Source of the DNA: a virus
IMG/VR virus record: IMGVR_UViG_3300029993_000005
Location: 62,001 to 126,000 of that record
Strand: one strand, 5' to 3'
DNA length: 64,000 nucleotides
Positions 1 through 64,000 of this stretch are shown here, piece by piece. The stretch's first letter is position 1. Every line of letters starts with the position of its first letter. Below the pieces are notes generated by a model that ran no database searches, was not told where the DNA came from, and saw only the letters and a program-made list of their open reading frames with translations. Both the position numbers and the translations under genes were made by a program.

Positions 1-996
1 CACCCGCCTACGGACTTGGCACACGTGCTTACGTGTCTCTACATCAACGTCTAAGCCCCGGACCCAGGTTTGAAAGAAGTCCTCTGTCTTGATGATCAGT
101 TCTTTACATTCGGATAAATCTTCAGTCAGGACCAGGGCTAAGTCAGATTTTGATTTGTAGTTCTTAATAATTGCGATGTTAGTCAGGGACGCCCAATCAG
201 AAGGTCCTACATCAGCACCATCTTGAATCACCAACTTTACCAAATCGAACTTCGAGTGCGGTATCAGTTTCAAGTCTTCTCTATGCTCCAACACAATATT
301 GTGCAACTTGTATTTCGGCTCGTGATTGACCAATGTTATGTTGAAATCTTGAGCACTATTGAACTCGATATGATGGAAATACTTGGGTAGGGACTCTCCA
401 AAATTAGTCTGATACAGGGTGCCGCAGTAATGCGTGTTACGAATCCTGTGTGCCGTATGTAAGTGACCGCCAATTGCCACAGCCTTTGACTTGGACAATG
501 ACTCATCGGTAGCTAAACGTCCGCTATCACCTTTCGAGCCATAGACCTCGTTGTGAAATATGTTAAGGGCATTAGGATCGAAATTGGTAGAAGGATAAGG
601 CAAGAATCTTACGTCCACACCATCAACGGTTATTGATTTAGGACGGGTAAAATATCGAACATTGGGTTGCTTGAAATTCTGTAGAATTTGAAGGCTGTGA
701 CCGGTGTCCGGGGTCAGTCCGTAGAGATCATGATTTCCAGTCATCAAATAAAACGTAAAATCAGGATTGCTGGAAAACAGTCCCGAGAGAGCCAACATGC
801 CAGGATAGCTCCCCCTAGGCCCGTCAAAGATATCACCAGGAAATATGATTTTGTTCAGGCCTTTTGAACGTCCATAGGCCAGTACTTTATCAACCTCAGA
901 AACTACAAACTGGTCGGGGTCCTCTATGTATTTCGATAGTCCACCAGTTCCATCTGAGGCGGTAAGATGCAAGTCACCAACGCAAAGCAGCTCCAC
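1..996 (-). CDS. SbcD/Mre11-like metallophosphoesterase (T4 gp47-like), partial at the window edge
   Basis: The frame stays open for 332 codons from a GTG at 996 to the window edge, so the C-terminus is missing. Calcineurin-like phosphoesterase motifs appear in order: D-L-H at residues 8-10, GDIFDG at 54-59, GNHD at 87-90 and GGHLH at 176-180. This layout matches SbcD, Mre11 and T4 gp47, the nuclease subunit of a two-part DNA end-processing complex; the ATPase partner (gp46/SbcC type) would be expected beyond the left edge. The GTG start overlaps the stop of the upstream gene by one base, which indicates translational coupling. The metallophosphoesterase call is secure. The recombination role is inferred from family and from the phage replication context. 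Confidence 0.85.
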   Translation of the reverse strand, partial: MELLCVGDLHLTASDGTGGLSKYIEDPDQFVVSEVDKVLAYGRSKGLNKIIFPGDIFDGPRGSYPGMLALSGLFSSNPDFTFYLMTGNHDLYGLTPDTGHSLQILQNFKQPNVRYFTRPKSITVDGVDVRFLPYPSTNFDPNALNIFHNEVYGSKGDSGRLATDESLSKSKAVAIGGHLHTAHRIRNTHYCGTLYQTNFGESLPKYFHHIEFNSAQDFNITLVNHEPKYKLHNIVLEHREDLKLIPHSKFDLVKLVIQDGADVGPSDWASLTNIAIIKNYKSKSDLALVLTEDLSECKELIIKTEDFFQTWVRGLDVDVETRKHVCQVRRRV

Positions 997-1592
997 TATT
1001 TGCTCCGTTTACGTCGTGATAAAATATTCCAATAGCCAGATGCCTGGTCCTCCTCAGGTTCTAGCTCAGGTTCAAGATTTGGAAACGGATGAAATGCTGG
1101 TTTCTGTGTCGGATAGGAATGGTCACTATCAGACAAGACGCGATCAATAATAGGTTTGGGTTCTGTATCAAAGAGTCTTTGACGCTCTACAAGTCCTTCT
1201 TTGGACTTCAGCAAAAGCTTGGTGCGCCACTCAGGAATCACACGTAGTGAATCCCGTTCAACCAAATTAATGAAATCTGCGGTCCAACCAAAATTAGTTA
1301 GTGGTGCTTGCATTGTCAGATCAATGGGTATCCACGCAGCAGGAATCTTAATAGCGATGAGGTGTCTGGCTTCGTCAGCGCCATTAAACTTAGGAACCGA
1401 AAACAGAATCTCTGCCTGCTGGTGGCGAGCATGGGGAATCTGCGATGTTTCCCACGTACTAAGTTGGTGACTATTCACCACGTACAGAGGACCTTTAGCT
1501 TTAGCTAGGATCCCGCGTACCTTAGCCAAAGACTGACCCTTCAACAACCACAGAATGTAGCTCTTACGTAAATTAGCAATAATTTGTTTCAT
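996..1592 (-). CDS. Hypothetical protein, 198 aa
   Basis: Not recognised. The start follows a good AGGAG site, and an AGTAAATA motif lies 28 nt upstream at 1620-1627, reading in the same direction. The N-terminal 140 residues look globular with mixed basic and hydrophobic segments. The last 50 residues are Pro/Glu-rich (near LEPELEPEEDQ) and end in a basic RRKRSK. The gene is coupled to the downstream phosphoesterase by a one-base overlap, so a role alongside DNA processing is possible but unproven. Confidence 0.7.
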   Translation of the reverse strand: MKQIIANLRKSYILWLLKGQSLAKVRGILAKAKGPLYVVNSHQLSTWETSQIPHARHQQAEILFSVPKFNGADEARHLIAIKIPAAWIPIDLTMQAPLTNFGWTADFINLVERDSLRVIPEWRTKLLLKSKEGLVERQRLFDTEPKPIIDRVLSDSDHSYPTQKPAFHPFPNLEPELEPEEDQASGYWNILSRRKRSK

Positions 1593-1619
1593 TGAGAACT
1601 CCTTTGTATAATTACTTTT

Positions 1620-1627
1620 TATTTACT
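1620..1627 (-). promoter_or_regulatory. AGTAAATA late-promoter-like octamer
   Basis: The minus strand reads CTAGTAAATAAAAAG here, 28 nt before the start codon of the 198-aa gene. It is the same octamer, at the same distance, as at several plus-strand genes in this window, and it resembles the T4 late promoter TATAAATA. Confidence 0.5.
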
Positions 1628-1636
1628 AGACTCGAA

Positions 1637-1954
1637 TTAGTTACTATTGTGGAGATAGTGTGCCAACGCATTAAAATCTTTAGCACTTTTGAGTTCGGAT
1701 ATCAATTTAGGATGAATAACTAATATAGGGTTGCGTGCAAATTCAGTAGCGCCAAGAATGTAGACCGCTGGTTCCAACACAAAACCGTGTATTAAATTTA
1801 ACTTTTCTTGTTGGCGATTAATCCACCACTGGGGATGGAACCACTTTTTGTTGAAAATTACTTTTGGAATCGTTCCTGTCTTGGTCGCTAAATCGGAGAC
1901 CCTGAAGTCTAAGCCTAGTATTTGATTGTGAGTCTTAACGTTGGTCCTCAACAT
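1637..1954 (-). CDS. Hypothetical protein, about 105 aa
   Basis: Not recognised. The frame opens at a GTG at 1966, but the ATG at 1954 has a GAGG site six bases upstream and is preferred. The product has aromatic-rich stretches (KKWFHPQWW) and no membrane segment. It lies in the five-gene leftward cluster with small gaps on both sides. Confidence 0.6.
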   Translation of the reverse strand: MLRTNVKTHNQILGLDFRVSDLATKTGTIPKVIFNKKWFHPQWWINRQQEKLNLIHGFVLEPAVYILGATEFARNPILVIHPKLISELKSAKDFNALAHYLHNSN

Positions 1955-1991
1955 CAAGTCCCTCACCTCGTTGATAGATTTAAGAATATTG

Positions 1992-2219
1992 TCAGTAGCT
2001 AGGGATGGGGGGTGGGGGTGGGGACGAAGTATTCATTGAATGGTTGGTAGCCGTTGTGGTCATATTCTGGGTGGTCCCAGTCCCAGTCACCACCCAAGCC
2101 TTTCTAATTTGCTCTCCAATACTCGATGCAAGTTCTGTTTCGTAACATCGTGACCCCACGGACATCTCTTCTATTACTTGAACCGTGTCCTTGCCCGTGC
2201 TCTTCTTATAGTCTGCCAT
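1992..2219 (-). CDS. Hypothetical protein, 75 aa
   Basis: Not recognised. The start codon lies three bases beyond the stop of the upstream 199-aa gene. The first 50 residues look like ordinary soluble protein. The tail is low-complexity, Thr/Asn/Ser-rich, and runs through five consecutive prolines encoded by a C-rich stretch on the minus strand. A short disordered tail is likely. Confidence 0.55.
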   Translation of the reverse strand: MADYKKSTGKDTVQVIEEMSVGSRCYETELASSIGEQIRKAWVVTGTGTTQNMTTTATNHSMNTSSPPPPPIPSY

Positions 2220-2222
2220 TTC

Positions 2223-2822
2223 TCAACCCTCTTTCTCAAACATGCGCTGGTTGATAATAAGCCATGAATGAGGCCCCAACTTGTTCAGGTCTAGGGCAAC
2301 GAGTCTTAGCCAAGCTGTCAACACTGGTGACCCCGAAATGTAGGCTCGTAGTTCCTCAGTGAACTCAACATGGGTTATGGAAGAGACCAAATCTTTAACT
2401 GAGGTCAAAGCCTTAATCTCACCGTAAGTTTTCTTGTGTCGATCTCTGTTGTTCGTGATCTGGATCCTGGAATTAAATCCTTGTTCAAGCCTAGTTGTTA
2501 AAAATGATTGTATCAATTCTAGCAAACCTTTGAAAACTAACAATGATTCTACATGAGGTTCAGGTAGCAACAAGATGGGTGCCAACGAAAAAGAAATAAG
2601 AGTTCCACTTAGATAGACATTTGCTTCCTTGTAGCCTACCTTAGTTCTAGTGAATCTGAAGCTTATGAACTGGGTCAACACGTCTAGACGGGTTTTAACA
2701 CAGTCCCTAACATAAGATTCTTCTGTCGCATGTTCAGCTCTTCTATTTGTGTACGGATGTCCTGAAAACAGAATACATCCATTGTTATTAATTGCTTCGT
2801 CTAGAATTTGTAGGGCATTCAT
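2223..2822 (-). CDS. Hypothetical protein, 199 aa
   Basis: Not recognised. The start is preceded by GAGGA. The protein is mostly helical by eye, with a hydrophobic stretch around residues 70-85 (LISFSLAPILLLPE) that is too short and polar-flanked to call a membrane helix. It is the first full-size gene of the leftward cluster, next to the long regulatory region. An AGTAAATA octamer lies 111 nt upstream. Confidence 0.65.
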   Translation of the reverse strand: MNALQILDEAINNNGCILFSGHPYTNRRAEHATEESYVRDCVKTRLDVLTQFISFRFTRTKVGYKEANVYLSGTLISFSLAPILLLPEPHVESLLVFKGLLELIQSFLTTRLEQGFNSRIQITNNRDRHKKTYGEIKALTSVKDLVSSITHVEFTEELRAYISGSPVLTAWLRLVALDLNKLGPHSWLIINQRMFEKEG

Positions 2823-2932
2823 TTGGTCCTCAGTTTAATGTTGGTGCGTGCGTGCTTGTTGTAATTTATCACTTTCGTTGGCTTCTTGATGCTTGTTTGG
2901 TAATTCCAGTTCACTCTTCATTCCTCAGCTTT

Positions 2933-2940
2933 TATTTACT
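2933..2940 (-). promoter_or_regulatory. AGTAAATA late-promoter-like octamer facing the leftward genes
   Basis: The minus strand reads CTAGTAAATAAAAGC, almost the same 15-mer as at 1620. It would drive the leftward cluster beginning at 2822. Confidence 0.45.
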
Positions 2941-2980
2941 AGAGTCCTCAATGTTGGGTAGCTAGGTTGGTTCTAGATCA

Positions 2981-3040
2981 AAAAGTTAATATGGAATTTC
3001 TCTATAAGATAGGTAAGTTTCCTGTTTGTATTAACTATAG
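2981..3040 (+). repeat. 60-bp direct repeat, copy 1
   Basis: The segment starts AAAAGTTAATATGG and ends TTTGTATTAACTATAG. It matches 3779-3838 at about 50 of 60 positions. Both copies carry the inverted 8-mers AGTTAATA and TATTAACT near their ends (2984-2991 and 3029-3036 here). Conservation of both arms while the middle drifts suggests that the arms are the functional part, such as a protein site or a stem. Confidence 0.8.
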
Positions 3041-3043
3041 CGT

Positions 3044-3068
3044 GTGCTGTGCTGTGCTGTGATGTGCT
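3044..3068 (+). repeat. Short tandem repeat, five GTGCT-type units
   Basis: Five consecutive 5-base units, four GTGCT and one GTGAT. Small tandem repeats of this type occur in iteron-like origins, and they also arise by slippage. No function can be assigned. Confidence 0.6.
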
Positions 3069-3116
3069 GGGGTTCCAGATTTAAGCTTAAACTCGCGTTG
3101 TTGGAACCCTGTAACC

Positions 3117-3197
3117 AAAGTCGCGTTGTTGGCAGGGGGAGTGGGTAGGCTCAGCTATCGACTCTTCTCTTCTTTTATAACGTAACAACGCGACTTT
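3117..3197. repeat. 14-bp perfect inverted repeat with a 53-bp spacer
   Basis: AAAGTCGCGTTGTT at 3117-3130 is the exact reverse complement of 3184-3197. A third partial copy, CGCGTTGTTGG, lies just upstream near 3093-3103. Three related sites in about 100 bp of non-coding DNA suggest a binding site for a phage regulator or initiator. Confidence 0.6.
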
Positions 3198-3353
3198 AGT
3201 CGAATAACAGCGGAAAAACAGCCAAAAACGCAAAAATACCCAATGATAGATTACCCTTAAACCCCAATCTATCCCCCACCCCACTCCAGCCAATAATGGA
3301 GAATAACCCCCCAAGTCTAGAGGACTATGAAGTTTAAAGTCCTTTTATAATAG

Positions 3354-3381
3354 TTGGCACCATCGTCCAAGCGTACATATT
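3354..3381 (+). promoter_or_regulatory. Possible host-like promoter (TTGGCA, 16 bp, CATATT)
   Basis: The -35-like TTGGCA at 3354-3359 sits in GTTGGCACCATCGT, the same 14-mer found in the stronger promoter at 9149. The -10 candidate is CATATT at 3376-3381, inside the left arm of the 32-bp inverted repeat. It would transcribe the hairpin-rich segment to the right. Confidence 0.4.
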
Positions 3382-3397
3382 TTTAGATCCGCCGTTT
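3366..3397 (+). repeat. 32-bp perfect inverted repeat, left arm
   Basis: The arm begins TCCAAGCGTAC and ends GCCGTTT. It is the exact reverse complement of 3858-3889. The 460-bp interior contains all the GC-rich hairpins, so the arms may bound one structural unit, such as an RNA or an inverted-repeat-flanked insertion. Confidence 0.85.
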
Positions 3398-3410
3398 CAA
3401 TTAGAGATAC

Positions 3411-3778
3411 GCGCCTACGGCGCAAAACAATTTAGAGACCTTCAAAACTAAAGTCGACTGTGGTTTTAGGGTTTAAAAAAGAAATATGCATGAAGGGGCA
3501 AAGCCCCGAATGCAATTGGCAAGCAGCGCTAGCTGCGCAGCCAATACCAAACAAAACAGAATCTAAAATGAGGTTGTTGTGGTTGTTATATATTGAGGGC
3601 TTACGCCCTCCCTGCCCAAAAATACGGATTCTCCTGCGGGGCATTCGCCCCTTGGTGAATTTCCGTATTTTGTGTTCAGGAAAACCTAAAAACCAAAACC
3701 ACAATCTACATTTTAATACATATCAGAAAATATATCGTAAAAAGCATAAAAAACACTATTAAAACAGGCCTTTAGGCC
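3411..3778 (+). other. Array of six GC-rich hairpins in AT-rich DNA (possible structured RNA or origin)
   Basis: Compact perfect stems occur at 3411-3423 (GCGCC/GGCGC, TAC loop), 3495-3507 (GGGGC/GCCCC, AAA loop), 3523-3536 (GCAGC/GCTGC, enclosed by ATTGGC/GCCAAT at 3515-3545), 3595-3610 (GAGGGC/GCCCTC), 3638-3651 (GGGGC/GCCCC, enclosed by a 10-bp stem 3619-3628/3662-3671) and 3767-3778 (GGCC/GGCC). Loops are 3-4 nt. The spacing and nesting look designed for folding as RNA or extruded DNA. No protein frame explains the conservation of both arms. Strand is given as + because the candidate promoter at 3354 faces this way. Confidence 0.6.
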
Positions 3779-3838
3779 AAAAGTTAATATGGGATTTGTC
3801 TATAGAATAGATAAAATCTCTGTTTGTATTAACTGTAG
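3779..3838 (+). repeat. 60-bp direct repeat, copy 2
   Basis: Second copy of the element at 2981-3040, with the inverted arms AGTTAATA at 3782-3789 and TATTAACT at 3827-3834. It is followed immediately by an AGTAAATA motif (3837-3844) and by the right arm of the 32-bp inverted repeat. Confidence 0.8.
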
Positions 3839-3844
3839 TAAATA
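3837..3844 (+). promoter_or_regulatory. AGTAAATA late-promoter-like octamer before the helicase gene
   Basis: This exact octamer is intergenic and lies 56 nt before the preferred helicase start at 3901. It overlaps the end of direct repeat copy 2. Confidence 0.45.
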
Positions 3845-3857
3845 TAGGGTGTAGTGA

Positions 3858-3889
3858 AAACGGCGGATCTAAAAATATGTACGCTTGGA
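3858..3889 (+). repeat. 32-bp perfect inverted repeat, right arm
   Basis: Exact reverse complement of 3366-3397. It includes an in-frame ATG (3877) of the helicase gene and ends just before that gene's GGAG ribosome site, so pairing with the left arm could affect translation of the helicase. Confidence 0.85.
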
Positions 3890-3900
3890 GAAAACAATTT

Positions 3901-5967
3901 ATGGGCACCAACACTAAAAGATTTGGACATTTGATTGAATTTGTAGACTCGCTGCCTGGCATGGGCAAGACTGAAGCAGCAATAAATTTGATGGCTGAGC
4001 ATCTTCTATCGGATGTGCCTGGGCTTCTCATCTACGTGGCACCAACGCATGAACTGCTATTGCGCGTGAAAGATGATCGATTGATTCCATTGCTGCGTCA
4101 ACGCAAAGCCACACCTCGTCAACTGGGGTCCATTCGTTCATACGACAGTAAAGTCAAATCTGATCTTTTTTTAGGATCCGTCGTTGCGTCCATACGTCGA
4201 GACATAGAAGGTGGGTACGAGGCCAAAGGTAATGTAAAAATAAATGCACAGGTGAACGGCGTGTTACTCGTCACGCATTCTGCTTTCTTTCGTTTGCCAA
4301 TGGCTTTGAAAAATAAGGAGCACGTTCAAATTATTTTTGACGAAGCTCGCAAGTGTGTGTTCGAGCCCTCAACACTACCTATGACCGACAAAGAAGAAGA
4401 GCTGTTCAATCAGTATCTTCAAGAGGACACGCTTCCTGGAACTTCAGCCTTCAAGAAAATTGTCTTCAATTCCTCAATTGAGGTCCAAGCTGAACTGAAG
4501 GCCAAGCTCGAAGTATGGAAAAAGAAACGTAAGGTCCATGCTGCAGCTTATGGGCGGTTCATATCCATGGTCGAATCTTTAGAGCTGGGGACCACTGAGG
4601 TCTACTGTTTGCGCCGCGAGTCTAAGAACCACCGCCAAACAACGTTTCAATTTTACGAAGTTCATATCCCATCCAAGATTTTTTCGGGGTGGAAACGCGT
4701 GATCGTCATGTCTGCCTTTTTAAAGAAAACTCAGTTATGGGCCATGTTTTGCCGGTCGACCTTCGTTCTTAATGGAAAGTCTCAACGTATGGGCCAGCGG
4801 AAGGACGGGGCTTGGATTCCAGTACCTGCCGGTCGAAATGACACTGCCTACTATCACCTGAAGGACATAACGCAAACCTTCATCCCAAAGTATAGACAAC
4901 GTGAACAACAGATATTGAAACGTTATGGTCAAGCAGTTATTGTTTCCTTGACTGGGACGAGCAAGACTAAAGCTACGTGGAAACATTTGATTTCCTCGAC
5001 CAAACTCAATGGTATATTTGTTAAAGATAAAGAGGCAGCTCAACACTATCAGGAATCGTTCAAAATTTTCTGCCGAAGTCATGCTAAGCAGGTATCAAAA
5101 CTAACGTCTCTCGATTTAAAACGCATCATAAATCCTACTACTGCTGGTGCAGAAACTTTGAGTGAGTTTGGGCAAGCTTTGAGAGACTGGGTTGACTCTG
5201 TGGAAAAAGTCGCAGATGCTCCGTACCTTTGGTACTTGCGCCACGGTCTTAGTGTTGCTAAACAATGGTTCACTAGTGACACAGGATTGGACCGCCCATT
5301 GTTTCTCGCCAATAAAAATCATATGTCTAAGCTTCAGCGTAGTTATCCTCAGGCCAAGCAGCGATTAGAATTTTTACCACACTCCTGCCATGGTCTGGAC
5401 AACTACAAAGACCATTGCATGGTCCTGTTTCAGGCCGCAACTAATCCTAAAAAAGAGGCTCGTGACTTTTATGAAAGCCAAATACCCTGGTATGACTACA
5501 ATCAAGATCACATCGTTGAGACGGCTATTCAGGCGGTGACCCGCACATCTATACGCGACACCACACAATCGGATCCAGTACTGATTGTTGTGCCTGATCC
5601 TTACCTGGCTGCATTGTTGAGCGAACGTCTTAATGATGCACCTATAGAATATGCCAATGAAAAATATGGTGTTCCCTCATTCAGCATTCTGTATATAACC
5701 AAACCTGATCTGACCGTTACTGAACGTGGACGTAAATTTAGAGACACTGAAAGTGGTAAGACTTCTGCACAAAAAGTTAAAGACTCGCGAGCGCTTAGTC
5801 CTTTTTGGGGCAAACTCAACAGCAAGACAGTCATGTTGTCTAAAGCTCGTAAACAATTCAAAGAGACTGGCGATGATAAGGCATTCGAGAAATGTCAAAC
5901 TCTGTTGAAAGAGCAGGAACTACTGTCTGAACAACATGCTAAATGGGTTCGAGAAAGTCAGTGGTGA
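3901..5967 (+). CDS. DEAD-like helicase/ATPase, 688 aa
   Basis: A P-loop at residues 17-25 (SLPGMGKTE) and a Walker B DEAR box at 147-150 place this among superfamily 1/2 NTPases. Later helicase motifs are not clear by eye, though an NTP-sensing type block (VSLTGTSKTK) follows near residue 345. The likely role is nucleic-acid unwinding or translocation. The start at 3901 is preferred over the in-frame ATG at 3877, because only 3901 has a spaced GGAG site and 3877 lies within the 32-bp inverted repeat. It is the first rightward gene after the control region. The exact helicase subfamily is unknown. Confidence 0.7.
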   Translation: MGTNTKRFGHLIEFVDSLPGMGKTEAAINLMAEHLLSDVPGLLIYVAPTHELLLRVKDDRLIPLLRQRKATPRQLGSIRSYDSKVKSDLFLGSVVASIRRDIEGGYEAKGNVKINAQVNGVLLVTHSAFFRLPMALKNKEHVQIIFDEARKCVFEPSTLPMTDKEEELFNQYLQEDTLPGTSAFKKIVFNSSIEVQAELKAKLEVWKKKRKVHAAAYGRFISMVESLELGTTEVYCLRRESKNHRQTTFQFYEVHIPSKIFSGWKRVIVMSAFLKKTQLWAMFCRSTFVLNGKSQRMGQRKDGAWIPVPAGRNDTAYYHLKDITQTFIPKYRQREQQILKRYGQAVIVSLTGTSKTKATWKHLISSTKLNGIFVKDKEAAQHYQESFKIFCRSHAKQVSKLTSLDLKRIINPTTAGAETLSEFGQALRDWVDSVEKVADAPYLWYLRHGLSVAKQWFTSDTGLDRPLFLANKNHMSKLQRSYPQAKQRLEFLPHSCHGLDNYKDHCMVLFQAATNPKKEARDFYESQIPWYDYNQDHIVETAIQAVTRTSIRDTTQSDPVLIVVPDPYLAALLSERLNDAPIEYANEKYGVPSFSILYITKPDLTVTERGRKFRDTESGKTSAQKVKDSRALSPFWGKLNSKTVMLSKARKQFKETGDDKAFEKCQTLLKEQELLSEQHAKWVRESQW

Positions 5968-5990
5968 GGAACCTAAACTTTTAGCCTCTT

Positions 5991-5998
5991 AGTAAATA
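5991..5998 (+). promoter_or_regulatory. AGTAAATA late-promoter-like octamer
   Basis: Intergenic, within CTTAGTAAATAACAAG, 91 nt upstream of the RyR-domain gene and after the helicase stop. Confidence 0.5.
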
Positions 5999-6088
5999 AC
6001 AAGAGTGACAGAAGCAAACGTGCATAGGCACGCACCCAACCAAGATTAAAGCACCAACATTAAATAATTCAACAACCAAAGGAAAATT

Positions 6089-7183
6089 ATGCCATACGAA
6101 GAAGAAGTTCAAGATGTAGAGTTCAAGCAAGTCCAGGATAACCAGGCAGAACAAAACACTGGCACGGGCACTGATACTGAACAAAAACTGTATCGTGTGT
6201 TCCATGTTCAAGTGGGAGGCAATCCGACTGTTGAAGCCCTGTCCCAGATTGCAACTGGCGTCAAGCACATGTTGGAGTCCAAAAGCGCTCAAGAAGTGAT
6301 GGTGTCCAATCCTGATATCTCAATCTTTGAATACGCGCTAGATACTCCGGTAGATAGTCTAATCATCAAGGGCGCTATCACTTTGGAAACCGTAGCCAAA
6401 ACCGCGTGGACAGTCAATCAAGGTTATTGTGGTTCGTTGGGTGATACATCAATCGTTGACTGGGAGCAAGCTGGTACAGATCAGCAACAGAATTATCTGA
6501 AGGCTATTAACAATAGTCTGCGATTCAACTACACGCCAGAGCAACAACACGAAGCTTGGTTGAAGTCCAAGACTGATGATGGCTGGACCTATGGATCAGT
6601 CAAAGACGAGGGGACAAAGAAACATCCGTCAATACTACCTTACGCAGCCTTACCCAAAGAAATTCAAACCAAAGACTATTTGTTCCGTAGTGTAGTCAAT
6701 GGTTTGAAATCGCAACTCCCTGTTCCTTCAGAAACTCGCGAAATTGAGATTGTCGTTGATGATAAAAACAATCCGTTCCTGCCCTGGAAATTCGCGCACC
6801 TTAAACCAGGTCTGATCTTCCGTTTCGTTGGTGCCTCTGACGAACTCGTTTATCGGGCAGTCAGTGAAGTCTATGTTGATTACTTGTCTGAGGCACCGGC
6901 TTTCACCGCCGATGTTGAGACCCTAAATTTGAGTTCAGTACTTGGGACTCTAACAGCTACCGAAGTTACTATCACTGGCACGGGCACGGACACTGGTATT
7001 GAATCCAGTAGTAAGTCGGATACTACGGTTGAGACCAAATCCCAACCCATAGTCCCCAAGTCAAAGAAAGTGGATAAGAAAATAACTGAAAAATGGACAG
7101 CACCCACTCCCAAGCCCACTCCCAAGGCTAAGACAGGTCCAAAGAAATCTGCAGAAAAGAAAGCTAAGTCCAAGTCCAAATAG
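6089..7183 (+). CDS. RyR-domain protein with a lysine-rich tail, 364 aa
   Basis: Residues about 125-206 carry the ryanodine-receptor repeat signature: HEAWLKSK, then GWTYG, then D...KKHPSILPYAALP and a following KDY. In animals RyR repeats form part of calcium channels; small RyR proteins also occur in bacteria and phages, where the ligand is unknown. An N-terminal segment (residues 33-110) and a second folded segment (210-290) flank it. The last 65 residues are Thr/Lys/Pro-rich and strongly basic, which suggests nucleic-acid contact. The gene stands alone between an AGTAAATA motif and a strong hairpin terminator, so it is probably one transcription unit and well expressed. Confidence 0.75.
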   Translation: MPYEEEVQDVEFKQVQDNQAEQNTGTGTDTEQKLYRVFHVQVGGNPTVEALSQIATGVKHMLESKSAQEVMVSNPDISIFEYALDTPVDSLIIKGAITLETVAKTAWTVNQGYCGSLGDTSIVDWEQAGTDQQQNYLKAINNSLRFNYTPEQQHEAWLKSKTDDGWTYGSVKDEGTKKHPSILPYAALPKEIQTKDYLFRSVVNGLKSQLPVPSETREIEIVVDDKNNPFLPWKFAHLKPGLIFRFVGASDELVYRAVSEVYVDYLSEAPAFTADVETLNLSSVLGTLTATEVTITGTGTDTGIESSSKSDTTVETKSQPIVPKSKKVDKKITEKWTAPTPKPTPKAKTGPKKSAEKKAKSKSK

Positions 7184-7267
7184 TACGTGCCACGTGCTGT
7201 TTTAAGGCCCTTTTAAGGCCCGTGGCGACCCTAAATTGGGGGTCCTTGGTATTTGTACATAAACAAA

Positions 7268-7304
7268 GGAAAAGCTCTAAAATCACCAGTTTTAGAGCTT
7301 TTCC
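7268..7304. terminator. Bidirectional-looking intrinsic terminator
   Basis: GGAAAAGCTCTAAAA (7268-7282) pairs perfectly over 15 bp with 7290-7304 around a 7-nt loop. The A-run at the left end and T-run at the right end let it act in both directions. It closes the RyR gene unit. Confidence 0.8.
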
Positions 7305-7341
7305 TATTTAAAATCACCAATTAAATATAAGGAATAAATAA

Positions 7342-8037
7342 ATGACGAAATTGACGCATAACGAAATTAAAGTCTTGGATCACGGACATGTCCGACTTGT
7401 TGAGTCCATGGGCAGTGACTTGTCTTTGGTGAGGAATGCACGCGTGAGCTACGATGCAGAATGGCGCACAGGTGAGGACGAAGGTAAGGATGCTAAATTG
7501 ATTGACTATCTAGTCAAGAACCGACATACCAGTCCTTTCGAGTCCGTGATCTTTACATTCGACGTAAAAGCTCCCATCTTTGTTTTTCGTCAATGGCATA
7601 GACATCGTACTTTTTCAATTAACGAGGTGTCCGCCAGATACTCAGAACTGCCTGAAGAATTCTATGTACCGGAACTGGAGGACATCACTACGCAAGCTCA
7701 TGGTAACAAGCAGATGCGAACAACTGATCAGCATGAATTCGCTGGTGCCTTGGCCGCAATGATTAAAGAATCAGGTCGAGCCTCGTTCAAAGTCTATCAT
7801 GAACTATTGGCTTCCGGTTGCCCTCGTGAGCTAGCTAGGTCCGTACTTCCTGTTGGCACCTATAGCCATATGTTCTGTACAATTGATCTTCACAACTTGA
7901 TGCACTTCTTGAAACTCAGATTGCACGAACATGCACAGAAAGAGATTCGTGTTTATGCAGAAGCTATGCTTGCTTTGATCGAGCCTATTGTGCCTATAGC
8001 AGTGGCAGCAATGAAGAAACATTTGTTGGGACTCTAA
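7342..8037 (+). CDS. thyX: Flavin-dependent thymidylate synthase ThyX, 231 aa
   Basis: The ThyX signature RHRTFSINEVSARYS is at residues 87-101, and the length is typical for the family. ThyX makes dTMP from dUMP using methylene-tetrahydrofolate and FAD/NADPH, so it boosts thymidine supply for phage DNA synthesis. Supporting features include an early Asn-Ala-Arg-Val-Ser-Tyr block (32-37) and SPFES (64-68), both usual in ThyX. It sits two bases before the DNA methyltransferase gene, in a probable two-gene unit behind the terminator at 7268. Confidence 0.95.
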   Translation: MTKLTHNEIKVLDHGHVRLVESMGSDLSLVRNARVSYDAEWRTGEDEGKDAKLIDYLVKNRHTSPFESVIFTFDVKAPIFVFRQWHRHRTFSINEVSARYSELPEEFYVPELEDITTQAHGNKQMRTTDQHEFAGALAAMIKESGRASFKVYHELLASGCPRELARSVLPVGTYSHMFCTIDLHNLMHFLKLRLHEHAQKEIRVYAEAMLALIEPIVPIAVAAMKKHLLGL

Positions 8038-8039
8038 CT

Positions 8040-8534
8040 ATGGGACCCAAACTTGAGTTTATGCGCGGAGACTGCTTGAAGTTGATGTCCCGTATACCTG
8101 ATAATTCTGTGGACTTGATTTTGTGTGACCTGCCCTATGGAACGACTGGCTGTTCCTGGGACTCGGTAATTCCATTTGAACCCCTATGGGCTCAATATAA
8201 GCGGATAATCAAGGACCGGGCACCGCTAGTTTTAACCGCTAGTCAGCCTTTCACCACTGCATTAATAAATTCCAATTTCGATTGGTTTAAATATTGTTGG
8301 GTTTGGGAGAAAAGCACGGCTGGTGATATGTTTAATGCTAAGAATAAACCTATGAAGAAGCATGAAGATATTTTAGTGTTTTCTAGTGGAACTACAGCTA
8401 ATAAATCGTTGAGACGAATGCCTTATTATCCTCAAGGTCTTTATGACGTGAACAAAATTTGTAAAAATAGCGGCAAGGACAGTGCCTTTTCCAGAGGTAG
8501 TAAAAATCCTGAAGCTACGTATACCCAGACTTAG
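8040..8534 (+). CDS. DNA amino-methyltransferase, N-terminal part ending at an in-frame TAG
   Basis: Residues 24-40 read DLILCDLPYGTTGCSWD, the DPPY-type catalytic motif IV (here DLPY) of N6-adenine or N4-cytosine methyltransferases. The expected C-terminal half with motif I follows in the same frame from 8535 to 8837, so the TAG at 8532-8534 breaks one enzyme. Motif order IV then I is beta-class. The TAG lies at the centre of a 21-bp palindrome (8522-8542). Removing six bases (TAGTCT) would restore the family-like run QTGYPTSVL. This is either a disrupted gene, a readthrough site, or a sequencing artefact. Without motif I this part alone cannot bind S-adenosylmethionine normally. Confidence 0.75.
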   Translation: MGPKLEFMRGDCLKLMSRIPDNSVDLILCDLPYGTTGCSWDSVIPFEPLWAQYKRIIKDRAPLVLTASQPFTTALINSNFDWFKYCWVWEKSTAGDMFNAKNKPMKKHEDILVFSSGTTANKSLRRMPYYPQGLYDVNKICKNSGKDSAFSRGSKNPEATYTQT

Positions 8535-8542
8535 TCTGGGTA
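8522..8542. repeat. 21-bp palindrome centred on an in-frame stop codon
   Basis: TACCCAGACT and AGTCTGGGTA flank a single T, and that T is the first base of the TAG that interrupts the methyltransferase. The arms are perfect over 10 bp. Confidence 0.9.
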
Positions 8543-8603
8543 CCCAACATCTGTCCTGAAGTTCAGCAATCCTTCCAAGAGTGTCCACCCGACTCAAAAG
8601 CCG

Positions 8604-8837
8604 GTGGACTTGATGGAATACTTGATCAAGACTTATACTCTTGATGGTGCTACAGTACTGGACAACTGTATGGGTTCAGGTACTACCGGCATTGCTTGTG
8701 TCAATACAGGTAGAAATTTCATAGGCATAGAGCAGGATCCAAAATACTATGAATTGGCCGTTGAACGCGTAAAGGAAGCTAAGGCTGAAATTGTCAGAGA
8801 AATTCAAGAAGCACCTTTTCTGATTCATCGTGCATAA
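8604..8837 (+). CDS. DNA methyltransferase, C-terminal part with the S-adenosylmethionine motif
   Basis: The frame is continuous with the upstream fragment and open from 8535; before this ATG it reads SVHPTQKPV, the usual lead-in to motif I. The product then has DNCMGSGTTGIACV (motif I, cofactor binding) and FIGIEQDPKYYELA. It is therefore the second half of the gene at 8040. It could be made separately from the ATG at 8604 or by readthrough of the TAG. It has no clear ribosome site of its own, so separate expression is doubtful. Confidence 0.7.
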   Translation: MDLMEYLIKTYTLDGATVLDNCMGSGTTGIACVNTGRNFIGIEQDPKYYELAVERVKEAKAEIVREIQEAPFLIHRA

Positions 8838-8842
8838 AAGAG

Positions 8843-8870
8843 TTGGCACCAACTGCAAAATAGGTATATA
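8843..8870 (+). promoter_or_regulatory. Host-like promoter (TTGGCA, 16 bp, TATATA)
   Basis: The -35-like TTGGCA is at 8843-8848 and TATATA at 8865-8870. The -35 box lies inside the palindrome AGTTGG-CA-CCAACT, which could also be an operator. It is placed 40 nt before the 75-aa gene. Confidence 0.6.
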
Positions 8871-8912
8871 GTGAAGTCCTTGAGCTGAAATCCAACTAAA
8901 AGGAAGAACAAA

Positions 8913-9140
8913 ATGACTGATACCTATTTTGCACCCCTGACCCTTCTCCCCTCAGTGATTAATGAATTTGGTGACTACTTGACAAGGAGTGGAGAAATCG
9001 TGACTATTATGTCATTGTCATCTAGCTCCGACTTTAAGAACCTTGGAGTCCACGAGACGGGGGTCCTTGCTGCATGGCATCGTAGCGGTCGTATTCTGAC
9101 TTCAAGTGAAACGTCCAATGACATCGTGCGGCCTATCTAA
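8913..9140 (+). CDS. Hypothetical protein, 75 aa, with its own host-like promoter
   Basis: Not recognised. A small soluble protein following AAAGGAAGAACAAA, a ribosome site context that recurs before the next gene. It probably belongs to the early genes that host RNA polymerase transcribes straight after infection. Such small early proteins often target host functions, but nothing in the sequence shows which. Confidence 0.65.
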   Translation: MTDTYFAPLTLLPSVINEFGDYLTRSGEIVTIMSLSSSSDFKNLGVHETGVLAAWHRSGRILTSSETSNDIVRPI

Positions 9141-9148
9141 AATAATTG

Positions 9149-9177
9149 TTGGCACCATCGTTAAGTTGAGCTATACT
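9149..9177 (+). promoter_or_regulatory. Host-like promoter (TTGGCA, 17 bp, TATACT)
   Basis: TTGGCA at 9149-9154, a 17-bp spacer and TATACT at 9172-9177 form a near-consensus sigma-70 promoter. It lies in the intergenic gap 48 nt before the 93-aa gene and shares GTTGGCACCATCGT with position 3353. Confidence 0.7.
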
Positions 9178-9224
9178 GGAATCACTGCACTGAATCAAAT
9201 AACCCAACGAAAAGGAAGAACAAA

Positions 9225-9506
9225 ATGACCGCAATCCAACAGACAGAGAAATTCATCGGCTACACGCTCGGTCTTGAATGCTGGGTCAACGATAGATTGA
9301 TTATGACTAAAGTTGAGTATAGCAAGACTGATGCCGGCGTTGTACTTCGCGCAGTGAGCGGACGTAATCTTTCTGCTCTCCCAACATATCAAGTGATGCT
9401 TTCCCAAGCGGAATTTGAAGAACGTCCGGTCAGCGCAGTTGATAAAATTCCGCAGACGATTTGGGCGCTAGGAAAGCTCGGACTTAAACCGGCTGCGATT
9501 GACTAA
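9225..9506 (+). CDS. Hypothetical protein, 93 aa, early-type gene
   Basis: Not recognised. It has the same leader as its neighbour (ACGAAAAGGAAGAACAAA before the ATG) and the strongest host-like promoter in the window. The product is a small mixed alpha/beta-looking soluble protein with no cysteine motif apart from one central Cys and no membrane segment. Confidence 0.65.
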   Translation: MTAIQQTEKFIGYTLGLECWVNDRLIMTKVEYSKTDAGVVLRAVSGRNLSALPTYQVMLSQAEFEERPVSAVDKIPQTIWALGKLGLKPAAID

Positions 9507-9550
9507 TAGGAGAGACGAAATGACGAAGGACCAACGAAAAGGATAATATC

Positions 9551-10129
9551 ATGGATCATCTGCGCGATAATTTAAATTCGAACAGTAAGGTGAAGATGCC
9601 GAGCACAGATGTTCAATCAAAACCTAGCGCTATGGACACGGGAGCCTTGATTCTGACTCTTAATCAGCTAGACGAAGAACATTATATGTATCCTTGGGCT
9701 GATCGCTTTGTTATGGGGTTTCCTTTGCCTAGTTGGCAGCGTGCCTTTAAATGGAGCCTACATCAACAACGGGCGTTCATCGACAGCATGTGGCGGGGCC
9801 TAGACCTTTCCAGCTATATGGTCAATAATTGGCGTATGACCGATAACCAACATTTTGACAAATTCAGCAATATACTGCTTGACGGTCAGCAACGACTGTT
9901 CACCATTGAACGATTCATTACGGATCAACTGGCAGTGCCTGATAGTCAAGGAAAATTGCGTATTTGGTCTGACTTAGGACTGCTTGAACGTCGGCGGTTT
10001 GCTCATACCTTGTTTGCACGCAGCACTGTCGATGTTTGGACAGAAACAGAGTTGTGCGAGATTTACAATCGTCGTAATTTCGGTGGAACTGCCCACCTTG
10101 AAAGTGAACGTGCGGTCTCCAAGAATTGA
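9551..10129 (+). CDS. DUF262 (GmrSD N-terminal-like) domain protein, 192 aa
   Basis: LPSWQRAFKW at about residues 57-66 and LLDGQQRLFTIERF at about 113-126 are the paired motifs of DUF262, a ParB/Srx-like NTPase or nuclease fold found in type IV restriction enzymes such as GmrSD. Full DUF262 proteins are usually two to three times longer and carry a C-terminal HNH or DUF1524 nuclease domain, which is missing here. A stand-alone module in a phage could be a decoy or regulator of such host systems, or could act on phage DNA. The domain call is sound; the role is inference. Confidence 0.7.
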   Translation: MDHLRDNLNSNSKVKMPSTDVQSKPSAMDTGALILTLNQLDEEHYMYPWADRFVMGFPLPSWQRAFKWSLHQQRAFIDSMWRGLDLSSYMVNNWRMTDNQHFDKFSNILLDGQQRLFTIERFITDQLAVPDSQGKLRIWSDLGLLERRRFAHTLFARSTVDVWTETELCEIYNRRNFGGTAHLESERAVSKN

Positions 10130-10160
10130 AGACCTAACGAAAAGGAAAGGAAAGAAAGTC

Positions 10161-10358
10161 ATGAAACCGAAAATGCCATGTATCACGGAACCCGACGAAG
10201 ACTTGGTGCATTACGAGTCTGAGTCACTTATGGGAAACGTCACGCTCTGTGGAATTACAGACTTTTTAGGCAGTACTTCTGGCGAATACACTGACGAGTC
10301 AGTAACTTGCAGTGCCTGTCAAGCCATTTTCAAATTCTGCAATTCTCACCGAGCCTAA
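10161..10358 (+). CDS. Hypothetical small Cys-containing protein, 65 aa
   Basis: The ATG at 10161 follows AAAAGGAAAGGAAAG and is preferred over the longer overlapping frame that opens inside the DUF262 gene. The C-terminus has CSACQ...FC, and a further Cys lies near residues 7 and 30, so a small zinc site is possible. It is otherwise unrecognised. Confidence 0.55.
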   Translation: MKPKMPCITEPDEDLVHYESESLMGNVTLCGITDFLGSTSGEYTDESVTCSACQAIFKFCNSHRA

Positions 10359-10359
10359 A

Positions 10360-11166
10360 ATGTCCAAAATTCTGTCCTACCACAACGACCCCAAAGTCAA
10401 AGATTTCCACGTAGCCTTGGCTAAGAAGCATCTGGCACAGGACCAATTAGTTGCCAATACGTACGGTCAATTCGAATGGCAAAAATTCAAAGGTTGCAGT
10501 GTAGGGTGCATGGCCCAGGATATTAAACACGATTGGAGTTTTGCACCTGAATCAGAATTACCTCATACTATAGTAGCTGAAAGCGCTGGCTGGCCCATGT
10601 GGCTCGTCTACTTGAACGACGATATTTTCGAAGGACTTCCGGAGGGTGAACGCGAAGTCTTTCATGTTAAGCTTCGTGAAGCTATTCCTGTGGGTATTGA
10701 CCTGGAACCCTTGTTCTGGAAATTAGCCAGTATCCGGCTGTCAAAAATATGGGCTACTTTTTTGAAAACCTCAGGCATCAAGCCGGATGAAGAAATTCAA
10801 GCCAAGATCACGACCTGTTTTAATTATTTTGAACGTGAGTTAGCGAATAGGGCAACTATTGAAGAACGGGAAACGGTGAAAAAGCTGTATTTCGCATCCG
10901 AGGGACGACGCACTGGTAATACGCTGACTAATGATTTAGATGAAACCTTGTTCAAATATTTTGGACGCTGGTCTTTAACCAATTTAGCTGGATGGGCATC
11001 CTCTGGTCGACTACTGATTATAGGTCCCACAAGCTCAGACCTTGAAGTTGAACTAGCCTTCATCGAGCATTGGCGTTTTGAACGCGATACCCTGTTCCGG
11101 TTGCTAGCTGTAATGACAAAACATCAGGTCTTGGTCAACAGTCTGGGAGACGAACCATGTACCTAG
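10360..11166 (+). CDS. Hypothetical protein, 268 aa
   Basis: Not recognised. The start at 10360 lies one base after the previous stop and is preferred to an in-frame upstream ATG within that gene. The product is largely helical, with many Glu/Lys/Arg residues in the middle (FNYFERELANRATIEERETVK) and no membrane segment. It overlaps the next gene by 10 bases. Confidence 0.7.
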   Translation: MSKILSYHNDPKVKDFHVALAKKHLAQDQLVANTYGQFEWQKFKGCSVGCMAQDIKHDWSFAPESELPHTIVAESAGWPMWLVYLNDDIFEGLPEGEREVFHVKLREAIPVGIDLEPLFWKLASIRLSKIWATFLKTSGIKPDEEIQAKITTCFNYFERELANRATIEERETVKKLYFASEGRRTGNTLTNDLDETLFKYFGRWSLTNLAGWASSGRLLIIGPTSSDLEVELAFIEHWRFERDTLFRLLAVMTKHQVLVNSLGDEPCT

Positions 11167-11573
11167 TCTTCATTTATCAAGGTCACAGTGAATATGGTGG
11201 CCTCAATGATTTGGCTGGCACCTGTGCGGAAATTACGCTTGATTCGATAACGCCTATTATACAAAATTTCGTTTATGACTCTATGCGTGACGACGGTTTC
11301 AAGTATTTTACTGGCTTTTGGACGGGCTTCATTTTTGTACAAATTATTGATGGCTGCAACCCTGACCTGAGATTTGGTTTCGATCTTTTTATTAGTGACT
11401 CCTATGACAAAGACCTTGGGCGTAATATTTATAAGGTCGAAATTTCGGAACATAAACTGTACGTACCTTGTGGTCCCGACCTAATACTGCCATTTGTCCC
11501 AGGTGCTCAAGACGAAGACTGGGCCTTGAGACTAGGTATCAATCTAAAAAACGCTAGGATCAAATATGAGTGA
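11157..11573 (+). CDS. Hypothetical protein, 138 aa
   Basis: Not recognised. Acidic, beta-rich looking protein with a hydrophobic aromatic patch (YFTGFWTGFIFVQII, about residues 52-66) that could be buried or membrane-touching. It overlaps both neighbours by 8-10 bases, showing translational coupling inside the accessory operon. Confidence 0.65.
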   Translation: MYLVFIYQGHSEYGGLNDLAGTCAEITLDSITPIIQNFVYDSMRDDGFKYFTGFWTGFIFVQIIDGCNPDLRFGFDLFISDSYDKDLGRNIYKVEISEHKLYVPCGPDLILPFVPGAQDEDWALRLGINLKNARIKYE

Positions 11574-12111
11574 TATCAAGGTGAATTACGATCTTAATTT
11601 GGTATTCCAGAAGAGCACTCCAAAAGAGCTCCGGTCCTCTATTTATGACTCATTTGCATTGGCATTGGAGCCAACTATTGGTAAATCAACTGGTATAGCA
11701 GAACGAACCTCAACAGTTGAGACTTGCACTACTTATCTTGATTCCTTGATTGAGCAGAAACAACTCGTGGGATACAACGTTGTCCCTGGCGAAATCTATA
11801 GGGTGACGAGGACTAGGCTCACGAAACACAACCAAGTGCAGGAACTACGTACTGAGCTTTCTACAGGGGCCCTTAGCTGGCACCCAGTCGATGACTGGGT
11901 CCTGGGCCTGGAGACTTGGCGTCAAGGTCCTCACAAACCACGACGTAAACTAAGACAGGCAGCCCGTTGTCTTGTGGGCAGAACCCATCATCCAATGAAT
12001 GTTTGGTTCACCCTCGTACAGCCCGTGAACCACATTATGCTGACAATCCAGGCTGAACCTGATGTACTAACCAGTAAATACAAAGACATAGTTTTCGAAC
12101 GTGACTATTGA
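11566..12111 (+). CDS. Hypothetical protein, 181 aa
   Basis: Not recognised. The central part is Trp/Arg-rich and basic (WRQGPHKPRRKLRQAARCL) and may contact nucleic acid. It starts 8 bases inside the preceding gene, and its TGA is followed directly by the ribosome site of the next gene. Confidence 0.65.
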   Translation: MSDIKVNYDLNLVFQKSTPKELRSSIYDSFALALEPTIGKSTGIAERTSTVETCTTYLDSLIEQKQLVGYNVVPGEIYRVTRTRLTKHNQVQELRTELSTGALSWHPVDDWVLGLETWRQGPHKPRRKLRQAARCLVGRTHHPMNVWFTLVQPVNHIMLTIQAEPDVLTSKYKDIVFERDY

Positions 12112-12122
12112 GGACACCTTCT

Positions 12123-12758
12123 ATGCCTGCCCCAAATAAAAAGAAAAACATTATCGCTAATTTCGTGGACCACCGTGTCTACGTCGATACCTACCGCAAG
12201 AACGTGGTACGGGTTCTACGCAACATTCAAAAAGGATCAGTTGTTGAAGACGATTTGAATAAACTCTTGAATTTCTGCCAAATGTCACTGGCGTTGCTCG
12301 AAGTAGTAAATATAGATCACATACGTCAAGCCTGGACTAATGCAGAACTCATGTCATTCATGCACCCGGAAGCCGAAGACCTAGAAGTGGTGTTGGATCC
12401 CAAGTTGCAACTGCGAACAGTTGATGACGAGTTCACACGCGTAGGTGCTCTATCATCTGGTTACGAGCGTAAGGTTGGGACCCTAGCCTCAGAAATGTTG
12501 GGACTAAAGATTAGAGATACTATGGCTGGGAATGCTCATAACCTACCGGAGCTCCAACGCATGATTGACCATGTTAAGACCTTGAACATAAAATCTGTAA
12601 TCCAAGATCATGTGGTAGAAGGTGAGAAGACAAAACTAACGTTGTTTGCCTTGGGTGTAGACTACCCGCGGCGTTTGGTCGCAATCTCGGATGATAGGTT
12701 TGGTATCTTCTGTAGTCGGGATACCGCTCAGTATATTCTTGATACTTATAAGGAATAA
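12123..12758 (+). CDS. Hypothetical protein, 211 aa
   Basis: Not recognised. The ATG at 12123 has GAGG nine bases upstream and is preferred to an in-frame TTG at 12108. The N-terminus is basic (NKKKN) and the rest reads as a helical soluble protein. It lies in a chain of co-directional genes and ends three bases before the next start. Confidence 0.65.
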   Translation: MPAPNKKKNIIANFVDHRVYVDTYRKNVVRVLRNIQKGSVVEDDLNKLLNFCQMSLALLEVVNIDHIRQAWTNAELMSFMHPEAEDLEVVLDPKLQLRTVDDEFTRVGALSSGYERKVGTLASEMLGLKIRDTMAGNAHNLPELQRMIDHVKTLNIKSVIQDHVVEGEKTKLTLFALGVDYPRRLVAISDDRFGIFCSRDTAQYILDTYKE

Positions 12759-12761
12759 TTC

Positions 12762-13358
12762 ATGACCACTTTCTTTCTTAATCTACCCAAAGAAATTATT
12801 GGTGTATGCGCCGAAAACGGTATTGACGGAACTACCTACAGTCTCAATAACGGACAAGCCTTTGACCTATACCAGAAGCTTCAGACAAGCTTAAACGCTG
12901 TGAGTGAACGCCAACTTGAGTCTAAGATAGCAGAACTTCGGAAAGAAATTCTTGAGTTGGGTCAAGTCAATACTCAGATTCAGGAAGAACTTGCTGATAC
13001 CAATGATGAGCTTAAGAGCAGTCAGCTAATGCTTGCACTGACTCGTCAAGAACTGGCCGAGGCTAATAAAACAATTGACGAAACCTCAGAAGGTCAGCAC
13101 CGTAAGTACAGCCTAGCTGAAAACTCAAGTATCATAGGCTTCGATGTCATTTCAGTTGGCACCATAGAGGCTATTGAAGATGAATTCGAACATATTTTGT
13201 TTGCTGATTTGCTAGTATCCTCATGTGACGCTGAGGAACCACGAAGGGTCCGTTTCTTCAACATAGAAAAAGATAGCGGTGTAGATAAGGAAGTAGAATT
13301 TATTGATAAACGTATAGCTTATTTGACAATGGTATCTATGTTGGAGTCGAAACTATGA
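12762..13358 (+). CDS. Coiled-coil protein, 198 aa, paralogue of the gene at 14575
   Basis: Residues about 45-108 form a Leu-heptad coiled coil rich in Glu, Gln and Lys. The C-terminal domain (about 123-198) resembles that of the gene at 14575: IIGFDVISVGTIEAIEDE here and VLGFSIKTLGTVLTENKE there, each followed by an F-x-D strand. The shared plan of short head, coiled coil and beta C-terminal domain points to duplication and to possible hetero-oligomers. Function is unknown. Confidence 0.65.
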   Translation: MTTFFLNLPKEIIGVCAENGIDGTTYSLNNGQAFDLYQKLQTSLNAVSERQLESKIAELRKEILELGQVNTQIQEELADTNDELKSSQLMLALTRQELAEANKTIDETSEGQHRKYSLAENSSIIGFDVISVGTIEAIEDEFEHILFADLLVSSCDAEEPRRVRFFNIEKDSGVDKEVEFIDKRIAYLTMVSMLESKL

Positions 13359-13735
13359 CCTTCAAGAAATCGAAGGAGCACGCTGTGTTTGACGCCGATT
13401 CGATGACGTCGTTCACCGGTAGCATCGGATTCGCTGGGGCTGAGCCGGCCACTGAGGGACAAGCCAACCAAAAGGAACGTGAGAAGAGATCTGAATTCTT
13501 TGGTCGTAGTCTAAGTGCATGGATAGAGAAAGCTCATATGTCGTTGACCTATGAAGCTAGGGTCGCAAGTCCAGACGCCTACACTTACGAATATCAATGG
13601 GTTGCCACCTCGCACACGATTGACGGGTTCCCTGTTGGGGCAGCCAGGGCTTCAACACCAGAGGACGCAGTGTACCAATGCATCTATCACTCGACGCCAG
13701 TCTCAAGAACAGCTATCAATAGACCGGAGTACTAA
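13355..13735 (+). CDS. Hypothetical protein, 126 aa
   Basis: Not recognised. It overlaps the coiled-coil gene by four bases (ATGA). The C-terminal half has aromatic-rich strands (YTYEYQWVATSH) followed by ASTPEDAVYQCIYH, the kind of small domain seen in many phage accessory genes. A similar EYQW-type segment is present in the protein at 24853. Confidence 0.6.
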   Translation: MTFKKSKEHAVFDADSMTSFTGSIGFAGAEPATEGQANQKEREKRSEFFGRSLSAWIEKAHMSLTYEARVASPDAYTYEYQWVATSHTIDGFPVGAARASTPEDAVYQCIYHSTPVSRTAINRPEY

Positions 13736-13738
13736 TTC

Positions 13739-14137
13739 ATGAACATCATTAAAGAAGGTGAGAGCGATGACGACAATACGGCGTCAACCAATTTCGATGC
13801 CCAACTCTTGAAGTCCTTCAGTCCTACGGGGAACAACCAGGAAGGCGCGGGCTTGCAGACTGTAACGGATGAAATCATAGGGTCGGCCATGGACGAAGAC
13901 ATGTACCACGTAATTGTGGTGACCCACAGTAGTTTAAATACTCAGCACTGGTATCTTACGGGGAAGCAACTGAAGAACCGGCTTGAAGAAAATTGTTGGG
14001 GAACTGCACAAGTCGTCGAGCCAAACGACCTGAACTTAAACAACAGTGCGGGTGGCTTCAATGGGCTGTTGGTTATTAAAGGTGGAACTCATGTGGTTCC
14101 TAAGTGCGAGACCGTAACCACGTGGAATCTGCCCTGA
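13739..14137 (+). CDS. Hypothetical protein, 132 aa
   Basis: Not recognised. The first 45 residues are Asp/Asn/Ser-rich and probably disordered. The remainder has alternating hydrophobic strands (YHVIVVTHSS, GLLVIKGG) as in a small beta domain. No catalytic motif is visible. Confidence 0.6.
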   Translation: MNIIKEGESDDDNTASTNFDAQLLKSFSPTGNNQEGAGLQTVTDEIIGSAMDEDMYHVIVVTHSSLNTQHWYLTGKQLKNRLEENCWGTAQVVEPNDLNLNNSAGGFNGLLVIKGGTHVVPKCETVTTWNLP

Positions 14138-14176
14138 TAAAAGTTTAAGTCCCCAACACTCAACCGAGGCTAATCC

Positions 14177-14563
14177 ATGCTCTCACGTTTGCACCCAGCA
14201 TTAGATATGGCTTGGAAATTGATTAGTGACAAATTCCCATTCATTGGCTATTCCGCGTTCATGAGACCCTTGAACTACGAGTGTGTAGAAATTGTGTTGG
14301 CTCCCTGGACTACTGAGTCCCAAAGTCCTGGCGACAAAGAATTAGCGTTGGTGCGTCACGTTGCAGGCCTAATCAATGGGACGATTGCATACGAGAAGAG
14401 GGGGAGCGATACGTGCTTTAAACGTAGAGACTTCGAGTTCGGTCGAGTCCGTTACGAGCTGACGTTACCTCCTAATTTAGGGCTTATGATTCATGTAGAG
14501 ATATTGAAACTTAACGCCATAGGTACTAAAGTGATCGAACATGCAAAATCATTAGTTAAATAA
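14177..14563 (+). CDS. Hypothetical protein, 128 aa
   Basis: Not recognised. Preceded by a 39-base gap with no obvious promoter. The protein is soluble-looking with a basic C-terminus and no motif that can be named. Confidence 0.6.
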   Translation: MLSRLHPALDMAWKLISDKFPFIGYSAFMRPLNYECVEIVLAPWTTESQSPGDKELALVRHVAGLINGTIAYEKRGSDTCFKRRDFEFGRVRYELTLPPNLGLMIHVEILKLNAIGTKVIEHAKSLVK

Positions 14564-14574
14564 GGAGCTGGATC

Positions 14575-15198
14575 ATGATCTATCTTAAAAGCACTAGCTG
14601 CAAACGAAGAATGAAACAACGTCAAATAGAAATCAATGGTGTTGATGATTTGGATGATGAACTGACACTCATCTTGTCCTATGGGACAGCAGAACAGTTA
14701 CTTATTCAGATTAATAACGAGCTGGTCAACGAATCGATTCTAAACCCAATTTCGACACTTAATGAATATGTAATCAAGCAGTTAACAGAAAAACTGGCGG
14801 TAGCACAAGAAAAATTGAAAGTGACTGAACGTAAGCTAGCTGCTGTAGAAAACCAAGTAAGCCACGCGAATGAAACCGAACGGGATGCTACAGATTTGTA
14901 TTCCTCGACGTCCGCAGAGAAAGAAGAATCTGTAGCGAAACAGCAATTCAATTTGGCACCAAACACTAGAGTCTTAGGTTTCAGTATTAAGACGTTAGGC
15001 ACAGTCTTAACTGAGAATAAAGAAGCACCCTTCTTTACCGATGTTGACATAACATTTAAGAATTCCGCCGGTGAAGTGGTGACGCAGCAGACCCGATTCA
15101 TGGAAGTGCATCATGCAGAGCATGTAGAGCGTTGCATACAAGACGGTGTTCCTTATAATATACTTGTGTCTATGGTTAATCCGAGTACTACCAAATGA
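14575..15198 (+). CDS. Coiled-coil protein, 207 aa, paralogue of the gene at 12762
   Basis: Start chosen for its AAGGAGCTGGATC leader. Residues about 62-105 form a coiled coil (EKLAVAQEKLKVTERKL), followed by a Glu/Ser linker and a C-terminal beta domain matching that of the 12762 product. The N-terminus is Cys/Arg/Lys-rich. The two genes are separated by three unrelated genes, so the duplication is not a simple recent tandem event. Confidence 0.65.
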   Translation: MIYLKSTSCKRRMKQRQIEINGVDDLDDELTLILSYGTAEQLLIQINNELVNESILNPISTLNEYVIKQLTEKLAVAQEKLKVTERKLAAVENQVSHANETERDATDLYSSTSAEKEESVAKQQFNLAPNTRVLGFSIKTLGTVLTENKEAPFFTDVDITFKNSAGEVVTQQTRFMEVHHAEHVERCIQDGVPYNILVSMVNPSTTK

Positions 15199-15632
15199 TG
15201 ATAGACAAAACACGAATCAAGCTGCAGGAGCTGAATGAACAGTATTACGATGAATGGCTTGTACTGTTCAACGACTACAACGTGTTCGGCATCCCTGACA
15301 CCAATGTTGTATGGCGAAAACTGATGAACCCCAAGTCAACTTTAGCTGGGTTTATTGCGGTCTACGAAAATAAACTCGTTGGCTTTGTCCATTATCTTCA
15401 CCATGAATCAGCACATTCAACTGCCTTTGACTGTCATCTGTCCGATTTATACGTAAGCCCGGATTTTAGGAACTTGGGGTTAGGAAAACAATTAATTGAC
15501 CAAGTGCGATTGGTTGCTAAATTCTGGACTTGGAGACGTGTCTATTGGACGACCGGTCATAACAGTGACGCACGTAAGCTCTATGACAAATACGTCAAGT
15601 CAGATTGCGTGGGCTATCAAATAAAGGCTTAG
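15195..15632 (+). CDS. GNAT-family N-acetyltransferase, 145 aa
   Basis: The acetyl-CoA binding motif A is clear: DLYVSPDFRNLGLGKQLIDQV (given in two parts: DLYVSPDF, then RNLGLGKQL) at about residues 76-96. The C-terminal VYWTTGHNSDARKLYDKY is the usual GNAT motif B region. Such enzymes move an acetyl group to an amine on a small molecule or protein; the target is unknown. A second copy of similar length follows at 15678, and the two share an N-terminal layout (YDEW, then IPDTNVVW or IPDPDVAW). Confidence 0.85.
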   Translation: MMIDKTRIKLQELNEQYYDEWLVLFNDYNVFGIPDTNVVWRKLMNPKSTLAGFIAVYENKLVGFVHYLHHESAHSTAFDCHLSDLYVSPDFRNLGLGKQLIDQVRLVAKFWTWRRVYWTTGHNSDARKLYDKYVKSDCVGYQIKA

Positions 15633-15677
15633 TTCAAGTCAGAAACTGAAGTCGAAGACTGCTAAATAAGTCAAAAT

Positions 15678-16118
15678 ATGGGAAACAGAATGCGTGAAAT
15701 CAGGTATGTTGAATGGGCCGACTACGATGATTGGGCTTCTATGGTAAGAGACTACGATTCAGACATACCTGACCCGGATGTCGCATGGACGAGGTTCTTC
15801 ACTCTAGGTACGGACTTACGATGCTTCGTAGCCGTGGAAGACCAACAGCTTGTGGGTTTTGTTAATTTCTTCCCCCACCAGACGCCGTTCAATACGGGTC
15901 AAATCTGTTACTTAGCTAACCTATATGTTAAACCTGAATTCCGCCGCCGTGGTATTGCCCGAGCCTTAGTCAACGAGGTGATAGAGAAGGCCGTGGCTAT
16001 GAACTGGTTGCGTGTCTATTGGGTGACAGAAAACGAAAATCCTGCGCGAGCCTTGTATGATTCTTACGCCGAGTCAGATTATGTACGCTATCACATAAAC
16101 CTCAAGGGCTTTGTATGA
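15678..16118 (+). CDS. GNAT-family N-acetyltransferase, 146 aa, paralogue of its neighbour
   Basis: Motif A reads NLYVKPEF then RRRGIARALV at about residues 78-97, and motif B has VYWVTENENPARALYDSY. It is clearly related to the gene at 15195 along the full length. The ATG at 15690 has a better ribosome site (GGGAAACAGA) than the one given, so the first four residues are uncertain. A GCTAAATA variant of the late motif lies just upstream (15661-15668). It overlaps the ATP-grasp gene by ATGA. Confidence 0.85.
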   Translation: MGNRMREIRYVEWADYDDWASMVRDYDSDIPDPDVAWTRFFTLGTDLRCFVAVEDQQLVGFVNFFPHQTPFNTGQICYLANLYVKPEFRRRGIARALVNEVIEKAVAMNWLRVYWVTENENPARALYDSYAESDYVRYHINLKGFV

Positions 16119-16927
16119 AACCCATGTTTGCAGTTCAATTCACAGATCGTGACGACACCGAACTACACAAAACTGTCGACGCCCTAAAGTCCGCTAGGCT
16201 GGACTATGAGTTGTTCGGTTTAATTCACTACTCGGATGACGTTACCAACCTTGAATCCTTCCCAACTGATCGTCCGGTCATACCACTGGGCTCGACGAAG
16301 ATGCTTGAGCTATACCTAAATGGTAAGTTGCCGTCGAACTGGAAAGTGATTTATGATGTCAACGCTTTTGATCAACAGCGCTACGCTAATCATTACGAGG
16401 GTGAATTGTTGAACTACGATGCCAAATACGACGTATACTGTTATGCTCGTGATTGGTGTTATCTCAAGGATGTATTCGTAAAGCCTGTCAATGACTTAAA
16501 GGTATTCGGTGGTTTTATTCTGGAAGCTCACACCACCCTTGACCAAGCACTAGCAAAAACAAGTCATGCTGAAATCAACTCCTACGAAAAGCTACTGTTC
16601 GCTCCTACCATTAACATCTACCGTGAATTCCGACTATTTATTGTCGACGGTGAAATCGTTGATGCTAGTGAATACCGTAACAACGGGCAGATCAAGCATC
16701 GCAAGGTCAGCGAAGATACTGGGTTCAAGCTTCAAGACTATTTCCAGAGCATCAAAGACCCTAACGCACCGTCTATGTATGCATTAGATATTGGTGAAGT
16801 CGACGGACCAGAAGGTATCGTCTTCAAGGTGATTGAACTTAACTGCTTTCACTGTAGTGGTATGTATGCATGCGATCAATCATTGATCTATCAGGAAGTC
16901 GCACACTACATGGGGCACATGAAATGA
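16115..16927 (+). CDS. ATP-grasp domain protein, 270 aa
   Basis: The C-terminal two thirds match small ATP-grasp proteins (DUF4343-like): VFVKPVNDLKVFGG near residues 121-134 supplies the lysine strand, REFRLFIVDGEIVDASEYR the middle strand, and KVIELNCFHCSGMYA the metal-binding end. ATP-grasp enzymes join a carboxylate to an amine via an acyl phosphate. Following two acetyltransferase genes, a joint role in modifying a small molecule or peptide is possible. The substrate cannot be read from the sequence. Confidence 0.75.
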   Translation: MKPMFAVQFTDRDDTELHKTVDALKSARLDYELFGLIHYSDDVTNLESFPTDRPVIPLGSTKMLELYLNGKLPSNWKVIYDVNAFDQQRYANHYEGELLNYDAKYDVYCYARDWCYLKDVFVKPVNDLKVFGGFILEAHTTLDQALAKTSHAEINSYEKLLFAPTINIYREFRLFIVDGEIVDASEYRNNGQIKHRKVSEDTGFKLQDYFQSIKDPNAPSMYALDIGEVDGPEGIVFKVIELNCFHCSGMYACDQSLIYQEVAHYMGHMK

Positions 16928-17436
16928 CGCATCTACGCGGAAGCCGACGAGCTACCCGCCTCGTTAAGCGTGCAAGACCACAAACTTCCCAGTCTCTACT
17001 ACTGAAGCCCACCCCTATGCAGAACACCTACATAATGACCGGCCTAACTCCTTATGACACGGCGATGCAACTACTGATCGCCGATCTGTGTCGATCATTG
17101 GAAAACTTAGTAGCCGACGTAAAGACCAGGGCTGCGTGTGCCGATCTCAACCAGGATCTAGAAGATTTGTGTGACAGGTACAAAGCAAGTGACCCTCACT
17201 TTGAGGTGCTCCAGCCAGGATCAGCCACATCGTTCAAACGTGAGGCCAATTACCCGTACCGTTTGATACTGCCCATCCAACTTATCTTGCGCATGAAGGG
17301 TAGAACACGTCTGACTTTCATCAATTGCTATTGTCGCCTCACCGGGGAAGACGATTACGGACGGTTGCCGATTCGCAATCTTGACAACCAACAGTCGGAT
17401 GCAGAAAATCAAGAGCTAAACAGGGAAGCCCCATGA
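16924..17436 (+). CDS. Hypothetical protein, 170 aa
   Basis: Start taken at the ATGA overlap with the ATP-grasp stop (16924). The first 25 residues are highly basic (RGSRRATRLVKRARP), and an alternative ATG at 17017 would remove them. The rest is unrecognised, with a Cys-containing helical region and a beta segment. Codon use and spacing fit a real gene. Confidence 0.55.
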   Translation: MTHLRGSRRATRLVKRARPQTSQSLLLKPTPMQNTYIMTGLTPYDTAMQLLIADLCRSLENLVADVKTRAACADLNQDLEDLCDRYKASDPHFEVLQPGSATSFKREANYPYRLILPIQLILRMKGRTRLTFINCYCRLTGEDDYGRLPIRNLDNQQSDAENQELNREAP

Positions 17437-17582
17437 CCTCAACATTAACACCCGATTACAAGGTAGAGCCGACGTTCGCGTCTGGTGTCAACATAGTCCC
17501 GGTACTGTCTGGTAGCCCATTCGCGAAATACCCTCAGCTACGCACCATTTGGGCGTCATCCTTCAATCTTTATACGTCATGA
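17433..17582 (+). CDS. Truncated GNAT N-terminus, 49 aa, remnant of a duplicated acetyltransferase
   Basis: ATG overlaps the previous TGA. Residues 21-43 read NIVPVLSGSPFAKYPQLRTIW, which parallels IVPATGDPFALYPQLRTIW at the start of the complete GNAT gene at 18624. After that the frame ends at once, without the acetyl-CoA motifs. It looks like the leftover of a duplicated GNAT gene whose body was replaced by the next gene. It may still be translated, because the next start is coupled to its stop. Confidence 0.6.
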   Translation: MTSTLTPDYKVEPTFASGVNIVPVLSGSPFAKYPQLRTIWASSFNLYTS

Positions 17583-17959
17583 ACTATATAGTTGAGCCCT
17601 TAACCTTGCTTAATAGTGAGCCCTGCGCGACCCAAACCAAGGTCTGGAAAGCTAAGAAATTTAAAGCTAAAGATGTGGCCTATCGTGTGCTGATGAAGTT
17701 ACTACAGAAGTACCGGATAGTTATCTGCGATATGTCTCAAACCCCATTGGGAAAATCCTTCTGGGAGAAGGCAATGCTTAGCGCACTTCAGTCTGGGCTA
17801 GAGGTTGGGTTCGCTAACTTTGAGGACAAAACAATTAGCCGATGTGTAGAGTCCAAAGAATTCAACCAGTGGTTGTGGGACCTGCAATGGGCTTGGAAAT
17901 ACAACTCGGCCAAGCATCAAAAATATCGATTCTTCATTAACCGTGCTGGTGTATTTTAA
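17579..17959 (+). CDS. Hypothetical protein, 126 aa
   Basis: Not recognised. Starts by ATGA overlap with the truncated GNAT remnant. Lys-rich N-terminal half (KVWKAKKFKAKD) and Trp-rich C-terminal half (FNQWLWDLQWAW). It may be the sequence that displaced the rest of the GNAT copy. Confidence 0.6.
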   Translation: MNYIVEPLTLLNSEPCATQTKVWKAKKFKAKDVAYRVLMKLLQKYRIVICDMSQTPLGKSFWEKAMLSALQSGLEVGFANFEDKTISRCVESKEFNQWLWDLQWAWKYNSAKHQKYRFFINRAGVF

Positions 17960-17976
17960 CTAAAAGGAAATTCAAA

Positions 17977-18426
17977 ATGTCAGACACACGACTTATTCGC
18001 GGCATCAGTCTAAATTATTCGGATATCGAAGCGACTATCAAGAGCGCGGCCTACCATCAGTTCCCCGGAACCACAATGATCGTGTGTGCCCTAACTTTAA
18101 CCTTCGGCGGTCATATCGTCATTGGTTACAGTCGTCCTATTGATGACAAGCTGTTCAATGAGACGCTGGGTAAGACTGCAGCCCGCGACCGTGCAGTAGC
18201 GCATATATGGGACATCGCAGCTGTACAGGTGCGCATCGCAATGGAAGCAGAGACTTGGCAAGGGCCACAAAACCAACGTTCGCGTACACGTCTTATCAAC
18301 AAGGCGTTGGGACTTGCGGCGAGTGACACGGAGCCAACGCCAAAAGTAGTAGCAGTAGCTTCGACAACTCCGGACGTCGAAGACGATCTGCACTTGCACC
18401 TGAGAACTGGTGGGCCATCGGAGTGA
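17977..18426 (+). CDS. N4 Gp49/Sf6 Gp66-family protein, 149 aa
   Basis: Residues about 10-85 follow this phage family closely: I-x-S-x-x-YHQFPGTTMIVCALTL, a glycine turn, VIGYSRP-D, then IG-type helix and an A-x-A-x-x-x-IW ending. Family members are small phage proteins of unknown function. The tail is Thr/Pro-rich. A second, longer member lies at 28361 and shares YHQFPGTT-x-I-x-CALTLT. Confidence 0.75.
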   Translation: MSDTRLIRGISLNYSDIEATIKSAAYHQFPGTTMIVCALTLTFGGHIVIGYSRPIDDKLFNETLGKTAARDRAVAHIWDIAAVQVRIAMEAETWQGPQNQRSRTRLINKALGLAASDTEPTPKVVAVASTTPDVEDDLHLHLRTGGPSE

Positions 18427-18611
18427 TTCCAGAAGCTATAGCCTTTCAGTTAGTCCCTGTATACGCGGTGATTATCATTGGAGCGATCTCATGGATCGTG
18501 GTGATTGGTAGCGATTTGTATTTTAAACGACTGGCCTATTCGTGGCGCACTGCGGCATTTGCGGTGACTGTTACGGCGGGTATTGCTTGTGCTATTATTG
18601 AGAGACATTAA
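18423..18611 (+). CDS. Small membrane protein, 62 aa, two predicted helices
   Basis: GTG start overlapping the previous stop (GTGA). Two hydrophobic segments (about residues 9-29 and 42-57) separated by a short charged loop, with no signal peptide cleavage site. Likely an inner-membrane protein; the function is unknown. Confidence 0.6.
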   Translation: MIPEAIAFQLVPVYAVIIIGAISWIVVIGSDLYFKRLAYSWRTAAFAVTVTAGIACAIIERH

Positions 18612-18623
18612 CAAGGAAGCAAA

Positions 18624-19097
18624 ATGACAGTGCTAATTGTGCCAGCGACAGGTGACCCCTTTGCGCTGTACCCACAGCTTCGTACAATCTGGCCCACACC
18701 ATTTAAAGAAATGGCGGAAGAAGCGTCTAAGGACCATAGTCATACGGGACAGGTGTGGTTGATTCTGAAAGACAACGATGTGGTAGGTATTACGGGTGTG
18801 TTCGACGATGACGAATGGCCTGATGTCGTTTTATTGCGGTGGCATGGGGTCGTGCCTCAACTCAGGGGCCAAGGTATAGGTCGACTAGCACTGGACCTTC
18901 TGGTGGCTCATGTTTGTCCTAAATTCTATCCTGAGTACAAACGTTTGGTAGAATTCGTACCTCACAATGATTATGGAAAGACCAAGGTGTACCAGTTCTT
19001 CAAGCGCTGCAACTTCGTAGACTATGGACCATTGGTGGACTTAGGCTATGGTCCCAAACTGTGGCAACCTGTTTCCTTAGATATAGGAATTGCATGA
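18624..19097 (+). CDS. GNAT-family N-acetyltransferase, 157 aa
   Basis: Motif A appears as GVVPQLRGQGIGRLALDLLV at about residues 75-94, and the C-terminus has KVYQFFKRCNFVDYG, typical of GNAT enzymes. The N-terminus matches the truncated copy at 17433. It is the third complete GNAT in 4 kb. The substrate is unknown. It overlaps the methyltransferase gene by ATGA. Confidence 0.85.
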   Translation: MTVLIVPATGDPFALYPQLRTIWPTPFKEMAEEASKDHSHTGQVWLILKDNDVVGITGVFDDDEWPDVVLLRWHGVVPQLRGQGIGRLALDLLVAHVCPKFYPEYKRLVEFVPHNDYGKTKVYQFFKRCNFVDYGPLVDLGYGPKLWQPVSLDIGIA

Positions 19098-19591
19098 CTA
19101 GGGTCAGTACTAACGATATTGTCATGACCCCAGATTGGGTTGCTGCAGATGTTATGTCATACTTCCCAGTCAAGGGAAAATTACTTGAGCCTTGTCGCGG
19201 CGATGGTGCGTTTTACAATCTAATGCCTAGTGGTTCAGATTGGGCCGAAATACGCCAGGGGCGTGATTTCTTCGATTACAGGCATAGAGTGGATTGGATC
19301 GTCACCAATCCACCCTATTCAATTTTCAATTCATTTCTGGACCATGCACTCAATATAGCCACTAACATCGTATTTATTATACCGGTCCCAAAGCTTATGG
19401 CAAGCTATGTTAAGCTAGATAAAATTTATGCTTGGGGGTCAATAAGGGAAGTTAGATACTATGGTACAGGTCGGCAGCTGGGGTTTCCTTTCGGGTTTCC
19501 TGTGGGCGCATTCTGGCTGGTCAAGAGTAGAACGCGGGATACAATGAAGATATCATTCGCAGTCACACCAAATAAAAGGAAGCGCAAATGA
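19094..19591 (+). CDS. N6-adenine DNA methyltransferase-like protein, 165 aa
   Basis: LLEPCRGDGAFYN at about residues 30-42 is motif I (S-adenosylmethionine binding) and WIVTNPPYS at about 68-76 is catalytic motif IV (NPPY). This I-then-IV order differs from the interrupted enzyme at 8040. At 165 residues it is a minimal catalytic domain with little room for target recognition, so it may need a partner or be of broad specificity. Methylation of phage DNA to evade restriction is the usual role. Confidence 0.8.
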   Translation: MTRVSTNDIVMTPDWVAADVMSYFPVKGKLLEPCRGDGAFYNLMPSGSDWAEIRQGRDFFDYRHRVDWIVTNPPYSIFNSFLDHALNIATNIVFIIPVPKLMASYVKLDKIYAWGSIREVRYYGTGRQLGFPFGFPVGAFWLVKSRTRDTMKISFAVTPNKRKRK

Positions 19592-19797
19592 GACCGCTTG
19601 AAGAATGTCGTAAATATGAAGTGTTGCTACCAGATGGTACATGGCAACCTGTGCATTGGGAGCAGTTGGACAAAGGTGACACCATTCGCTGCAATCCACC
19701 GTTGTTGGGTGACATTTATCACAGCTATGAGCCTTTTCTAGTGAACCGATTACCGTACTTATCCGCTGAACCCTTACCTGCTGAGGTCAAGTTATGA
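19588..19797 (+). CDS. Hypothetical protein, 69 aa, paralogue of the gene at 25436
   Basis: Both proteins share the pattern L-x-x-C-x-K-(YF)-x-x-L-x-x-D-x-TW-x-x-V-x-x-x-QL-x-x-GD-x-x-R over the first 35 residues and then diverge. The conserved TW and GD positions suggest a small beta-barrel-like fold. Function unknown. ATGA overlaps on both sides. Confidence 0.6.
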   Translation: MRPLEECRKYEVLLPDGTWQPVHWEQLDKGDTIRCNPPLLGDIYHSYEPFLVNRLPYLSAEPLPAEVKL

Positions 19798-20066
19798 ACC
19801 CGCTTGGCTGTACTGGTTGCTTCACCGCAGAATGCCCACTGTCCTTCTGCCACTGCGGTTGCCATCGTGAAGGTTCGAACATGATGCACTGCATGCCCTG
19901 TTGTAGTTTCGTGATGTGCCGTAAGTGCGGTGAGGCTAAGCCTAATGTGACAATGGACTTGGGTGACTTCAAGTCCACGCCCAAGATTGAAGCGGAGAAA
20001 GAGCGTGAACTGTACGCAGAACTACACAAACGTTTTGGTCCGTGTCCCAGTAAGACTGTGGACTAA
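19794..20066 (+). CDS. Cys-rich putative zinc-binding protein, 90 aa
   Basis: Twelve cysteines and three histidines fall in the first 46 residues, including CTGC, CHCGC and CRKC pairs, which fits two or more zinc sites. The C-terminal half is a helical acidic/basic stretch ending RFGPCPSK. Proteins of this kind usually bind nucleic acid or proteins; the target is not visible. Confidence 0.6.
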   Translation: MNPLGCTGCFTAECPLSFCHCGCHREGSNMMHCMPCCSFVMCRKCGEAKPNVTMDLGDFKSTPKIEAEKERELYAELHKRFGPCPSKTVD

Positions 20067-20081
20067 TAAAGGGAGAACTAA

Positions 20082-20267
20082 ATGAAGATGTCGGACAAAA
20101 CCTATCACCTGACGGTCAACACTTGCATAATCATTGTCGTCTTACTAGCGGCGGCCGTATCCTTCGCGCCACACCCACACAAGAAATGGGTTGAGCACGT
20201 GGCCGTAATTTTGATGGCTGCCCTATGTTCGATCTGTGTTGGTCTACGACTGTGGGCTAAGAAATAA
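20082..20267 (+). CDS. Small membrane protein, 61 aa
   Basis: Two hydrophobic helices at about residues 11-28 and 38-56, with a short PHPHKKW loop and a basic C-terminal end. GGGAGAAC precedes the ATG. Likely inner membrane. Function unknown. Confidence 0.6.
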   Translation: MKMSDKTYHLTVNTCIIIVVLLAAAVSFAPHPHKKWVEHVAVILMAALCSICVGLRLWAKK

Positions 20268-20295
20268 GGAAACCTATATAAAGGTGTGGAGTAAA

Positions 20296-20556
20296 ATGAT
20301 GAACGATGAACTACAGAAACTCGTAAATGAACACGACAAGGCGAAGATGGTTGCCCAGATTGCTAAGCTGGAAGTTGCTGTAGCCTTCGAGAAAATAAGA
20401 GCCGCGTGTATGCATGATAAAGAAGATCTAGAAATAAAGTCGGATTACTTCCCTGGCAGTTATTCGGATACGGCATATACTGACCGCTGGAACCAGTGTA
20501 AAGTCTGTGGTGCTAAGAGCGTAGTTGAACGAACCAGTCACGGCTACTATGGGTGA
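20296..20556 (+). CDS. Hypothetical protein with a possible zinc site, 86 aa
   Basis: The ATG at 20296 has GGAG eight bases upstream; the longer frame that begins inside the membrane-protein gene is rejected. An N-terminal helix (residues 1-35) is followed by a Cys-His element and CKVC near residue 70, which together could bind zinc. Confidence 0.6.
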   Translation: MMNDELQKLVNEHDKAKMVAQIAKLEVAVAFEKIRAACMHDKEDLEIKSDYFPGSYSDTAYTDRWNQCKVCGAKSVVERTSHGYYG

Positions 20557-20562
20557 TTGCAA

Positions 20563-20787
20563 ATGAAAATCAGAATGCACAGAGGTTGTCGTACCGAGTC
20601 CCTTGCAACCTTAGAGGACATACCATCAAATTTAGAGGCTGTGACTGATTATCTAGTGAGACACGACCTAGCCATCACTGATGAGGTGACAGTAGAACTC
20701 TACGTAACCATTGCAGGCGAGGATACGTATGTTGTTAGGGTTGGTGATGTTCCATGGGCATTTGCGGGCGGAGGCATACATAAATGA
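20563..20787 (+). CDS. Hypothetical protein, 74 aa
   Basis: Not recognised. Starts at the ATG at 20563, a few bases past the preceding stop. Alternating strands (EVTVELYVTIAGEDTYVV) suggest a small beta protein. ATGA overlap with the next small gene. Confidence 0.55.
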   Translation: MKIRMHRGCRTESLATLEDIPSNLEAVTDYLVRHDLAITDEVTVELYVTIAGEDTYVVRVGDVPWAFAGGGIHK

Positions 20788-20942
20788 ATGCACATCAGAG
20801 ACGTAAACTTAGGCGTCATCCAGTAGTGCGTAAGATAAAATACGTTCCTTCCGGTGTCTACGTGTGGGAATTTAATTTCTCTTCAGTGGTTCCTAACCAC
20901 AGCGGTGCAAAATATCTTCTTACCGGCTCTGTGGTGTTATGA
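20784..20942 (+). CDS. Hypothetical protein, 52 aa, frame continues past its TGA
   Basis: A short gene coupled by ATGA to its upstream neighbour, basic at the N-terminus (HQRRKLRRHPVVRKIK) with a beta-like middle. The same frame after the TGA (20940-20942) is open for another 37 codons and reads like real protein (see 20943-21056). The gene may therefore be a truncated or readthrough version of a longer 90-residue product. Confidence 0.5.
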   Translation: MNAHQRRKLRRHPVVRKIKYVPSGVYVWEFNFSSVVPNHSGAKYLLTGSVVL

Positions 20943-21056
20943 CCAAAAGATTTATTCTGGGAAAAAATTACACGGCTTGTAGCATGGGAGGCCGCGCAAC
21001 GACGCGAAAAGCGACTTGCCTCTCGCCGTAAGCAAAAGGAGCAATCGGATGCGTAA
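20943..21056 (+). pseudogene. In-frame continuation of the 52-aa gene after TGA
   Basis: Directly after the TGA the frame reads PKDLFWEKITRLVAWEAA, then a charged helix of Arg, Lys, Glu and Gln, and stops at TAA 21054-21056, eight bases inside the next gene. It has no start codon of its own, so it is either relic coding sequence or made by stop readthrough. The alternative ATG frame at 20939-21031 (30 codons) over the same bases looks less protein-like. Confidence 0.4.
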
Positions 21057-21297
21057 CAGTATGAATAGCAGTCTAACCACCTCGGCGGTACCCATTTTCT
21101 TCTGTGTCGTATTTGTTCTTATTATCGCCTTTGGCGTATATGATCGGATACAACATCAAGCACTTTTACGCGCACATGGGTGCCTGTTATACACGGAAGC
21201 GCCCACCGGTCACTATCGTCTGGTAGGTAAAGTAATAACGCCTGAATACGTGTACGTCTACGAATGCACGGATGGCCTGCGCACAGAGATACGCTGA
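21049..21297 (+). CDS. Membrane-anchored small protein, 82 aa
   Basis: Start at 21049, with GGAG 8 bases upstream. One N-terminal hydrophobic helix (about residues 11-30) and a soluble C-terminal domain of about 50 residues. It has no lipobox and no clear signal cleavage site, so a single-pass inner-membrane protein is most likely. Confidence 0.6.
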   Translation: MRNSMNSSLTTSAVPIFFCVVFVLIIAFGVYDRIQHQALLRAHGCLLYTEAPTGHYRLVGKVITPEYVYVYECTDGLRTEIR

Positions 21298-21363
21298 AAG
21301 TTATTGAGTGATTGAATGAATGACAATGGATTCAAACTCAGCTAAGCGAAAGGAAAATAAGAA

Positions 21364-21690
21364 ATGTCAGATAGCACACCTGTTAGGCACGTGATTGTTT
21401 TGCGATACCTCTTCAAGACCCACGAGATTCGTGAATGGCGGAAACCGTACTACATATCACCCAAAGGCAGATGGTGCTTCCGCTGGGGCGCTGGTACATG
21501 GAACGGGTTGAATCCCGCCCGTATTGGTCAATTCGAATACTGGGGTGACTCCGCTGAGATGTATACGACACCCGACAGGTATCACGAGGATCGTGCCCAT
21601 TTCTATTCGTGCGTCGTCAAAGATCTCCACAGAAGGCACTTGGAGGTCGTGCGTAAATACGAAGTCAAATTCCAGCGCAAGGGTACTTGA
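21364..21690 (+). CDS. Hypothetical protein, 108 aa
   Basis: Not recognised. Rich in aromatic and basic residues (WRKPYYISPKGRWCFRWGAGTW) with a His/Arg C-terminal helix. Preceded by a short 66-base gap and AAAGGAAAATAAGAA. Confidence 0.6.
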   Translation: MSDSTPVRHVIVLRYLFKTHEIREWRKPYYISPKGRWCFRWGAGTWNGLNPARIGQFEYWGDSAEMYTTPDRYHEDRAHFYSCVVKDLHRRHLEVVRKYEVKFQRKGT

Positions 21691-21723
21691 AATGGCTGTG
21701 GCTACACTGAATAGGGATTGATA

Positions 21724-23007
21724 ATGCATTTCATATTACACGTATATCAACAAATAACTGAATTAGCAAAGACAAACCAGTTGGTGGCAGGGGCTATTTC
21801 ATTGTGGGGTTTATCGGTACTTACGTACACGGCACGTAACATACCGTCTCAAGTACGGAATTTTGTTCTCGGTCAAGTTACCACCAGCTTAGTATTCAAC
21901 AACACTGGGTTCTATGGTAATCGGTACGTGTTCTTGGCTTTCTGCGAATGGTACAAAATAAACAAGGGAGCACACCTATCCAGAACACTATCTTTGGATG
22001 CCACGGATGCCCATGGTGGTGTTGTTATGGGGCCTGGTTATGGCTCACATATATTCTGGGCAGAAGGTCGTCTATTTTGGTTTGCTAAATCCAAGCTTGA
22101 GAGTAAAGCGGATATGGGCATCCAAGAAATAATAACCCTTACCACCTTTGGTCGCTCAAGAAAACCATTCGAAGTTTTAGTAGATAGGTTCAAACCTCGC
22201 GAGGATGCCGACTGTACTAAAATATTTGGGATAACAAATGATGGCAAGTGGGATTTAACAGCTGAAGTACCTAAACGATCCTGGTCATCCGTTGTCTTGT
22301 CACCGGCAACAAAGGATCAAATCACAACACAGCTAGATCAATTCTATGCAATGCGGTCTTGGTATATCGATAACGGGTTGGCACATAAGCTGTGTACGTT
22401 GGTGCATGGTAAGCCTGGGTGTGGAAAGACATCTATGATTAAGGCCTTGGCCGCCAAGTACGGGGCTAATATCTACTCGTTGAGTTTGAACTCAGTAACT
22501 GACAGATCGCTCCCAATATTTCTATCCAATGTCCCTACAGGATCATTTGTACTGATAGAAGACTTCGATTCGTATTCGGCAGTAAAGTCTCGAACGGAAC
22601 CTAAGCCGGATAGCAATAAAGTTACGGACCTGTTCGCAGACGCCGGAGGTTTGACGCTATCTGGGGTACTTAATTCATTGGACGGTGTAGTATCATTGGA
22701 TAATGTGGTGATTTTTATGACCACAAATCATATTGAAAAGATAGACCAAGCAATGCTACGCAAAGGCAGGACTGACTTGATAATGGAGTTAGGCTATATG
22801 GAAACACCGGAGATTCAAGAGTATGTGCACTCAGCTTACGGCAAAGCTATTAATGAGCAGTTCATTCCGGTAGCTGGATGCGAGCTGCAAGGGTTGTTAC
22901 TAGAACACAAGCAGAATTTTGAAACTTTCCACATAGCACTTACAACCAAGTTCGGAGCCAGTAGCACCACGGGTTCCAACATTAGTACCCTGGTAAATAG
23001 GAATTGA
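21724..23007 (+). CDS. BCS1-like AAA+ ATPase with N-terminal membrane helix, 427 aa
   Basis: An N-terminal hydrophobic helix (about residues 20-36) precedes a BCS1-type middle domain and an AAA+ module: Walker A GKPGCGKT at 229-236, Walker B VLIEDFD at 276-282, sensor 1 TTNH at 333-336 and an arginine-finger-like RKGRTD at 346-351. Mitochondrial BCS1 pushes folded proteins across a membrane, and bacterial and phage relatives are poorly known. A membrane-bound ring that remodels or translocates a protein is the best inference. The DUF4419 gene follows after two bases and is the obvious partner candidate. The ATG at 21724 is used instead of an in-frame TTG. Confidence 0.85.
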   Translation: MHFILHVYQQITELAKTNQLVAGAISLWGLSVLTYTARNIPSQVRNFVLGQVTTSLVFNNTGFYGNRYVFLAFCEWYKINKGAHLSRTLSLDATDAHGGVVMGPGYGSHIFWAEGRLFWFAKSKLESKADMGIQEIITLTTFGRSRKPFEVLVDRFKPREDADCTKIFGITNDGKWDLTAEVPKRSWSSVVLSPATKDQITTQLDQFYAMRSWYIDNGLAHKLCTLVHGKPGCGKTSMIKALAAKYGANIYSLSLNSVTDRSLPIFLSNVPTGSFVLIEDFDSYSAVKSRTEPKPDSNKVTDLFADAGGLTLSGVLNSLDGVVSLDNVVIFMTTNHIEKIDQAMLRKGRTDLIMELGYMETPEIQEYVHSAYGKAINEQFIPVAGCELQGLLLEHKQNFETFHIALTTKFGASSTTGSNISTLVNRN

Positions 23008-23009
23008 TA

Positions 23010-24038
23010 ATGCGTGAATTTATTCTCAACCCTGATATAGAACCCCGCCCCTATACTATGTGCGGGGCCGAAAAGCTTGGACATAAACTGGCGTATATAC
23101 TAAAAGAAGCAGCTAAGTCAAAAGACTACACCTTGTTGAGCGCCAACTATGAGCAGCCACGTGATATGAACATGCCTCAGCGTATGACCCTAGGCTTCTT
23201 CGACAATTTGGCTGTTGCTTATTCCGCACACAGGTCTATAGAACTCGACCCAAAGGACCTGTGGTTTATTGTCCTATGCGAATTGGCCGACTACATCAAA
23301 AATAATCATGAACAGCTACGTTCATTGTTCACTAAAGAAAAAGGTAAGGTGACGATCCTTGTGCCGACAGCTGATCATGCACAAATTGATCTGTTAGCAG
23401 TGCTGCGCCAGCTACGTGATTTGGTGCCCTTGGATGTAGATTTGTTTGTACCCAAGCTTAGTACGCAGACTGAAGCCTGCGAACTGGCTATGGTCGCTGC
23501 TCTGTGTGATGGACTTCAACGTTATTATGACTACATGACATTTATGTGTGGCATAAAAGCCATCCGCTTACTGGGGACTCCTGAAGACTGGCTAACACTG
23601 GCACGCACCGCAGTTCAGCTGATGGCCTTGTTTATACCCATTGTTGGAACTACTGATAAAGTAATCTCATATCTGAAGAGCATTCATCAGACGTTCATCA
23701 AACTAAGCAAGTGCTACGATGAAGAGCTGATGTCCAAAGCTGAGACACTAGACTTCCTTGGACAAATATTCTCGACAACTCGCGTAGGTAGCGGCGGACA
23801 GCTCGATATCGATGGCTGGATAAGCAGCCTCTATTTCCCACGCAAGACCAAGCGTTTCGAAAATTTCCAGAATTCACTGGCTATCGTCCCTTACTCGAAT
23901 CTTGAGTCTGGACGTCAGTTCAAGACTATTCATGGTGCTTTTTCGAACTACGATGCAGACGATTTTATCGCCACGGGTTACGGACATTTTGTTTTTGAGG
24001 AAGTAGAAACTCCACCTGAACAGAAAGCAGGAGCCTAA
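23010..24038 (+). CDS. DUF4419-like protein, 342 aa
   Basis: GFFDNLAVAYSAHRSIELDPKD and W(F)IVLCELADYIKNNHEQLR near residues 63-105 match the core of DUF4419, a family of unknown function in fungi and bacteria. The segment KGKVTILVPT that follows is also typical. A hydrophobic stretch near residues 210-222 may be buried. It starts two bases after the BCS1-like stop, so the two products are made together. Domain assignment is from memory of the motif. Confidence 0.6.
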   Translation: MREFILNPDIEPRPYTMCGAEKLGHKLAYILKEAAKSKDYTLLSANYEQPRDMNMPQRMTLGFFDNLAVAYSAHRSIELDPKDLWFIVLCELADYIKNNHEQLRSLFTKEKGKVTILVPTADHAQIDLLAVLRQLRDLVPLDVDLFVPKLSTQTEACELAMVAALCDGLQRYYDYMTFMCGIKAIRLLGTPEDWLTLARTAVQLMALFIPIVGTTDKVISYLKSIHQTFIKLSKCYDEELMSKAETLDFLGQIFSTTRVGSGGQLDIDGWISSLYFPRKTKRFENFQNSLAIVPYSNLESGRQFKTIHGAFSNYDADDFIATGYGHFVFEEVETPPEQKAGA

Positions 24039-24039
24039 T

Positions 24040-24372
24040 ATGGCAAAAAGATTTGAGGGCTATTCAGAGTTCCAGGCTCGCGTGTTGGACCTAGGTACTG
24101 CCAACCTTATAATGCAAGGCAAATCAGGAAGGCTGATCAGTTTCAATATTGCTGATACGCATCAAACGGCGTTCCCTCGTCATCTGTACGAGAACTGTCA
24201 GGCCATATTCGTGGTCGAACCATTTAAGGGCGAGTTCAAGTCGCCTTTGCCTGAAGGCTCAGCTTTGTACGGTGAGTATTTAGGAGCTGGTCCATTTGTG
24301 TCATGTATCAACTATATATCTGAACCTGTAACTGGGTTCAAGGTGGAGAACAGGGACCTAAAATGCGAATAG
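24040..24372 (+). CDS. Hypothetical protein, 110 aa
   Basis: Not recognised. Starts one base after the DUF4419 gene and overlaps the next by 10 bases, so it belongs to the same translational chain. Beta-rich by eye, no cysteine pair or membrane segment. Confidence 0.6.
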   Translation: MAKRFEGYSEFQARVLDLGTANLIMQGKSGRLISFNIADTHQTAFPRHLYENCQAIFVVEPFKGEFKSPLPEGSALYGEYLGAGPFVSCINYISEPVTGFKVENRDLKCE

Positions 24373-24845
24373 TTAACTTGGACCAGTTCTTAGGGCTACC
24401 AAACGACACTGTGTTTTGCAAATATCGCCACTGTAGCTTTGGTGCCATACAGATCAAGACCTCTAATCAGGGTGGTGAATCCAAAGACTTCTACACGCAA
24501 GATCTTCTGGAGGTCAAGTGCAGTGGTAGTGGTGAATTATTCAATATTTTGTTAGACGCTGCGAACCACGACCTTTCGTTTGAGTTGGACCTTGACTGCG
24601 TGGGCCGGGATGGCTTCTACGAAAAGGATCAGCTATACGCGGTCTTCGAGCCGGCCGATGTCCAGGCTATAATCAAGCGCCTGCTCGACACGTTACCGTC
24701 GCTCCGGGAACAACCACAGTCCAGCATCCCTCCTGTGGCTCCAACTCTCGTAGACGAAAGAATGGCTGCGATGCAGCAAGAACTGTACGAGGCTATTGAC
24801 CGTGATTTCTTAAAGCGGGCGATTGCAGAACAATCTACCAAGTGA
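24363..24845 (+). CDS. Hypothetical protein, 160 aa
   Basis: Not recognised. The N-terminal 100 residues look like a beta domain, followed by a Pro/Ser linker (PQSSIPPVAPT) and a C-terminal helix rich in Glu, Met and Gln. It is the fourth gene in the chain with the BCS1-like ATPase. Confidence 0.6.
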   Translation: MRIVNLDQFLGLPNDTVFCKYRHCSFGAIQIKTSNQGGESKDFYTQDLLEVKCSGSGELFNILLDAANHDLSFELDLDCVGRDGFYEKDQLYAVFEPADVQAIIKRLLDTLPSLREQPQSSIPPVAPTLVDERMAAMQQELYEAIDRDFLKRAIAEQSTK

Positions 24846-24852
24846 TAAGATA

Positions 24853-25449
24853 ATGAAAACTTATTACGAAACCGGGGAATTCTTTCATCCCGAAAGCGTT
24901 GATGGTGGCGAAGACAACCTGGAGATCATTTGTTGTCAGGAGTTGATGCCGTTCCAAACTGAAAGCGGGATCCGTAATGACTTCATGCATTCTGAATACG
25001 TAGGGGTGTTGATCTCACCAGGGGATTCGTACAAGCTCCCGAGTGTAGAACTGTACTGCATGGCCCTGCACCGCAGCACCCCACGGTCTGCATCTAGATT
25101 TTATGTATGTCGGTCAGCAGCAAAGATGGTCAAGGCTGTTTATCCATTGCCTGACCTGGACTCAGTGATGACGGCCTTGGGCTACATGAAGATCTTGGGC
25201 TGCACGAAGATCGACAAGCCAAAGTCAAAGGCCTGTGCATGCGTAAGTCCTGCTGATAAACAGCAAGGTCCATGCGAGTATCAGTGGATGGTGTGGCCCG
25301 AGGGAAGCACAGAATGGGTACACACCTTTAGCAAGGACTTCGCCCGTCACGTTGCGTACACTGCTGGAGGCTCGAACGTTATTGAGTACATGCGTGTTAG
25401 GCCTGAAAACGTAACCTACAACGAGGGCTTCGCACATGAAATCTCTTGA
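24853..25449 (+). CDS. Hypothetical protein, 198 aa
   Basis: Start at 24853, since the longer frame begins inside the previous gene. Contains two neighbouring cysteines (IICC) near the N-terminus and CACV in the middle. The C-terminal domain begins with YQWMVWPEGSTEW, similar in style to the EYQW segment of the 13355 protein. No function can be assigned. Confidence 0.6.
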   Translation: MKTYYETGEFFHPESVDGGEDNLEIICCQELMPFQTESGIRNDFMHSEYVGVLISPGDSYKLPSVELYCMALHRSTPRSASRFYVCRSAAKMVKAVYPLPDLDSVMTALGYMKILGCTKIDKPKSKACACVSPADKQQGPCEYQWMVWPEGSTEWVHTFSKDFARHVAYTAGGSNVIEYMRVRPENVTYNEGFAHEIS

Positions 25450-25675
25450 TCAGTGTTCAAAATTTCAAATTCTAGATAAGGACCGCACGTGGATTGATGT
25501 TCAAATGGTACAGTTGGAACCTGGGGATGTATATCGTAGACTCCATCCAACATCTGGACTGCCAGACCCTCAATTCGGGTTACCAGAGAAAAGAATTGTT
25601 AAGAAGGGTCCTTATATAGAAGTTCAGATACTCTTCGAAAATAATCCAACCGACGTTACGGAAACACCTGAATGA
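25436..25675 (+). CDS. Hypothetical protein, 79 aa, paralogue of the gene at 19588
   Basis: Same N-terminal pattern as the 69-aa protein at 19588 (LDQCSKFQILDKDRTW). The middle adds Pro/Gly-rich turns and a longer acidic end. Overlaps its upstream neighbour by 14 bases and the next by ATGA. Confidence 0.6.
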   Translation: MKSLDQCSKFQILDKDRTWIDVQMVQLEPGDVYRRLHPTSGLPDPQFGLPEKRIVKKGPYIEVQILFENNPTDVTETPE

Positions 25676-25953
25676 AGACTTTACAAGAAGTATTCGCTGA
25701 AAGCTTCCAACGCGATGACCTAGCCGGGGCCAAGGCCTGGGCCTTACGTTGGAATCGTGAATGGGATCAAGTCGTGCCTGATCACGACGATCCGAATGAT
25801 CCTAGTGATTGCTACAGCCAGCGGGCAATGGCTGGTCACATCTCGGACTACCTGGAAGGTTTCACTGGTACAGAACCTGCGTCATACAGTGCGAGCAACA
25901 AGAACTATATGGTGACAAAGTACGGTTCGGAAATCTATTGGGCAATGGGATAG
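25672..25953 (+). CDS. Hypothetical protein, 93 aa
   Basis: Not recognised. Acidic and aromatic, with a helical N-terminus (GAKAWALRWNREWDQ) and a central Asp/Pro-rich loop. It is the last gene before an AGTAAATA motif, so it probably ends one transcript segment. Confidence 0.6.
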   Translation: MKTLQEVFAESFQRDDLAGAKAWALRWNREWDQVVPDHDDPNDPSDCYSQRAMAGHISDYLEGFTGTEPASYSASNKNYMVTKYGSEIYWAMG

Positions 25954-25965
25954 CTTGCGTGCGGT

Positions 25966-25973
25966 AGTAAATA
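25966..25973 (+). promoter_or_regulatory. AGTAAATA late-promoter-like octamer before the tandem paralogue family
   Basis: Intergenic, in GGTAGTAAATAAGG, 28 nt before the ATG at 26002. The leader ends CCAGAGGTTCACTT, matching the leaders at 36805 and 40421 (both have AGAGGTTC). The shared motif, spacing and ribosome site make this one of the best examples of the element. Confidence 0.6.
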
Positions 25974-26001
25974 AGGTAAACACAACCCCAGAGGTTCACT
26001 T

Positions 26002-26346
26002 ATGACCGAGCAGGAAATTCAATGCGAGATTGACAAAATCGAACCGCAGTATGTTGCGGAAAGTCGCGAGGCAGAGACCCTATCGTTGTTCCGTGGTTCG
26101 CTCGCGGCGCTTCGTACCAAAGTAGAGTCTTTGATAGATTCTTACGATGAAGAAACTCTTATTATGTTCACAGCTGACGGCGAGACTTATGTGTTGAGCA
26201 GCACCGACGCTAGAGCTCACGCTATAAAGCAAATTGAAGACAGAGAAGCTAGAGCGCAGAGAAGAGAACAGAGAAAAGTAAAATACGATCGGGAGCTGTT
26301 CGAAGAACTGAAAGCACGCTTCGAACCGGAGGTTAAAAATGACTGA
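26002..26346 (+). CDS. Tandem-family protein 1, 114 aa
   Basis: The first and most divergent of four related small proteins. A helical N-terminus leads to a strand-helix-strand core (FRGSLAALRTKVESLIDSY, then LIMFTADGETYVLS) and a charged C-terminal helix rich in Arg and Glu ending in LKARFEP. The family ends are alike: K-x-R-F, HAKYG, QAKYG or YAKYKG. Function unknown. Preceded by its own late-type promoter motif. Confidence 0.65.
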   Translation: MTEQEIQCEIDKIEPQYVAESREAETLSLFRGSLAALRTKVESLIDSYDEETLIMFTADGETYVLSSTDARAHAIKQIEDREARAQRREQRKVKYDRELFEELKARFEPEVKND

Positions 26347-26671
26347 CAACATCGATATTTCCAAAACTAGTGCGTCCTCCGTCAAAGGAAAGGTTAAGTT
26401 GACAGGCTTTAGTTATTTCGACGGCTGGGTGTCCGAGCTACAGGACATGGTTAATGGTATTGCTGAGACTTACGGGGCTGACGCCCGCATAGAGTTAACG
26501 GATTACGAAGGCCTTGAAGTATGGGTGGTGACCGCCGCCAAGGCCCGTGAACACGTAAAGAATGAGGGGCTGCGATGCGCAGCCCGTATGAAGGCCCTAT
26601 CCGAAACTCAGGAGCAGAAAGAGCGTGAAATATATGCCGTGCTCCATGCCAAATACGGGGCATCGAAATGA
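26339..26671 (+). CDS. Tandem-family protein 2, 110 aa
   Basis: The family core is clear: YFDGWVSELQDMVNGIAETYGADARIELTD (residues 25-54 region), then EVWVVTAAKAREHVK, and a C-terminal helix ending VLHAKYG. It overlaps the first gene by 8 bases. The strong similarity to the copies at 26668 and 27508 shows duplication. Confidence 0.7.
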   Translation: MTDNIDISKTSASSVKGKVKLTGFSYFDGWVSELQDMVNGIAETYGADARIELTDYEGLEVWVVTAAKAREHVKNEGLRCAARMKALSETQEQKEREIYAVLHAKYGASK

Positions 26672-27006
26672 CCAAACGAAAAGAAAACGAATTGTTAGAT
26701 GTTCATGACATGAGTGCTAGTCTGGTCGTACCTAATAACCGCGTCTACGAACTAGAATATTTTGAGGGCTATCTGTTCGAATTGCAGGAACGCGTAACTA
26801 AGCTGATAACTACGTATGGACCACACGCGCGTATAGAGTTTTCGGCAGACAACGATTCAGCTAATGTTTATATCGCGACGCAGGAACAGATTAAAGTCCA
26901 ACTAGCTAGGGACCAGGAGCGGCACAAACAGCAGGCCAAGCTCACAAAAGAACATGAGCTTCTGCTGCTAAAGAATCTGCAAGCCAAATATGGAACTCCG
27001 AAATGA
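26668..27006 (+). CDS. Tandem-family protein 3, 112 aa
   Basis: Core YFEGYLFELQERVTKLITTYGPHARIEF, then NVYIATQEQIKVQL, then a Lys/Gln-rich coiled segment ending LQAKYG. ATGA overlaps with both neighbours. Confidence 0.7.
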   Translation: MTKRKENELLDVHDMSASLVVPNNRVYELEYFEGYLFELQERVTKLITTYGPHARIEFSADNDSANVYIATQEQIKVQLARDQERHKQQAKLTKEHELLLLKNLQAKYGTPK

Positions 27007-27326
27007 AGTACATCACAATCTTGATCATGGCCTTGTCCTTGTACGGTTGCGATGAACACTACCAAGGGACGGTGAAGGGCAAGCAGTATACGCCTGCAAC
27101 TTATGGGACTGGTATCACGTCAAATGGAAAATTAGTCTCTACATCAACAGACGCCCAATATTCGGTGGAACTCGATGGTGGGGCCTCCGACTTTGAAGTA
27201 GACCACCTATATTACAAAAAGCTAAAGCTAGGCGACGTCATCGACTACCATCGACATTTCTGGACCAGTGAAATGATGATATCCCGAGGTGGTTCGGTCG
27301 TCTTCGATAATGAGAAAACACCATGA
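27003..27326 (+). CDS. Small lipoprotein, 107 aa
   Basis: A short basic start and hydrophobic core end in a lipobox (LSLYGC, Cys 16), so the protein is predicted to be lipid-anchored after signal peptidase II. The mature part has a beta-rich look with Gly/Thr loops. It sits inside the tandem family, between copies 3 and 4. Phage lipoproteins often act in superinfection exclusion or lysis; which applies here is unknown. Confidence 0.7.
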   Translation: MKYITILIMALSLYGCDEHYQGTVKGKQYTPATYGTGITSNGKLVSTSTDAQYSVELDGGASDFEVDHLYYKKLKLGDVIDYHRHFWTSEMMISRGGSVVFDNEKTP

Positions 27327-27511
27327 TCAGTGTCACCGGGCTAGGCCCAGACCACAACCTAATGCTTGAAATCCACAAGGACTCTAAGTCAGAATCCTTC
27401 TTTATCTGGACCAGTGACTATTTCAAGGACTCGAACTTCAGCATCGAAGATTTGACGCGTATACGTGATGCACTTACGCGATTCATTGACTTGGAGACCC
27501 AATTCAAATGA
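27323..27511 (+). CDS. Hypothetical protein, 62 aa
   Basis: Not recognised. ATGA overlaps on both sides. A small mixed strand-helix protein with a C-terminal helix (IEDLTRIRDALTRFIDLE). Confidence 0.55.
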   Translation: MISVTGLGPDHNLMLEIHKDSKSESFFIWTSDYFKDSNFSIEDLTRIRDALTRFIDLETQFK

Positions 27512-27963
27512 GCCTCGACTGTTCGCACTGCAAGTTGCCTATCAATCAGGGCGACAATGCAATAATGATGGAAGGTGGTATCGTCCACCAACATTGTAAA
27601 CAAGCTCATGTGGCACGGCTAGAATCCACAATTGACATAAGCAACGTCAGCGCTTCTCTTGTGGACGGGAACGTCGTAATATACGAACTCAATTTATTCG
27701 ATGGTAGCCTGTCTGATTTTCAGACCTTGGTGTCCTCTGTTGTAGAAAAGTATGGGATCGACGCTCGTATCGATTTGACCAACGACTGTGGTTATTTAGA
27801 AGTTTGCGTGGCGACGGCCGAGCAGTGCAGGACGCATGTAAAACATAGGGCAGAGGTCGACAAGCAGCGGGCATTTAATAATGAGGCTGCTCGGCAGCTG
27901 GACGGGGAGAAGTACAAAGCCTTGTTCGATGCAAACTACGCCAAGTACAAGGGACTCGAATGA
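27508..27963 (+). CDS. Tandem-family protein 4 with N-terminal zinc finger, 151 aa
   Basis: Residues 5-30 carry CSHC, then H-QHC, a small zinc-finger-like unit absent from the other copies. The rest is the family core (LFDGSLSDFQTLVSSVVEKYGIDARIDLTN, then EVCVATAEQCRTHVK, ending YAKYKG). The fusion suggests that the core works in trans with a binding module. Confidence 0.7.
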   Translation: MSLDCSHCKLPINQGDNAIMMEGGIVHQHCKQAHVARLESTIDISNVSASLVDGNVVIYELNLFDGSLSDFQTLVSSVVEKYGIDARIDLTNDCGYLEVCVATAEQCRTHVKHRAEVDKQRAFNNEAARQLDGEKYKALFDANYAKYKGLE

Positions 27964-28100
27964 TGCTCAAGGCCTTCCTATTAGCTTTATTGCTCTTAGC
28001 AGTGTTCTTTGGCGTCTTCTACTACGAACACCTTCTGTGGGTCGAATGCCGGGCCACCCCGCATACGTGGTGGTACTGCTATCGCACGCTTAGCCGCTAA
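27963..28100 (+). CDS. Small membrane protein, 45 aa
   Basis: ATG shares a base with the previous TGA (TGATG). A leucine-rich hydrophobic helix (residues 3-20) is followed by a Trp/Cys/Tyr-rich tail (CRATPHTWWYCYR). Single-pass membrane protein. Short, but supported by coupling and by the clear membrane helix. Confidence 0.5.
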   Translation: MLKAFLLALLLLAVFFGVFYYEHLLWVECRATPHTWWYCYRTLSR

Positions 28101-28108
28101 GGACTATC

Positions 28109-28360
28109 ATGAGAGATTATTTCTTTGAGACGGGTCAGCCGCTAACTGACGCCGATTCTTTTGGTAGGGCAAAGAATCTTCTAGTGGCCGCCAACCTACC
28201 TGATGCTGAAATTGATTCAATACGGTTATACCACGTAACTGAGCCGCATGAATACGCATGGGTCGAGATCACGTACTGGCGAGGCGGTGGCTTAACCATA
28301 ATGTCTCGTCCCTTTGAGATGTTTGACAACAGTAGTCCAATCTATTTAAAGGCAAAATAA
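28109..28360 (+). CDS. Hypothetical protein, 83 aa
   Basis: Not recognised. Opens with MRDYFFETGQPLTDADSF, similar in style to the start of the 24853 protein (YYETGEFFHPES). Ends directly against the next gene's ATG. Confidence 0.55.
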   Translation: MRDYFFETGQPLTDADSFGRAKNLLVAANLPDAEIDSIRLYHVTEPHEYAWVEITYWRGGGLTIMSRPFEMFDNSSPIYLKAK

Positions 28361-29203
28361 ATGTCGAACTTAAGAATTACCCCCGAGCATATCGATGCAA
28401 TGATTGTGAATCAGCAGTACCATCAGTTTCCTGGGACCACGCTGATCGCCTGCGCCCTGACCCTCACTGTAGGCCATCACATGGTTGTTGGCTATAGCCG
28501 CCCTGTCGACGAATCCAACTTCAAGTACAAGCTTGGACAGGCTGCTGCACTAAAGAACGCACGAGACCAGATCTGGGAAGTAGCGGGCACCGCCCTTCGC
28601 CTTGCATTGGCGCGAACAGATGGCTATCGTGATCCAGGCCCGTTCTTTGTGGTCAACGCGCTTGACCTAAGCTACAGCCAGGACGGCAGTCTGGTGCCAA
28701 CTCCAAAAGCAGCAGTAACTTCGACAGGGCCGGCCGTCGAAGACGAGCACACGCTTGCACCTGAGAACCGTGAGCCATCTAAAAAGACGAAAGGTGACTT
28801 AATAGCGCTTCTTCGGGAGCGGAACGCGGAAGCTCTTAAAAAGATTGAAGCCCTGGAGCAGTTGTGTGCGGCTGCTTATCAGATGGCGGGCATAGTCAAT
28901 GCACCTGTGCGGTTTCTCGACGCACTGAGTGATGCTGCTAACGGTGAACTCGGTGCTCGTGTTCTGACTGATAACCTCCTGCCAATCAACGCCAATGAAA
29001 GCGGATCCTTCTACGCCGATATGCCACCGGCTAAGAACAGACGTGTGTACCATATCACAGCAGGCGCTGCCGACTGGAATCCGACGACGGCTCAGCTCAA
29101 GGCTCTTGAGGACCAGTTTAAAGATGCAAAATTTGACGACAACGGAAATGCGTTTGTAGCCACTCGCGTCGAGGCCAACGTTTCGGTACTGGATCTGTTC
29201 TGA
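28361..29203 (+). CDS. N4 Gp49/Sf6 Gp66-family protein with extended C-terminus, 280 aa
   Basis: Residues 1-85 are the same family domain as the 17977 product (YHQFPGTTLIACALTLT, VVGYSRPVDE, then DQIW). A Lys/Glu helix follows (residues 145-180), then a second domain near 190-280 that includes RVYHITAGAADWNPTTAQLKAL. Two copies of the domain 10 kb apart suggest duplication, with one copy gaining a domain. Function unknown. Confidence 0.7.
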   Translation: MSNLRITPEHIDAMIVNQQYHQFPGTTLIACALTLTVGHHMVVGYSRPVDESNFKYKLGQAAALKNARDQIWEVAGTALRLALARTDGYRDPGPFFVVNALDLSYSQDGSLVPTPKAAVTSTGPAVEDEHTLAPENREPSKKTKGDLIALLRERNAEALKKIEALEQLCAAAYQMAGIVNAPVRFLDALSDAANGELGARVLTDNLLPINANESGSFYADMPPAKNRRVYHITAGAADWNPTTAQLKALEDQFKDAKFDDNGNAFVATRVEANVSVLDLF

Positions 29204-29204
29204 T

Positions 29205-29705
29205 ATGTTCAAGATTGATTTTAGTATGGACGGTTCTTTGATCTCTACAAAGCCACCGACAACAGCCGAGACCCTGCGCCACATTGCTGACCAGTTGTTT
29301 CCCGGTGAAGTGATGGTGGCTAACGTATTAAATAACGCGGCACTTGAACTAGAGACCAGATACACCGAGGCTGAGCTTAAGGCTGCGTTCTGGAACGTGT
29401 TCCACAAGGCCGGGGAGCTCTTCTTCCCAAGCGATTCTGAAGAAGAGGATTTAAACACGGAATTCACTACCGACTGGTTTAACGACCTACTGGAAAACTT
29501 GCACAAGGAAAAGAACATGTTGGAAAAAGACGCCGAAAAGAAGATCAGAGAGTCACGTGACAGCCTTAATCAAACGATAAAGGCACTGTCGTTGGTGGTC
29601 GTCGACCAAGTTGACGGGACTACTGATTTTCACAGTGTGTATCTATCCAAGCTTCGTGATAATTTGGCGAAGCTGCTGGAAATACGTGCTAATCTTTACC
29701 AATAG
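29205..29705 (+). CDS. Hypothetical protein, 166 aa
   Basis: Not recognised. Helical with an acidic middle (FFPSDSEEEDLN) and a long charged helix (EKNMLEKDAEKKIRESRDSL). Starts one base after the Gp49-like stop. Confidence 0.6.
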   Translation: MFKIDFSMDGSLISTKPPTTAETLRHIADQLFPGEVMVANVLNNAALELETRYTEAELKAAFWNVFHKAGELFFPSDSEEEDLNTEFTTDWFNDLLENLHKEKNMLEKDAEKKIRESRDSLNQTIKALSLVVVDQVDGTTDFHSVYLSKLRDNLAKLLEIRANLYQ

Positions 29706-29707
29706 GC

Positions 29708-29863
29708 ATGACAGTAGACCACGCGTTTCGTGAGGGGTACGAGGCCTATCACATGGGAATGACTAGCAGCCAGTACGAAGATATTGGGGACACCAAGCCA
29801 CACTACGCGGAATGGTGGCGCGGCTGGAACCAAGCACGAGATGAAGACGAGTACGACGTTTAA
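29708..29863 (+). CDS. Rmf/CrpP-like small protein, 51 aa
   Basis: The pattern A-F-REGYEAYHMG, a Pro/Tyr middle and W-WRGWNQAR matches ribosome modulation factor and the related CrpP family (GY-x-A-x-x-x-G, then W-x-x-GW-x-x-A), at about the usual 50-residue length. Rmf pairs ribosomes into inactive dimers. A phage member could act on host ribosomes, but several CrpP-like proteins have other or unknown roles. It starts two bases after the previous stop and lies next to the tRNA genes. Confidence 0.6.
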   Translation: MTVDHAFREGYEAYHMGMTSSQYEDIGDTKPHYAEWWRGWNQARDEDEYDV

Positions 29864-29911
29864 CCTTGCAGGAACGTCGTTGGTTGGTTCAGTACAAAGA
29901 ACAACTGGCGG

Positions 29912-29919
29912 AGTAAATA
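29912..29919 (+). promoter_or_regulatory. AGTAAATA late-promoter-like octamer before the tRNA genes
   Basis: Ends 11 nt before the first base of the tRNA-Met gene, the spacing expected if transcription starts at or near the tRNA 5' end. Confidence 0.5.
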
Positions 29920-29930
29920 CAATGCAGTAA

Positions 29931-30007
29931 GGGCCGGTGGCGCAATTGGTTAGCGCGGAGAATTCATAATTCTAAGGTTGTCGGTTCAAGTCCGGCTCGG
30001 CCCACCA
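29931..30007 (+). tRNA. tRNA-Met(CAU) or tRNA-Ile2(CAU)
   Basis: A 77-nt cloverleaf with encoded CCA. The acceptor pairs GGGCCGG with TCGGCCC (one G-U pair), the D arm GCGC/GCGC has A14, G18G19 and A21, the anticodon loop is TTCATAA (anticodon CAU), and the T arm is GTCGG-TTCAAGT-CCGGC. The top anticodon-stem pair is a G-A mismatch. Position 1 pairs normally, so it is not an initiator. Elongator Met and lysidine-modified Ile2 cannot be told apart from sequence alone. Confidence 0.93.
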
Positions 30008-30012
30008 CTTTT

Positions 30013-30083
30013 GTCTGCTTCGTCTAACTGGCCTAAGACGCCTGATGTCAGGAAATACTGGTTCGAATCCAGAGCAGACGCCA
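30013..30083 (+). tRNA. tRNA-like gene with shortened anticodon arm (possible Asp GUC, perhaps degenerate)
   Basis: A perfect acceptor (GTCTGCT/AGCAGAC), encoded CCA, a standard D arm (GTCT, A14, GG, A21, AGAC) and a CTGG-TTCGAAT-CCAG T arm mark this as a tRNA. The anticodon arm is too short: CCTGA-TG-TCAGG replaces a 17-nt arm, making the RNA 71 nt in total. If the T-GTC-A inside is read as the anticodon region, it is Asp(GUC). It is either a decayed gene or an unusual RNA, and it lies 5 nt after tRNA-Met. Confidence 0.6.
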
Positions 30084-30104
30084 CAAACACAACCGAAGGA
30101 CTCT

Positions 30105-30563
30105 ATGGAAATCCCCGCGAAACAAATTCTGGACTTAGCTTTAAGAGCTAATGAGGTTAACGGATATTTTCACAAGAAAATTTGGGACTGCTTTAGTCTA
30201 GAAGAACAGACTCCAGAAAGACTGTACCGGCACCTGCGCGATTTTCAAACTATTGTCCTGGGCCTGCCCCATCGTACTGGAAAAACCACAGCGGTTGCTC
30301 AAGAGTTACTTCCTGGTGATCTTTTAGTACTAAGTAATACCACGTTTATTCAAGAACATCGTAGAGATTACCCACACCAACACCTAGTAGACATATTGCC
30401 CCGTTACTATCTAACCAAAAATTATCTACCAGCCTGGGCCAAAGGCAAGGTCTACAATCGAGTGTTCATTGATACTTGGAGTCTGCCGAGTCCAGCATTT
30501 TTACGTAATGCCATAAAGCTCTTAGGACATAATATCGATCAACAGTTCATAGTGGTGTTCTGA
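30105..30563 (+). CDS. Small P-loop protein, 152 aa
   Basis: The ATG at 30105 with GAAGGAC upstream is used; the longer frame would run through the tRNA-like gene. GLPHRTGKTTAVAQELL at about residues 53-69 is a P-loop (GxxxxTGKTT-like), followed by LVLSNTTF as a possible next strand. The protein looks like the N-terminal part of a DEAD-like or AAA ATPase fold without a clear Walker B. Function unknown. Confidence 0.6.
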   Translation: MEIPAKQILDLALRANEVNGYFHKKIWDCFSLEEQTPERLYRHLRDFQTIVLGLPHRTGKTTAVAQELLPGDLLVLSNTTFIQEHRRDYPHQHLVDILPRYYLTKNYLPAWAKGKVYNRVFIDTWSLPSPAFLRNAIKLLGHNIDQQFIVVF

Positions 30564-30596
30564 TGTTCAATTTTATAGCATAACCTTAGATCGTCA

Positions 30597-30604
30597 TAGT
30601 AAAT
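30597..30604 (+). promoter_or_regulatory. AGTAAATA octamer abutting a hairpin
   Basis: The motif ends at the base where the terminator stem begins (30605). If it is a promoter, its transcript would start inside the hairpin. It lies 58 nt before the glycosyltransferase start. Confidence 0.4.
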
Positions 30605-30636
30605 AAAGGGTGGGACCGTGATAGGTCCCACCCTTT
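30605..30636 (+). terminator. Intrinsic terminator hairpin, 13-bp stem
   Basis: AAAGGGTGGGACC pairs perfectly with GGTCCCACCCTTT around the 6-nt loop GTGATA, followed by TTCTTTTG. It separates the tRNA/P-loop unit from the glycosyltransferase unit. Confidence 0.85.
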
Positions 30637-30661
30637 TCTTTTGTTACCTGAGGAATAAATC

Positions 30662-31387
30662 ATGTCCATGGTCTTTGCCAAACTAAATCAGCACCAACGA
30701 GAATTAGCCTATCGAACGGTAAGTGCTTGGTCTTTCTTCTATATCGTCGGTGACTACTTGCTGAACAATAGACCATTATCAATCGTGCGTATGGGTGACG
30801 GCGAACGTTCTATTATAGACCTTTGCATCAAGGCCTCTGCTAACGGTACTACAGTCAATTCACCTATTGATATCTATGATCAGGCAAAGCGTCAGAACAT
30901 GGGCCTTGACGGCTTGACCTACAAAGATTTATACCGTCGATTGCTAAGGGCTGGTAACGACTGTACTTACTTTGCACCCTCGGTGTCAGGTCTCACCCAA
31001 GAAGCTTATTCCTTGCATCATTATTTCCATCAGAGAGAATCTTACATCGATAATTTCTTTGTCAATATTTGGGACTATGAGGCAAAAGCTACATTGTACA
31101 AAGCAGCCGGATCCATACTCTTCATCCACAAGAATCCTAATACTGCGGCCTCAATTACCCGGCAGTGTAAAGACAGATTTAACATCGACGTTGAATTCAT
31201 TCAAATGGATAAATGGCAACAGGCTGAAGCAACAATTGAACAGGCTCGATCCAGCAGTGCCCGCCTAGTCCTGTTTGCTGCGGGTCCCGCATCTAAGTAT
31301 ATTGCATCAGACATCGTGCAAGGCACCAACAAAATTGCATTGGACCTAGGCAATAGCGTTGATGCTTGGACTTTCGGCAACAACTAA
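30662..31387 (+). CDS. GT-D fold glycosyltransferase-like protein, 241 aa
   Basis: LSIVRMGDGERSII at about residues 39-52 matches the D-G-E signature of the GT-D glycosyltransferase domain (DUF1792-like), and the C-terminal KIALDLGNSVDAW matches the family's usual ALDIG-type end. GT-D enzymes add sugars in bacterial surface glycan and glycoprotein synthesis. With the GT-B enzyme that follows, it could build a sugar chain on a phage protein, phage DNA or a host glycan. The acceptor is unknown. Confidence 0.65.
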   Translation: MSMVFAKLNQHQRELAYRTVSAWSFFYIVGDYLLNNRPLSIVRMGDGERSIIDLCIKASANGTTVNSPIDIYDQAKRQNMGLDGLTYKDLYRRLLRAGNDCTYFAPSVSGLTQEAYSLHHYFHQRESYIDNFFVNIWDYEAKATLYKAAGSILFIHKNPNTAASITRQCKDRFNIDVEFIQMDKWQQAEATIEQARSSSARLVLFAAGPASKYIASDIVQGTNKIALDLGNSVDAWTFGNN

Positions 31388-31416
31388 AAATTAGCATTAC
31401 GTAAAGTAGAGAAATT

Positions 31417-32517
31417 ATGAATCCTAAAATTCTGTTTGTACTAAAGCACGTCAAGAATCCCTATGACGGATACTCATGGGACCCTAGCGAGACTCTAAAT
31501 ACTTCCTATTCTGAGGGCAAGCCCCCAATGAGCAGCGGGCTTTATAACAGTGCCAGATTTGTTGCCGATATGTTGAGTGCCCATGATATTGAAGTGAAAC
31601 TAGTTACGGTCAAGGACAACAATGCTATTGCTGCTGAGGTTCAATCCTTCGGTGCCGATATAGTCATTATTGAAGCTTTCTGGGTTGTGCCATCTAAATT
31701 TGAAGAACTAAAGACCCAGTGTCCTGACACTAAGTTTGTGATAAGAAATCATTCGGAAACCCCGTTCCTGGCATCTGATGGAATTGCCTTTGACTGGATG
31801 CTGCAGTACGCGGATATGTCAAATACTTATTTAGCCTGTAATTCAAGACGAATGTTTGACGATACGCGATTCTTGGTCCAGACCAATAGCCCAACTATTA
31901 GTCCTCAACAATTAGACTCCAAGGTATCCTATCTGCCTAATTATTATCCGTTGGACTCAACCGAAATTACTAGGGTCCAGGCCTCAGAGTTTGTTGACGT
32001 CGGGTGTTTCGGTGCCATACGTCTACTCAAGAATCATATGACGCAGGCTGTTGCATCCTTGATGTTCGCTAAATCAAGCGGAAAGCGTTTACGGTTCCAT
32101 ATTAACAGCGGTGGTAGCGATCAATCTGGTGAGCAGATACTGAAGAACCTGCAACGCTTGTTTGCCCACTATCCTCAGCATCAGTTAGTTAGTCATGCTT
32201 GGCTTCCGCATCCGCAGTTCAAGGCCCTCTTGCAGTCAATGGACATCATAGTTCAAGTCTCGTTTTCAGAGACTTTCAATATCATAGCCGCCGATGCCGT
32301 GACGTCAGGTGTAGCAACCATTACTTCAGACGAAGTTTCGTGGACCCACAATTGCTTTAAGGCTGATCCAACGGATAGCTCAAACATAGCTAAGACAATG
32401 GAAAAAGCGTATCTCATCAAGAAGGCTATCCCATCATTCAATCCAAGTCTTAAAGGACTGAAGGCTTATAACAAAGAAGCGGTGCAAGACTGGCTATCTT
32501 TTATTGCCTCACACTGA
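31417..32517 (+). CDS. GT-B fold (GT4-like) glycosyltransferase, 366 aa
   Basis: The C-terminal half has the nucleotide-sugar-binding pattern of GT4 enzymes: a VDVGCFGAIRLLKN start, then VQVSFSETFNIIAADAVTSGVATI near residues 279-302, where a Glu before the helix binds the sugar donor. The N-terminal half (SAHDIEVKLVTVKDNN, then IVIIEAFWV) fits the acceptor domain. Length is usual. Acts in the cytoplasm on an unknown acceptor. It follows the GT-D gene with a 29-base gap. Confidence 0.8.
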   Translation: MNPKILFVLKHVKNPYDGYSWDPSETLNTSYSEGKPPMSSGLYNSARFVADMLSAHDIEVKLVTVKDNNAIAAEVQSFGADIVIIEAFWVVPSKFEELKTQCPDTKFVIRNHSETPFLASDGIAFDWMLQYADMSNTYLACNSRRMFDDTRFLVQTNSPTISPQQLDSKVSYLPNYYPLDSTEITRVQASEFVDVGCFGAIRLLKNHMTQAVASLMFAKSSGKRLRFHINSGGSDQSGEQILKNLQRLFAHYPQHQLVSHAWLPHPQFKALLQSMDIIVQVSFSETFNIIAADAVTSGVATITSDEVSWTHNCFKADPTDSSNIAKTMEKAYLIKKAIPSFNPSLKGLKAYNKEAVQDWLSFIASH

Positions 32518-32530
32518 TTAGGATTCCGAA

Positions 32531-32896
32531 GTGACCTACTCTGAATGGAAGTCCAGCTTTTGGTACACTTCTGCGCTGACCGGTGATCCGTCCATAACTG
32601 GGTCTAAACTGTTTATCAATCCTCGCACAGGTGAAGGACTAACACTAGGTTATTATCAGTTAAAACACTATGTTGATAGTCAGTGGTTGTCCTTGAAGTT
32701 TCCTCATGCGCAACTAGACGAGCTACAAGAACTACTCCAAATCATTCAGATATTTATCAATGACATGGAGCACAGTATTTATCGCTATCACGGACAGAAG
32801 GTTCCTGTCCCAGGAGTAATGCATGAACGAACTAACGACGAAAGTTATTCCTACTCAGCAATCGGCGGAGATCGTCCACCAAAGTCCAAGTCGTGA
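32531..32896 (+). CDS. Hypothetical protein, 121 aa
   Basis: Not recognised. GTG start 13 bases after the glycosyltransferase stop. Helical C-terminal half (DELQELLQIIQIFINDMEHSIYRY). The last 74 bases overlap the next gene in another frame, which is long for this genome. Confidence 0.55.
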   Translation: MTYSEWKSSFWYTSALTGDPSITGSKLFINPRTGEGLTLGYYQLKHYVDSQWLSLKFPHAQLDELQELLQIIQIFINDMEHSIYRYHGQKVPVPGVMHERTNDESYSYSAIGGDRPPKSKS

Positions 32897-33224
32897 GCTT
32901 TCATTAAAGCATGGAATTTATGATCTACTCGTGTCGGTATTCAGACAAGGTGCGTTCTACGAAACCTATCTAAGCCAGGTTCGTGTTGGTGACAGTTTCT
33001 GTTTTGAGAAAAGAGATAAGGATTGGTTTTTATGTGTGACACCGATCAAGAATATGTGTACGTCTAGAGGGGATATGGACAACCCAACATTCTTGTTAGG
33101 TGCCCTAGAAGTGCTGCAGGCCAAGCCTATTGCTATTGAGTACCCAGCTCCAGAGGTCCCTAAACTTGAATCATCCAAACCCAAACTTGAGTTTGAAGAC
33201 GTTGAGTTCAAGTCCTCAACTTAG
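32823..33224 (+). CDS. Hypothetical protein, 133 aa
   Basis: Not recognised. CCAGGAG upstream supports the ATG despite the long overlap with the previous gene. The C-terminus has the repeat-like KLESSKPKLEFEDVEFK. No catalytic motif. Confidence 0.55.
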   Translation: MNELTTKVIPTQQSAEIVHQSPSRELSLKHGIYDLLVSVFRQGAFYETYLSQVRVGDSFCFEKRDKDWFLCVTPIKNMCTSRGDMDNPTFLLGALEVLQAKPIAIEYPAPEVPKLESSKPKLEFEDVEFKSST

Positions 33225-33255
33225 TACAGGGCTCATAGCATCGAATGCAGACAGC

Positions 33256-33263
33256 AGTAAATA
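33256..33263 (+). promoter_or_regulatory. AGTAAATA late-promoter-like octamer
   Basis: Intergenic, 24 nt before the GTG at 33288. Its position argues that the ATG at 33270, only 6 nt away, would be upstream of or at the transcript start. Confidence 0.55.
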
Positions 33264-33287
33264 CAAGTAATGCCAAGGAGAACTATA

Positions 33288-33812
33288 GTGACTAGCTTTG
33301 AAGAAATAGACGATTTAATTATCTGCATCGATGCTGAAGACCCGATGACCTACGATCAAGAATTCATAAATCGAGTGCGTTATGGAAACTTCGTCAAATG
33401 TAGTTCAGACTTTAGCGATGAGTCTAGGGCCTTTGTTCAATCTGATGTAGACCGCGATCCCTTGATGCTCAACAAGTTCTTTATCGAAGTCTACACTGAC
33501 AAGTTTTTGGACTTCGTGCAGGCTACACTTTACAATCATCAGTGGCAAAGAGCTTTAATATTCAGAGAAGAACGATCAATAGGTCCGGACATCGATTTAA
33601 CATCTGAGGACTTAGACCCAACCGAAATTTCAGAAATGATGCTAGTCAGTCATATCTACGAGTTGAAGACCCTGGCTAAAACTGACCTGAGCGTCTACGA
33701 TGACTCGGATGTCGAGGTCGAAACCTCGTCTGAAAAAGATGAATCAGAGCTGGATAAAAAGATGGACGCAGAGACCTCGCTGTTCTTGAAGGCTCCAAAA
33801 TCCGTACACTAA
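33288..33812 (+). CDS. Hypothetical acidic protein, 174 aa
   Basis: The GTG at 33288 is chosen over the ATG at 33270: AAGGAG sits at the right distance from the GTG, and the AGTAAATA motif would place the RNA start at about the ATG. The protein is strongly acidic (DDLIICIDAEDPMTYD, later SEKDESELDKKMD). Not recognised. First gene of the replication cluster. Confidence 0.6.
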   Translation: MTSFEEIDDLIICIDAEDPMTYDQEFINRVRYGNFVKCSSDFSDESRAFVQSDVDRDPLMLNKFFIEVYTDKFLDFVQATLYNHQWQRALIFREERSIGPDIDLTSEDLDPTEISEMMLVSHIYELKTLAKTDLSVYDDSDVEVETSSEKDESELDKKMDAETSLFLKAPKSVH

Positions 33813-33846
33813 AATCGAATTTAAGTGCATAAGGGAATCCTGTGCT

Positions 33847-35547
33847 ATGCAGCATCCAAATAAAATAGGCAACGCTGTTAAATCGCTGATCAAAGAAACG
33901 GCCTTACACCTGAACCTTAGCTCACGCGAACTTCTTAATTTGGTTGCAGCTTTAAAGCTGCATACCAGTCCTCGTCTTTCTTTTTGTGCCTGCTGTCTTC
34001 ATCTTGAAAGTGTTGCTGACTCTCCTTTGAGACTAGCCTTGAACGAGCACGAAGAGGGCGAAGACATTTTCATAGAGGAGAAGACGGTCAGCGATTTTAG
34101 ATTTGGACTTGTCTATGACATGATACAAGCCTTCTATCTGGGAAAACCCTCGACTTTCTTTGAGACCACAACAATAGAGTCAGTTCCCCATATAGGCGTA
34201 GGCTTAGCTTTTAATAATAAGTCTCAACCGGTACATACACCCGAGGAAGAATCTGATATCAGACTTCAGATCAAAGAATTCGGAACAGCCCCAGTTTTCA
34301 AGGTTCCGATGCTTCCGGGCGAGCGTCCTAATATTCCTTGGAATGCTGAGCAGGATAAATCATTTGCTGCTGTCTTTAATTGGTTGAAACAGAAAAGTAT
34401 TAAACCTGTATTCAGGTTGTTCGGGTATTCAGGAACAGGCAAAACTAGTTTAGCTCGTGAAATTTCCTGGAACGTTGAGACTGGTGCGAACGGAATACCC
34501 AGAGGTACTGTCTTGTTTGCCGCCTACTCGGGTAAAGCAGCAGCCCGATTACGTGAAACTGGATGTGCTAGTGCCTGCACCGTTCACTCTTTAATCTACA
34601 AGCCTCAGATCGATCCTTTGACAGGGAAACCTATAGGTTTCATTCTCAATCAGGATTCTCCTCTACGTTTCGCTAAGCTTCTGATTTTGGACGAAGTTAG
34701 TATGATCGATGACGAGATGGGCCTTGATCTATTGTCATTTGGCGTGCCCATACTGCTTCTTGGTGACCCTGGACAGCTCAAACCTATACGAGGACTTGGA
34801 TTCTTTACCCGAAGCCAAGATGCCCCGGATGTGATGCTTACAACGGTAGAGCGTCAGGCTAAAGATGATCCTATTATTTATTTGGCAACCAGAGCTAGAC
34901 TAGGACTTCGGTTGAAGCCCGGAACTTATGGTGATTCACGAGTACTAGCAGCATCCTCTAATATCACTGATGCTATGATTGAAGCCTCAGACCAAATTTT
35001 AGTCGGCACCAATCGTTCACGTATATCCTACAACACTAGGGTTCGCAGGCTTAACGGAAACTATGAACTAGATACACAGTTTCCGGTTAAAGGTGACCGT
35101 CTGATGTGCATCAAGAACAACAAAGACAACGGACTTTTGAATGGTACGGTCTGGACCTGCAATCAGCCAGAAATCAAAGCAATAATGAGGCTCAAGGACT
35201 ATCGAAATCCTAAACTGGGATTGGTGGCTACGAATATAGAGGGCCTGCACATCAAGCTCCGATCAGAGGATATGTACCATAGCAATGGTAGTCCGATCAT
35301 TGTAAATACAGTATGTAGTACTCATCATTTCGATGAGAATTTACCCGAGCCACCTTGGCGCGAAATAGCGGGTACCGATGCATTTACATTTGGCTATGCA
35401 TCAACTATTCACAAGGCGCAAGGTTCAGAATGGGGCTCTGGAATCTTGATTGATGAATCCTCTATATTCACGGATCAAATAAACGAACATAGGTACACTG
35501 GAATCACGCGTATAGCAAAAAATTTAATAATTAGACTCACTGACTAG
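33847..35547 (+). CDS. SF1 DNA helicase, Dda/RecD-like, 566 aa
   Basis: Helicase motifs occur in order: I (GYSGTGKTSLA, about 197-207), II (ILDEVSMID, about 280-288), III (LGDPGQLKPIRG, about 305-316), V/VI (YASTIHKAQGSEW, about 517-529, and YTGITRIAKN near the end). This is the RecD2/Dda/Pif1 set, which unwinds DNA 5' to 3' and supports phage replication and recombination. The N-terminal 150 residues are unrelated and contain CACC near residue 40. The DNA polymerase and primase genes lie in the same direction downstream. Confidence 0.9.
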   Translation: MQHPNKIGNAVKSLIKETALHLNLSSRELLNLVAALKLHTSPRLSFCACCLHLESVADSPLRLALNEHEEGEDIFIEEKTVSDFRFGLVYDMIQAFYLGKPSTFFETTTIESVPHIGVGLAFNNKSQPVHTPEEESDIRLQIKEFGTAPVFKVPMLPGERPNIPWNAEQDKSFAAVFNWLKQKSIKPVFRLFGYSGTGKTSLAREISWNVETGANGIPRGTVLFAAYSGKAAARLRETGCASACTVHSLIYKPQIDPLTGKPIGFILNQDSPLRFAKLLILDEVSMIDDEMGLDLLSFGVPILLLGDPGQLKPIRGLGFFTRSQDAPDVMLTTVERQAKDDPIIYLATRARLGLRLKPGTYGDSRVLAASSNITDAMIEASDQILVGTNRSRISYNTRVRRLNGNYELDTQFPVKGDRLMCIKNNKDNGLLNGTVWTCNQPEIKAIMRLKDYRNPKLGLVATNIEGLHIKLRSEDMYHSNGSPIIVNTVCSTHHFDENLPEPPWREIAGTDAFTFGYASTIHKAQGSEWGSGILIDESSIFTDQINEHRYTGITRIAKNLIIRLTD

Positions 35548-35556
35548 GTGGCAATC

Positions 35557-35832
35557 ATGACGACTACGGAGAGCGTGGAAGTTTTAGCTATAGCTGCAAT
35601 TTTGTATGGAGCCTACATTTTTGTACCTTGGTTTCTAAAACTGGTGTTGACTCACGATGACGAAACAGAATTTTGGTTAGGCTATAGCTATGCACGCTTG
35701 GCTATTCTAGATGGACGAGAAACTAGTGAATCCCTGCTGTCCAGATTGCACAACATTGAACACGATCATTATGAACGTGGCATCAAATCAGCAGTTGATG
35801 ACTACGAATTAAAACAAAACGAGCTACGTTAA
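35557..35832 (+). CDS. Small membrane protein, 91 aa
   Basis: ATG at 35557 with AGGTGG five bases upstream is preferred to the GTG at 35548. One hydrophobic helix at about residues 6-27 and an acidic, helical cytoplasmic tail. It abuts the exonuclease gene with no gap. Function unknown. Confidence 0.6.
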   Translation: MTTTESVEVLAIAAILYGAYIFVPWFLKLVLTHDDETEFWLGYSYARLAILDGRETSESLLSRLHNIEHDHYERGIKSAVDDYELKQNELR

Positions 35833-36390
35833 ATGACCAATAGAATTTTTGTACAAATTGATTTGGAAACTCTGGGTCTACACATGAGTGCACCTATCGT
35901 AAGCGTTGGTGCAGCGGCCTATGACTATGATCGTGGAATTTTTGATGAATTCCATATGTTCTTTAATCTTGATGAACAGTTCAAAGATGGTCGGTCCATG
36001 AATCAAGACACGTTGTTTTGGTGGCTTAAGCAAAGTGCGGAAGCCCGTGCTAGTCTCGCTGATGACACGGTGCTACGTGAAAGTACATTGGGCGTATGCA
36101 ATGCGTTTCATCGCTGGTGGCTTGGCCTAGCTCCTACCGAAGCCGAACGCAAGAACATCTACCCAATGGGTAATGCTTCTGAGTTTGATTTGGCAATGCT
36201 CCGTAACCTATGGGGTACTCAAATGCCTTGGAGCTACAAAAACGTGTTGTGCTGGCGCACTATTGCTACCTTGCATAAAGACGAATTAGTCTGGGAGGGC
36301 AAAGGTGCGGCTCACAACGCAGTAGAAGATGCTAGGGCACAGGCCAGAGCACATCTAAGATTGATGGCTAACAATCCACGTCTGCGGTAG
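35833..36390 (+). CDS. DEDD-family 3'-5' exonuclease, 185 aa
   Basis: VQIDLETLG at residues 8-16 provides the first D-x-E, FDLAML near 118 the middle Asp, and HNAVEDARAQA near 161-171 the final H-x(4)-D. This is the RNase T/DnaQ-like fold, close to phage exonucleases annotated as Rv2179c-like exoribonucleases. It degrades RNA or DNA from the 3' end. Proofreading is possible but unlikely to be needed, since the polymerase has its own exonuclease domain. Confidence 0.85.
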   Translation: MTNRIFVQIDLETLGLHMSAPIVSVGAAAYDYDRGIFDEFHMFFNLDEQFKDGRSMNQDTLFWWLKQSAEARASLADDTVLRESTLGVCNAFHRWWLGLAPTEAERKNIYPMGNASEFDLAMLRNLWGTQMPWSYKNVLCWRTIATLHKDELVWEGKGAAHNAVEDARAQARAHLRLMANNPRLR

Positions 36391-36407
36391 ATAAAGAGAG
36401 AACAAAA

Positions 36408-36773
36408 ATGAAGCACTGGAAAGAATGGATTGGCTGTGATTTCGATGGCACTTTATGTGTGTACGATAAATGGCGGGGACCAACTCACGCTGGTGCACCT
36501 ATTCCAAAGATGGTGAAGCGAATACAAAAATTGATTGCCGAGGGCAAAACCGTAAAAATTTTCACCGCCCGTGTAGGTAAGCTGGAAAATGACACCGATG
36601 AGTCCGTAGAAGAGGCCCGCAAGTTTGTATCAGACTGGACCTTGAAGCACATAGGGACCCGTCTTGAGGTCACGAATATTAAAGACCAAGGTATGACACT
36701 TTTGTACGATGACCGAGCAATCCAAGTTTTGAAAAACACAGGCCGCATTGTTGTAGTGAAAGACAAACAGTAA
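36408..36773 (+). CDS. HAD-like phosphatase, 121 aa
   Basis: GCDFDGTLC at residues 9-17 is HAD motif I, KIFTARV near 50-56 fits motif II, and LLYDDRAIQV near 99 the acidic motif. The short size matches phage HAD domains related to the T4 polynucleotide kinase phosphatase half. Likely removes a phosphate from nucleotides or DNA/RNA ends. Its stop codon overlaps the AGTAAATA motif of the polymerase gene. Confidence 0.8.
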   Translation: MKHWKEWIGCDFDGTLCVYDKWRGPTHAGAPIPKMVKRIQKLIAEGKTVKIFTARVGKLENDTDESVEEARKFVSDWTLKHIGTRLEVTNIKDQGMTLLYDDRAIQVLKNTGRIVVVKDKQ

Positions 36774-36776
36774 ATA
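36769..36776 (+). promoter_or_regulatory. AGTAAATA octamer before DNA polymerase
   Basis: Overlaps the HAD stop codon and ends 28 nt before the polymerase ATG. The leader contains CCCTTAGAGGTTCCC, like those at 26002 and 40421. Confidence 0.55.
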
Positions 36777-36804
36777 GAAAGTTCTACCCTTAGAGGTTCC
36801 CTCA

Positions 36805-39800
36805 ATGTTAGAAAACGTATTCAAGCCAGATGCTAGTTTTGATGCATTCGGCAAACGCGAAGGTTACGATTTAGAACTCCGTATTTGTGATGGTTGGACC
36901 CGGTCTAAACGTAGGATTCTGATCGTAGCTCAGACAGTTGACGGACGTGATTTACGAGCTGGTGAACTGATGTCCGATATCGCTACTTCACAGCCGCTGT
37001 CGAATGCCATCAAATATGCACGTAAAATAGCCAACAAATATCTGAAGGACAGGCAAGTCCCTGATGCCTCATGGGCATTAGTAAATTTTAACTCCTACAA
37101 GCATCTCCATCTTCCAAAAATAAAACAACGAGAAGCTGAGTCCACGTTTGCTGAACGCGTGCACGCTCTAATCAGAAAGCTTAGGCCTACACATATTCTT
37201 ATGTCCGGCGATGAATCAATGTATTCCTGCTTTCCCCAGGTTGAACACCCACAGTACAAGCGAGGATGGGTACACAATTTAGAATTGGATGATCTGAAGT
37301 TCAAGCTAGTGAATACACTGGATTTCTATCGTTTGTTAGAGAAGGATGGAGCCAAGGCTAATCTGTTAGGCTTCTGGTGCCGACACTTGGCCAACTTGAT
37401 GTTGGGACGTAACCCCCATGATTTATCAGGTCTAGAGGTAGAGCCCCGCTACGTTGATACAATTGAAAAATTCGATCAATTGATGCACAGATTCGATACC
37501 GCAGAAAGATGTGCTATCGATACAGAAACACGTAATCTGTCCGTGCTCCACAATAAAATATACACGATTCAGTTTTGCACTAACCACAATGAGAATGTAG
37601 GATACGTCCTGTCAGTTGACCACCCTCTGACTCACTGGACAACCGATCAAATCAAGTATATCAAACAGCAATTACGTAAGCGGTTCATGGCCCGTACAGG
37701 ACCCCTGCTCATTACGTTCAACGGCATGTTCGACTTGCGTATTATTCGTCAATGCCTAAAAATCCCGTTCATGTGGTTGAAAATATGGGAAATCACTTTC
37801 GGTGAACATGGGCTAGACGAGAATTACACAGCACTGAACGGTGTCTGTGCAATGCCTGATCTGCAACTTGGATCAGCGTCTAAGTTCGGTGGCCTACGCC
37901 CTATCTTTGCTAGCTACGGAAATGACTTCTACCTAAGAGCCTCAGAATTCGGTAAGCAGGATCGAAATACGACAGGTACAATCGCACCGAATAATCCAGC
38001 ATTCTTAAAATACGCGGCAACGGACGTATCTAGCATTACCGGAATTTATCACCAACAGCTAGCAAGGGCCGCAGTTCAAGAAATAGCAGGTAAAAACTTC
38101 AAGCCTTATTTTATTCGTCACATGCTGTACCAGATGTCTGACTGTGCCCATGTACTCTCACACATGAGTCAAGATGGCTCCCTAGTAGACCGTAAATATC
38201 TGCGTAAACTTTTAGGTGTAGGATCAGAACTTAGAGCAGAGCTTAAACGCAGCTTAGGCGCGCTGTCCCTGCACAAAGAGGTGAAGCAAGCCAACGCCGA
38301 ACTTCTAGAAGAATCGGGTTTCAGATCGAAGTCATTGTTCAGTAGAGCCAAGACCGCTACTCAATGGATGTTTGGTTTCAACAAGACTGATCACAAGAAG
38401 AAACTGTTCTTCGATATCTTGGGCCTAGAAGCCGTGTCTCAGACAAAGACTGGTCAGGACTCGGTAGATAAGAAATTCATTGCCCATCATAAGGACAAGA
38501 ACAAGATTGTTGGACTCTACGGTGAGTATAAACAGGCATCAACTTTAGTCTCAACCTATGTCAAAGGTTGGTACAAAAAGATGGTGAACAAGCTGGACGA
38601 AGCTACTGATGGATTCCTTCGTGCTAGCTACAGTATTGTTGACACAGGACGCCTGAAATCGTTTGATCCTAACCTTCAGCAAATTCCGAGTAGGGGACGA
38701 TTGGTCAAGATCATCAAGCGTATGTTTATCATACCAAAAGGTTATTTATCCTGGCGGTTTGACTATTCAGCGCATGAGGTCCGTGTGTGGTCAATTGTCT
38801 CTGGTGATGAAGTATTGGCCGATGCTTTTCGTGCGGGTCAAAAACTGAGGCAGGCCTTTATCCAAGATCCAACAGAAGAAAACTTAAAAGCAATTAAGGT
38901 TAAAGGGGACATTCATCTACTTAATGTTTACAGGTTTTTTGGTAAGCAAGTAGATAAAGACCACCCATTGCGTGACGCAGTTAAACGGGTCGTTTTTGGG
39001 GTCCTCTACGGTAAGGGTGCAGAAACTTTAGGTATAGACACTAAGGAAGGTGATCTGTCAGCATTGAAATCTAAGATTGGTGTTCTCTATGACGAGTCGT
39101 TGGTCACTAAAGACAACAAACGGTTATTGGAAATTAATAAGCTTCTAGAAGAACTTGACTTCAAGCTCACGGCTCTATACGAAGAAGATCGTACTGAATA
39201 TGCTCAAGGCATTGTTGACAAAATGTTCCAGGAGTTCAAGGCCGGTGCACGCTGGACCGAGAAGATGCAGAAGATGGCTGAAACAGACTTTATGGTCTAC
39301 GCGCCAAACGGGCGTATACGCCATTTGTTTGCGGCTCTTACCGGTGACCGCAAAATCGTTAGCCGTCAGGTTAGACGAGGTTCTAATGCCCCTGTACAGG
39401 GGTTTGCCTCGGAGATTGGGGTTAAAGGTGCCTATCTTATTCTCAAGTCTTACTATGAAAACTTGAAAATCTTCAAGGAGAAACTAGGAATTACCAAAAG
39501 TGATTGGGAAATGCGTGTGAAGTTCAGCCGTAGCGTGCATGACGCACTATATCTTTATGTTCCCTACGCAATGAGTATTCCATTTTTACATATTCTTCAG
39601 TGGCAGGCTACTTATGGCGTTACTAAAGCTTATAAAGATGAATTCAATATAAAGTTCACAGTCGAACCTGAATTGGAAGTCGAGGTTAGCGCCCGTGACG
39701 ATTTGTCACGTAAATGGGACTTTGCGCTCCCCAATCTGGTGACAATAACCAAACAGGCAGTTGCCGATGCTGAAGAGTTCGGACTTCTTGAAGGCACCCA

Positions 39801-39972
39801 GTCAGAGGTCCTGAAACTTATTTTTAAACCTTGGCAATTGAAGTCCATGAGAGAACTCCTGCAGTCCAAATTCCCACTGCTTAACGTTAAGGACTTAGAC
39901 CAGCAGATCAAGGGTGCGCTCAAGGACGCAACGGTTCCCTACGTCAAACCAATGGAAAAGGAGAAAGTCTAG
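36805..39972 (+). CDS. Family A DNA polymerase with 3'-5' exonuclease and extra N-terminal domain, 1055 aa
   Basis: Exonuclease motif I (CAIDTETR) is at about 236-243 and motif II (TFNGMFD) near 307. Polymerase motif A reads DYSAHEVRVW at about 653-662 (usual form DYSQIELR), motif B RDAVKRVVFGVLYGKG at about 722-737, and motif C SVHDAL with H912-D913. These give the full proofreading and polymerase domains. About 210 residues at the N-terminus are additional and include RILIVAQTVDGRDLRAG, reminiscent of uracil-glycosylase-like folds, though this is only a resemblance. The main phage replicative polymerase, under its own late-type motif. Confidence 0.95.
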   Translation: MLENVFKPDASFDAFGKREGYDLELRICDGWTRSKRRILIVAQTVDGRDLRAGELMSDIATSQPLSNAIKYARKIANKYLKDRQVPDASWALVNFNSYKHLHLPKIKQREAESTFAERVHALIRKLRPTHILMSGDESMYSCFPQVEHPQYKRGWVHNLELDDLKFKLVNTLDFYRLLEKDGAKANLLGFWCRHLANLMLGRNPHDLSGLEVEPRYVDTIEKFDQLMHRFDTAERCAIDTETRNLSVLHNKIYTIQFCTNHNENVGYVLSVDHPLTHWTTDQIKYIKQQLRKRFMARTGPLLITFNGMFDLRIIRQCLKIPFMWLKIWEITFGEHGLDENYTALNGVCAMPDLQLGSASKFGGLRPIFASYGNDFYLRASEFGKQDRNTTGTIAPNNPAFLKYAATDVSSITGIYHQQLARAAVQEIAGKNFKPYFIRHMLYQMSDCAHVLSHMSQDGSLVDRKYLRKLLGVGSELRAELKRSLGALSLHKEVKQANAELLEESGFRSKSLFSRAKTATQWMFGFNKTDHKKKLFFDILGLEAVSQTKTGQDSVDKKFIAHHKDKNKIVGLYGEYKQASTLVSTYVKGWYKKMVNKLDEATDGFLRASYSIVDTGRLKSFDPNLQQIPSRGRLVKIIKRMFIIPKGYLSWRFDYSAHEVRVWSIVSGDEVLADAFRAGQKLRQAFIQDPTEENLKAIKVKGDIHLLNVYRFFGKQVDKDHPLRDAVKRVVFGVLYGKGAETLGIDTKEGDLSALKSKIGVLYDESLVTKDNKRLLEINKLLEELDFKLTALYEEDRTEYAQGIVDKMFQEFKAGARWTEKMQKMAETDFMVYAPNGRIRHLFAALTGDRKIVSRQVRRGSNAPVQGFASEIGVKGAYLILKSYYENLKIFKEKLGITKSDWEMRVKFSRSVHDALYLYVPYAMSIPFLHILQWQATYGVTKAYKDEFNIKFTVEPELEVEVSARDDLSRKWDFALPNLVTITKQAVADAEEFGLLEGTQSEVLKLIFKPWQLKSMRELLQSKFPLLNVKDLDQQIKGALKDATVPYVKPMEKEKV

Positions 39973-39973
39973 G

Positions 39974-40399
39974 ATGTCATCCTATCGCTATATTATTGAT
40001 AGGGTTGGAACTCATGAGTGGCTATTGTTTGACCGAATGACCAAGCAAACGCCACTCACGTATTTATTGTACTTAGTGGCTCTGAATGGGAAACTCAATA
40101 CTCAATTGATATTGACGTCCTATGATGCAGTGGCCTCCGCTGCTCACGAGTTTCCTGTTTTAGGCCCCGAGATATATTCCACAAAAGTTTATATCCAAGG
40201 TGGACTACCTGTCTATTCAGAAACTCAGTCTAAGTCAGATGAGTTGTTGACCGCTAATTTCATGGAAGACTTCTTCACCGAATTGATGGACCTTGATCTA
40301 TCAAATCCCGTGGAGCTACCCCGGATGTTTGGCGGTCATACTTATTCAGAAACTTCAAGTCCCGACCAAGACTCACGTCGTATACTAAATACAAATTAA
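39974..40399 (+). CDS. Hypothetical protein, 141 aa
   Basis: Start at 39974, one base after the polymerase stop, with AAGGAG inside the polymerase end. Not recognised. Soluble, with a Ser/Thr-rich C-terminus. A polymerase accessory role is possible from position only. Confidence 0.6.
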   Translation: MSSYRYIIDRVGTHEWLLFDRMTKQTPLTYLLYLVALNGKLNTQLILTSYDAVASAAHEFPVLGPEIYSTKVYIQGGLPVYSETQSKSDELLTANFMEDFFTELMDLDLSNPVELPRMFGGHTYSETSSPDQDSRRILNTN

Positions 40400-40420
40400 T
40401 CCATACCCTAGAGGTTCTTT

Positions 40421-41152
40421 ATGTTTTCCCACGTCTACGGGGAGCTAGTGGTTGCCGCTAGTTCTCCAGCTACTAGTTTCAAAATTTTTGATGATCCCAA
40501 CACAAGATCCGGTGACCACAGTGGACATTCGGATCACAGTCTTTTGTTCAATACAAAATTCAAGACTTTGGCCCGTGGACTATCCGTGGTCAGCCAAAAT
40601 GTAGCATTGCCTCAACGAAACAAATACATGGTACTCGATTGTCTAGCGAATTCTAGTGAGGCCGCACTAACTACTTGTACTGAACTGGCCGTTGGCCTGA
40701 CCTCACTGGATACGAAATTTGAAAATAGTCGTCAGCTCTACAAGGTTCATCAATTAATGCTAGACGTGGGCACAAAAACTTCCGACTTCGTGGCCGTCAT
40801 CAACAATGAAAGCGAACACTGCAATTTCAATCTGTTGGCCTTCGGTGGACTAGAACTTGAAGTCTTCGGTATTTATGACGTAGTAAATAAGAGTATAAGA
40901 CTGATGTGGACTACGGACTCGTCTTTTGTTTCTAAAATAAAGTCTGAGGACTCAACACGCTACATATTTTATCGATTCCCTACGCTCCGTAATCGACCCT
41001 TGTTTATTCACACGCAGTACGTGGTATCCAAACTCTACAAGTGGTCATTGGTCTTTGACGGACGTGATAGTGTATTAAAGTTGTTCAACGCTCTAGAAAA
41101 TTTCTTGTATGGAAATCCTAATCAGCCAGAATGGATTCCAGTTTCTAAGTGA
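40421..41152 (+). CDS. Hypothetical protein, 243 aa
   Basis: Not recognised. Leader CCCTAGAGGTTCTTT and an ACTAAATA variant (40385-40392) match the late-type unit. Beta-rich soluble protein with no evident motif; lies between polymerase and primase and may be part of the replisome. Confidence 0.65.
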   Translation: MFSHVYGELVVAASSPATSFKIFDDPNTRSGDHSGHSDHSLLFNTKFKTLARGLSVVSQNVALPQRNKYMVLDCLANSSEAALTTCTELAVGLTSLDTKFENSRQLYKVHQLMLDVGTKTSDFVAVINNESEHCNFNLLAFGGLELEVFGIYDVVNKSIRLMWTTDSSFVSKIKSEDSTRYIFYRFPTLRNRPLFIHTQYVVSKLYKWSLVFDGRDSVLKLFNALENFLYGNPNQPEWIPVSK

Positions 41153-41164
41153 AGGCGGCCATCC

Positions 41165-42199
41165 ATGAATGACGCGCTTAGACTTAGCACTCGGTCCCAG
41201 TTTATATCATCCCAGCTAGCATCTTACAGCGGACCTAAGAGGGAACAGGGTGATCGTCTGTTCATCAGCTGTCCATTTCATAGTGAACGAACGCCTAGCG
41301 GCAAAGTTGATCGTGAACGTGGGACCTTCTATTGTTTTGGCTGTGGTGCTAAGTGCTCTTGGGACGAACTGGCGGCCAAGATTGGGCTTCAACCCTTTAT
41401 CAAAGGTAAGCCCAAGGATGAGACATCAACCGATTTGTTCATGCAGAAAGCACTGGCTCTGTTAAAAAATGAACAACCTTTTGTTCAAGATCGTTTACGT
41501 TTCACAGCCATACCCAAGAACAAGGTTTGGCGCTCAATATCCACCAATCTGTTGATTGATCTTGGTGGTCGCTTGTGTATCAAATATAGTAAAGAGTATG
41601 AACGCTGGGGCTCCACCAAATTCATACATTTTCCCGTCATAGTAAATAAAGAACAGTGCGGTTATTTCTTGGCCAGACTAAAGAAGCATCCGGACTATCC
41701 ATCATATATGTTGGCATCAGCGTCAGTTAATCAAAAATGGGTCTTAAGCCGTGGCTTATGGCCTTTTGACTATTCGTTGGAGCTAATGAAGAACCTAGGT
41801 TCAACGTCCATGGTGCTGGTCGAGGGTCAAAGAGATGCCTTACGTTTAATTCTTTCAGGAATCCCCGCACTCTGTATTTTTGGCACCCAAAGTTGGTCGG
41901 ATAAAAAGGCACAACTACTGGAGGTTGCGGGAGTAACCAAACTCATAATCCTCATGGATGGTGACGATGCTGGAATTAAGGCATCCGAAAAAATAAAAGA
42001 TCGAGCCTCGTCTTTGCTGAATGTCGCTGAGATCAAACTCTGGAACATCAAGGGCAGTCCCTACTTAGAATTCGAGGACCTAGCCGAACCTAGTAAGACC
42101 GCAAAACTAAAAGGTGTGGAACTGTGGGACCCTTGTAACGCGCCGCAATGGATAATTGACAAATTGAAATTTAAATACTTTCACAAATTTAGGGAGTAA
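41165..42199 (+). CDS. DnaG-type DNA primase, 344 aa
   Basis: A CHC2-type zinc finger (C36, H39, C57, C60 in CPFH and CFGC) leads to a TOPRIM domain with VLVEGQRD (E220) and ILMDGDDAG (D265, D267), the metal-binding residues for primer synthesis. Compared with bacterial DnaG (about 600 aa) it is short and lacks the helicase-interacting C-terminus. It makes RNA primers for lagging-strand synthesis. Confidence 0.92.
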   Translation: MNDALRLSTRSQFISSQLASYSGPKREQGDRLFISCPFHSERTPSGKVDRERGTFYCFGCGAKCSWDELAAKIGLQPFIKGKPKDETSTDLFMQKALALLKNEQPFVQDRLRFTAIPKNKVWRSISTNLLIDLGGRLCIKYSKEYERWGSTKFIHFPVIVNKEQCGYFLARLKKHPDYPSYMLASASVNQKWVLSRGLWPFDYSLELMKNLGSTSMVLVEGQRDALRLILSGIPALCIFGTQSWSDKKAQLLEVAGVTKLIILMDGDDAGIKASEKIKDRASSLLNVAEIKLWNIKGSPYLEFEDLAEPSKTAKLKGVELWDPCNAPQWIIDKLKFKYFHKFRE

Positions 42200-42202
42200 A
42201 CG

Positions 42203-42691
42203 ATGCCTATCACATTAGAAGCACAGTTGATCAAATGGGGGCTTATAGTTCTGGCCCTTGCAGCCGTCCTATTCGGAGTTTTCGAAATGGGCACTAGCCA
42301 TGGATACAAGCAAGGTTGGGACATCCAGCAGAAAACGATTCAGGCTATGGTTGATAAGCAAAATGCGCAGACAACGGCACAGAATTTGGCAATCACTGGC
42401 TTGGAGCAACAAGCCTCAGATGCGGCGGACAAAGCTAGAGAAGCCAGCAATCTAGCAAGTCAGGCCCGTAGCACGGTGATTACGAAGTACAAAACGCAGT
42501 ATCAGACAATTGCCAGCTCCTGTGGCTGGGACGTTCCAACAGTCCAGGCCATCAATGCAATCATCAACTCCGATCCGGACAATGCTGCAGCAAATGCGCT
42601 AGCCCCTTCTACCCCAGCATCTAGCACAGGAATCATTCCAACACCAAGCCTACCGCTTCCTAGTGCACCAGCTACAACACAGACCAAATAA
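42203..42691 (+). CDS. Inner-membrane spanin (Rz-like), 162 aa
   Basis: An N-terminal membrane anchor (residues 12-31), a long Gln/Ala/Lys coiled coil (about 40-95) and a Pro/Ser/Thr-rich C-terminal end fit an i-spanin. The adjacent lipoprotein completes the pair. Spanins fuse inner and outer membranes in the last step of lysis of Gram-negative hosts. Sequence similarity among spanins is weak, so the call rests on architecture and neighbourhood. Confidence 0.75.
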   Translation: MPITLEAQLIKWGLIVLALAAVLFGVFEMGTSHGYKQGWDIQQKTIQAMVDKQNAQTTAQNLAITGLEQQASDAADKAREASNLASQARSTVITKYKTQYQTIASSCGWDVPTVQAINAIINSDPDNAAANALAPSTPASSTGIIPTPSLPLPSAPATTQTK

Positions 42692-42703
42692 TTGGAGTTC
42701 CAA

Positions 42704-43039
42704 ATGAAGACCCTATTCTCTATAATTCTGCTTTCTTTGGTTAGTGCATGCGCCATTCATGAGGATCCCAGCGCTACACCCTTGCCTATTGTTGCACCCG
42801 ATCAAGAAGTCGTTATCCCTAAATCTTTAATGAGTCCGTGTCCTACAATGAATGCTCTACCAGTACAAACGTATAACCAAGGTCAAAGCCTGGACCAAGT
42901 CAAGGCTTGGCAGGATCAGTACACTAGTTGCCGTAACATCCAAATTAAGTTGATCCAGTTGACGGCCAAGGCCTTCAATATTCAGGATCCAACAATCGAT
43001 AACACAATTTCTATTCCTAGTACCAGCGTCAAAAAGTAA
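42704..43039 (+). CDS. Outer-membrane spanin lipoprotein (Rz1-like), 111 aa
   Basis: The ATG at 42704 gives a basic-hydrophobic signal with lipobox LVSAC (Cys 16), and the mature part is about 95 residues with Pro-rich stretches near its start. It directly follows the i-spanin gene, as expected for a separated Rz/Rz1 pair. ATG is preferred over the in-frame TTG at 42692. Confidence 0.75.
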   Translation: MKTLFSIILLSLVSACAIHEDPSATPLPIVAPDQEVVIPKSLMSPCPTMNALPVQTYNQGQSLDQVKAWQDQYTSCRNIQIKLIQLTAKAFNIQDPTIDNTISIPSTSVKK

Positions 43040-43052
43040 AGTTTGAGTCTCT

Positions 43053-43060
43053 AGTAAATA
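43053..43060 (+). promoter_or_regulatory. AGTAAATA late-promoter-like octamer
   Basis: Intergenic, in TCTAGTAAATAGA, 65 nt before the 431-aa gene and just after the spanin unit. Confidence 0.5.
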
Positions 43061-43125
43061 GATTACGTGATGTATAAAATCAAGGAACGGCCGTTCCCTT
43101 CCCACAAATATAGAGGACTCTAGAA

Positions 43126-44421
43126 ATGGCAACAAACAACTCAGCAGTTCAACTTGAGATGTTGACTCAAGGTTCAGTATGGAAACGTAATGTAGGAAAG
43201 TTTAAGGGTAAAGAAGTCAAATTTCTTTTCCTCACCAATTCGAATCTTCCGGCTAAGGGTCAGCTCAAACACCCGCCTCAAGTGATCTACGTTGATGAAA
43301 AGAATGCGATCTACAACCGTGAATTGGATAGTTTTTTGTCGGCCTACACGTTCTACAACGTTGACAGCGATCTAGAGTCAAAGCTTGAAAGCCTGTTTGT
43401 TTTCAATGAGTCTCTTATTGAAGATGACGAGGAAGAAATTGAATATCAAATCCCAGAGGGCTCAGATCAAGAATCGGTAGAAGAAGCTCAGGTACAACCG
43501 GCAGAAACCGAAACCCAGGTACAAACAGATATCAAGGCCAAGACTGTAGCAGAGCTGTGGTTGGAACCAGCCGAAGATGCGGTAAAGGGCAGCTTTATTA
43601 TTTCGAAGGTTCCGGGTTACGAGAACCCACCGTCAATTGACGAAAAACAATTGGCACTGGCTTTCGTCGGTTACAGCCAAGAGCCGTTGCTTTCGCACGG
43701 CCTATTGGGCCATCGATTGACCTTTAAACAAACTGATAACATTACGGTTGAATCGATTGATCGTGCATTTGCACCGAATGACCACGTGAATACGGTTGAG
43801 TCATTCATCATTCAACATCGAGACAATATTCAACAAGTGTTGTGGACTACTTGGTTGGGTGTCTACCCGCAATTGACGCTTCAGGGTAATTTCTTGACCG
43901 TGCTCGTTGCTACAGATGACTTGCCTTTGACTGCTAATGATGGTCAACAAGAAACTGACATTGAATTGGATGCTGAACATCAAGACGTGCTGACAAACAT
44001 GATGCAAGAGCTTGGACTATCAGCTTTTGGTGGCTCCGAAGTTGAGAAGGCAGAAACAGAAACAGGTATCACCACGGAAGCAGCTACCACGGAACAATCA
44101 GTACTTGCTGAAGCACCCGTAACTGTTCACGTAACTAGAATTGAGGCAGCTGTTGATCACAGTGGTATTAACGTCAGCACAGACCCCGAGTTGGTAGCGA
44201 CTCCGGTGCCCGCAGTTGTTAATGCTCCTGGACCTGTACTAGCCGAGAATCCAGCCTTGGTTGCCCAAGTAGCTCAACAGGTACACGCACATATAACCCA
44301 ACCTCAGCAAGCCTTAGTATCGCCTGTAGAAGCCTTTGTGCAGGCAATTGCGGTTACTAATGTGCAACCTCAAGTAGTGGTCCATAACCAGCAACAACCA
44401 TTCGTACCACCTACGCTATAA
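43126..44421 (+). CDS. Hypothetical acidic protein with Gln/Val-rich tail, 431 aa
   Basis: Not recognised. A folded N-terminal part (1-105), an acidic linker (EDDEEEIEYQ...), a second folded domain (about 140-285) and a low-complexity tail rich in Ala, Val, Gln, Thr and Pro. It has an AGTAAATA motif upstream and a strong terminator downstream, so it forms a one-gene late-type unit and may be abundant, for example as a virion or replication-compartment protein. No motif decides this. Confidence 0.65.
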   Translation: MATNNSAVQLEMLTQGSVWKRNVGKFKGKEVKFLFLTNSNLPAKGQLKHPPQVIYVDEKNAIYNRELDSFLSAYTFYNVDSDLESKLESLFVFNESLIEDDEEEIEYQIPEGSDQESVEEAQVQPAETETQVQTDIKAKTVAELWLEPAEDAVKGSFIISKVPGYENPPSIDEKQLALAFVGYSQEPLLSHGLLGHRLTFKQTDNITVESIDRAFAPNDHVNTVESFIIQHRDNIQQVLWTTWLGVYPQLTLQGNFLTVLVATDDLPLTANDGQQETDIELDAEHQDVLTNMMQELGLSAFGGSEVEKAETETGITTEAATTEQSVLAEAPVTVHVTRIEAAVDHSGINVSTDPELVATPVPAVVNAPGPVLAENPALVAQVAQQVHAHITQPQQALVSPVEAFVQAIAVTNVQPQVVVHNQQQPFVPPTL

Positions 44422-44430
44422 ACCAATGGT

Positions 44431-44438
44431 AGTAAATA
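44431..44438 (+). promoter_or_regulatory. AGTAAATA octamer between the 431-aa gene and a terminator
   Basis: Exact motif in GGTAGTAAATAAGG, the same context as at 25966. A start about 6-10 nt downstream would place the hairpin at 44455 in the 5' leader of the metallopeptidase mRNA. Confidence 0.45.
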
Positions 44439-44454
44439 AGGCTTATACAAGCCG

Positions 44455-44489
44455 AAAAGCCCGGTACCTGTATTTTGGTCCGGGCTTTT
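44455..44489 (+). terminator. Intrinsic terminator, 10-bp perfect stem
   Basis: AAAAGCCCGG pairs with CCGGGCTTTT, followed by ATTTTATC. It closes the 431-aa gene unit. Confidence 0.85.
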
Positions 44490-44529
44490 ATTTTATCTAA
44501 AACGAATATTTCAAACTCCAGGATTACTT

Positions 44530-45555
44530 ATGATGATCGAAAAAGGCCGCTATGTGGTGGCAGCATTAAAGACAGACAAGGGTCGTGGTACACCATTTCT
44601 ACTCAAGGTTGACTCGGTAGATAAGTCAATCGTCCAAGGCACATTGGAGCGTAACTCACATATTTCGCAGCTCAAGAAAACTGTGGAAGTCCTGGTTAAA
44701 GACGTAGTAGCTGATCTTGGTACTAGTCCTCATTATGGAAAGGCCTACGGCTGCGATACTTCGAATATTTATGCGGGTCGAAAATCGCATGACGATTTTG
44801 GTAGTCTCCATTTCTTCTACAAACCTGAAAAGGAAAAGGCCAAACAACTGACGGATGCCTTCACCAAAGTCAGTAAGTCATTGGTTCATGCTGGTCTAGA
44901 CTTTCTTATTGATCCTTCGACCTGTATATGGGAAATTCTACCGTACCATGGTGAGAAATATGCGGGCATGTATATTCGGTCCAAGAATGTAGATAAGACG
45001 CCGCACAGGTTCCAAATCCGTCCAGAGATGATGCCCTACGGAGAATTTCCTTATGTGATTTATCACGAACTGGGACACCACCTACACCTTGAGTTTGCGA
45101 CAGGTAAAAAGCTGCAAGCCGAATGGGTACGCCTGTACAACACGTCAATTAAAGTCACACCAATCAAGAAAGAGAAAAGCCAAGAATTACTTGACGCCTT
45201 GTTAGCCGGTGAGGACCGACCCTCTGATTTTAAGACAAACCTTAGTGAAGAAGATACGCTGGTTTACAAGTGGATTATTCGTGTGATAGGCCAGCAGCAT
45301 AGTCTTTCTATTAAAGAATTGGACCTGTTGTTTGAGGCCCAATATTTTGAGGATATCCGTGGAATCTGGCCTGTGCGTGGGGTACCCATGAAAGATCTAG
45401 CACCTATTGTTACTGAGTATGCCACTAAAAATTTCAAAGAATTAATCGCTGAAAGTTTCGCCTTCCGCATGGTAGGTAAGAAACTGCCCAAATCAGTTGA
45501 TGCACTGCTGGACAAGACCTTAAGCTATGCAAAGGCAAATCATGACAAATCCTGA
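44530..45555 (+). CDS. Zinc metallopeptidase-like protein (HELGHH), 341 aa
   Basis: VIYHELGHHLH has the HExxH zinc motif at residues 179-183, with a possible third ligand in FKELIAESFAF near 302-311. The whole C-terminal half is helical, as in gluzincins. The N-terminal 80 residues form a separate small domain. No signal peptide is visible, so it would act inside the cell or in the virion, for example on phage precursor proteins or host proteins. No known family name could be fixed. Confidence 0.7.
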   Translation: MMIEKGRYVVAALKTDKGRGTPFLLKVDSVDKSIVQGTLERNSHISQLKKTVEVLVKDVVADLGTSPHYGKAYGCDTSNIYAGRKSHDDFGSLHFFYKPEKEKAKQLTDAFTKVSKSLVHAGLDFLIDPSTCIWEILPYHGEKYAGMYIRSKNVDKTPHRFQIRPEMMPYGEFPYVIYHELGHHLHLEFATGKKLQAEWVRLYNTSIKVTPIKKEKSQELLDALLAGEDRPSDFKTNLSEEDTLVYKWIIRVIGQQHSLSIKELDLLFEAQYFEDIRGIWPVRGVPMKDLAPIVTEYATKNFKELIAESFAFRMVGKKLPKSVDALLDKTLSYAKANHDKS

Positions 45556-45871
45556 GTCCGAATGGCGTTCCCACTTGACCTACACTTTTGCTGGTGTTAC
45601 CCATTCGTTCGCACATACCGGACATGAGGTGATTTTAACGGAAGCCGACTTACAGCCATTGACAACCGACCAGTATTTGGGAACCCAGCCAAAAGATAGC
45701 AATCCGGTGGTACTTCCTATTGATAGCCTCGTGGGCCTGACGCTCCCTGCATTTGAAGGCGGCTTCTATTTCCACGAATCATACCTCTATGATCCCGTTT
45801 TGCTCAGAAGCTTGCGTAAACTACATAACAAGCGCAAGAAACAGGCACGTGCCAGAACCGGGAGACGCTAA
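45542..45871 (+). CDS. Hypothetical protein, 109 aa
   Basis: Start at 45542, overlapping the peptidase gene by 14 bases. A soluble N-terminal part and a very basic C-terminal tail (KLHNKRKKQARARTGRR) that may bind nucleic acid. Not recognised. Confidence 0.6.
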   Translation: MTNPESEWRSHLTYTFAGVTHSFAHTGHEVILTEADLQPLTTDQYLGTQPKDSNPVVLPIDSLVGLTLPAFEGGFYFHESYLYDPVLLRSLRKLHNKRKKQARARTGRR

Positions 45872-46050
45872 TGATAAATCCAGATGAACTGGAAGACGTT
45901 GACGTAGCCTACCGCGATTCAGCTGCAAGAGAAGAGACTGGAGTGTCTCGTTCCGAAAAGAAGGTGCGATTCCAAGATCAGAAGCAACTCCAGAACAAAC
46001 AGAAGTCGAAGATGGGCAACAACTTTCTAAAGCTAAAAGGGCGGCGATAA
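45871..46050 (+). CDS. Hypothetical charged protein, 59 aa
   Basis: Shares one base with each neighbour's stop/start. Acidic N-terminal third, then a Lys/Gln/Arg-rich helix (KQLQNKQKSKMGNN). Highly charged and probably disordered alone. Coupling and codon pattern support it as real. Confidence 0.5.
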   Translation: MINPDELEDVDVAYRDSAAREETGVSRSEKKVRFQDQKQLQNKQKSKMGNNFLKLKGRR

Positions 46051-46547
46051 TGAACTCTGATTATACCCTGGCACTCGATCCGAATGTCTGGTACTACCTT
46101 TTGCGGAATGCTGGTGGCTTTATCCTAGTATTTGGTCTTGCTGCATCCTTAGCCTTTGGTGCGTGTAAAGCCTTTGAGTTCATAGTATTTGAAATTGATT
46201 GTGGCTTTTTCTTTAAACCTAGACGTGAGTTTAGCTTACCATCCAAGGCTAGTCTGCTCCCAGCTCCCGATGTTACTATCATCACAAAATTTGAGTCTAA
46301 CCCCAAGCCTGTTGGCGCTAGCTCATTGAGATACATGTATGCTGGACTTACACTCTACAATCAAGTAATTCTTGTAGACTTCGGAAAGACTAGACCTAGA
46401 CGCTGTTCTGAAACAGATTATAATAAATACGAATCATTCATTTCTCAAGGTAATAGAATCCATGGTCTATTCGTTATTGATGAGGTCGAAGGTCTCGATA
46501 ACATATGGGAGTGTAGTTATGACTATTTCGAGAAACTTCCAGAATGA
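46050..46547 (+). CDS. Membrane-anchored hypothetical protein, 165 aa
   Basis: One hydrophobic helix at about residues 21-48, then a soluble domain. The segment after the helix (CGFFFKPRREFSLPS) is basic-aromatic. Not recognised. ATGA overlap with the next gene. Confidence 0.6.
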   Translation: MNSDYTLALDPNVWYYLLRNAGGFILVFGLAASLAFGACKAFEFIVFEIDCGFFFKPRREFSLPSKASLLPAPDVTIITKFESNPKPVGASSLRYMYAGLTLYNQVILVDFGKTRPRRCSETDYNKYESFISQGNRIHGLFVIDEVEGLDNIWECSYDYFEKLPE

Positions 46548-46963
46548 AAATTCAGGGCTATCATGCATCAGATCGTAAATTTGACAGGCCTTGTACTATG
46601 GAATCAAAATTCCGACGAGATTTGGATTCATCGCGTCACGTGAATGGTTCCTTGGGTATTTGGGTGACCACGGACCCAAATGAAAAATCGAAAGACGCCT
46701 ATGGTAAATATTTATATGAATTCGAAGTGGACTTGAAACCAGACCAAGTTGGTACTTATGGGATTAGTCAGTTACGTAGCCTATCCTCTTTTGCAGAAAC
46801 TAAAACTGATGCAGAGTTCGCACATCTCCAGCTTCGTGACCAGTGGCTAAGCCTAGGTCTTAAGTTCATAAACTTGTTAGAACACGATGGAAAGTCTAAG
46901 CTCGGTATTATATTAGACAAGCGCGTTATTAGCCGTTGGGAACTGATCAAAATCAAGGACTGA
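46544..46963 (+). CDS. Hypothetical protein, possible ADP-ribosyltransferase-like fold, 139 aa
   Basis: The start IQGYHASDRKFD and then GSLGIWVTTDPNEKSKDAYGKYLYEFEVDL resemble small ART-fold proteins, where an H/Y-x-[SG] strand and a later aromatic strand bind NAD. A clear catalytic Glu motif cannot be assigned, so this stays a resemblance. If real, the target could be host RNA polymerase or ribosomes, as for T4 Alt and Mod. Confidence 0.45.
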   Translation: MKIQGYHASDRKFDRPCTMESKFRRDLDSSRHVNGSLGIWVTTDPNEKSKDAYGKYLYEFEVDLKPDQVGTYGISQLRSLSSFAETKTDAEFAHLQLRDQWLSLGLKFINLLEHDGKSKLGIILDKRVISRWELIKIKD

Positions 46964-46965
46964 TC

Positions 46966-47352
46966 ATGCATTACAAAAATAAAGACGTGCCATTGGCTAC
47001 CCCACGTTTAGACTTCACCACGCTAGAGGATTTTGAACTTTTAGCAAGCTGTGCCCCCGCCAACATACAGGCCTTGCATATTTTGGTGGACGCCTCTACC
47101 TATGCAATCCTGTGTGATCAAATCGAGGACTTCAAGTATCTCAGGTTCACTCAAGCTGGATTTAAGACCCCGATTCCACATGATGGTTATGTTTGCTACG
47201 TAGCTAATGCTCTGGTGTTCACCGATGCCTGGCTACCAGTAAATAAACAGTGGGTGAACGACAATGGACAGGCCGGACGTCCTCAATTCTTGATTGTGCC
47301 CGAAGAGAATTTCAAACCATATATTCCGAAACCAAAACAACACGGTGACTGA
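46966..47352 (+). CDS. Hypothetical protein, 128 aa
   Basis: The ATG at 46966 is used because the longer frame starts inside the previous gene. Soluble, with Cys and aromatic residues spread evenly. Not recognised. Confidence 0.6.
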   Translation: MHYKNKDVPLATPRLDFTTLEDFELLASCAPANIQALHILVDASTYAILCDQIEDFKYLRFTQAGFKTPIPHDGYVCYVANALVFTDAWLPVNKQWVNDNGQAGRPQFLIVPEENFKPYIPKPKQHGD

Positions 47353-47353
47353 C

Positions 47354-47563
47354 ATGGACCTAGCCGATGACGATGCAATTAGACTAGCCTTGATTCTAGG
47401 TATTGTTTTGCTACTCATGTTCAGTAACCAAGCATTAATCGCCATAGATGCTGTGCACAACAAACTGTTGAGGTTCAATCGCTGGCTTATCCATAATAAG
47501 CTGAAGGCTCCCGTTGTCTTTACCTTGGTGCTTGTTCTCTTAGTTCTGTTAATGAGACCCTAA
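47354..47563 (+). CDS. Small membrane protein, 69 aa, two helices
   Basis: Starts one base after the previous stop. Hydrophobic helices at about residues 9-31 and 50-67, with a basic loop between them (NKLLRFNRWLIHNKLK). It lies directly before the UDP-galactopyranose mutase gene. Function unknown. Confidence 0.6.
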   Translation: MDLADDDAIRLALILGIVLLLMFSNQALIAIDAVHNKLLRFNRWLIHNKLKAPVVFTLVLVLLVLLMRP

Positions 47564-47565
47564 AA

Positions 47566-48693
47566 ATGTTTGATAAGAACTACGATTGGTACGTCGTTGG
47601 ATCAGGATTTACTGGTGCTTCATTCGCTAGGGCGCGTGCTGATAAAGGTGACAGAGTGCTCGTGGTTGAACAACGCAACCACATCGGCGGTAATGCTTAC
47701 GACTATTGGGAAAATGGACAACTACTAGCCAAGTATGGACCTCACTTGTTTCACACGAATTCACAAAAAGTAGTGGATTTTCTTTCACGATTCACCAACT
47801 GGCGTCCCTACGAGCACCGAGTAGCGGTCGAGGTCGACGGACAGTCTATACCGTTACCCATCAATTATAATTCACTTGAACAGTGGTTTGGAACCGAGGG
47901 TTCTGCTGAAATACTTATGGACCTGCGTGACCACTATGGTTTCGACAAGACAGTAAATATACTGCAGCTCCGTGAGGACAACAAGACAAAGCTCCTTGAA
48001 GCAGTTGCTGACCTTATTTATAAGAAAGTGTTCGAACCTTATAGCCGAAAGCAGTGGGGCTCGCATTTCGAAAATCTAGATTCTTCGGTTATGGGTCGGG
48101 TGCCTATTCGGTTGAATCGAGATGACCGATATTTCACAGACAGTTTTCAAATGATGCCTACTGACGGCTACACCACAATGTTTGAGAACATGCTTAGTCA
48201 TCCTAACATTCAGATTTTGCTGAACGCTGATTACAACGATCTCATGTCTGGACCCCAGCCAGTTCCTGTTTTCTATACGGGTTCGATTGATGAGTATTTC
48301 AATTACAAACTTGGTATCCTTCCCTACAGAACCTTAGACTTCGCCAACGTGACAAGTGAATACTATAAGCAGAGCATAGCTACTATGAACATGCCTCAGC
48401 ATATGCTTTATACACGGGCCACGAACCAGACATTGGTCAACGGGTATAAAGGACAGCCTCAAGTTATTACCTTTGAGTCCGCACGTGAATTTGAACTTGG
48501 TACTTCAGATATTCGATATTACCCGGTACCCACGTCCGAGACACAAAATTTGTATAAAGACTACGATAAATATGCTGAGACCTATCTCAAGGGTTGCACA
48601 CCCGTGCATTTCGCCGGACGTTTGGGTAGCTATCAATACTTGAATATGGATCAGGCCTGTGCTCAAGGTCTACAGCGGGCAGCTACACTATGA
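47566..48693 (+). CDS. glf: UDP-galactopyranose mutase, 375 aa
   Basis: An FAD-binding Rossmann start (VVGSGFTGASFARA, GSGFTG at 12-17) and VVEQRNHIGGNAYDYW identify the family. The sugar-nucleotide region (YGPHLFHTN, RPYEHRV, PLPINYNSLEQW) matches bacterial Glf along the whole length of about 370 residues. The enzyme turns UDP-galactopyranose into UDP-galactofuranose, the donor for galactofuranose-containing glycans. With glycosyltransferases and a sulfotransferase nearby, the phage may change host surface sugars or decorate its own parts. Confidence 0.95.
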   Translation: MFDKNYDWYVVGSGFTGASFARARADKGDRVLVVEQRNHIGGNAYDYWENGQLLAKYGPHLFHTNSQKVVDFLSRFTNWRPYEHRVAVEVDGQSIPLPINYNSLEQWFGTEGSAEILMDLRDHYGFDKTVNILQLREDNKTKLLEAVADLIYKKVFEPYSRKQWGSHFENLDSSVMGRVPIRLNRDDRYFTDSFQMMPTDGYTTMFENMLSHPNIQILLNADYNDLMSGPQPVPVFYTGSIDEYFNYKLGILPYRTLDFANVTSEYYKQSIATMNMPQHMLYTRATNQTLVNGYKGQPQVITFESAREFELGTSDIRYYPVPTSETQNLYKDYDKYAETYLKGCTPVHFAGRLGSYQYLNMDQACAQGLQRAATL

Positions 48694-48872
48694 CTACTAT
48701 TATGAAAGTTCGTCGATTTTCCGGGCGTTCTGAAGAACTATGCACTTTTATCAATAGTCGCCACATGTCTGAAGCTGTGGTGAGCATATCCGTAGTAGCT
48801 AGACTTAGAGATGGAGCTCCTTGGACTTATGATATTTTCTACAAAGAAGAACAAAGTGAGTTTGCCCCATGA
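48690..48872 (+). CDS. Hypothetical protein, 60 aa
   Basis: ATGA overlaps on both sides, between the glf and sulfotransferase genes. A small strand-helix-strand protein, not recognised. Confidence 0.55.
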   Translation: MTTIMKVRRFSGRSEELCTFINSRHMSEAVVSISVVARLRDGAPWTYDIFYKEEQSEFAP

Positions 48873-49762
48873 TCATAAGCCAGGCACACAAATTCGCGTT
48901 TATTCATAATCCAAAGGTGGCTGGTACGTCTGTACGCAAGGCTATTGCCAGCTACCATGATTATCCAGAGCGCTTCTGGCACCAGGGATTCTTGGAGGAG
49001 CATAATCGTGTAGTGGACTTAGCACATATCCCTTACAGGGACCTGGATGCACGCATAAAGACTGCGTTATCCAAGTGCTTCGTCTTTGGGTTTGTTAGGC
49101 ACCCAGTGTTAAGATTTTGGGCCTCTTTAGCAGAGTTCCGTAGGCAGCATGCTGATTGGAACGTTGCTAAGCTAAGTGCTGACGAGCTATTGAATACTTG
49201 GTTGACACCAGCCAACATTCGTTACGACTGGCGGTTTACGCATTTCTGCCCTCAGCATTACTTCTTCTACGAGGGCAACAAGTGCAAGGCCGATTACATT
49301 GGTCGACACGAGGACTTCAAACGCTCGTGGTCCAATGTTCAAAAATTAATTGGCTTGGACCTCGATCCTTTGGACAACAATCGAAGTCGGGGATATCTAG
49401 AACCAGAGGCTCTGGAACCAGCCTCTTACGCACACATACAACGCCTGTACATGAAAGACACGCTGCTCTTTGGTTACGAGCGTTGGGACACTAGTTGCGA
49501 TGCCATTGCTGAAGACGGAAGGCCAAGTCCTCAGTGTCAACCAATTCCCAATACGCATGAACATCGTGTGGAACTTATCCATGTCCCTTATTTGGATGCC
49601 AGCACGCTAGCCGATCTACCTTTGGGCGAACGTGTAGCCTTTCTCGAAACAAGGGTTCGTCAGTACGAACGTGAGTTCAAGCTCAGAAATAAACACCAAG
49701 AAGCTCAAGAAATAGGTGATAAACAATTTTCTTTACCCGATGAACAAGTTCAAGATATATAA
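48869..49762 (+). CDS. Sulfotransferase-family protein, 297 aa
   Basis: FIHNPKVAGTSVRKA at residues 11-25 is the 5'-phosphosulfate loop of Sulfotransfer_2 enzymes, and VFGFVRHPVLRFWASLAEF near 72-90 is the 3'-phosphate binding motif. Such enzymes move sulfate from PAPS to carbohydrates. The C-terminal 60 residues are Arg/Glu/Gln-rich and coiled. Following glf, sulfation of a galactofuranose-type glycan is a reasonable guess. Confidence 0.82.
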   Translation: MIISQAHKFAFIHNPKVAGTSVRKAIASYHDYPERFWHQGFLEEHNRVVDLAHIPYRDLDARIKTALSKCFVFGFVRHPVLRFWASLAEFRRQHADWNVAKLSADELLNTWLTPANIRYDWRFTHFCPQHYFFYEGNKCKADYIGRHEDFKRSWSNVQKLIGLDLDPLDNNRSRGYLEPEALEPASYAHIQRLYMKDTLLFGYERWDTSCDAIAEDGRPSPQCQPIPNTHEHRVELIHVPYLDASTLADLPLGERVAFLETRVRQYEREFKLRNKHQEAQEIGDKQFSLPDEQVQDI

Positions 49763-49765
49763 ATA
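49758..49765 (+). promoter_or_regulatory. TATAAATA, exact T4-type late promoter octamer
   Basis: Overlaps the sulfotransferase stop and lies 10 nt before the next ATG. It is identical to the T4 late consensus, but its closeness to the start codon leaves little room for a leader, so it may be accidental. Confidence 0.35.
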
Positions 49766-49775
49766 GGAACTCACT

Positions 49776-50045
49776 ATGAAACGTCGTTCTTTTCTATCCG
49801 TGCTCGGAATGTCTCCGGCCTTGGTAGCGCTGCCCTCAGTCAGTAAAAATGTTCCTGTGGTTAAAGCTTGGACACAACCGGCTGCTGAAAACATTAGTCC
49901 TCTAGACCGTCTGACAGAACTTGATAACCAGGGTGTTCCTATCCCTATGCGCGTATGTGCCCGTGCTGCAGGCATAAACTACGATTTGTTGCTTAAAGAT
50001 ATTCAAGCTGATGCTTATTACCGTCAACTTTTATCGGAAGCCTGA
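49776..50045 (+). CDS. Hypothetical protein with Tat-like signal, 89 aa
   Basis: The first residues MKRRSFLSVLG resemble the twin-arginine export signal (S/T-R-R-x-F-L-K), followed by a moderately hydrophobic stretch and an Ala/Pro/Ser region. The short mature part has two cysteines or one plus helices. If exported, it would reach the periplasm folded. Short proteins give false Tat matches, so this is tentative. Confidence 0.55.
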   Translation: MKRRSFLSVLGMSPALVALPSVSKNVPVVKAWTQPAAENISPLDRLTELDNQGVPIPMRVCARAAGINYDLLLKDIQADAYYRQLLSEA

Positions 50046-50047
50046 CT

Positions 50048-50332
50048 ATGTCTAGAATAGGTGAACAACAATTAGAAGCATGGACATCTGCAAAAACACG
50101 GTGGCCTGCATACACATTTGCTAGGCACTACAAGGGTGGCACTTATCGCGTACTACGCATAGCTTTCGCTGAAGCTGATCTAGAAATTCAGGTGGTGTAT
50201 GAAAATGGTGAAGGCCTAGTATTCACACGCCCACTGGATGATTTTGAGTCCTATGTATTTACTGATATTTCACTTAAGCGATTCGTTGCTATCGATGTGG
50301 TACCTACTGACTGGCAGTCCGTATCATGGTGA
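50048..50332 (+). CDS. DUF1653-like or unrecognised small protein, 94 aa
   Basis: W-x-x-AKTRWPAYTFARHYKGGTYRVLRIAFAEADLEIQVVYENGEG has the feel of DUF1653 proteins (YRHYKGG-x-Y-x-V, then E-x-V-VY), with later FTRPLDDFESYVF fitting RPLE-FF. The match is good over the middle 60 residues. Function of the family is unknown. Confidence 0.6.
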   Translation: MSRIGEQQLEAWTSAKTRWPAYTFARHYKGGTYRVLRIAFAEADLEIQVVYENGEGLVFTRPLDDFESYVFTDISLKRFVAIDVVPTDWQSVSW

Positions 50333-50898
50333 ATAAAGTCATGTTTGGAGACTTTAGCGCTCTGACCTCCAGAGTAACCCCTGATTTGAATCCTCCACCA
50401 CTAAGTCCTAGCCCAAACCCAATAATTCTAAGGGAAACAATGATACAGACCCTAACGTTCGAAGACTCAACTATCCCTGATACTGATTTTGAGGCAATGT
50501 TTCAACTCGCTAAAGATCGTATTGACTTGTGTAAGAAGAAAAATGAGGAGTACGGGAGTAGTTGGTGTAAGCGTGGTGGGGCCGGTGCTTTCTTCAGTGT
50601 GATACGTAAAACAGACAGACTGGAGACTCAGGCTAGGAATAGAAACTACGATCTGTTTAATGTTGACGAGGACCCGAATAGCACAGAGTCTCTGGACGAA
50701 ACCCTGCTCGATACTGTTGCTTACTATCTTTTGATTCTTGAAAAGAGACAGGCTAAGCGTCAAATGATGGCCAATCTAATTGAACAGTTCCAAGCAGCCG
50801 ATACATACCCTATCGGAGCCTCTGTTACGAATTCAAGTAACCATCAAACTAATACGTTTGATATTAGCTATAACAACGGTATCAAAGATGACAGTTAA
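50326..50898 (+). CDS. DUF1599-like nucleotide-modification-associated protein, 190 aa
   Basis: Residues about 50-140 read AKDRIDLCKKKNEEYGSSW, GGAGAFFSVIRKTDRLETQ and ESLDETLLDTVAYYLLILEK, the all-helical pattern of DUF1599/Nmad1, found near DNA-modification and nucleotide genes in phages. The true start may be the ATG at 50440, which has AAGGG at a good distance; the 38 residues before it are Pro-rich. It probably works with the HAD phosphatase that overlaps its end, on nucleotide pools or base modification. Confidence 0.65.
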   Translation: MVNKVMFGDFSALTSRVTPDLNPPPLSPSPNPIILRETMIQTLTFEDSTIPDTDFEAMFQLAKDRIDLCKKKNEEYGSSWCKRGGAGAFFSVIRKTDRLETQARNRNYDLFNVDEDPNSTESLDETLLDTVAYYLLILEKRQAKRQMMANLIEQFQAADTYPIGASVTNSSNHQTNTFDISYNNGIKDDS

Positions 50899-51355
50899 TC
50901 CTCACATAATTATTTGTGACATTGACGGTGTCTGTGTTGATGCTGATCACAGACTACCGTATCTTATGTCCGGAGACAGAGAATCTTATATCAAGGCCGC
51001 TGTTGATGATAAACCCCTAACCCCAGGCTGTGTCATATACAGAAAGTTTTTGAACGATAAGAACTACAAACTATTGTTCGTCACCAGTCGTAAAGACGTT
51101 CTCAATTATCGTCAAGTCACGTTGAATCAAATTCGCAATTTTGTCAGTCAAGAAATCGAGGACTGGCAACTTTTAATGCGTCCAGCAGATTCTGATTTCT
51201 ATACCGTACCTGACGCCGTACTGAAGCCCCTATTAGTAGAAGAACTGGGCATCAAGATCGAGGACATTTTTCTTGTGTTCGAGGACCGTGATTCGACGGT
51301 TAAGGCTTGGCGTGATCTAGGCTGCATAGTTTATCAAACAGCTAGCTGGGATTAA
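50888..51355 (+). CDS. HAD-like phosphatase (PNK phosphatase-like), 155 aa
   Basis: ICDIDGVCVDADHRLPYL at residues 8-25 is HAD motif I (D-I-D-G), LLFVTSR near 62-68 motif II and FEDRDSTVKAWRDLG near 131-145 motif IV. This is the architecture of the T4 polynucleotide kinase 3'-phosphatase domain and of phage 5'-nucleotidases. Starts 11 bases inside the DUF1599 gene; the longer in-frame opening at 50780 is rejected. Confidence 0.8.
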   Translation: MTVNPHIIICDIDGVCVDADHRLPYLMSGDRESYIKAAVDDKPLTPGCVIYRKFLNDKNYKLLFVTSRKDVLNYRQVTLNQIRNFVSQEIEDWQLLMRPADSDFYTVPDAVLKPLLVEELGIKIEDIFLVFEDRDSTVKAWRDLGCIVYQTASWD

Positions 51356-51371
51356 CCACGAAACTCAATAA

Positions 51372-51406
51372 TCTCCGGTGCTTAATTTTATAATCTATAC
51401 CGGAGA
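51372..51406 (+). promoter_or_regulatory. Hairpin sequestering the ribosome site of the SWIM-like gene
   Basis: TCTCCGGT (51372-51379) pairs with ACCGGAGA (51399-51406), an 8-bp perfect stem. The right arm contains the GGAG Shine-Dalgarno of the ATG at 51412, so the folded RNA would block translation until opened. It could instead be a terminator of the upstream gene, but it lacks a T-run after the stem. Confidence 0.6.
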
Positions 51407-51411
51407 ACTGC

Positions 51412-52032
51412 ATGTTAACTCTATCCCAGATAATTAAGAAAACAGGGCCTCTCCGAATTGAAGGCTCCAAGTACGTGGTTATTACAGGTATGAAGAAGGG
51501 GTTTGACAGCTTGGGCCGTCCCTTTGTTGCAGGTGCTAGTTACACCACACATATCATTGGTCCCTATGGAAAGCCCATAGTAAATAAGATAAGACACCGA
51601 TATGTAACGGTCATCACGTTCTTGGACCGTCAACTGAATGTGCTCGTATCCTGTTCTTGTGACGATGCTCAGTACCGAACGGAATATGCACTGCATAGCA
51701 AAGGTGCTGCAGAAATCGAGTACTCGAATGGGGAATATCCATCACACACGAATCCAAAATTAATTCCCTATTGTTGCAAGCACGTATTAGGTCTCTACAA
51801 CAAGATCAAGAGCCAGCTTCCGCAGCCAGCAGGCAAACCGAGAATTACCTTGAAGACTAATCCAGCACAACCTACGGTCTCACCAGTTAAACCACATATT
51901 AAACTCAAACCAGCACCAACCACTGCTCCAGTACCCAGTCCGGTTAAGCCTCATGTCAAGCTCAAGACAGCACCAACTATTCCAACGTCTACACCACCGC
52001 CGAAACCTCGCATCACGCTCAAGTCTAAATAA
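51412..52032 (+). CDS. SWIM-like zinc-finger protein with basic repeats, 206 aa
   Basis: VSCSCDD near residues 82-88 and YCCKHVLGLYN near 122-132 form the C-x-C...C-x-H pattern of a SWIM zinc finger, which binds DNA or proteins. The last 65 residues contain four copies of a KP-(R/H)-(I/V)-x-LK unit separated by Pro/Thr/Ala linkers, a flexible basic tail. Similar SWIM proteins occur in large phages beside replication genes. Its translation seems controlled by the hairpin just upstream. Confidence 0.65.
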   Translation: MLTLSQIIKKTGPLRIEGSKYVVITGMKKGFDSLGRPFVAGASYTTHIIGPYGKPIVNKIRHRYVTVITFLDRQLNVLVSCSCDDAQYRTEYALHSKGAAEIEYSNGEYPSHTNPKLIPYCCKHVLGLYNKIKSQLPQPAGKPRITLKTNPAQPTVSPVKPHIKLKPAPTTAPVPSPVKPHVKLKTAPTIPTSTPPPKPRITLKSK

Positions 52033-52063
52033 ACTTTAAACCCTTAATTTAGGTGTACTGATC

Positions 52064-52249
52064 ATGATACGAAGAGAAGCGAAATTTGAAGGTGGTCCTT
52101 TAGACGGGAAAGTACTGACGCTCTACATCGGACAGGTTTCCAAACCGGCACCCGTCTACTCCACGTTCCTAGGTGGCTTAGAACATGAGTACAAGCCAAA
52201 GACAGCTAAGGGCCTTGAATATCTCTATCTAGGTCCGCGCAAAACTTAG
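52064..52249 (+). CDS. Hypothetical protein, 61 aa
   Basis: FEGGPLDGKVLTL near the N-terminus and a C-terminal YLYLGPRK resemble a widespread small phage and actinobacterial protein of unknown function (F-x-GG-P-x-DG). No further claim can be made. Confidence 0.55.
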   Translation: MIRREAKFEGGPLDGKVLTLYIGQVSKPAPVYSTFLGGLEHEYKPKTAKGLEYLYLGPRKT

Positions 52250-52263
52250 ACTAGGGATTCTCA

Positions 52264-53241
52264 ATGAGCACCAGAAATTACGAGCATAGCCATACCTTCG
52301 ACGTAATGAAAAACGTCAATGAACAGGTGGTGGGTAATCTGACTAGTCTTCAGTATCTGCAGACCCTAGATCTATTTCTGTGGAATGCACTGACACCTAT
52401 TCACGCTGAATGCCCATCCTTGTTCAACAATTATTTGGCCAAGATAGTTGCCCACCAATCGATTAACGCCAGCACCAAGTTCACTAGCGATGATCGATCC
52501 AAGTTAGCTATTCACTTGTTCAATGTTCTATCTAATCCTGATCCGAAAAAAGCCCACGAACAGGCACGTTTGATGTACATCAATAGAGGCTTGCTTTTCG
52601 GGTTCTTGGCCCTGTTTTTGAAGAAACTTAGGCGCTACGAAAAACTGCATTCTCCGTTCCTTAGCCTAGACCCAGTGGTCAGAAATTCAGAAATTCATCA
52701 AATAGAAAGAAGTGTGGGGCTCAGGCCAAACAGCTCTCTCTACGCGGTCATTCAGCAAGTTAGACACTGGCATGAAAAGGCTTTGTGGTGGAAGGGTGTG
52801 ATCCTAGAAAAGTACACGAGGATGACGCTGCTCCAAGCAAAGTCAGCGTATGAGGATTTCAATCACTACGTGAAGCTTAATGACGTGGTGCAAATCTATT
52901 TGATGGTCCTGAATCGTGCGGTTGACCGTTGTGACGCACGTCAGGGTGTGCTCACCACGTTCATTCAGAACTGGTACAAAAGCGCCCGCTCAGAAATAGC
53001 CGATTTATCAAAGACACAAACCGATGTTAGCTACGAATCAATAGCTGAAGAGCATGGAGATTCGGCATCAGACATTCTAGGTTTTGCGGAACTAGATACG
53101 GGTAGTGAAATGCTGGAGCACATAGCATACACAGCCAAACAGATTGATAAGCATGGCTACGTTAGAGCGCCATTAGGCATTCCTGAGTACGTGACACGAT
53201 CTCAACGTGAGCTCTTAGAGCTATTTATTGTCGAGGACTAG
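52264..53241 (+). CDS. Candidate sigma-70-like RNA polymerase factor, 325 aa
   Basis: Residues about 196-245 (AYEDFNHYVKLNDVVQIYLMVLNRAVDRCDARQG, then VLTTFIQNWYKSARSEI; given in parts) follow sigma region 2: a DVVQIYL-type helix, AVDRCDARQGV as in A-V-D-R-F-D-P-x-R-G, and FIQNWYKSA as in Y-A-x-W-W-I-x-x-A. A region 4-like helix pair may follow (SYESIAEEHG, then SQRELLELF). The N-terminal 190 residues are unrelated. Its relation to T4 gp55 would explain the AGTAAATA motifs. By-eye alignment only. Confidence 0.55.
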   Translation: MSTRNYEHSHTFDVMKNVNEQVVGNLTSLQYLQTLDLFLWNALTPIHAECPSLFNNYLAKIVAHQSINASTKFTSDDRSKLAIHLFNVLSNPDPKKAHEQARLMYINRGLLFGFLALFLKKLRRYEKLHSPFLSLDPVVRNSEIHQIERSVGLRPNSSLYAVIQQVRHWHEKALWWKGVILEKYTRMTLLQAKSAYEDFNHYVKLNDVVQIYLMVLNRAVDRCDARQGVLTTFIQNWYKSARSEIADLSKTQTDVSYESIAEEHGDSASDILGFAELDTGSEMLEHIAYTAKQIDKHGYVRAPLGIPEYVTRSQRELLELFIVED

Positions 53242-53244
53242 TTC

Positions 53245-53601
53245 ATGACCTATTCAAGTTCCAACTCCAGCCGTGAGGCCAGTCTAGAACTGTCTTTGCA
53301 GGCTATGAAGTCCTTGCTCTCAAGCTATGTATTGCGAGCAAAGCAGGCGGAACAAACAGCAGCCCTGTTAATGCAAGAAAAACTAACGGAGGCTCAACTA
53401 GAGGTTCTTCATTCAACAATTCTAGCTCAGTTAGAACAGCATTCGGCAGAGCGTTCAGTGCAACAACAAGCTCTACTGCAAGCCTCGCTAGTTACCCTAA
53501 ACGCAGCAGCAAGCTCACCAGATGAAACATGTAGGACCCTAGTAAATACAATGTTGAAGGACCTAACACTCGCCCTGTCCCACATGAATCCCAGGGCATA
53601 A
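53245..53601 (+). CDS. Coiled-coil hypothetical protein, 118 aa
   Basis: Almost entirely helical, with Leu/Gln/Ala heptads (about residues 10-80). Starts three bases after the candidate sigma factor, so it could be a partner such as a co-activator, but no motif shows this. Confidence 0.55.
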   Translation: MTYSSSNSSREASLELSLQAMKSLLSSYVLRAKQAEQTAALLMQEKLTEAQLEVLHSTILAQLEQHSAERSVQQQALLQASLVTLNAAASSPDETCRTLVNTMLKDLTLALSHMNPRA

Positions 53602-53625
53602 ATTTAAACAACAGAGGTTAAGACA

Positions 53626-55164
53626 ATGGCACAACGCGGATCAGATTTCGACTCAGTTAAAACAAATTCACGTCCAGAGAAAAGTCAACCCTCGGACAAG
53701 GTTACGGTTTTCAAATTTCCACCCAAGAAGTGGATTACTTTCAGATGCGCAGGGCCTATCCACAGCTATGCAACAGGCTGGATTAAGACCAAAAAGAAGG
53801 ATGGTAAGTCAGTTAAATTTCCTGTGGTCATGCCTTCCTATGACCCTGAAACTCAACAATTCGATAGCACGATTTACGATCCTTGGTACGGTGTATGGCA
53901 GGGTCAAAAAGATGTGGACCGTGAAGACCAGTTAGTACAACTCAGCACCAAGTATTATACAAACATGATTTGCCGTTCGGTTCAAAAACAAATGCCAGGC
54001 ACTTTGGTCAAGGCGACCTCAGGCGAGCGCAAATCGGGTTTCAAGGACAAGGATAGCGACACGTGGACGCCGTGGGTTGCTGTGAGCCTTCCTGCAGGCG
54101 CAATCGCCAAGATTAAGGACCTGAAGGGTACCAACGTCGTTGAATCAGCTAAGACAGGTAATAGCAAAGCTTATTCGGTAGCTGATGCTAAGTACGGTTG
54201 TGACATCCGTATTATGTATGATCCGGATAAGAGTCCAGCCGAACAATACTCGGTTCAGACAACCAACAAGCGGACACCCATTACCGAAGAAGAGCAAGCG
54301 TTTTTACGCTGGGACACCTCGGACTTGGCAAGTCCTATGACCAAAGAAGAGACCAAGACAGAGTTCGATAACTGGTCCAAGCGTATGGGTATTAAGGTCG
54401 GTAAAAAGGCCAAACCTGAAATTGATGAAGACGAGGACATTGATTCGGATTATGAAGACGACGAACTGGACGATGAGGAGCCTGTAAGCAAGAAGAAAGT
54501 TGCTAAGAAACCAGCGTCTAAGTCCAAGAAGAAAGTTGAAGAGGACGAGGATGAAGATTTTGACGACTCTGAGTCTGAAGACTTTGACGATTCCGATTCA
54601 GACGATGATTCTGACTTTGATGACGAAGAGGAAGACGAACCTGCACCGAAAAAGAAAGTATCAGCAAAACCTGCGGCAAAGGGTAAGAAAAAAGTTGTTG
54701 AGGAAGATGATGAAGACTTCGATGACGATGATTCAGAGGCTGATGACAGCGACGAAGACGACGAGGACTTTGACGATGAACCGGCACCCAAGAAAAAAGC
54801 CCCGGCCAAAAAGCCGGTAGCCAAGGGTAAGAAGAAAGTTGAGGAAGACGAGGACGAAGACTTTGATGACGAGGACGAGTCAGATTCCGATTCAGATGAC
54901 GGTGATGACTCAGACGATGACTTTGATGATGAAGATGATGAGCCTGCACCATCACCAAAGAAGAAGGCTCCCGTCAAGAAACCTGTAGCCAAAACCACGC
55001 CACCAAAGTCAAAACGCAAACCTGTAGTTGAAGATGACGAGGATGAGGACTTTGACGATTCCGATTCAGACGATGATTCTGACTTTGATGACGAAGAGGA
55101 AGACGAGCCCGCACCCCGTCGTAAGGCACCAGCAAAACCTGTTGCTAAGAAGGTCAAGCGTTAA
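53626..55164 (+). CDS. Candidate single-stranded DNA-binding protein with repeated acidic/basic tail, 512 aa
   Basis: The N-terminal 260 residues look folded, with aromatic strands (KKWITFRCAGPIHSYATGW, DPWYGVWQG) and basic loops, as in phage SSBs. From about residue 265 onward the protein is an alternation of acidic blocks (DDSDSDDDSDFDD) and basic KKK-Pro-Ala blocks (APAKKPVAKGKKK), about four cycles, ending in basic KKVKR. Phage SSB tails are normally acidic at the very end, so the basic end is unusual. Its place before the recombinase supports the SSB call. A 59-bp segment is repeated exactly within the tail. Confidence 0.55.
   Translation: MAQRGSDFDSVKTNSRPEKSQPSDKVTVFKFPPKKWITFRCAGPIHSYATGWIKTKKKDGKSVKFPVVMPSYDPETQQFDSTIYDPWYGVWQGQKDVDREDQLVQLSTKYYTNMICRSVQKQMPGTLVKATSGERKSGFKDKDSDTWTPWVAVSLPAGAIAKIKDLKGTNVVESAKTGNSKAYSVADAKYGCDIRIMYDPDKSPAEQYSVQTTNKRTPITEEEQAFLRWDTSDLASPMTKEETKTEFDNWSKRMGIKVGKKAKPEIDEDEDIDSDYEDDELDDEEPVSKKKVAKKPASKSKKKVEEDEDEDFDDSESEDFDDSDSDDDSDFDDEEEDEPAPKKKVSAKPAAKGKKKVVEEDDEDFDDDDSEADDSDEDDEDFDDEPAPKKKAPAKKPVAKGKKKVEEDEDEDFDDEDESDSDSDDGDDSDDDFDDEDDEPAPSPKKKAPVKKPVAKTTPPKSKRKPVVEDDEDEDFDDSDSDDDSDFDDEEEDEPAPRRKAPAKPVAKKVKR
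54580..54638 (+). repeat. 59-bp exact repeat within the SSB tail, copy 1
   Basis: Identical at the DNA level to 55048-55106, 468 bp apart, although synonymous codons could vary freely. Indicates recent duplication or gene conversion of the acidic block. Confidence 0.9.
55048..55106 (+). repeat. 59-bp exact repeat within the SSB tail, copy 2
   Basis: Second copy of the 54580-54638 segment. Both encode the same acidic block (FDDSDSDDDSDFDDEEEDE). Confidence 0.9.
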
Positions 55165-55197
55165 ACCTGTTAATTAGCAAGTGTGAAGTGCCCTCTG

Positions 55198-55234
55198 GCC
55201 CTGACCTGAACGCAGATTCACGTCGGGGCTTTTT
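55198..55234 (+). terminator. Intrinsic terminator after the SSB gene
   Basis: GCCCTGAC pairs with GTCGGGGC (one G-U pair) around a 16-nt loop, followed by TTTTT. It ends the SSB unit before the recombinase gene. Confidence 0.8.
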
Positions 55235-55257
55235 CATTATTGTCCTCAAGGATAACC

Positions 55258-56754
55258 ATGGTCACACGAACGACAAAGCCCTATCCTAAATCAGCGGCTA
55301 AGAAAACAATTAAAATGGAAAAACCTGAGAAAGATGCTGTTGACGAGGCTATTGAAAAAATCGTAGGCAAGAAAAGTCCTGCCACGTTTGACCCATATGC
55401 TTTATACACCACTACTATTGACGACATCAGCCGTAGACAAGGCGTTGACTCGGATTTGATGGAGGCCATTGTACCTCTGTCAACCGGCAATCTTATGCTG
55501 GACCTAGTCTATGGCGGCGGTATAAAGCCAGCTATGACGACGCATGCCGGTTGGGAGCAGAGCTGTAAGACCACGGGTGCCCTAACCATCATGGCCTCCG
55601 CAATAAAAGCTAAAATTCCACTGGTCTCACTTTGGGATTTCGAGAATTCAACGGGCAACAGTAAAAAATACGTCGCTAATATTTTGCGTACTGCTGGACT
55701 AAAGGTTTCTGTTGACGATGTATTTGGTAAAAAAGACCCAATGACCGGCAAGTGGTTGATTCAGCCTATGGTTCGTTATCACTCGGAGACTATAGGTGAA
55801 AAGTTTTTCAATTGGTTGTCTGAACTTTTGCGTCAGCTTCCAGACAAGAAATATGTAGCCAAGGAATGGTGGCTTGTTTATGAAGACACAAAAATCAATA
55901 AAACAAGACTGGGTGAACATGCTGTAGCTTCTATGTCCAAGAAATATGGAAAAGGGTTATGGGTGAAGGCTCCAGACGGCAACATGCAAGCTCTAATTAT
56001 GGTTGATAGCTATCCAGCGATGAATCCAGAGTCCAACGACGAGGAAGATTCGGATAGGTCTTTGGGACTCCATGCTCGTATGTTTTCGAAACACCTACCC
56101 AGAGTTAAAGGTAGGCTAGCTAAGAAAATGGTAGCGCTTTTGGGTATCAATCAGATGCGCGATATTCCGATGGTTAAGTATGGGCCAAAAGAACAAGAAC
56201 CTTGCGGCAAAGCTTTGCGTTTTAATTCAGATATCCGTATCAAATGGACTGCCCGTTCGTCTGGGATGCCTTTCAATCCTAAATTTGATACTGAAGAACG
56301 TGTTGAATTCGAACGCTCAATAGTCGATGGTGGCAAAGACCGCTATCGCTATATCCAAGTCCATGGTTTCAAGAACAAGCTGGCTAATCCTAATCGTAAG
56401 GCTTGGCTACGCTTATGGGTCGAGGACGCTACCGGAGAGGCTCGTGGTTTCGATCCCTTCTTTGATACTGCGTCATATCTTCGAGAGACTGGTCAGCTTA
56501 CGGGAAAAAGTCGTCAGTCTATGCAGTTGGATATCAATAGCTTGGGTAAAGCAAAGAAACCAATTGACTGGAAAACTCTGAAATTGTGGATCCTGGGTAC
56601 CAAAGAGGATAAGACAAAGATCAGTATTGCACAGGGCTACAAGGCTATGGACTTGAGACTTTTTTGTTTCAAACAGATGGCTAGCGGTGTAGGTGAAACC
56701 TTGTATGTTGCAAAACGACAGGCTGGCAAAGTTGCTGACTCAGAAGACGAATAG
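55258..56754 (+). CDS. RecA/UvsX-like recombinase, 498 aa, with altered Walker A
   Basis: GNLMLDLVYGGGIK then a P-loop at residues 98-105 written GWEQSCKT, an acidic strand WDFENST (127-133) as in the RecA catalytic Glu region, Walker B QALIMVDSYPAM (about 244-255) and LLGINQMRDIPM followed by EPCGKALRFNSDIRIKW, the RecA L2 and C-terminal core. The usual Gly before the P-loop Lys is Cys here. It catalyses strand exchange in phage recombination and repair. At 498 residues it is longer than UvsX (about 390). ATG 55258 follows AAGGA; the ATG at 55240 lacks a site. Confidence 0.85.
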   Translation: MVTRTTKPYPKSAAKKTIKMEKPEKDAVDEAIEKIVGKKSPATFDPYALYTTTIDDISRRQGVDSDLMEAIVPLSTGNLMLDLVYGGGIKPAMTTHAGWEQSCKTTGALTIMASAIKAKIPLVSLWDFENSTGNSKKYVANILRTAGLKVSVDDVFGKKDPMTGKWLIQPMVRYHSETIGEKFFNWLSELLRQLPDKKYVAKEWWLVYEDTKINKTRLGEHAVASMSKKYGKGLWVKAPDGNMQALIMVDSYPAMNPESNDEEDSDRSLGLHARMFSKHLPRVKGRLAKKMVALLGINQMRDIPMVKYGPKEQEPCGKALRFNSDIRIKWTARSSGMPFNPKFDTEERVEFERSIVDGGKDRYRYIQVHGFKNKLANPNRKAWLRLWVEDATGEARGFDPFFDTASYLRETGQLTGKSRQSMQLDINSLGKAKKPIDWKTLKLWILGTKEDKTKISIAQGYKAMDLRLFCFKQMASGVGETLYVAKRQAGKVADSEDE

Positions 56755-56790
56755 TTAAGAGTTAAGAATTAAAAATTAAGAAATAAGGAA
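56755..56790 (+). repeat. A/T-rich TTAAGA-type degenerate repeat before the TerL operon
   Basis: After the recombinase stop the leader reads as imperfect repeats of GTTAAGA/ATTAAGA/ATTAAAA units, about four times in 30 nt. It may ease opening of the DNA or act as an unstructured leader. No promoter match stands out. Confidence 0.4.
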
Positions 56791-56796
56791 TTGAAA

Positions 56797-57558
56797 ATGC
56801 AGAACAGCAAGAATTCAGTTGTCCTATCAACAGTTAGTGAAGAAAATGACGCCGATGATCTGCTGTCTGCACTTTCTACGATGGGGACGTCAATCCCCAA
56901 AAACAAACAGAAAAACATCAAGACTGTAAACTCAGTTCATGAGGAAGCAGCCAGACTAAACAAGGACTCCCTCTCTGACGAGTCTGAGTTCTCTACCTCA
57001 GGCCTATCCGTAGACCTGTCAAAAAAGAAATCAAAGTTCTTTTTTAGGGTCACTGAGTCTTTTGAAGAGGAAATGGCACGTCGTCAAAAGGACCTAGAGG
57101 ATTCACGTGATCCCGGTCTAGTTAATCTAGACGCTGAGGTTGATCTAAGGAAAGAGAAATACAGTAAAGAGCTGCCACCTAAGCTCCAACGTAATATTGT
57201 GGCTGTTCGCGAATTCTTTTTGAAAGAAATAGGTCCCTTGTCCCTAGCTGCGGGTGCGGGTTCAATACAGGCCCGAGAGGTCATGCAGCGAACATTGAAC
57301 GCACCTGTTGGTGAGCAGGCATTCGCCCAGTTTGAAAGGATGTTGAACTCGGCTAATACGATCAAGATGGCACGATTCATCACCAAATATACAGGCCTAT
57401 CAATTAATGAAGCACCTAGTTTAGTGGCATCTATTGCACCTAAGAAAGAAGCTTATTTCTTTCCTAATCAACCACCAGACGAGCGCAGAGTCAAGGCCAA
57501 GACCCAGCCTATCCAAGAAGCCAAGAAAGGTGAGTCCAAGGTTGAAATAGAGGACTAA
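56797..57558 (+). CDS. Hypothetical protein directly before TerL, 253 aa
   Basis: ATG 56797 with AAGGAA upstream; an in-frame TTG at 56791 is less likely. Acidic Ser/Lys-rich N-terminal 80 residues, then a helical C-terminal domain. It ends two bases before the terminase gene, the place where many phages keep the small terminase subunit, but no recognisable HTH or small-terminase motif is seen. Confidence 0.55.
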   Translation: MQNSKNSVVLSTVSEENDADDLLSALSTMGTSIPKNKQKNIKTVNSVHEEAARLNKDSLSDESEFSTSGLSVDLSKKKSKFFFRVTESFEEEMARRQKDLEDSRDPGLVNLDAEVDLRKEKYSKELPPKLQRNIVAVREFFLKEIGPLSLAAGAGSIQAREVMQRTLNAPVGEQAFAQFERMLNSANTIKMARFITKYTGLSINEAPSLVASIAPKKEAYFFPNQPPDERRVKAKTQPIQEAKKGESKVEIED

Positions 57559-57560
57559 TT

Positions 57561-59816
57561 ATGATCAGGGAAAACTTCAATAATGTAGAGGCAGCAACTG
57601 ATCGCTTATTGGCAGCTAAAGCCGATCAATTCTTTCCCGGCTTGTTGTCTCAAGCGGAACTCCAGGCCGTCCATGACCGAAGGCTCAAGAAAGAACAGAT
57701 TAAGGCAAAGAAAGAAGGGCGCAAGATCAGGACCAAGGATTTTAAGGACTTAAATGCTGATCTTTATATAATACGTAAGGGGGGTTTAGACGACGCAGGT
57801 AACGCCGTTGACGATTTCGATATCGCAAAATATATGTTAGATGCTGAGGATCCTGCTACAGGCACTATACGTGATCTGAAGATCGATACTAGGCAACTCA
57901 AACACGCAAAGAACTACTACGACTTCACGATGAATATCTTGGGACCTGATGCTCCCAAATATAGTATTCCGTGGTCTCGTCAAATGTGGACAGGTCTCAT
58001 ACTATTCGGCGAAGTATGTCCCTGTTGCAGTGACAAGCGCGTATTTGACATTCACAATATTCCGAAGACCCTGCATCCAGAAAAGCTTTTGAAGTCAATG
58101 AAGCTTTTGGAATACGGAATATGTCCTAAATGCAAACGTCACAAATGGGATTTGATAAAAAATCATGGACTAAAAAACTATCAAGAACTGGTAAATGTGC
58201 TGGGCCAACGTAGCGGCAAATCGAGTGGAGCCGCAGGCTATTTTGCTTATAGCACGCATCAATATTTAATGTTTCCCAGCATTGCTGAGTTGGTGCCCAA
58301 CATCATGCAGGCCTCTACTCAGTTGACGTGTACCATGGTCAGCCTGAACTTTAACAAAGCTGTTGGTGTACTATGGGTTCCCTTCAAAAGAATTATTGAG
58401 GCCAGCTCGTGGTTTCAAGATTATTTCTCGATTTTGAAAGCTGAGAAACAAAGAACCGGAGTTGAACTCTATCATTCATCCTCTTTGTACTTAACGTTCC
58501 AGCACAGGAACATGAAGTTTTATCCTTCGGGGCCTAATTCAACTACCCTTCGAGGCGATAGCCGGTTCGCTGCAGGCCTAGACGAATTGGGGTTGTTCCC
58601 GCTGCCAAAAGGTAACGATGAAGAGGATGAACAGAGTGAACGTGCAAATGCGGATGAAGCGCATAAATCACTTACCAATAGTCTGACCACTGTCCAAGGT
58701 GCTGTTCTTCAACTTCTGCAGCAGGGTTATAGTTCGGCTCCAGCCTCGTTAATGTTAAGCGTTAGTTCACCCTACAGTAAGCGCGATAAGATCATGCGTT
58801 TATTGGCTGAATCACGAACCGAGGTTGGCTCGCAGTACATGCTGGGTGTCAATCTTCCCACTTGGGAAATGCACCCGACATGGGGGCGTGACCACCCGGT
58901 AATTGTCAGAGCTTACAATTCGAATCCTGAAAAGGCCGAGCGTGACTTTGGAGCCAATCCACCATCAGTTCATTCCCGATTCATGAACCCGAATCTGGTT
59001 AAAGAAGAGGTGTTCGTCAACGGCAATAACAGTCATAACTTCATCTACAAATATGACAGGCCTGATGAGATATATGGAACGGTTGAAAAAATCCGCACCT
59101 TTAAATATCCGGGATTGGTCACTATCGATGCTGGGGCAGTAGACAATTCATTTACGCTGACAGGTGGACACTACGATTTTGATACAGGTAAATCGGTGTG
59201 TACGACAATTGTTGAGTGCATGCCTCAAGAAGGGCGACGTGTGAATTTCAACATGATGTATCAGTACATCATATTACCCATGTTAAAAGACCTAAATGCT
59301 GTAGCCCTATTAGCCGATCAATGGCAGTCGATTGACATATTGAATCGAGCCCAGGACGACATGAAAAATAATCCTAACGGAAAGCCTAGATGTAGGGCCC
59401 GGCAGTACAGTCCTAGACGCAAGGACTTTGATGGAACTGTAGCCATGTTGAGAAACAAAAATATAATATGCCCAACAGTCACAGTCCTTGATATGACTCG
59501 CATTTGCAATGGTGAGATTGATAATTTCAAGACCGAAATGATCAACAAACCAGTTCAACATTTAGTACTACAAATGACTACTGTTCGTGATGTTGGGCCT
59601 ACACGTTGTCCAGAAAAGGGCGAGAACCAAACCGATGATATTTGGCGTGCGTTTGTTTTATGGGCTGCAAAACTGCATGATCCGAAAATCATGGAACGTT
59701 TAGTCGAGGCCAAAGACTGGAAATACGATGGTTCAGGTGGTCAACGTGCTGCCCCAGCCGCTGTATTTGTTGGACGATCATCTGGAGGTTTCAGACCAAT
59801 GAACGGATTGCGCTGA
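57561..59816 (+). CDS. terL: Large terminase subunit TerL, 751 aa
   Basis: A P-loop GQRSGKSS at residues 214-221 with the preceding NVL is the packaging ATPase Walker A, and LDELGLFP with D340-E341 is Walker B. The C-terminal nuclease shows VTIDAGAVDNSFTL (about 515-528) and ALLADQWQSIDIL (about 590-602), the acidic residues that cut DNA for packaging. Residues 152-190 add a CPCC...CPKC pair, a likely zinc-binding element not seen in typical TerL. TerL feeds DNA into the procapsid and cuts it. Confidence 0.92.
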   Translation: MIRENFNNVEAATDRLLAAKADQFFPGLLSQAELQAVHDRRLKKEQIKAKKEGRKIRTKDFKDLNADLYIIRKGGLDDAGNAVDDFDIAKYMLDAEDPATGTIRDLKIDTRQLKHAKNYYDFTMNILGPDAPKYSIPWSRQMWTGLILFGEVCPCCSDKRVFDIHNIPKTLHPEKLLKSMKLLEYGICPKCKRHKWDLIKNHGLKNYQELVNVLGQRSGKSSGAAGYFAYSTHQYLMFPSIAELVPNIMQASTQLTCTMVSLNFNKAVGVLWVPFKRIIEASSWFQDYFSILKAEKQRTGVELYHSSSLYLTFQHRNMKFYPSGPNSTTLRGDSRFAAGLDELGLFPLPKGNDEEDEQSERANADEAHKSLTNSLTTVQGAVLQLLQQGYSSAPASLMLSVSSPYSKRDKIMRLLAESRTEVGSQYMLGVNLPTWEMHPTWGRDHPVIVRAYNSNPEKAERDFGANPPSVHSRFMNPNLVKEEVFVNGNNSHNFIYKYDRPDEIYGTVEKIRTFKYPGLVTIDAGAVDNSFTLTGGHYDFDTGKSVCTTIVECMPQEGRRVNFNMMYQYIILPMLKDLNAVALLADQWQSIDILNRAQDDMKNNPNGKPRCRARQYSPRRKDFDGTVAMLRNKNIICPTVTVLDMTRICNGEIDNFKTEMINKPVQHLVLQMTTVRDVGPTRCPEKGENQTDDIWRAFVLWAAKLHDPKIMERLVEAKDWKYDGSGGQRAAPAAVFVGRSSGGFRPMNGLR

Positions 59817-59869
59817 ACTACTTTTAATTGAGGGCCTGCAATTTTATGGCATATGTAGGAGAATTATAA

Positions 59870-60502
59870 ATGCCGAAGAAAAGCGGTCCGAAAAAGGAAC
59901 GAAAGCCTAATGATAGTTATGTAATACCTAATATTAGACTGAAGTCCACAACTAAAAGAATTCTCGCAATTGACCCAGGTTCTCGCAACATGGCTATTTC
60001 AGTAGTAGCCCTAAACGAAGAGCTCAAACTAGCAGTGGTTGCCAACTCTTTGATGACCAACACCATACATGATTTAACGGTGTTTGGTCTTCAAAGAGAT
60101 GCTTTTCTAAAAGAAATTGATGCTTGGATTACCCATTATAAACCTGATGGAATTGTGATCGAAAGATTTCAAACACGAGGACTCCAAGGTCCATTAATAG
60201 AACAAGTTTCCATCATGTTGGGGCTAATTGCTGGCAGCTACCCGCGTATACCCATCAAGCTCATCACGGCATCTACGTGGAAAAATAAATTTCATCGTAG
60301 GTTCAAGGACCGAGAATTATTGTTAGACGATCTGTACAAGGTGTGTAAGACCACGCCCCATCAACTAGATGCCTGTCTAATCGGCGTCTATGGCCTAGAG
60401 GTAGGCTTGAATTCGGATATTGACTACGACCCAGCACTAATCATTAAGAAAGCTGAGAACTCATCCTTAATCAAGCTAGTTGCGAGGAAAGCCCGACGAT
60501 GA
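59870..60502 (+). CDS. RuvC-like Holliday-junction resolvase, 210 aa
   Basis: ILAIDPGSRNMAISVVAL (D35), GIVIERFQ (E98) and HQLDACLIG (H164, D167) give the RuvC/RNase H catalytic set in order. It cleaves branched DNA so that the terminase can package linear genomes, and it fits directly after terL. The first 25 residues are basic and probably disordered. Confidence 0.88.
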   Translation: MPKKSGPKKERKPNDSYVIPNIRLKSTTKRILAIDPGSRNMAISVVALNEELKLAVVANSLMTNTIHDLTVFGLQRDAFLKEIDAWITHYKPDGIVIERFQTRGLQGPLIEQVSIMLGLIAGSYPRIPIKLITASTWKNKFHRRFKDRELLLDDLYKVCKTTPHQLDACLIGVYGLEVGLNSDIDYDPALIIKKAENSSLIKLVARKARR

Positions 60503-60840
60503 TTTCTTACTTAGCCGTCCAGATAGCTGCACAATTAGAATACCGTTATGTGCATTGCGTAGTCTTAAAACCTGGTGAAACTCCCAATCACGAACTCAAC
60601 GGAGAATCAATTAAACCGTCAGAGTTCAAATGGCAAATACTTGTGGACGACAGTCCGACGGATGAGAAAGTTATTCAGTCCGTGGTATCTGACATCATGC
60701 ATAGGATCTCCGTCCTGTGTCGTACAAAAATAGGTGGGTGCTTGGCTTCCGTTACGTTGAGAAATCTAGAGATTTCGGCCTTAACTGATGACCGAAATAG
60801 TTTGTTGGTTACGGCTGAATTAAGCGTGACTGCCATCTGA
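60499..60840 (+). CDS. Hypothetical protein, 113 aa
   Basis: ATGA overlap with the resolvase gene. Beta-rich with a helix (VVSDIMHRISVLCRTK) in the middle. Not recognised; possibly part of the resolvase or packaging function by position only. Confidence 0.6.
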   Translation: MISYLAVQIAAQLEYRYVHCVVLKPGETPNHELNGESIKPSEFKWQILVDDSPTDEKVIQSVVSDIMHRISVLCRTKIGGCLASVTLRNLEISALTDDRNSLLVTAELSVTAI

Positions 60841-60853
60841 ACAAGGATTAAAA

Positions 60854-61117
60854 ATGAAACAAATCCCACAGGCTTTTATTCAGGCCTCAGCAACAGTCAG
60901 CGAAAAGAAAATTCAGGTCGAGGCCAAAGCCAAAATTAAGGCTGAGGTCCAGGACCCAATCAAGGTGCAGGCACGTATTGACATGAGTGCGGAGGTAGCT
61001 GGTCGCGGACTATGTCCAGAATGCAAGAAGCCAATGACGCGCACCAACAGCAATGGCATTCCTATTCTATCATGTGACGAACATCGTATAGCTGTGCCTG
61101 TACCTGACGAGGCCTGA
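60854..61117 (+). CDS. Small protein with zinc-ribbon-like end, 87 aa
   Basis: The C-terminus carries CPECKKPM and then CDEH, a C-x-x-C...C-x-x-H zinc site. The N-terminal 50 residues are a repetitive VQAxA/KIKAEVQD pattern, probably helical or disordered. Confidence 0.6.
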   Translation: MKQIPQAFIQASATVSEKKIQVEAKAKIKAEVQDPIKVQARIDMSAEVAGRGLCPECKKPMTRTNSNGIPILSCDEHRIAVPVPDEA

Positions 61118-61161
61118 TGGAACAACGTCGTAATCATAGTTAAAATAATAAGGAGCACTTA

Positions 61162-62004
61162 ATGCTCAATAACAAGAAACCCGATATGTCGTTTGATATC
61201 AGGAACCCTTCCCAAGGCCAGGAATCAAAGCGCGACCCCAAATCGAGTACAGATTCCAAGTCTCAGTCGGAAAAGAATTCAAAAAAATCTAAGCCAGAGG
61301 AAAAACGCGCTAGATCCACTTTTGAAGATGACGAAGAGGTCTATGATAGGCCTAAACCACCCAAACCTAAACGTAGGCTTAGGTCAAAGAATGCTGAAGA
61401 TGCACCCACATCAGTAGCTACGGTAAAGCCCAAAAGACCTAGGGCCTCAATTACGACGGCTTCAGTCACCAATGTTGTGAGCACGGGTGCAGGCACCCGT
61501 AGAAGTTCACGCTTAAGTAAAGGTGCTAGATCATCTATTGTTGGTGAGGACGCTGAAGCACTCCAGCAACTGCTAGAAGACGGTGATAGCGACTCAGCAA
61601 TAACGATGCTGAACAAGCGCTTGATACAAACGTGTATTGACCTGATATCTGAAGTGGAAGCGGGTATCCGTGAAAGCCAGGGGCGCTACGGTGTTCATTC
61701 GTTCAACGGATTAATTCAGTCTATCCGCGAACTGATGATTGATCTTCAAGCAACTCAGGATCGAGGGGCTATAGGTGTCAATCTTGTAGAATCCGTTATT
61801 CGTCCGGCTATGCAAGAAATAGCGATGTCCATCATGAAAGAATATCAATTACTGTACGACGATCTGAAATCCATAGGCATAAGCCAAGAACAATTGGTGT
61901 CGTTCAAAAAAGTCCAGATCGATAGTCGGACTCGTATTGGATCCTCTGTTCAAGATACCTATGAACGTATGAAACAAGAAGCTATTCAATTCCTACAGAG
62001 ATGA
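61162..62004 (+). CDS. Hypothetical protein with basic disordered N-terminus, 280 aa
   Basis: Residues 1-120 are Ser/Lys/Arg/Pro-rich (KPPKPKRRLRSK, RRSSRLSKGARSS) and look disordered and nucleic-acid binding. Residues 130-280 form a helical domain. Not recognised. Overlaps the MmcB-like gene by ATGA, so the pair may act together in DNA processing. Confidence 0.6.
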   Translation: MLNNKKPDMSFDIRNPSQGQESKRDPKSSTDSKSQSEKNSKKSKPEEKRARSTFEDDEEVYDRPKPPKPKRRLRSKNAEDAPTSVATVKPKRPRASITTASVTNVVSTGAGTRRSSRLSKGARSSIVGEDAEALQQLLEDGDSDSAITMLNKRLIQTCIDLISEVEAGIRESQGRYGVHSFNGLIQSIRELMIDLQATQDRGAIGVNLVESVIRPAMQEIAMSIMKEYQLLYDDLKSIGISQEQLVSFKKVQIDSRTRIGSSVQDTYERMKQEAIQFLQR

Positions 62005-62507
62005 GTACACCAAATGTATCAACCGTTCCAATTACTCCAATCCCTCCTAAACTACCACTAACTGCGGCCGAAATAAAGGCTGTTGTTATTCAGTATTGCT
62101 TAGACAAGAATATGGCGGTTAACGCAGAAGTAGGGTTGTGCAAATATGGAAAACTAAGGGCTGACATACTAGCCCTGACCTTTGCTGGTGACACTACGGT
62201 AATAGAAATTAAAAGCTCAGTTTCTGATTTCAAATCAGACAAGAAATGGCATAACTACTTGCCATTCGCAAATAAATTTTATTTTGCAATGAGTCCTGAG
62301 GTCTACGCCAAAGTGCAGGACTCAATACCAAAAGAAGATGGTATTGGTGTCATGTTGATTACACAAGCAACTCATACTTACGGCAAACCTAGATTGCATA
62401 TAGAACGCAAATCCAAGCATAAAGAAATAGAAGCTAGCATCAATATTGAGCTGATAATTAGACTGGCGTTCCGCAATGCTATGTTCAATCGCCTACACCG
62501 GAAATAG
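62001..62507 (+). CDS. MmcB-like PD-(D/E)XK nuclease-fold protein, 168 aa
   Basis: LRADILALTFAGDTTVIEIKSSVSDFKSDKKWHNYL at about residues 49-84 (RAD...EIKSS...DFxSDxKW; parts shown) matches MmcB/DUF1052, a DNA-repair protein of bacteria with a PD-(D/E)XK fold. The D-E-I-K core (D51, E68, K70) would bind metal. In Caulobacter MmcB is damage-inducible. A phage copy may process DNA ends or protect phage DNA. Confidence 0.75.
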   Translation: MSTPNVSTVPITPIPPKLPLTAAEIKAVVIQYCLDKNMAVNAEVGLCKYGKLRADILALTFAGDTTVIEIKSSVSDFKSDKKWHNYLPFANKFYFAMSPEVYAKVQDSIPKEDGIGVMLITQATHTYGKPRLHIERKSKHKEIEASINIELIIRLAFRNAMFNRLHRK

Positions 62508-62522
62508 AGGACTCAAATATTC

Positions 62523-64000
62523 ATGAGTACCAAGCCAGAGGCTTATGCGCGTGATCTAACCTGTGTCTATTGTGGTGGATCCTTGCCGGAAACTCATTCA
62601 GCCTATTCTAAGTTGAGCAAGTACACCAAGGTAAAGACTGGTAACAAGTTGGCATTTTGTTGTTTGAGTCATGCTACGTTGTTCAACAATGCAAAGCGAA
62701 CTCCTGAACAATTAGCCGATATTGGTGCAAAGACAAGTGCTGCACGTAGCAAACCAATACCAGCACACGATCTAAAATGTAATCATTGCGGCACCCCTAT
62801 ACATCTAGGTCACAAAGCCTACAAAACAATAGGTGCCTATAACAAAGCAAAGGCTGGATTAATCAACGTCTTTTGCAGTCTTAATCATGCTCAGCTTTAT
62901 ATCAATGAGCATCGTACCCACCAACAGAAACTCAAACGTAGGTCCACCATTTCTACTGGCTGTGTACAAAATGATAGTTCTAGCCAACGCCATGAGACAA
63001 TGAAGAACCGGGGTTCTTATAACCAGAGCAAGCCTGAACTAAGAATTTTTCATAAGCTGCGTCGAGTATTGCCGAACTTAGAATATCAGTATAGGAAGCG
63101 TGAGGGCTATCCCTATGCCGCTGATTTTTACGACCCCGACTCAGATACTATATTTGAGTATCAGGGCTTCATGACGCACGGTGGTGCTCCCTATGACTCT
63201 CAATCGTCCGAACATGCGTTAAGGGTCAAGCAGTTAAAACTCAGGGCCAAGACCGATAAATGGCTTGCTAAATTAACCTTAAAGATATGGACTAGTAGCG
63301 ATCCGCAGAAACGAGCGGCTATTCGTAAATCCAATATCAACTTTGTTGAATGGTTTACTGAGGAACAGTTTGAGACCTGGTATTCGACATTCCTTGCTCA
63401 ACACCTTGGCTCCGATAAATCAAAAGGACTGGCCTACAAATTTGGATCTCAAGTACTGTGTGCTTACGACGAGCTATTACGTGCCCGCCTATTGAATAAG
63501 TACCCTGATCTTATAACATTCTATCCCTGGGAAGACGTCAACAAGGTGGCTAAACTTCTGCTACCAAAAGACGTAATGTACGCTCGTAAATTAGAGGTGT
63601 GCGTAATACCCAACGATATAGCTGATCAATTCTGTGCCAAATATCACGTGCAGGGTAAATGTCGGGGAACTACTCTATCTATAGCTTTGGTTCAAGGACA
63701 TAGAATAATTGGGGCCATGACCTTTGGGACCCCTCGGTATAACAAGAATTTCGACTATGAATTATTACGCTTGTGTTTCAGCTCAGCCATAGTCGGCGGG
63801 TCCTCTAGAATGTGGAAACTCGCAGTCTCCAAATTAGGCAACCCTTCAGTAATATCCTATTGTGATCTCTCCAAATTTAACGGTAACGTTTATAGACAAT
63901 TAGGTTTCAAGCTCAAGAGAACCCCAATCCCAGGTCTTCATTGGTATAACCCGCTAAATGGACGCCATGTAACTGATAACCTATTACGTCAACGAGGATT
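62523..64000 (+). CDS. VSR-like homing endonuclease, partial at the window edge
   Basis: The frame is open for 492 codons from the ATG at 62523 to the edge. Two zinc-knuckle pairs (CVYC near residue 16 and CNHC near 85), then a nuclease core with LRIFHKLRRVLPNLEYQY, YAADFYD and FEYQGFMTHGG, fitting the VSR-like EDxHD homing endonucleases of phages. The C-terminal part (MTFGTPRYNK, YELLRLCFSS, YRQLGFKLKR) matches the extra domain of the same family. Such genes copy themselves into cut phage DNA; the insertion could be free-standing between the MmcB-like gene and the next gene. Confidence 0.8.
   Translation, partial: MSTKPEAYARDLTCVYCGGSLPETHSAYSKLSKYTKVKTGNKLAFCCLSHATLFNNAKRTPEQLADIGAKTSAARSKPIPAHDLKCNHCGTPIHLGHKAYKTIGAYNKAKAGLINVFCSLNHAQLYINEHRTHQQKLKRRSTISTGCVQNDSSSQRHETMKNRGSYNQSKPELRIFHKLRRVLPNLEYQYRKREGYPYAADFYDPDSDTIFEYQGFMTHGGAPYDSQSSEHALRVKQLKLRAKTDKWLAKLTLKIWTSSDPQKRAAIRKSNINFVEWFTEEQFETWYSTFLAQHLGSDKSKGLAYKFGSQVLCAYDELLRARLLNKYPDLITFYPWEDVNKVAKLLLPKDVMYARKLEVCVIPNDIADQFCAKYHVQGKCRGTTLSIALVQGHRIIGAMTFGTPRYNKNFDYELLRLCFSSAIVGGSSRMWKLAVSKLGNPSVISYCDLSKFNGNVYRQLGFKLKRTPIPGLHWYNPLNGRHVTDNLLRQRG

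Follow-up and report, generated by a model that had tools for sequence, protein, structure and literature searches.

A 524-base element lying in front of an SF2 helicase gene of a jumbo phage is tentatively interpreted here as the control region of this late-type gene, in which RNA structure would act as an on/off switch for translation. Two arms border an array of hairpins, and the right arm coincides with the predicted 5′ leader of the helicase gene. Three related phages preserve this layout even though their sequences are mostly different, a pattern suggestive of a folding switch controlling when the helicase is produced. The arrangement was computed from the sequence; its transcription and repression are what we infer from it.

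Source genome and the divergent intergenic region

The window analyzed here, a stretch of 64,000 nucleotides, corresponds to bases 62,001–126,000 of a 230,110-bp IMG/VR virus record (IMGVR_UViG_3300029993_000005). Its capsid, terminase, RecA, clamp, and helicase genes match those of Achromobacter phage Motura (61% identity for MCP and 43% for terminase), and judged by these matches the record is a Motura-like jumbo phage, a distant relative of Motura. A second contig, IMGVR_UViG_3300031964_000005, is 100% identical over at least 15 kb and therefore represents the same phage; its hairpin and arm region is unchanged and has the same orientation.

The preliminary description of this DNA had located the element where gene direction flips, and the strand map bears this out: the locus is the major gene-strand divergence, with 39 long ORFs running leftward and 93 rightward. 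It had also been called the only long non-coding region. A gene-free stretch is indeed found there, but it extends from 2823 to 3900, twice the span originally given.

2823–3900, no strand: entire divergent intergenic region, from ORF and strand maps; the leftward ORF begins at 2822 and the helicase ATG lies at 3901
3887–3890, plus strand: Shine–Dalgarno sequence GGAG, from the sequence, with its GGA within the right arm
3901–5967, plus strand: SF2 helicase gene encoding 688 aa from the ATG at 3901, from the ORF map, homology, and predicted fold

A search for homologous elements in related phages had been proposed, and no nucleotide homologue of the intergenic region was found in phage records or in 22 relative records. 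The only match in an IMG/VR nucleotide search was the same phage, and a search of the literature for the motif or the region returned nothing relevant.

Arms and hairpin array

The inverted arms and GC-rich stems reported earlier are real and far beyond chance. The arms at 3366–3397 and 3858–3889 are exact (32 of 32 positions complementary, 460 nt between them) and form the longest inverted repeat within 3 kb in the record, the next longest measuring 19 bp. The perfection of the arms had been taken as a sign of recent duplication or of selection for pairing; perfection alone is insufficient to show a recent duplication. The six compact stems were recovered as described, except that three of them, rather than two, are nested; all stems of the array are Watson–Crick.

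3366–3397, plus strand: left 32-nt arm, complementary to the helicase 5′ leader (sequence complementarity)
3411–3423, no strand: hairpin GCGCC-TAC-GGCGC (hairpin scan)
3487–3514, inner stem 3495–3507, no strand: nested hairpin TGCAT(GGGGC-AAA-GCCCC)ATGCA (fold, hairpin scan, sequence)
3516–3544, inner stem 3523–3536, no strand: nested hairpin TTGGC(GCAGC-GCTA-GCTGC)GCCAA (fold, sequence)
3595–3610, no strand: hairpin GAGGGC-TTAC-GCCCTC (hairpin scan)
3619–3671, inner stem 3638–3651, no strand: nested hairpin with inner GGGGC-ATTC-GCCCC and an outer stem of approximately 10 bp (fold, hairpin scan)
3767–3778, no strand: hairpin GGCC-TTTA-GGCC (sequence, fold)
3858–3889, plus strand: right 32-nt arm, the predicted helicase 5′ leader, extending into the Shine–Dalgarno sequence (sequence complementarity)

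Perfect hairpins with at least five G–C pairs number 22 in 230 kb, and four of them fall inside 240 bp at the element, while every 600-bp window elsewhere in the record holds at most one. In a GC-corrected folding scan with DNA parameters, windows of the element ranked 1, 2, and 4 among 2298. The element is thus the strongest-folding stretch of the 230-kb record. Its RNA fold was also far more stable than that of shuffled sequences, with z = −10.1 on the plus strand and −12.6 on the minus strand.

The hairpin array tops its own 6–20 kb neighborhood in the present phage and at five related loci (L020, L022, L023, L026, and L044), and the helicase locus ranks among the top 4–6 of the neighborhood in L021, L028, and Motura. 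The array does not stand out in L024, L045, and L046, and the Motura helicase locus takes rank 43 genome-wide in the folding scan; the array was therefore rejected as a feature common to all helicase loci. Motura has its strongest folding site elsewhere, in a short gap after a NUDIX hydrolase gene (L033 5200–5320, at 55.2–55.3 kb). A distant relative carries at the equivalent locus its own 24-bp perfect inverted repeat around 201 bp with GC hairpins (L026 5534–5782), and this repeat does not pair with the gene leader. Xanthomonas phages PhiXhv-15 and PhiXhv-12 (L020 5742–5767 and L043 1754–1779) differ at three of 825 bases, and two of the three differences turn the hairpin loop TAAA into TTTA, its reverse complement, a micro-inversion borne by the hairpin.

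Predicted long-range pairing with the helicase leader

At 15 loci, the 60 nt immediately upstream of the helicase start were compared for complementarity with the remaining intergenic region, and dinucleotide shuffles and 243 other start sites of the present genome served as controls. The present phage scored 77 (z 19.8), followed by L104 with 53 (z 10.4), L023 with 37 (z 5.6), and G003 with 35 (z 4.7); the maximum among the 243 control start sites was 34. In all four arm-bearing phages, the right-hand strand of the pairing falls within the predicted leader, past GTAAATA, and the left-hand strand borders the array on its left side, with a GTAAAT-type motif between the two. The arms themselves (14–32 nt) are largely different in sequence with a common GCG core, and those of G003 contain four mismatches in 23 positions. 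When 11 bp of the four helices were aligned, seven pairs changed on both sides and 95.5% of the cells paired, a count that is partly circular because the arms were identified through their complementarity. With this limit, the covariation check proposed earlier is borne out for the outer helix, which three relatives retain despite their sequence changes. Among the remaining eleven helicase loci, eight are clearly without arms (the second Sauron copy and those of Motura, PhiXhv, and Ep032 are examples), and pairing is weak or borderline at the other three (L105, L106, and Sauron1). The overall RNA fold had z scores of −8.7 in L023 and −4.0 in L104, and in G003 it was barely above shuffles (−1.8).

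A structured phage RNA was one of several options raised in the preliminary description, and it is the best supported of them, given the outer helix kept in relatives and a right arm that is the predicted helicase leader. ROOL and GOLLD are large structured phage RNAs of several hundred nucleotides with a closing helix and many stems. The element resembles them in all of these respects and in being phage-borne. It differs from them in that a search with Rfam 15 covariance models gave no match, either at the gathering score or at E values up to 1, and in that structure is kept without a conserved sequence core.

Promoter-like motifs and inverted-repeat boxes

Two recurrent promoter-like families meet at the locus, together with inverted-repeat boxes.

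2933–2941, minus strand: late-promoter-like TAGTAAATA for the leftward genes (record position 64941, minus strand)
2981–3040, plus strand: inverted-repeat box c1 (AGTTAATA...TATTAACT), 83% identical to c2 by repeat comparison
3089, 3117, and inverted at 3184–3200 (span 3089–3200), no strand: three copies of AAA(G/C)TCGCGTTGTT, candidate protein-binding sites, from the sequence
3347–3366, plus strand: −35 half of the early-promoter-like family (TTGGCACC at 3354–3361), by likeness to the sister copy at 9142
3779–3838, plus strand: inverted-repeat box c2, adjoining the late-promoter-like motif, a candidate operator or RNA hairpin (repeat comparison)
3836–3844, plus strand: late-promoter-like TAGTAAATA facing the helicase gene, with a predicted RNA start at approximately 3851 (genome-wide motif)

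The early-promoter-like family consists of TTGGCACC followed 17–18 bases on by TATACT and adjoins gene starts on both strands; TTGGCACC occurs 37 times in the record, compared with 7.5 expected. Copies of the form aaaataattgTTGGCACC-N-TATACTggaatcact lie next to gene starts at 8843 and 9149 of the window and throughout the record, for example at record positions 434, 1278, 10935, and 56077 (minus strand). Promoter-like sites had been described at the left edge of the element, and a −35 half belonging to this TTGGCACC..TATACT family is present there; the family likeness is lost at the left arm, where identity between the 3354 copy and its sister at 9142 stops.

The late-promoter-like motif (C/T)TAGTAAATA, reminiscent of the T4 late promoter TATAAATA, has 32 copies genome-wide (3.3 expected), 25 of them intergenic. 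Such motifs differ by lineage, from TAGTAAATA in the present phage (G000) to CGTAAATA in Motura (L032–L036; 37 copies compared with 3.4 expected) and a recurring CCTGTAAATA context in Ep032 (L037–L041). A GTAAAT motif is found upstream of most helicase relatives. Because the late-promoter-like motif at 3836–3844 falls between the arms, the predicted 5′ leader of the helicase gene corresponds to the right arm, and the predicted late RNA, starting after the left arm, would not contain that arm.

Between boxes c1 and c2, one paired change was found over 60 bp. An analogous box is present in the equivalent intergenic region of most relatives; its arms are unrelated in sequence, its core is TATA-like, and it frequently adjoins the GTAAATA motif.

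A proposed switch in the helicase leader

According to the proposed mechanism, RNA begun upstream of the left arm would fold into a long closed structure, in which the outer helix and the stacked hairpins join the arms and the ribosome site of the helicase gene is hidden. The GGA of the Shine–Dalgarno sequence and the leader are predicted to pair with 3366–3397. RNA from the embedded late promoter would begin past the hairpins, lack the left arm, and be translated, and the inverted-repeat box beside this promoter may serve as its operator. The helicase would thereby be off early and on late. The predicted late-start RNA (3851–3960) is unstructured (z +0.6), compared with the z of −10.1 for the longer RNA. 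The main weakness of this interpretation is where transcription would start. No convincing rightward promoter was found upstream of the left arm, and the sole early-promoter-like site, TTGGCACC at 3354, would start RNA at approximately 3389, inside the left arm, so that only 9 nt of the arm would be transcribed and the Shine–Dalgarno sequence would stay free.

Phage T4 offers the closest parallel. Long transcripts of the T4 genes e, soc, 49, and I-TevI bury the ribosome site in a helix, and a late promoter situated downstream of the 5′ strand of the helix yields late RNA that is unable to do so; the late promoter of I-TevI is, in addition, overlain by an operator (PMC3014915, PMC2988022). These early-off/late-on leaders, and that of Aeh1 mobE, share with the element a helix at the ribosome-binding site and a late-type promoter past its 5′ strand. 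The T4 leaders are, however, local hairpins inside an upstream transcription unit; in the present case approximately 280–460 nt, occupied by a hairpin array, separate the strands, and the setting is a divergent intergenic region. The element may tentatively be regarded as a T4-like expression switch stretched over approximately 300–460 nt of hairpins, a variant of the known T4 leader logic.

Whether folding is stronger on one strand was considered as an indication that RNA is the acting molecule. When plus and minus strands were compared, including the small boxes and the relatives, neither was consistently preferred, and this comparison was dropped. A role at the DNA level, as a cruciform, loop, or origin, is therefore also possible.

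Alternative interpretations at the DNA level

A replication origin or initiator module, also put forward in the preliminary description, is possible but unlikely. In this view, the divergence point of the two large gene blocks would combine an AT-rich core with repeated boxes for binding and with hairpins extruded from the DNA, and the neighboring SF2 helicase would serve it. The site does lie at the major divergence point, close to where cumulative GC skew reaches its minimum in the record, repeated inverted half-sites occur in each phage, and the stems are of the Watson–Crick kind. Helicase and hairpin region also stay linked, even in the second BcepSauron/Saruman copy, where a shared 39-bp piece is inverted relative to the gene. 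However, the GC3 coding-strand skew per gene block is about zero, with no leading/lagging pattern, and in neither Motura nor Ep032 is the site marked by skew; GC skew, being absent or explained by gene strand, was rejected as an origin signal. The arms, moreover, target a gene leader, which an origin does not need. Herpesvirus oriS and oriL, with UL9, combine an SF2 helicase with inverted binding boxes around an AT-rich spacer. The present locus shares these traits, but no similarity to UL9 or Herpes_ori_bp was found and its arms lie in a gene leader. The predicted DinG/XPD-like fold likewise argues against an origin, with no origin-binding helicase among the matches listed.

Control by a two-operator DNA loop is rather improbable. 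One regulator would bind both arms, one over the −10/start region of the early promoter and the other just past the late promoter, and by joining them would shut both promoters. The left arm begins in the early-promoter copy exactly where the family likeness ends, and the right arm sits just downstream of the late motif, as such a loop would have it. The arms are not palindromic, though, and vary in length among the phages around a short GCG core, and a site bound by a protein should also be found at other positions.

Even less probable is an invertible promoter, turned left or right by recombination between the arms. Invertons have a promoter between inverted repeats, and a promoter-like motif does lie between the perfect arms of the element; among relatives, moreover, the helicase block can face either way with respect to its flanks. 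Against this, the tyrosine integrase (PF00589) and serine resolvase (PF00239) families were not found in the genome, both contigs show the same single orientation, the arms of G003 are mismatched (4/23), and flipping would carry the promoter away from any start codon.

A mobile inverted-repeat element had also been suggested earlier, resembling GC clusters or double-hairpin elements, to which MITEs may be added. This reading is very improbable: although the element has terminal inverted repeats and hairpins and its left end interrupts an early-promoter copy, it is single-copy in the genome and absent from 2.9 million viral contigs except those of the same phage, shows no evident target-site duplication or flanking direct repeat, has the predicted helicase leader as its right arm and an interior box (c2) resembling a flanking one (c1), and is matched in relatives by arms that are analogous, not homologous, at the equivalent place.

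The helicase gene and its fast-evolving surroundings

The helicase is 22–24% identical to helicases of Motura, BcepSauron, Xanthomonas phage PhiXhv, and Erwinia phage Ep032. Its fold is predicted to be weakly DinG/XPD-like; the model has a pLDDT of 69 and a TM of approximately 0.36–0.39 to DinG/XPD, so fine claims do not rest on it. A sequence-based search of solved structures gave no significant match, and no homologues were found on plasmids or in bacterial genome contigs. Most helicase relatives have an intergenic region of 0.5–1 kb 5′ of the gene, at a strand divergence; the second Sarumanvirus copy lies away from one. BcepSauron and BcepSaruman each encode two paralogous helicases with a hairpin-bearing region upstream (L021 5786–5824 and L046 1687–1724), and the 39-bp element of BcepSauron is common to both of its upstream regions, in inverted orientation.

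Compared with the present phage, G003 has an MCP that is 91% identical and a helicase that is 43% identical, and in another relative the values are 87% and 23% (loci L098 and L024); the module thus evolves far faster than the capsid gene. The helicase and intergenic block is inverted relative to its two flanking genes, with the present phage as reference, in G003 and G021 (L023), and also in G007 (L024), as judged there by one informative flank. A phage protein with an RyR domain (PF02026) is encoded beside the helicase at 6089–7183 of the window, and its relative in G003 and G021 sits across the intergenic region, on the opposite side. Elsewhere in the window, at 54502–55115, lies a gene with Lys-rich and Asp/Glu-rich repeats in several diverged copies.

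More speculatively, and with little confidence, the SF2 helicase and its cis region may form a fast-evolving module of Motura-like jumbo phages, in which boxes, hairpins, and arms change sequence and the architecture is kept. The arm pairing might then be a new long-range switch of translation or replication that co-diversifies with the helicase, possibly preventing cross-reaction between related phages.

Gene timing in jumbo phages of the Motura-like group is poorly understood. In the region described here, one fast-changing helicase gene is preceded by a conserved long-range leader structure together with a T4-late-like motif and a member of an early-promoter family, a combination that offers a concrete, testable switch. 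Should the pairing instead act on DNA, the region would be a conserved and unusual site, prone to form cruciforms, where the gene strands of these genomes chiefly diverge.
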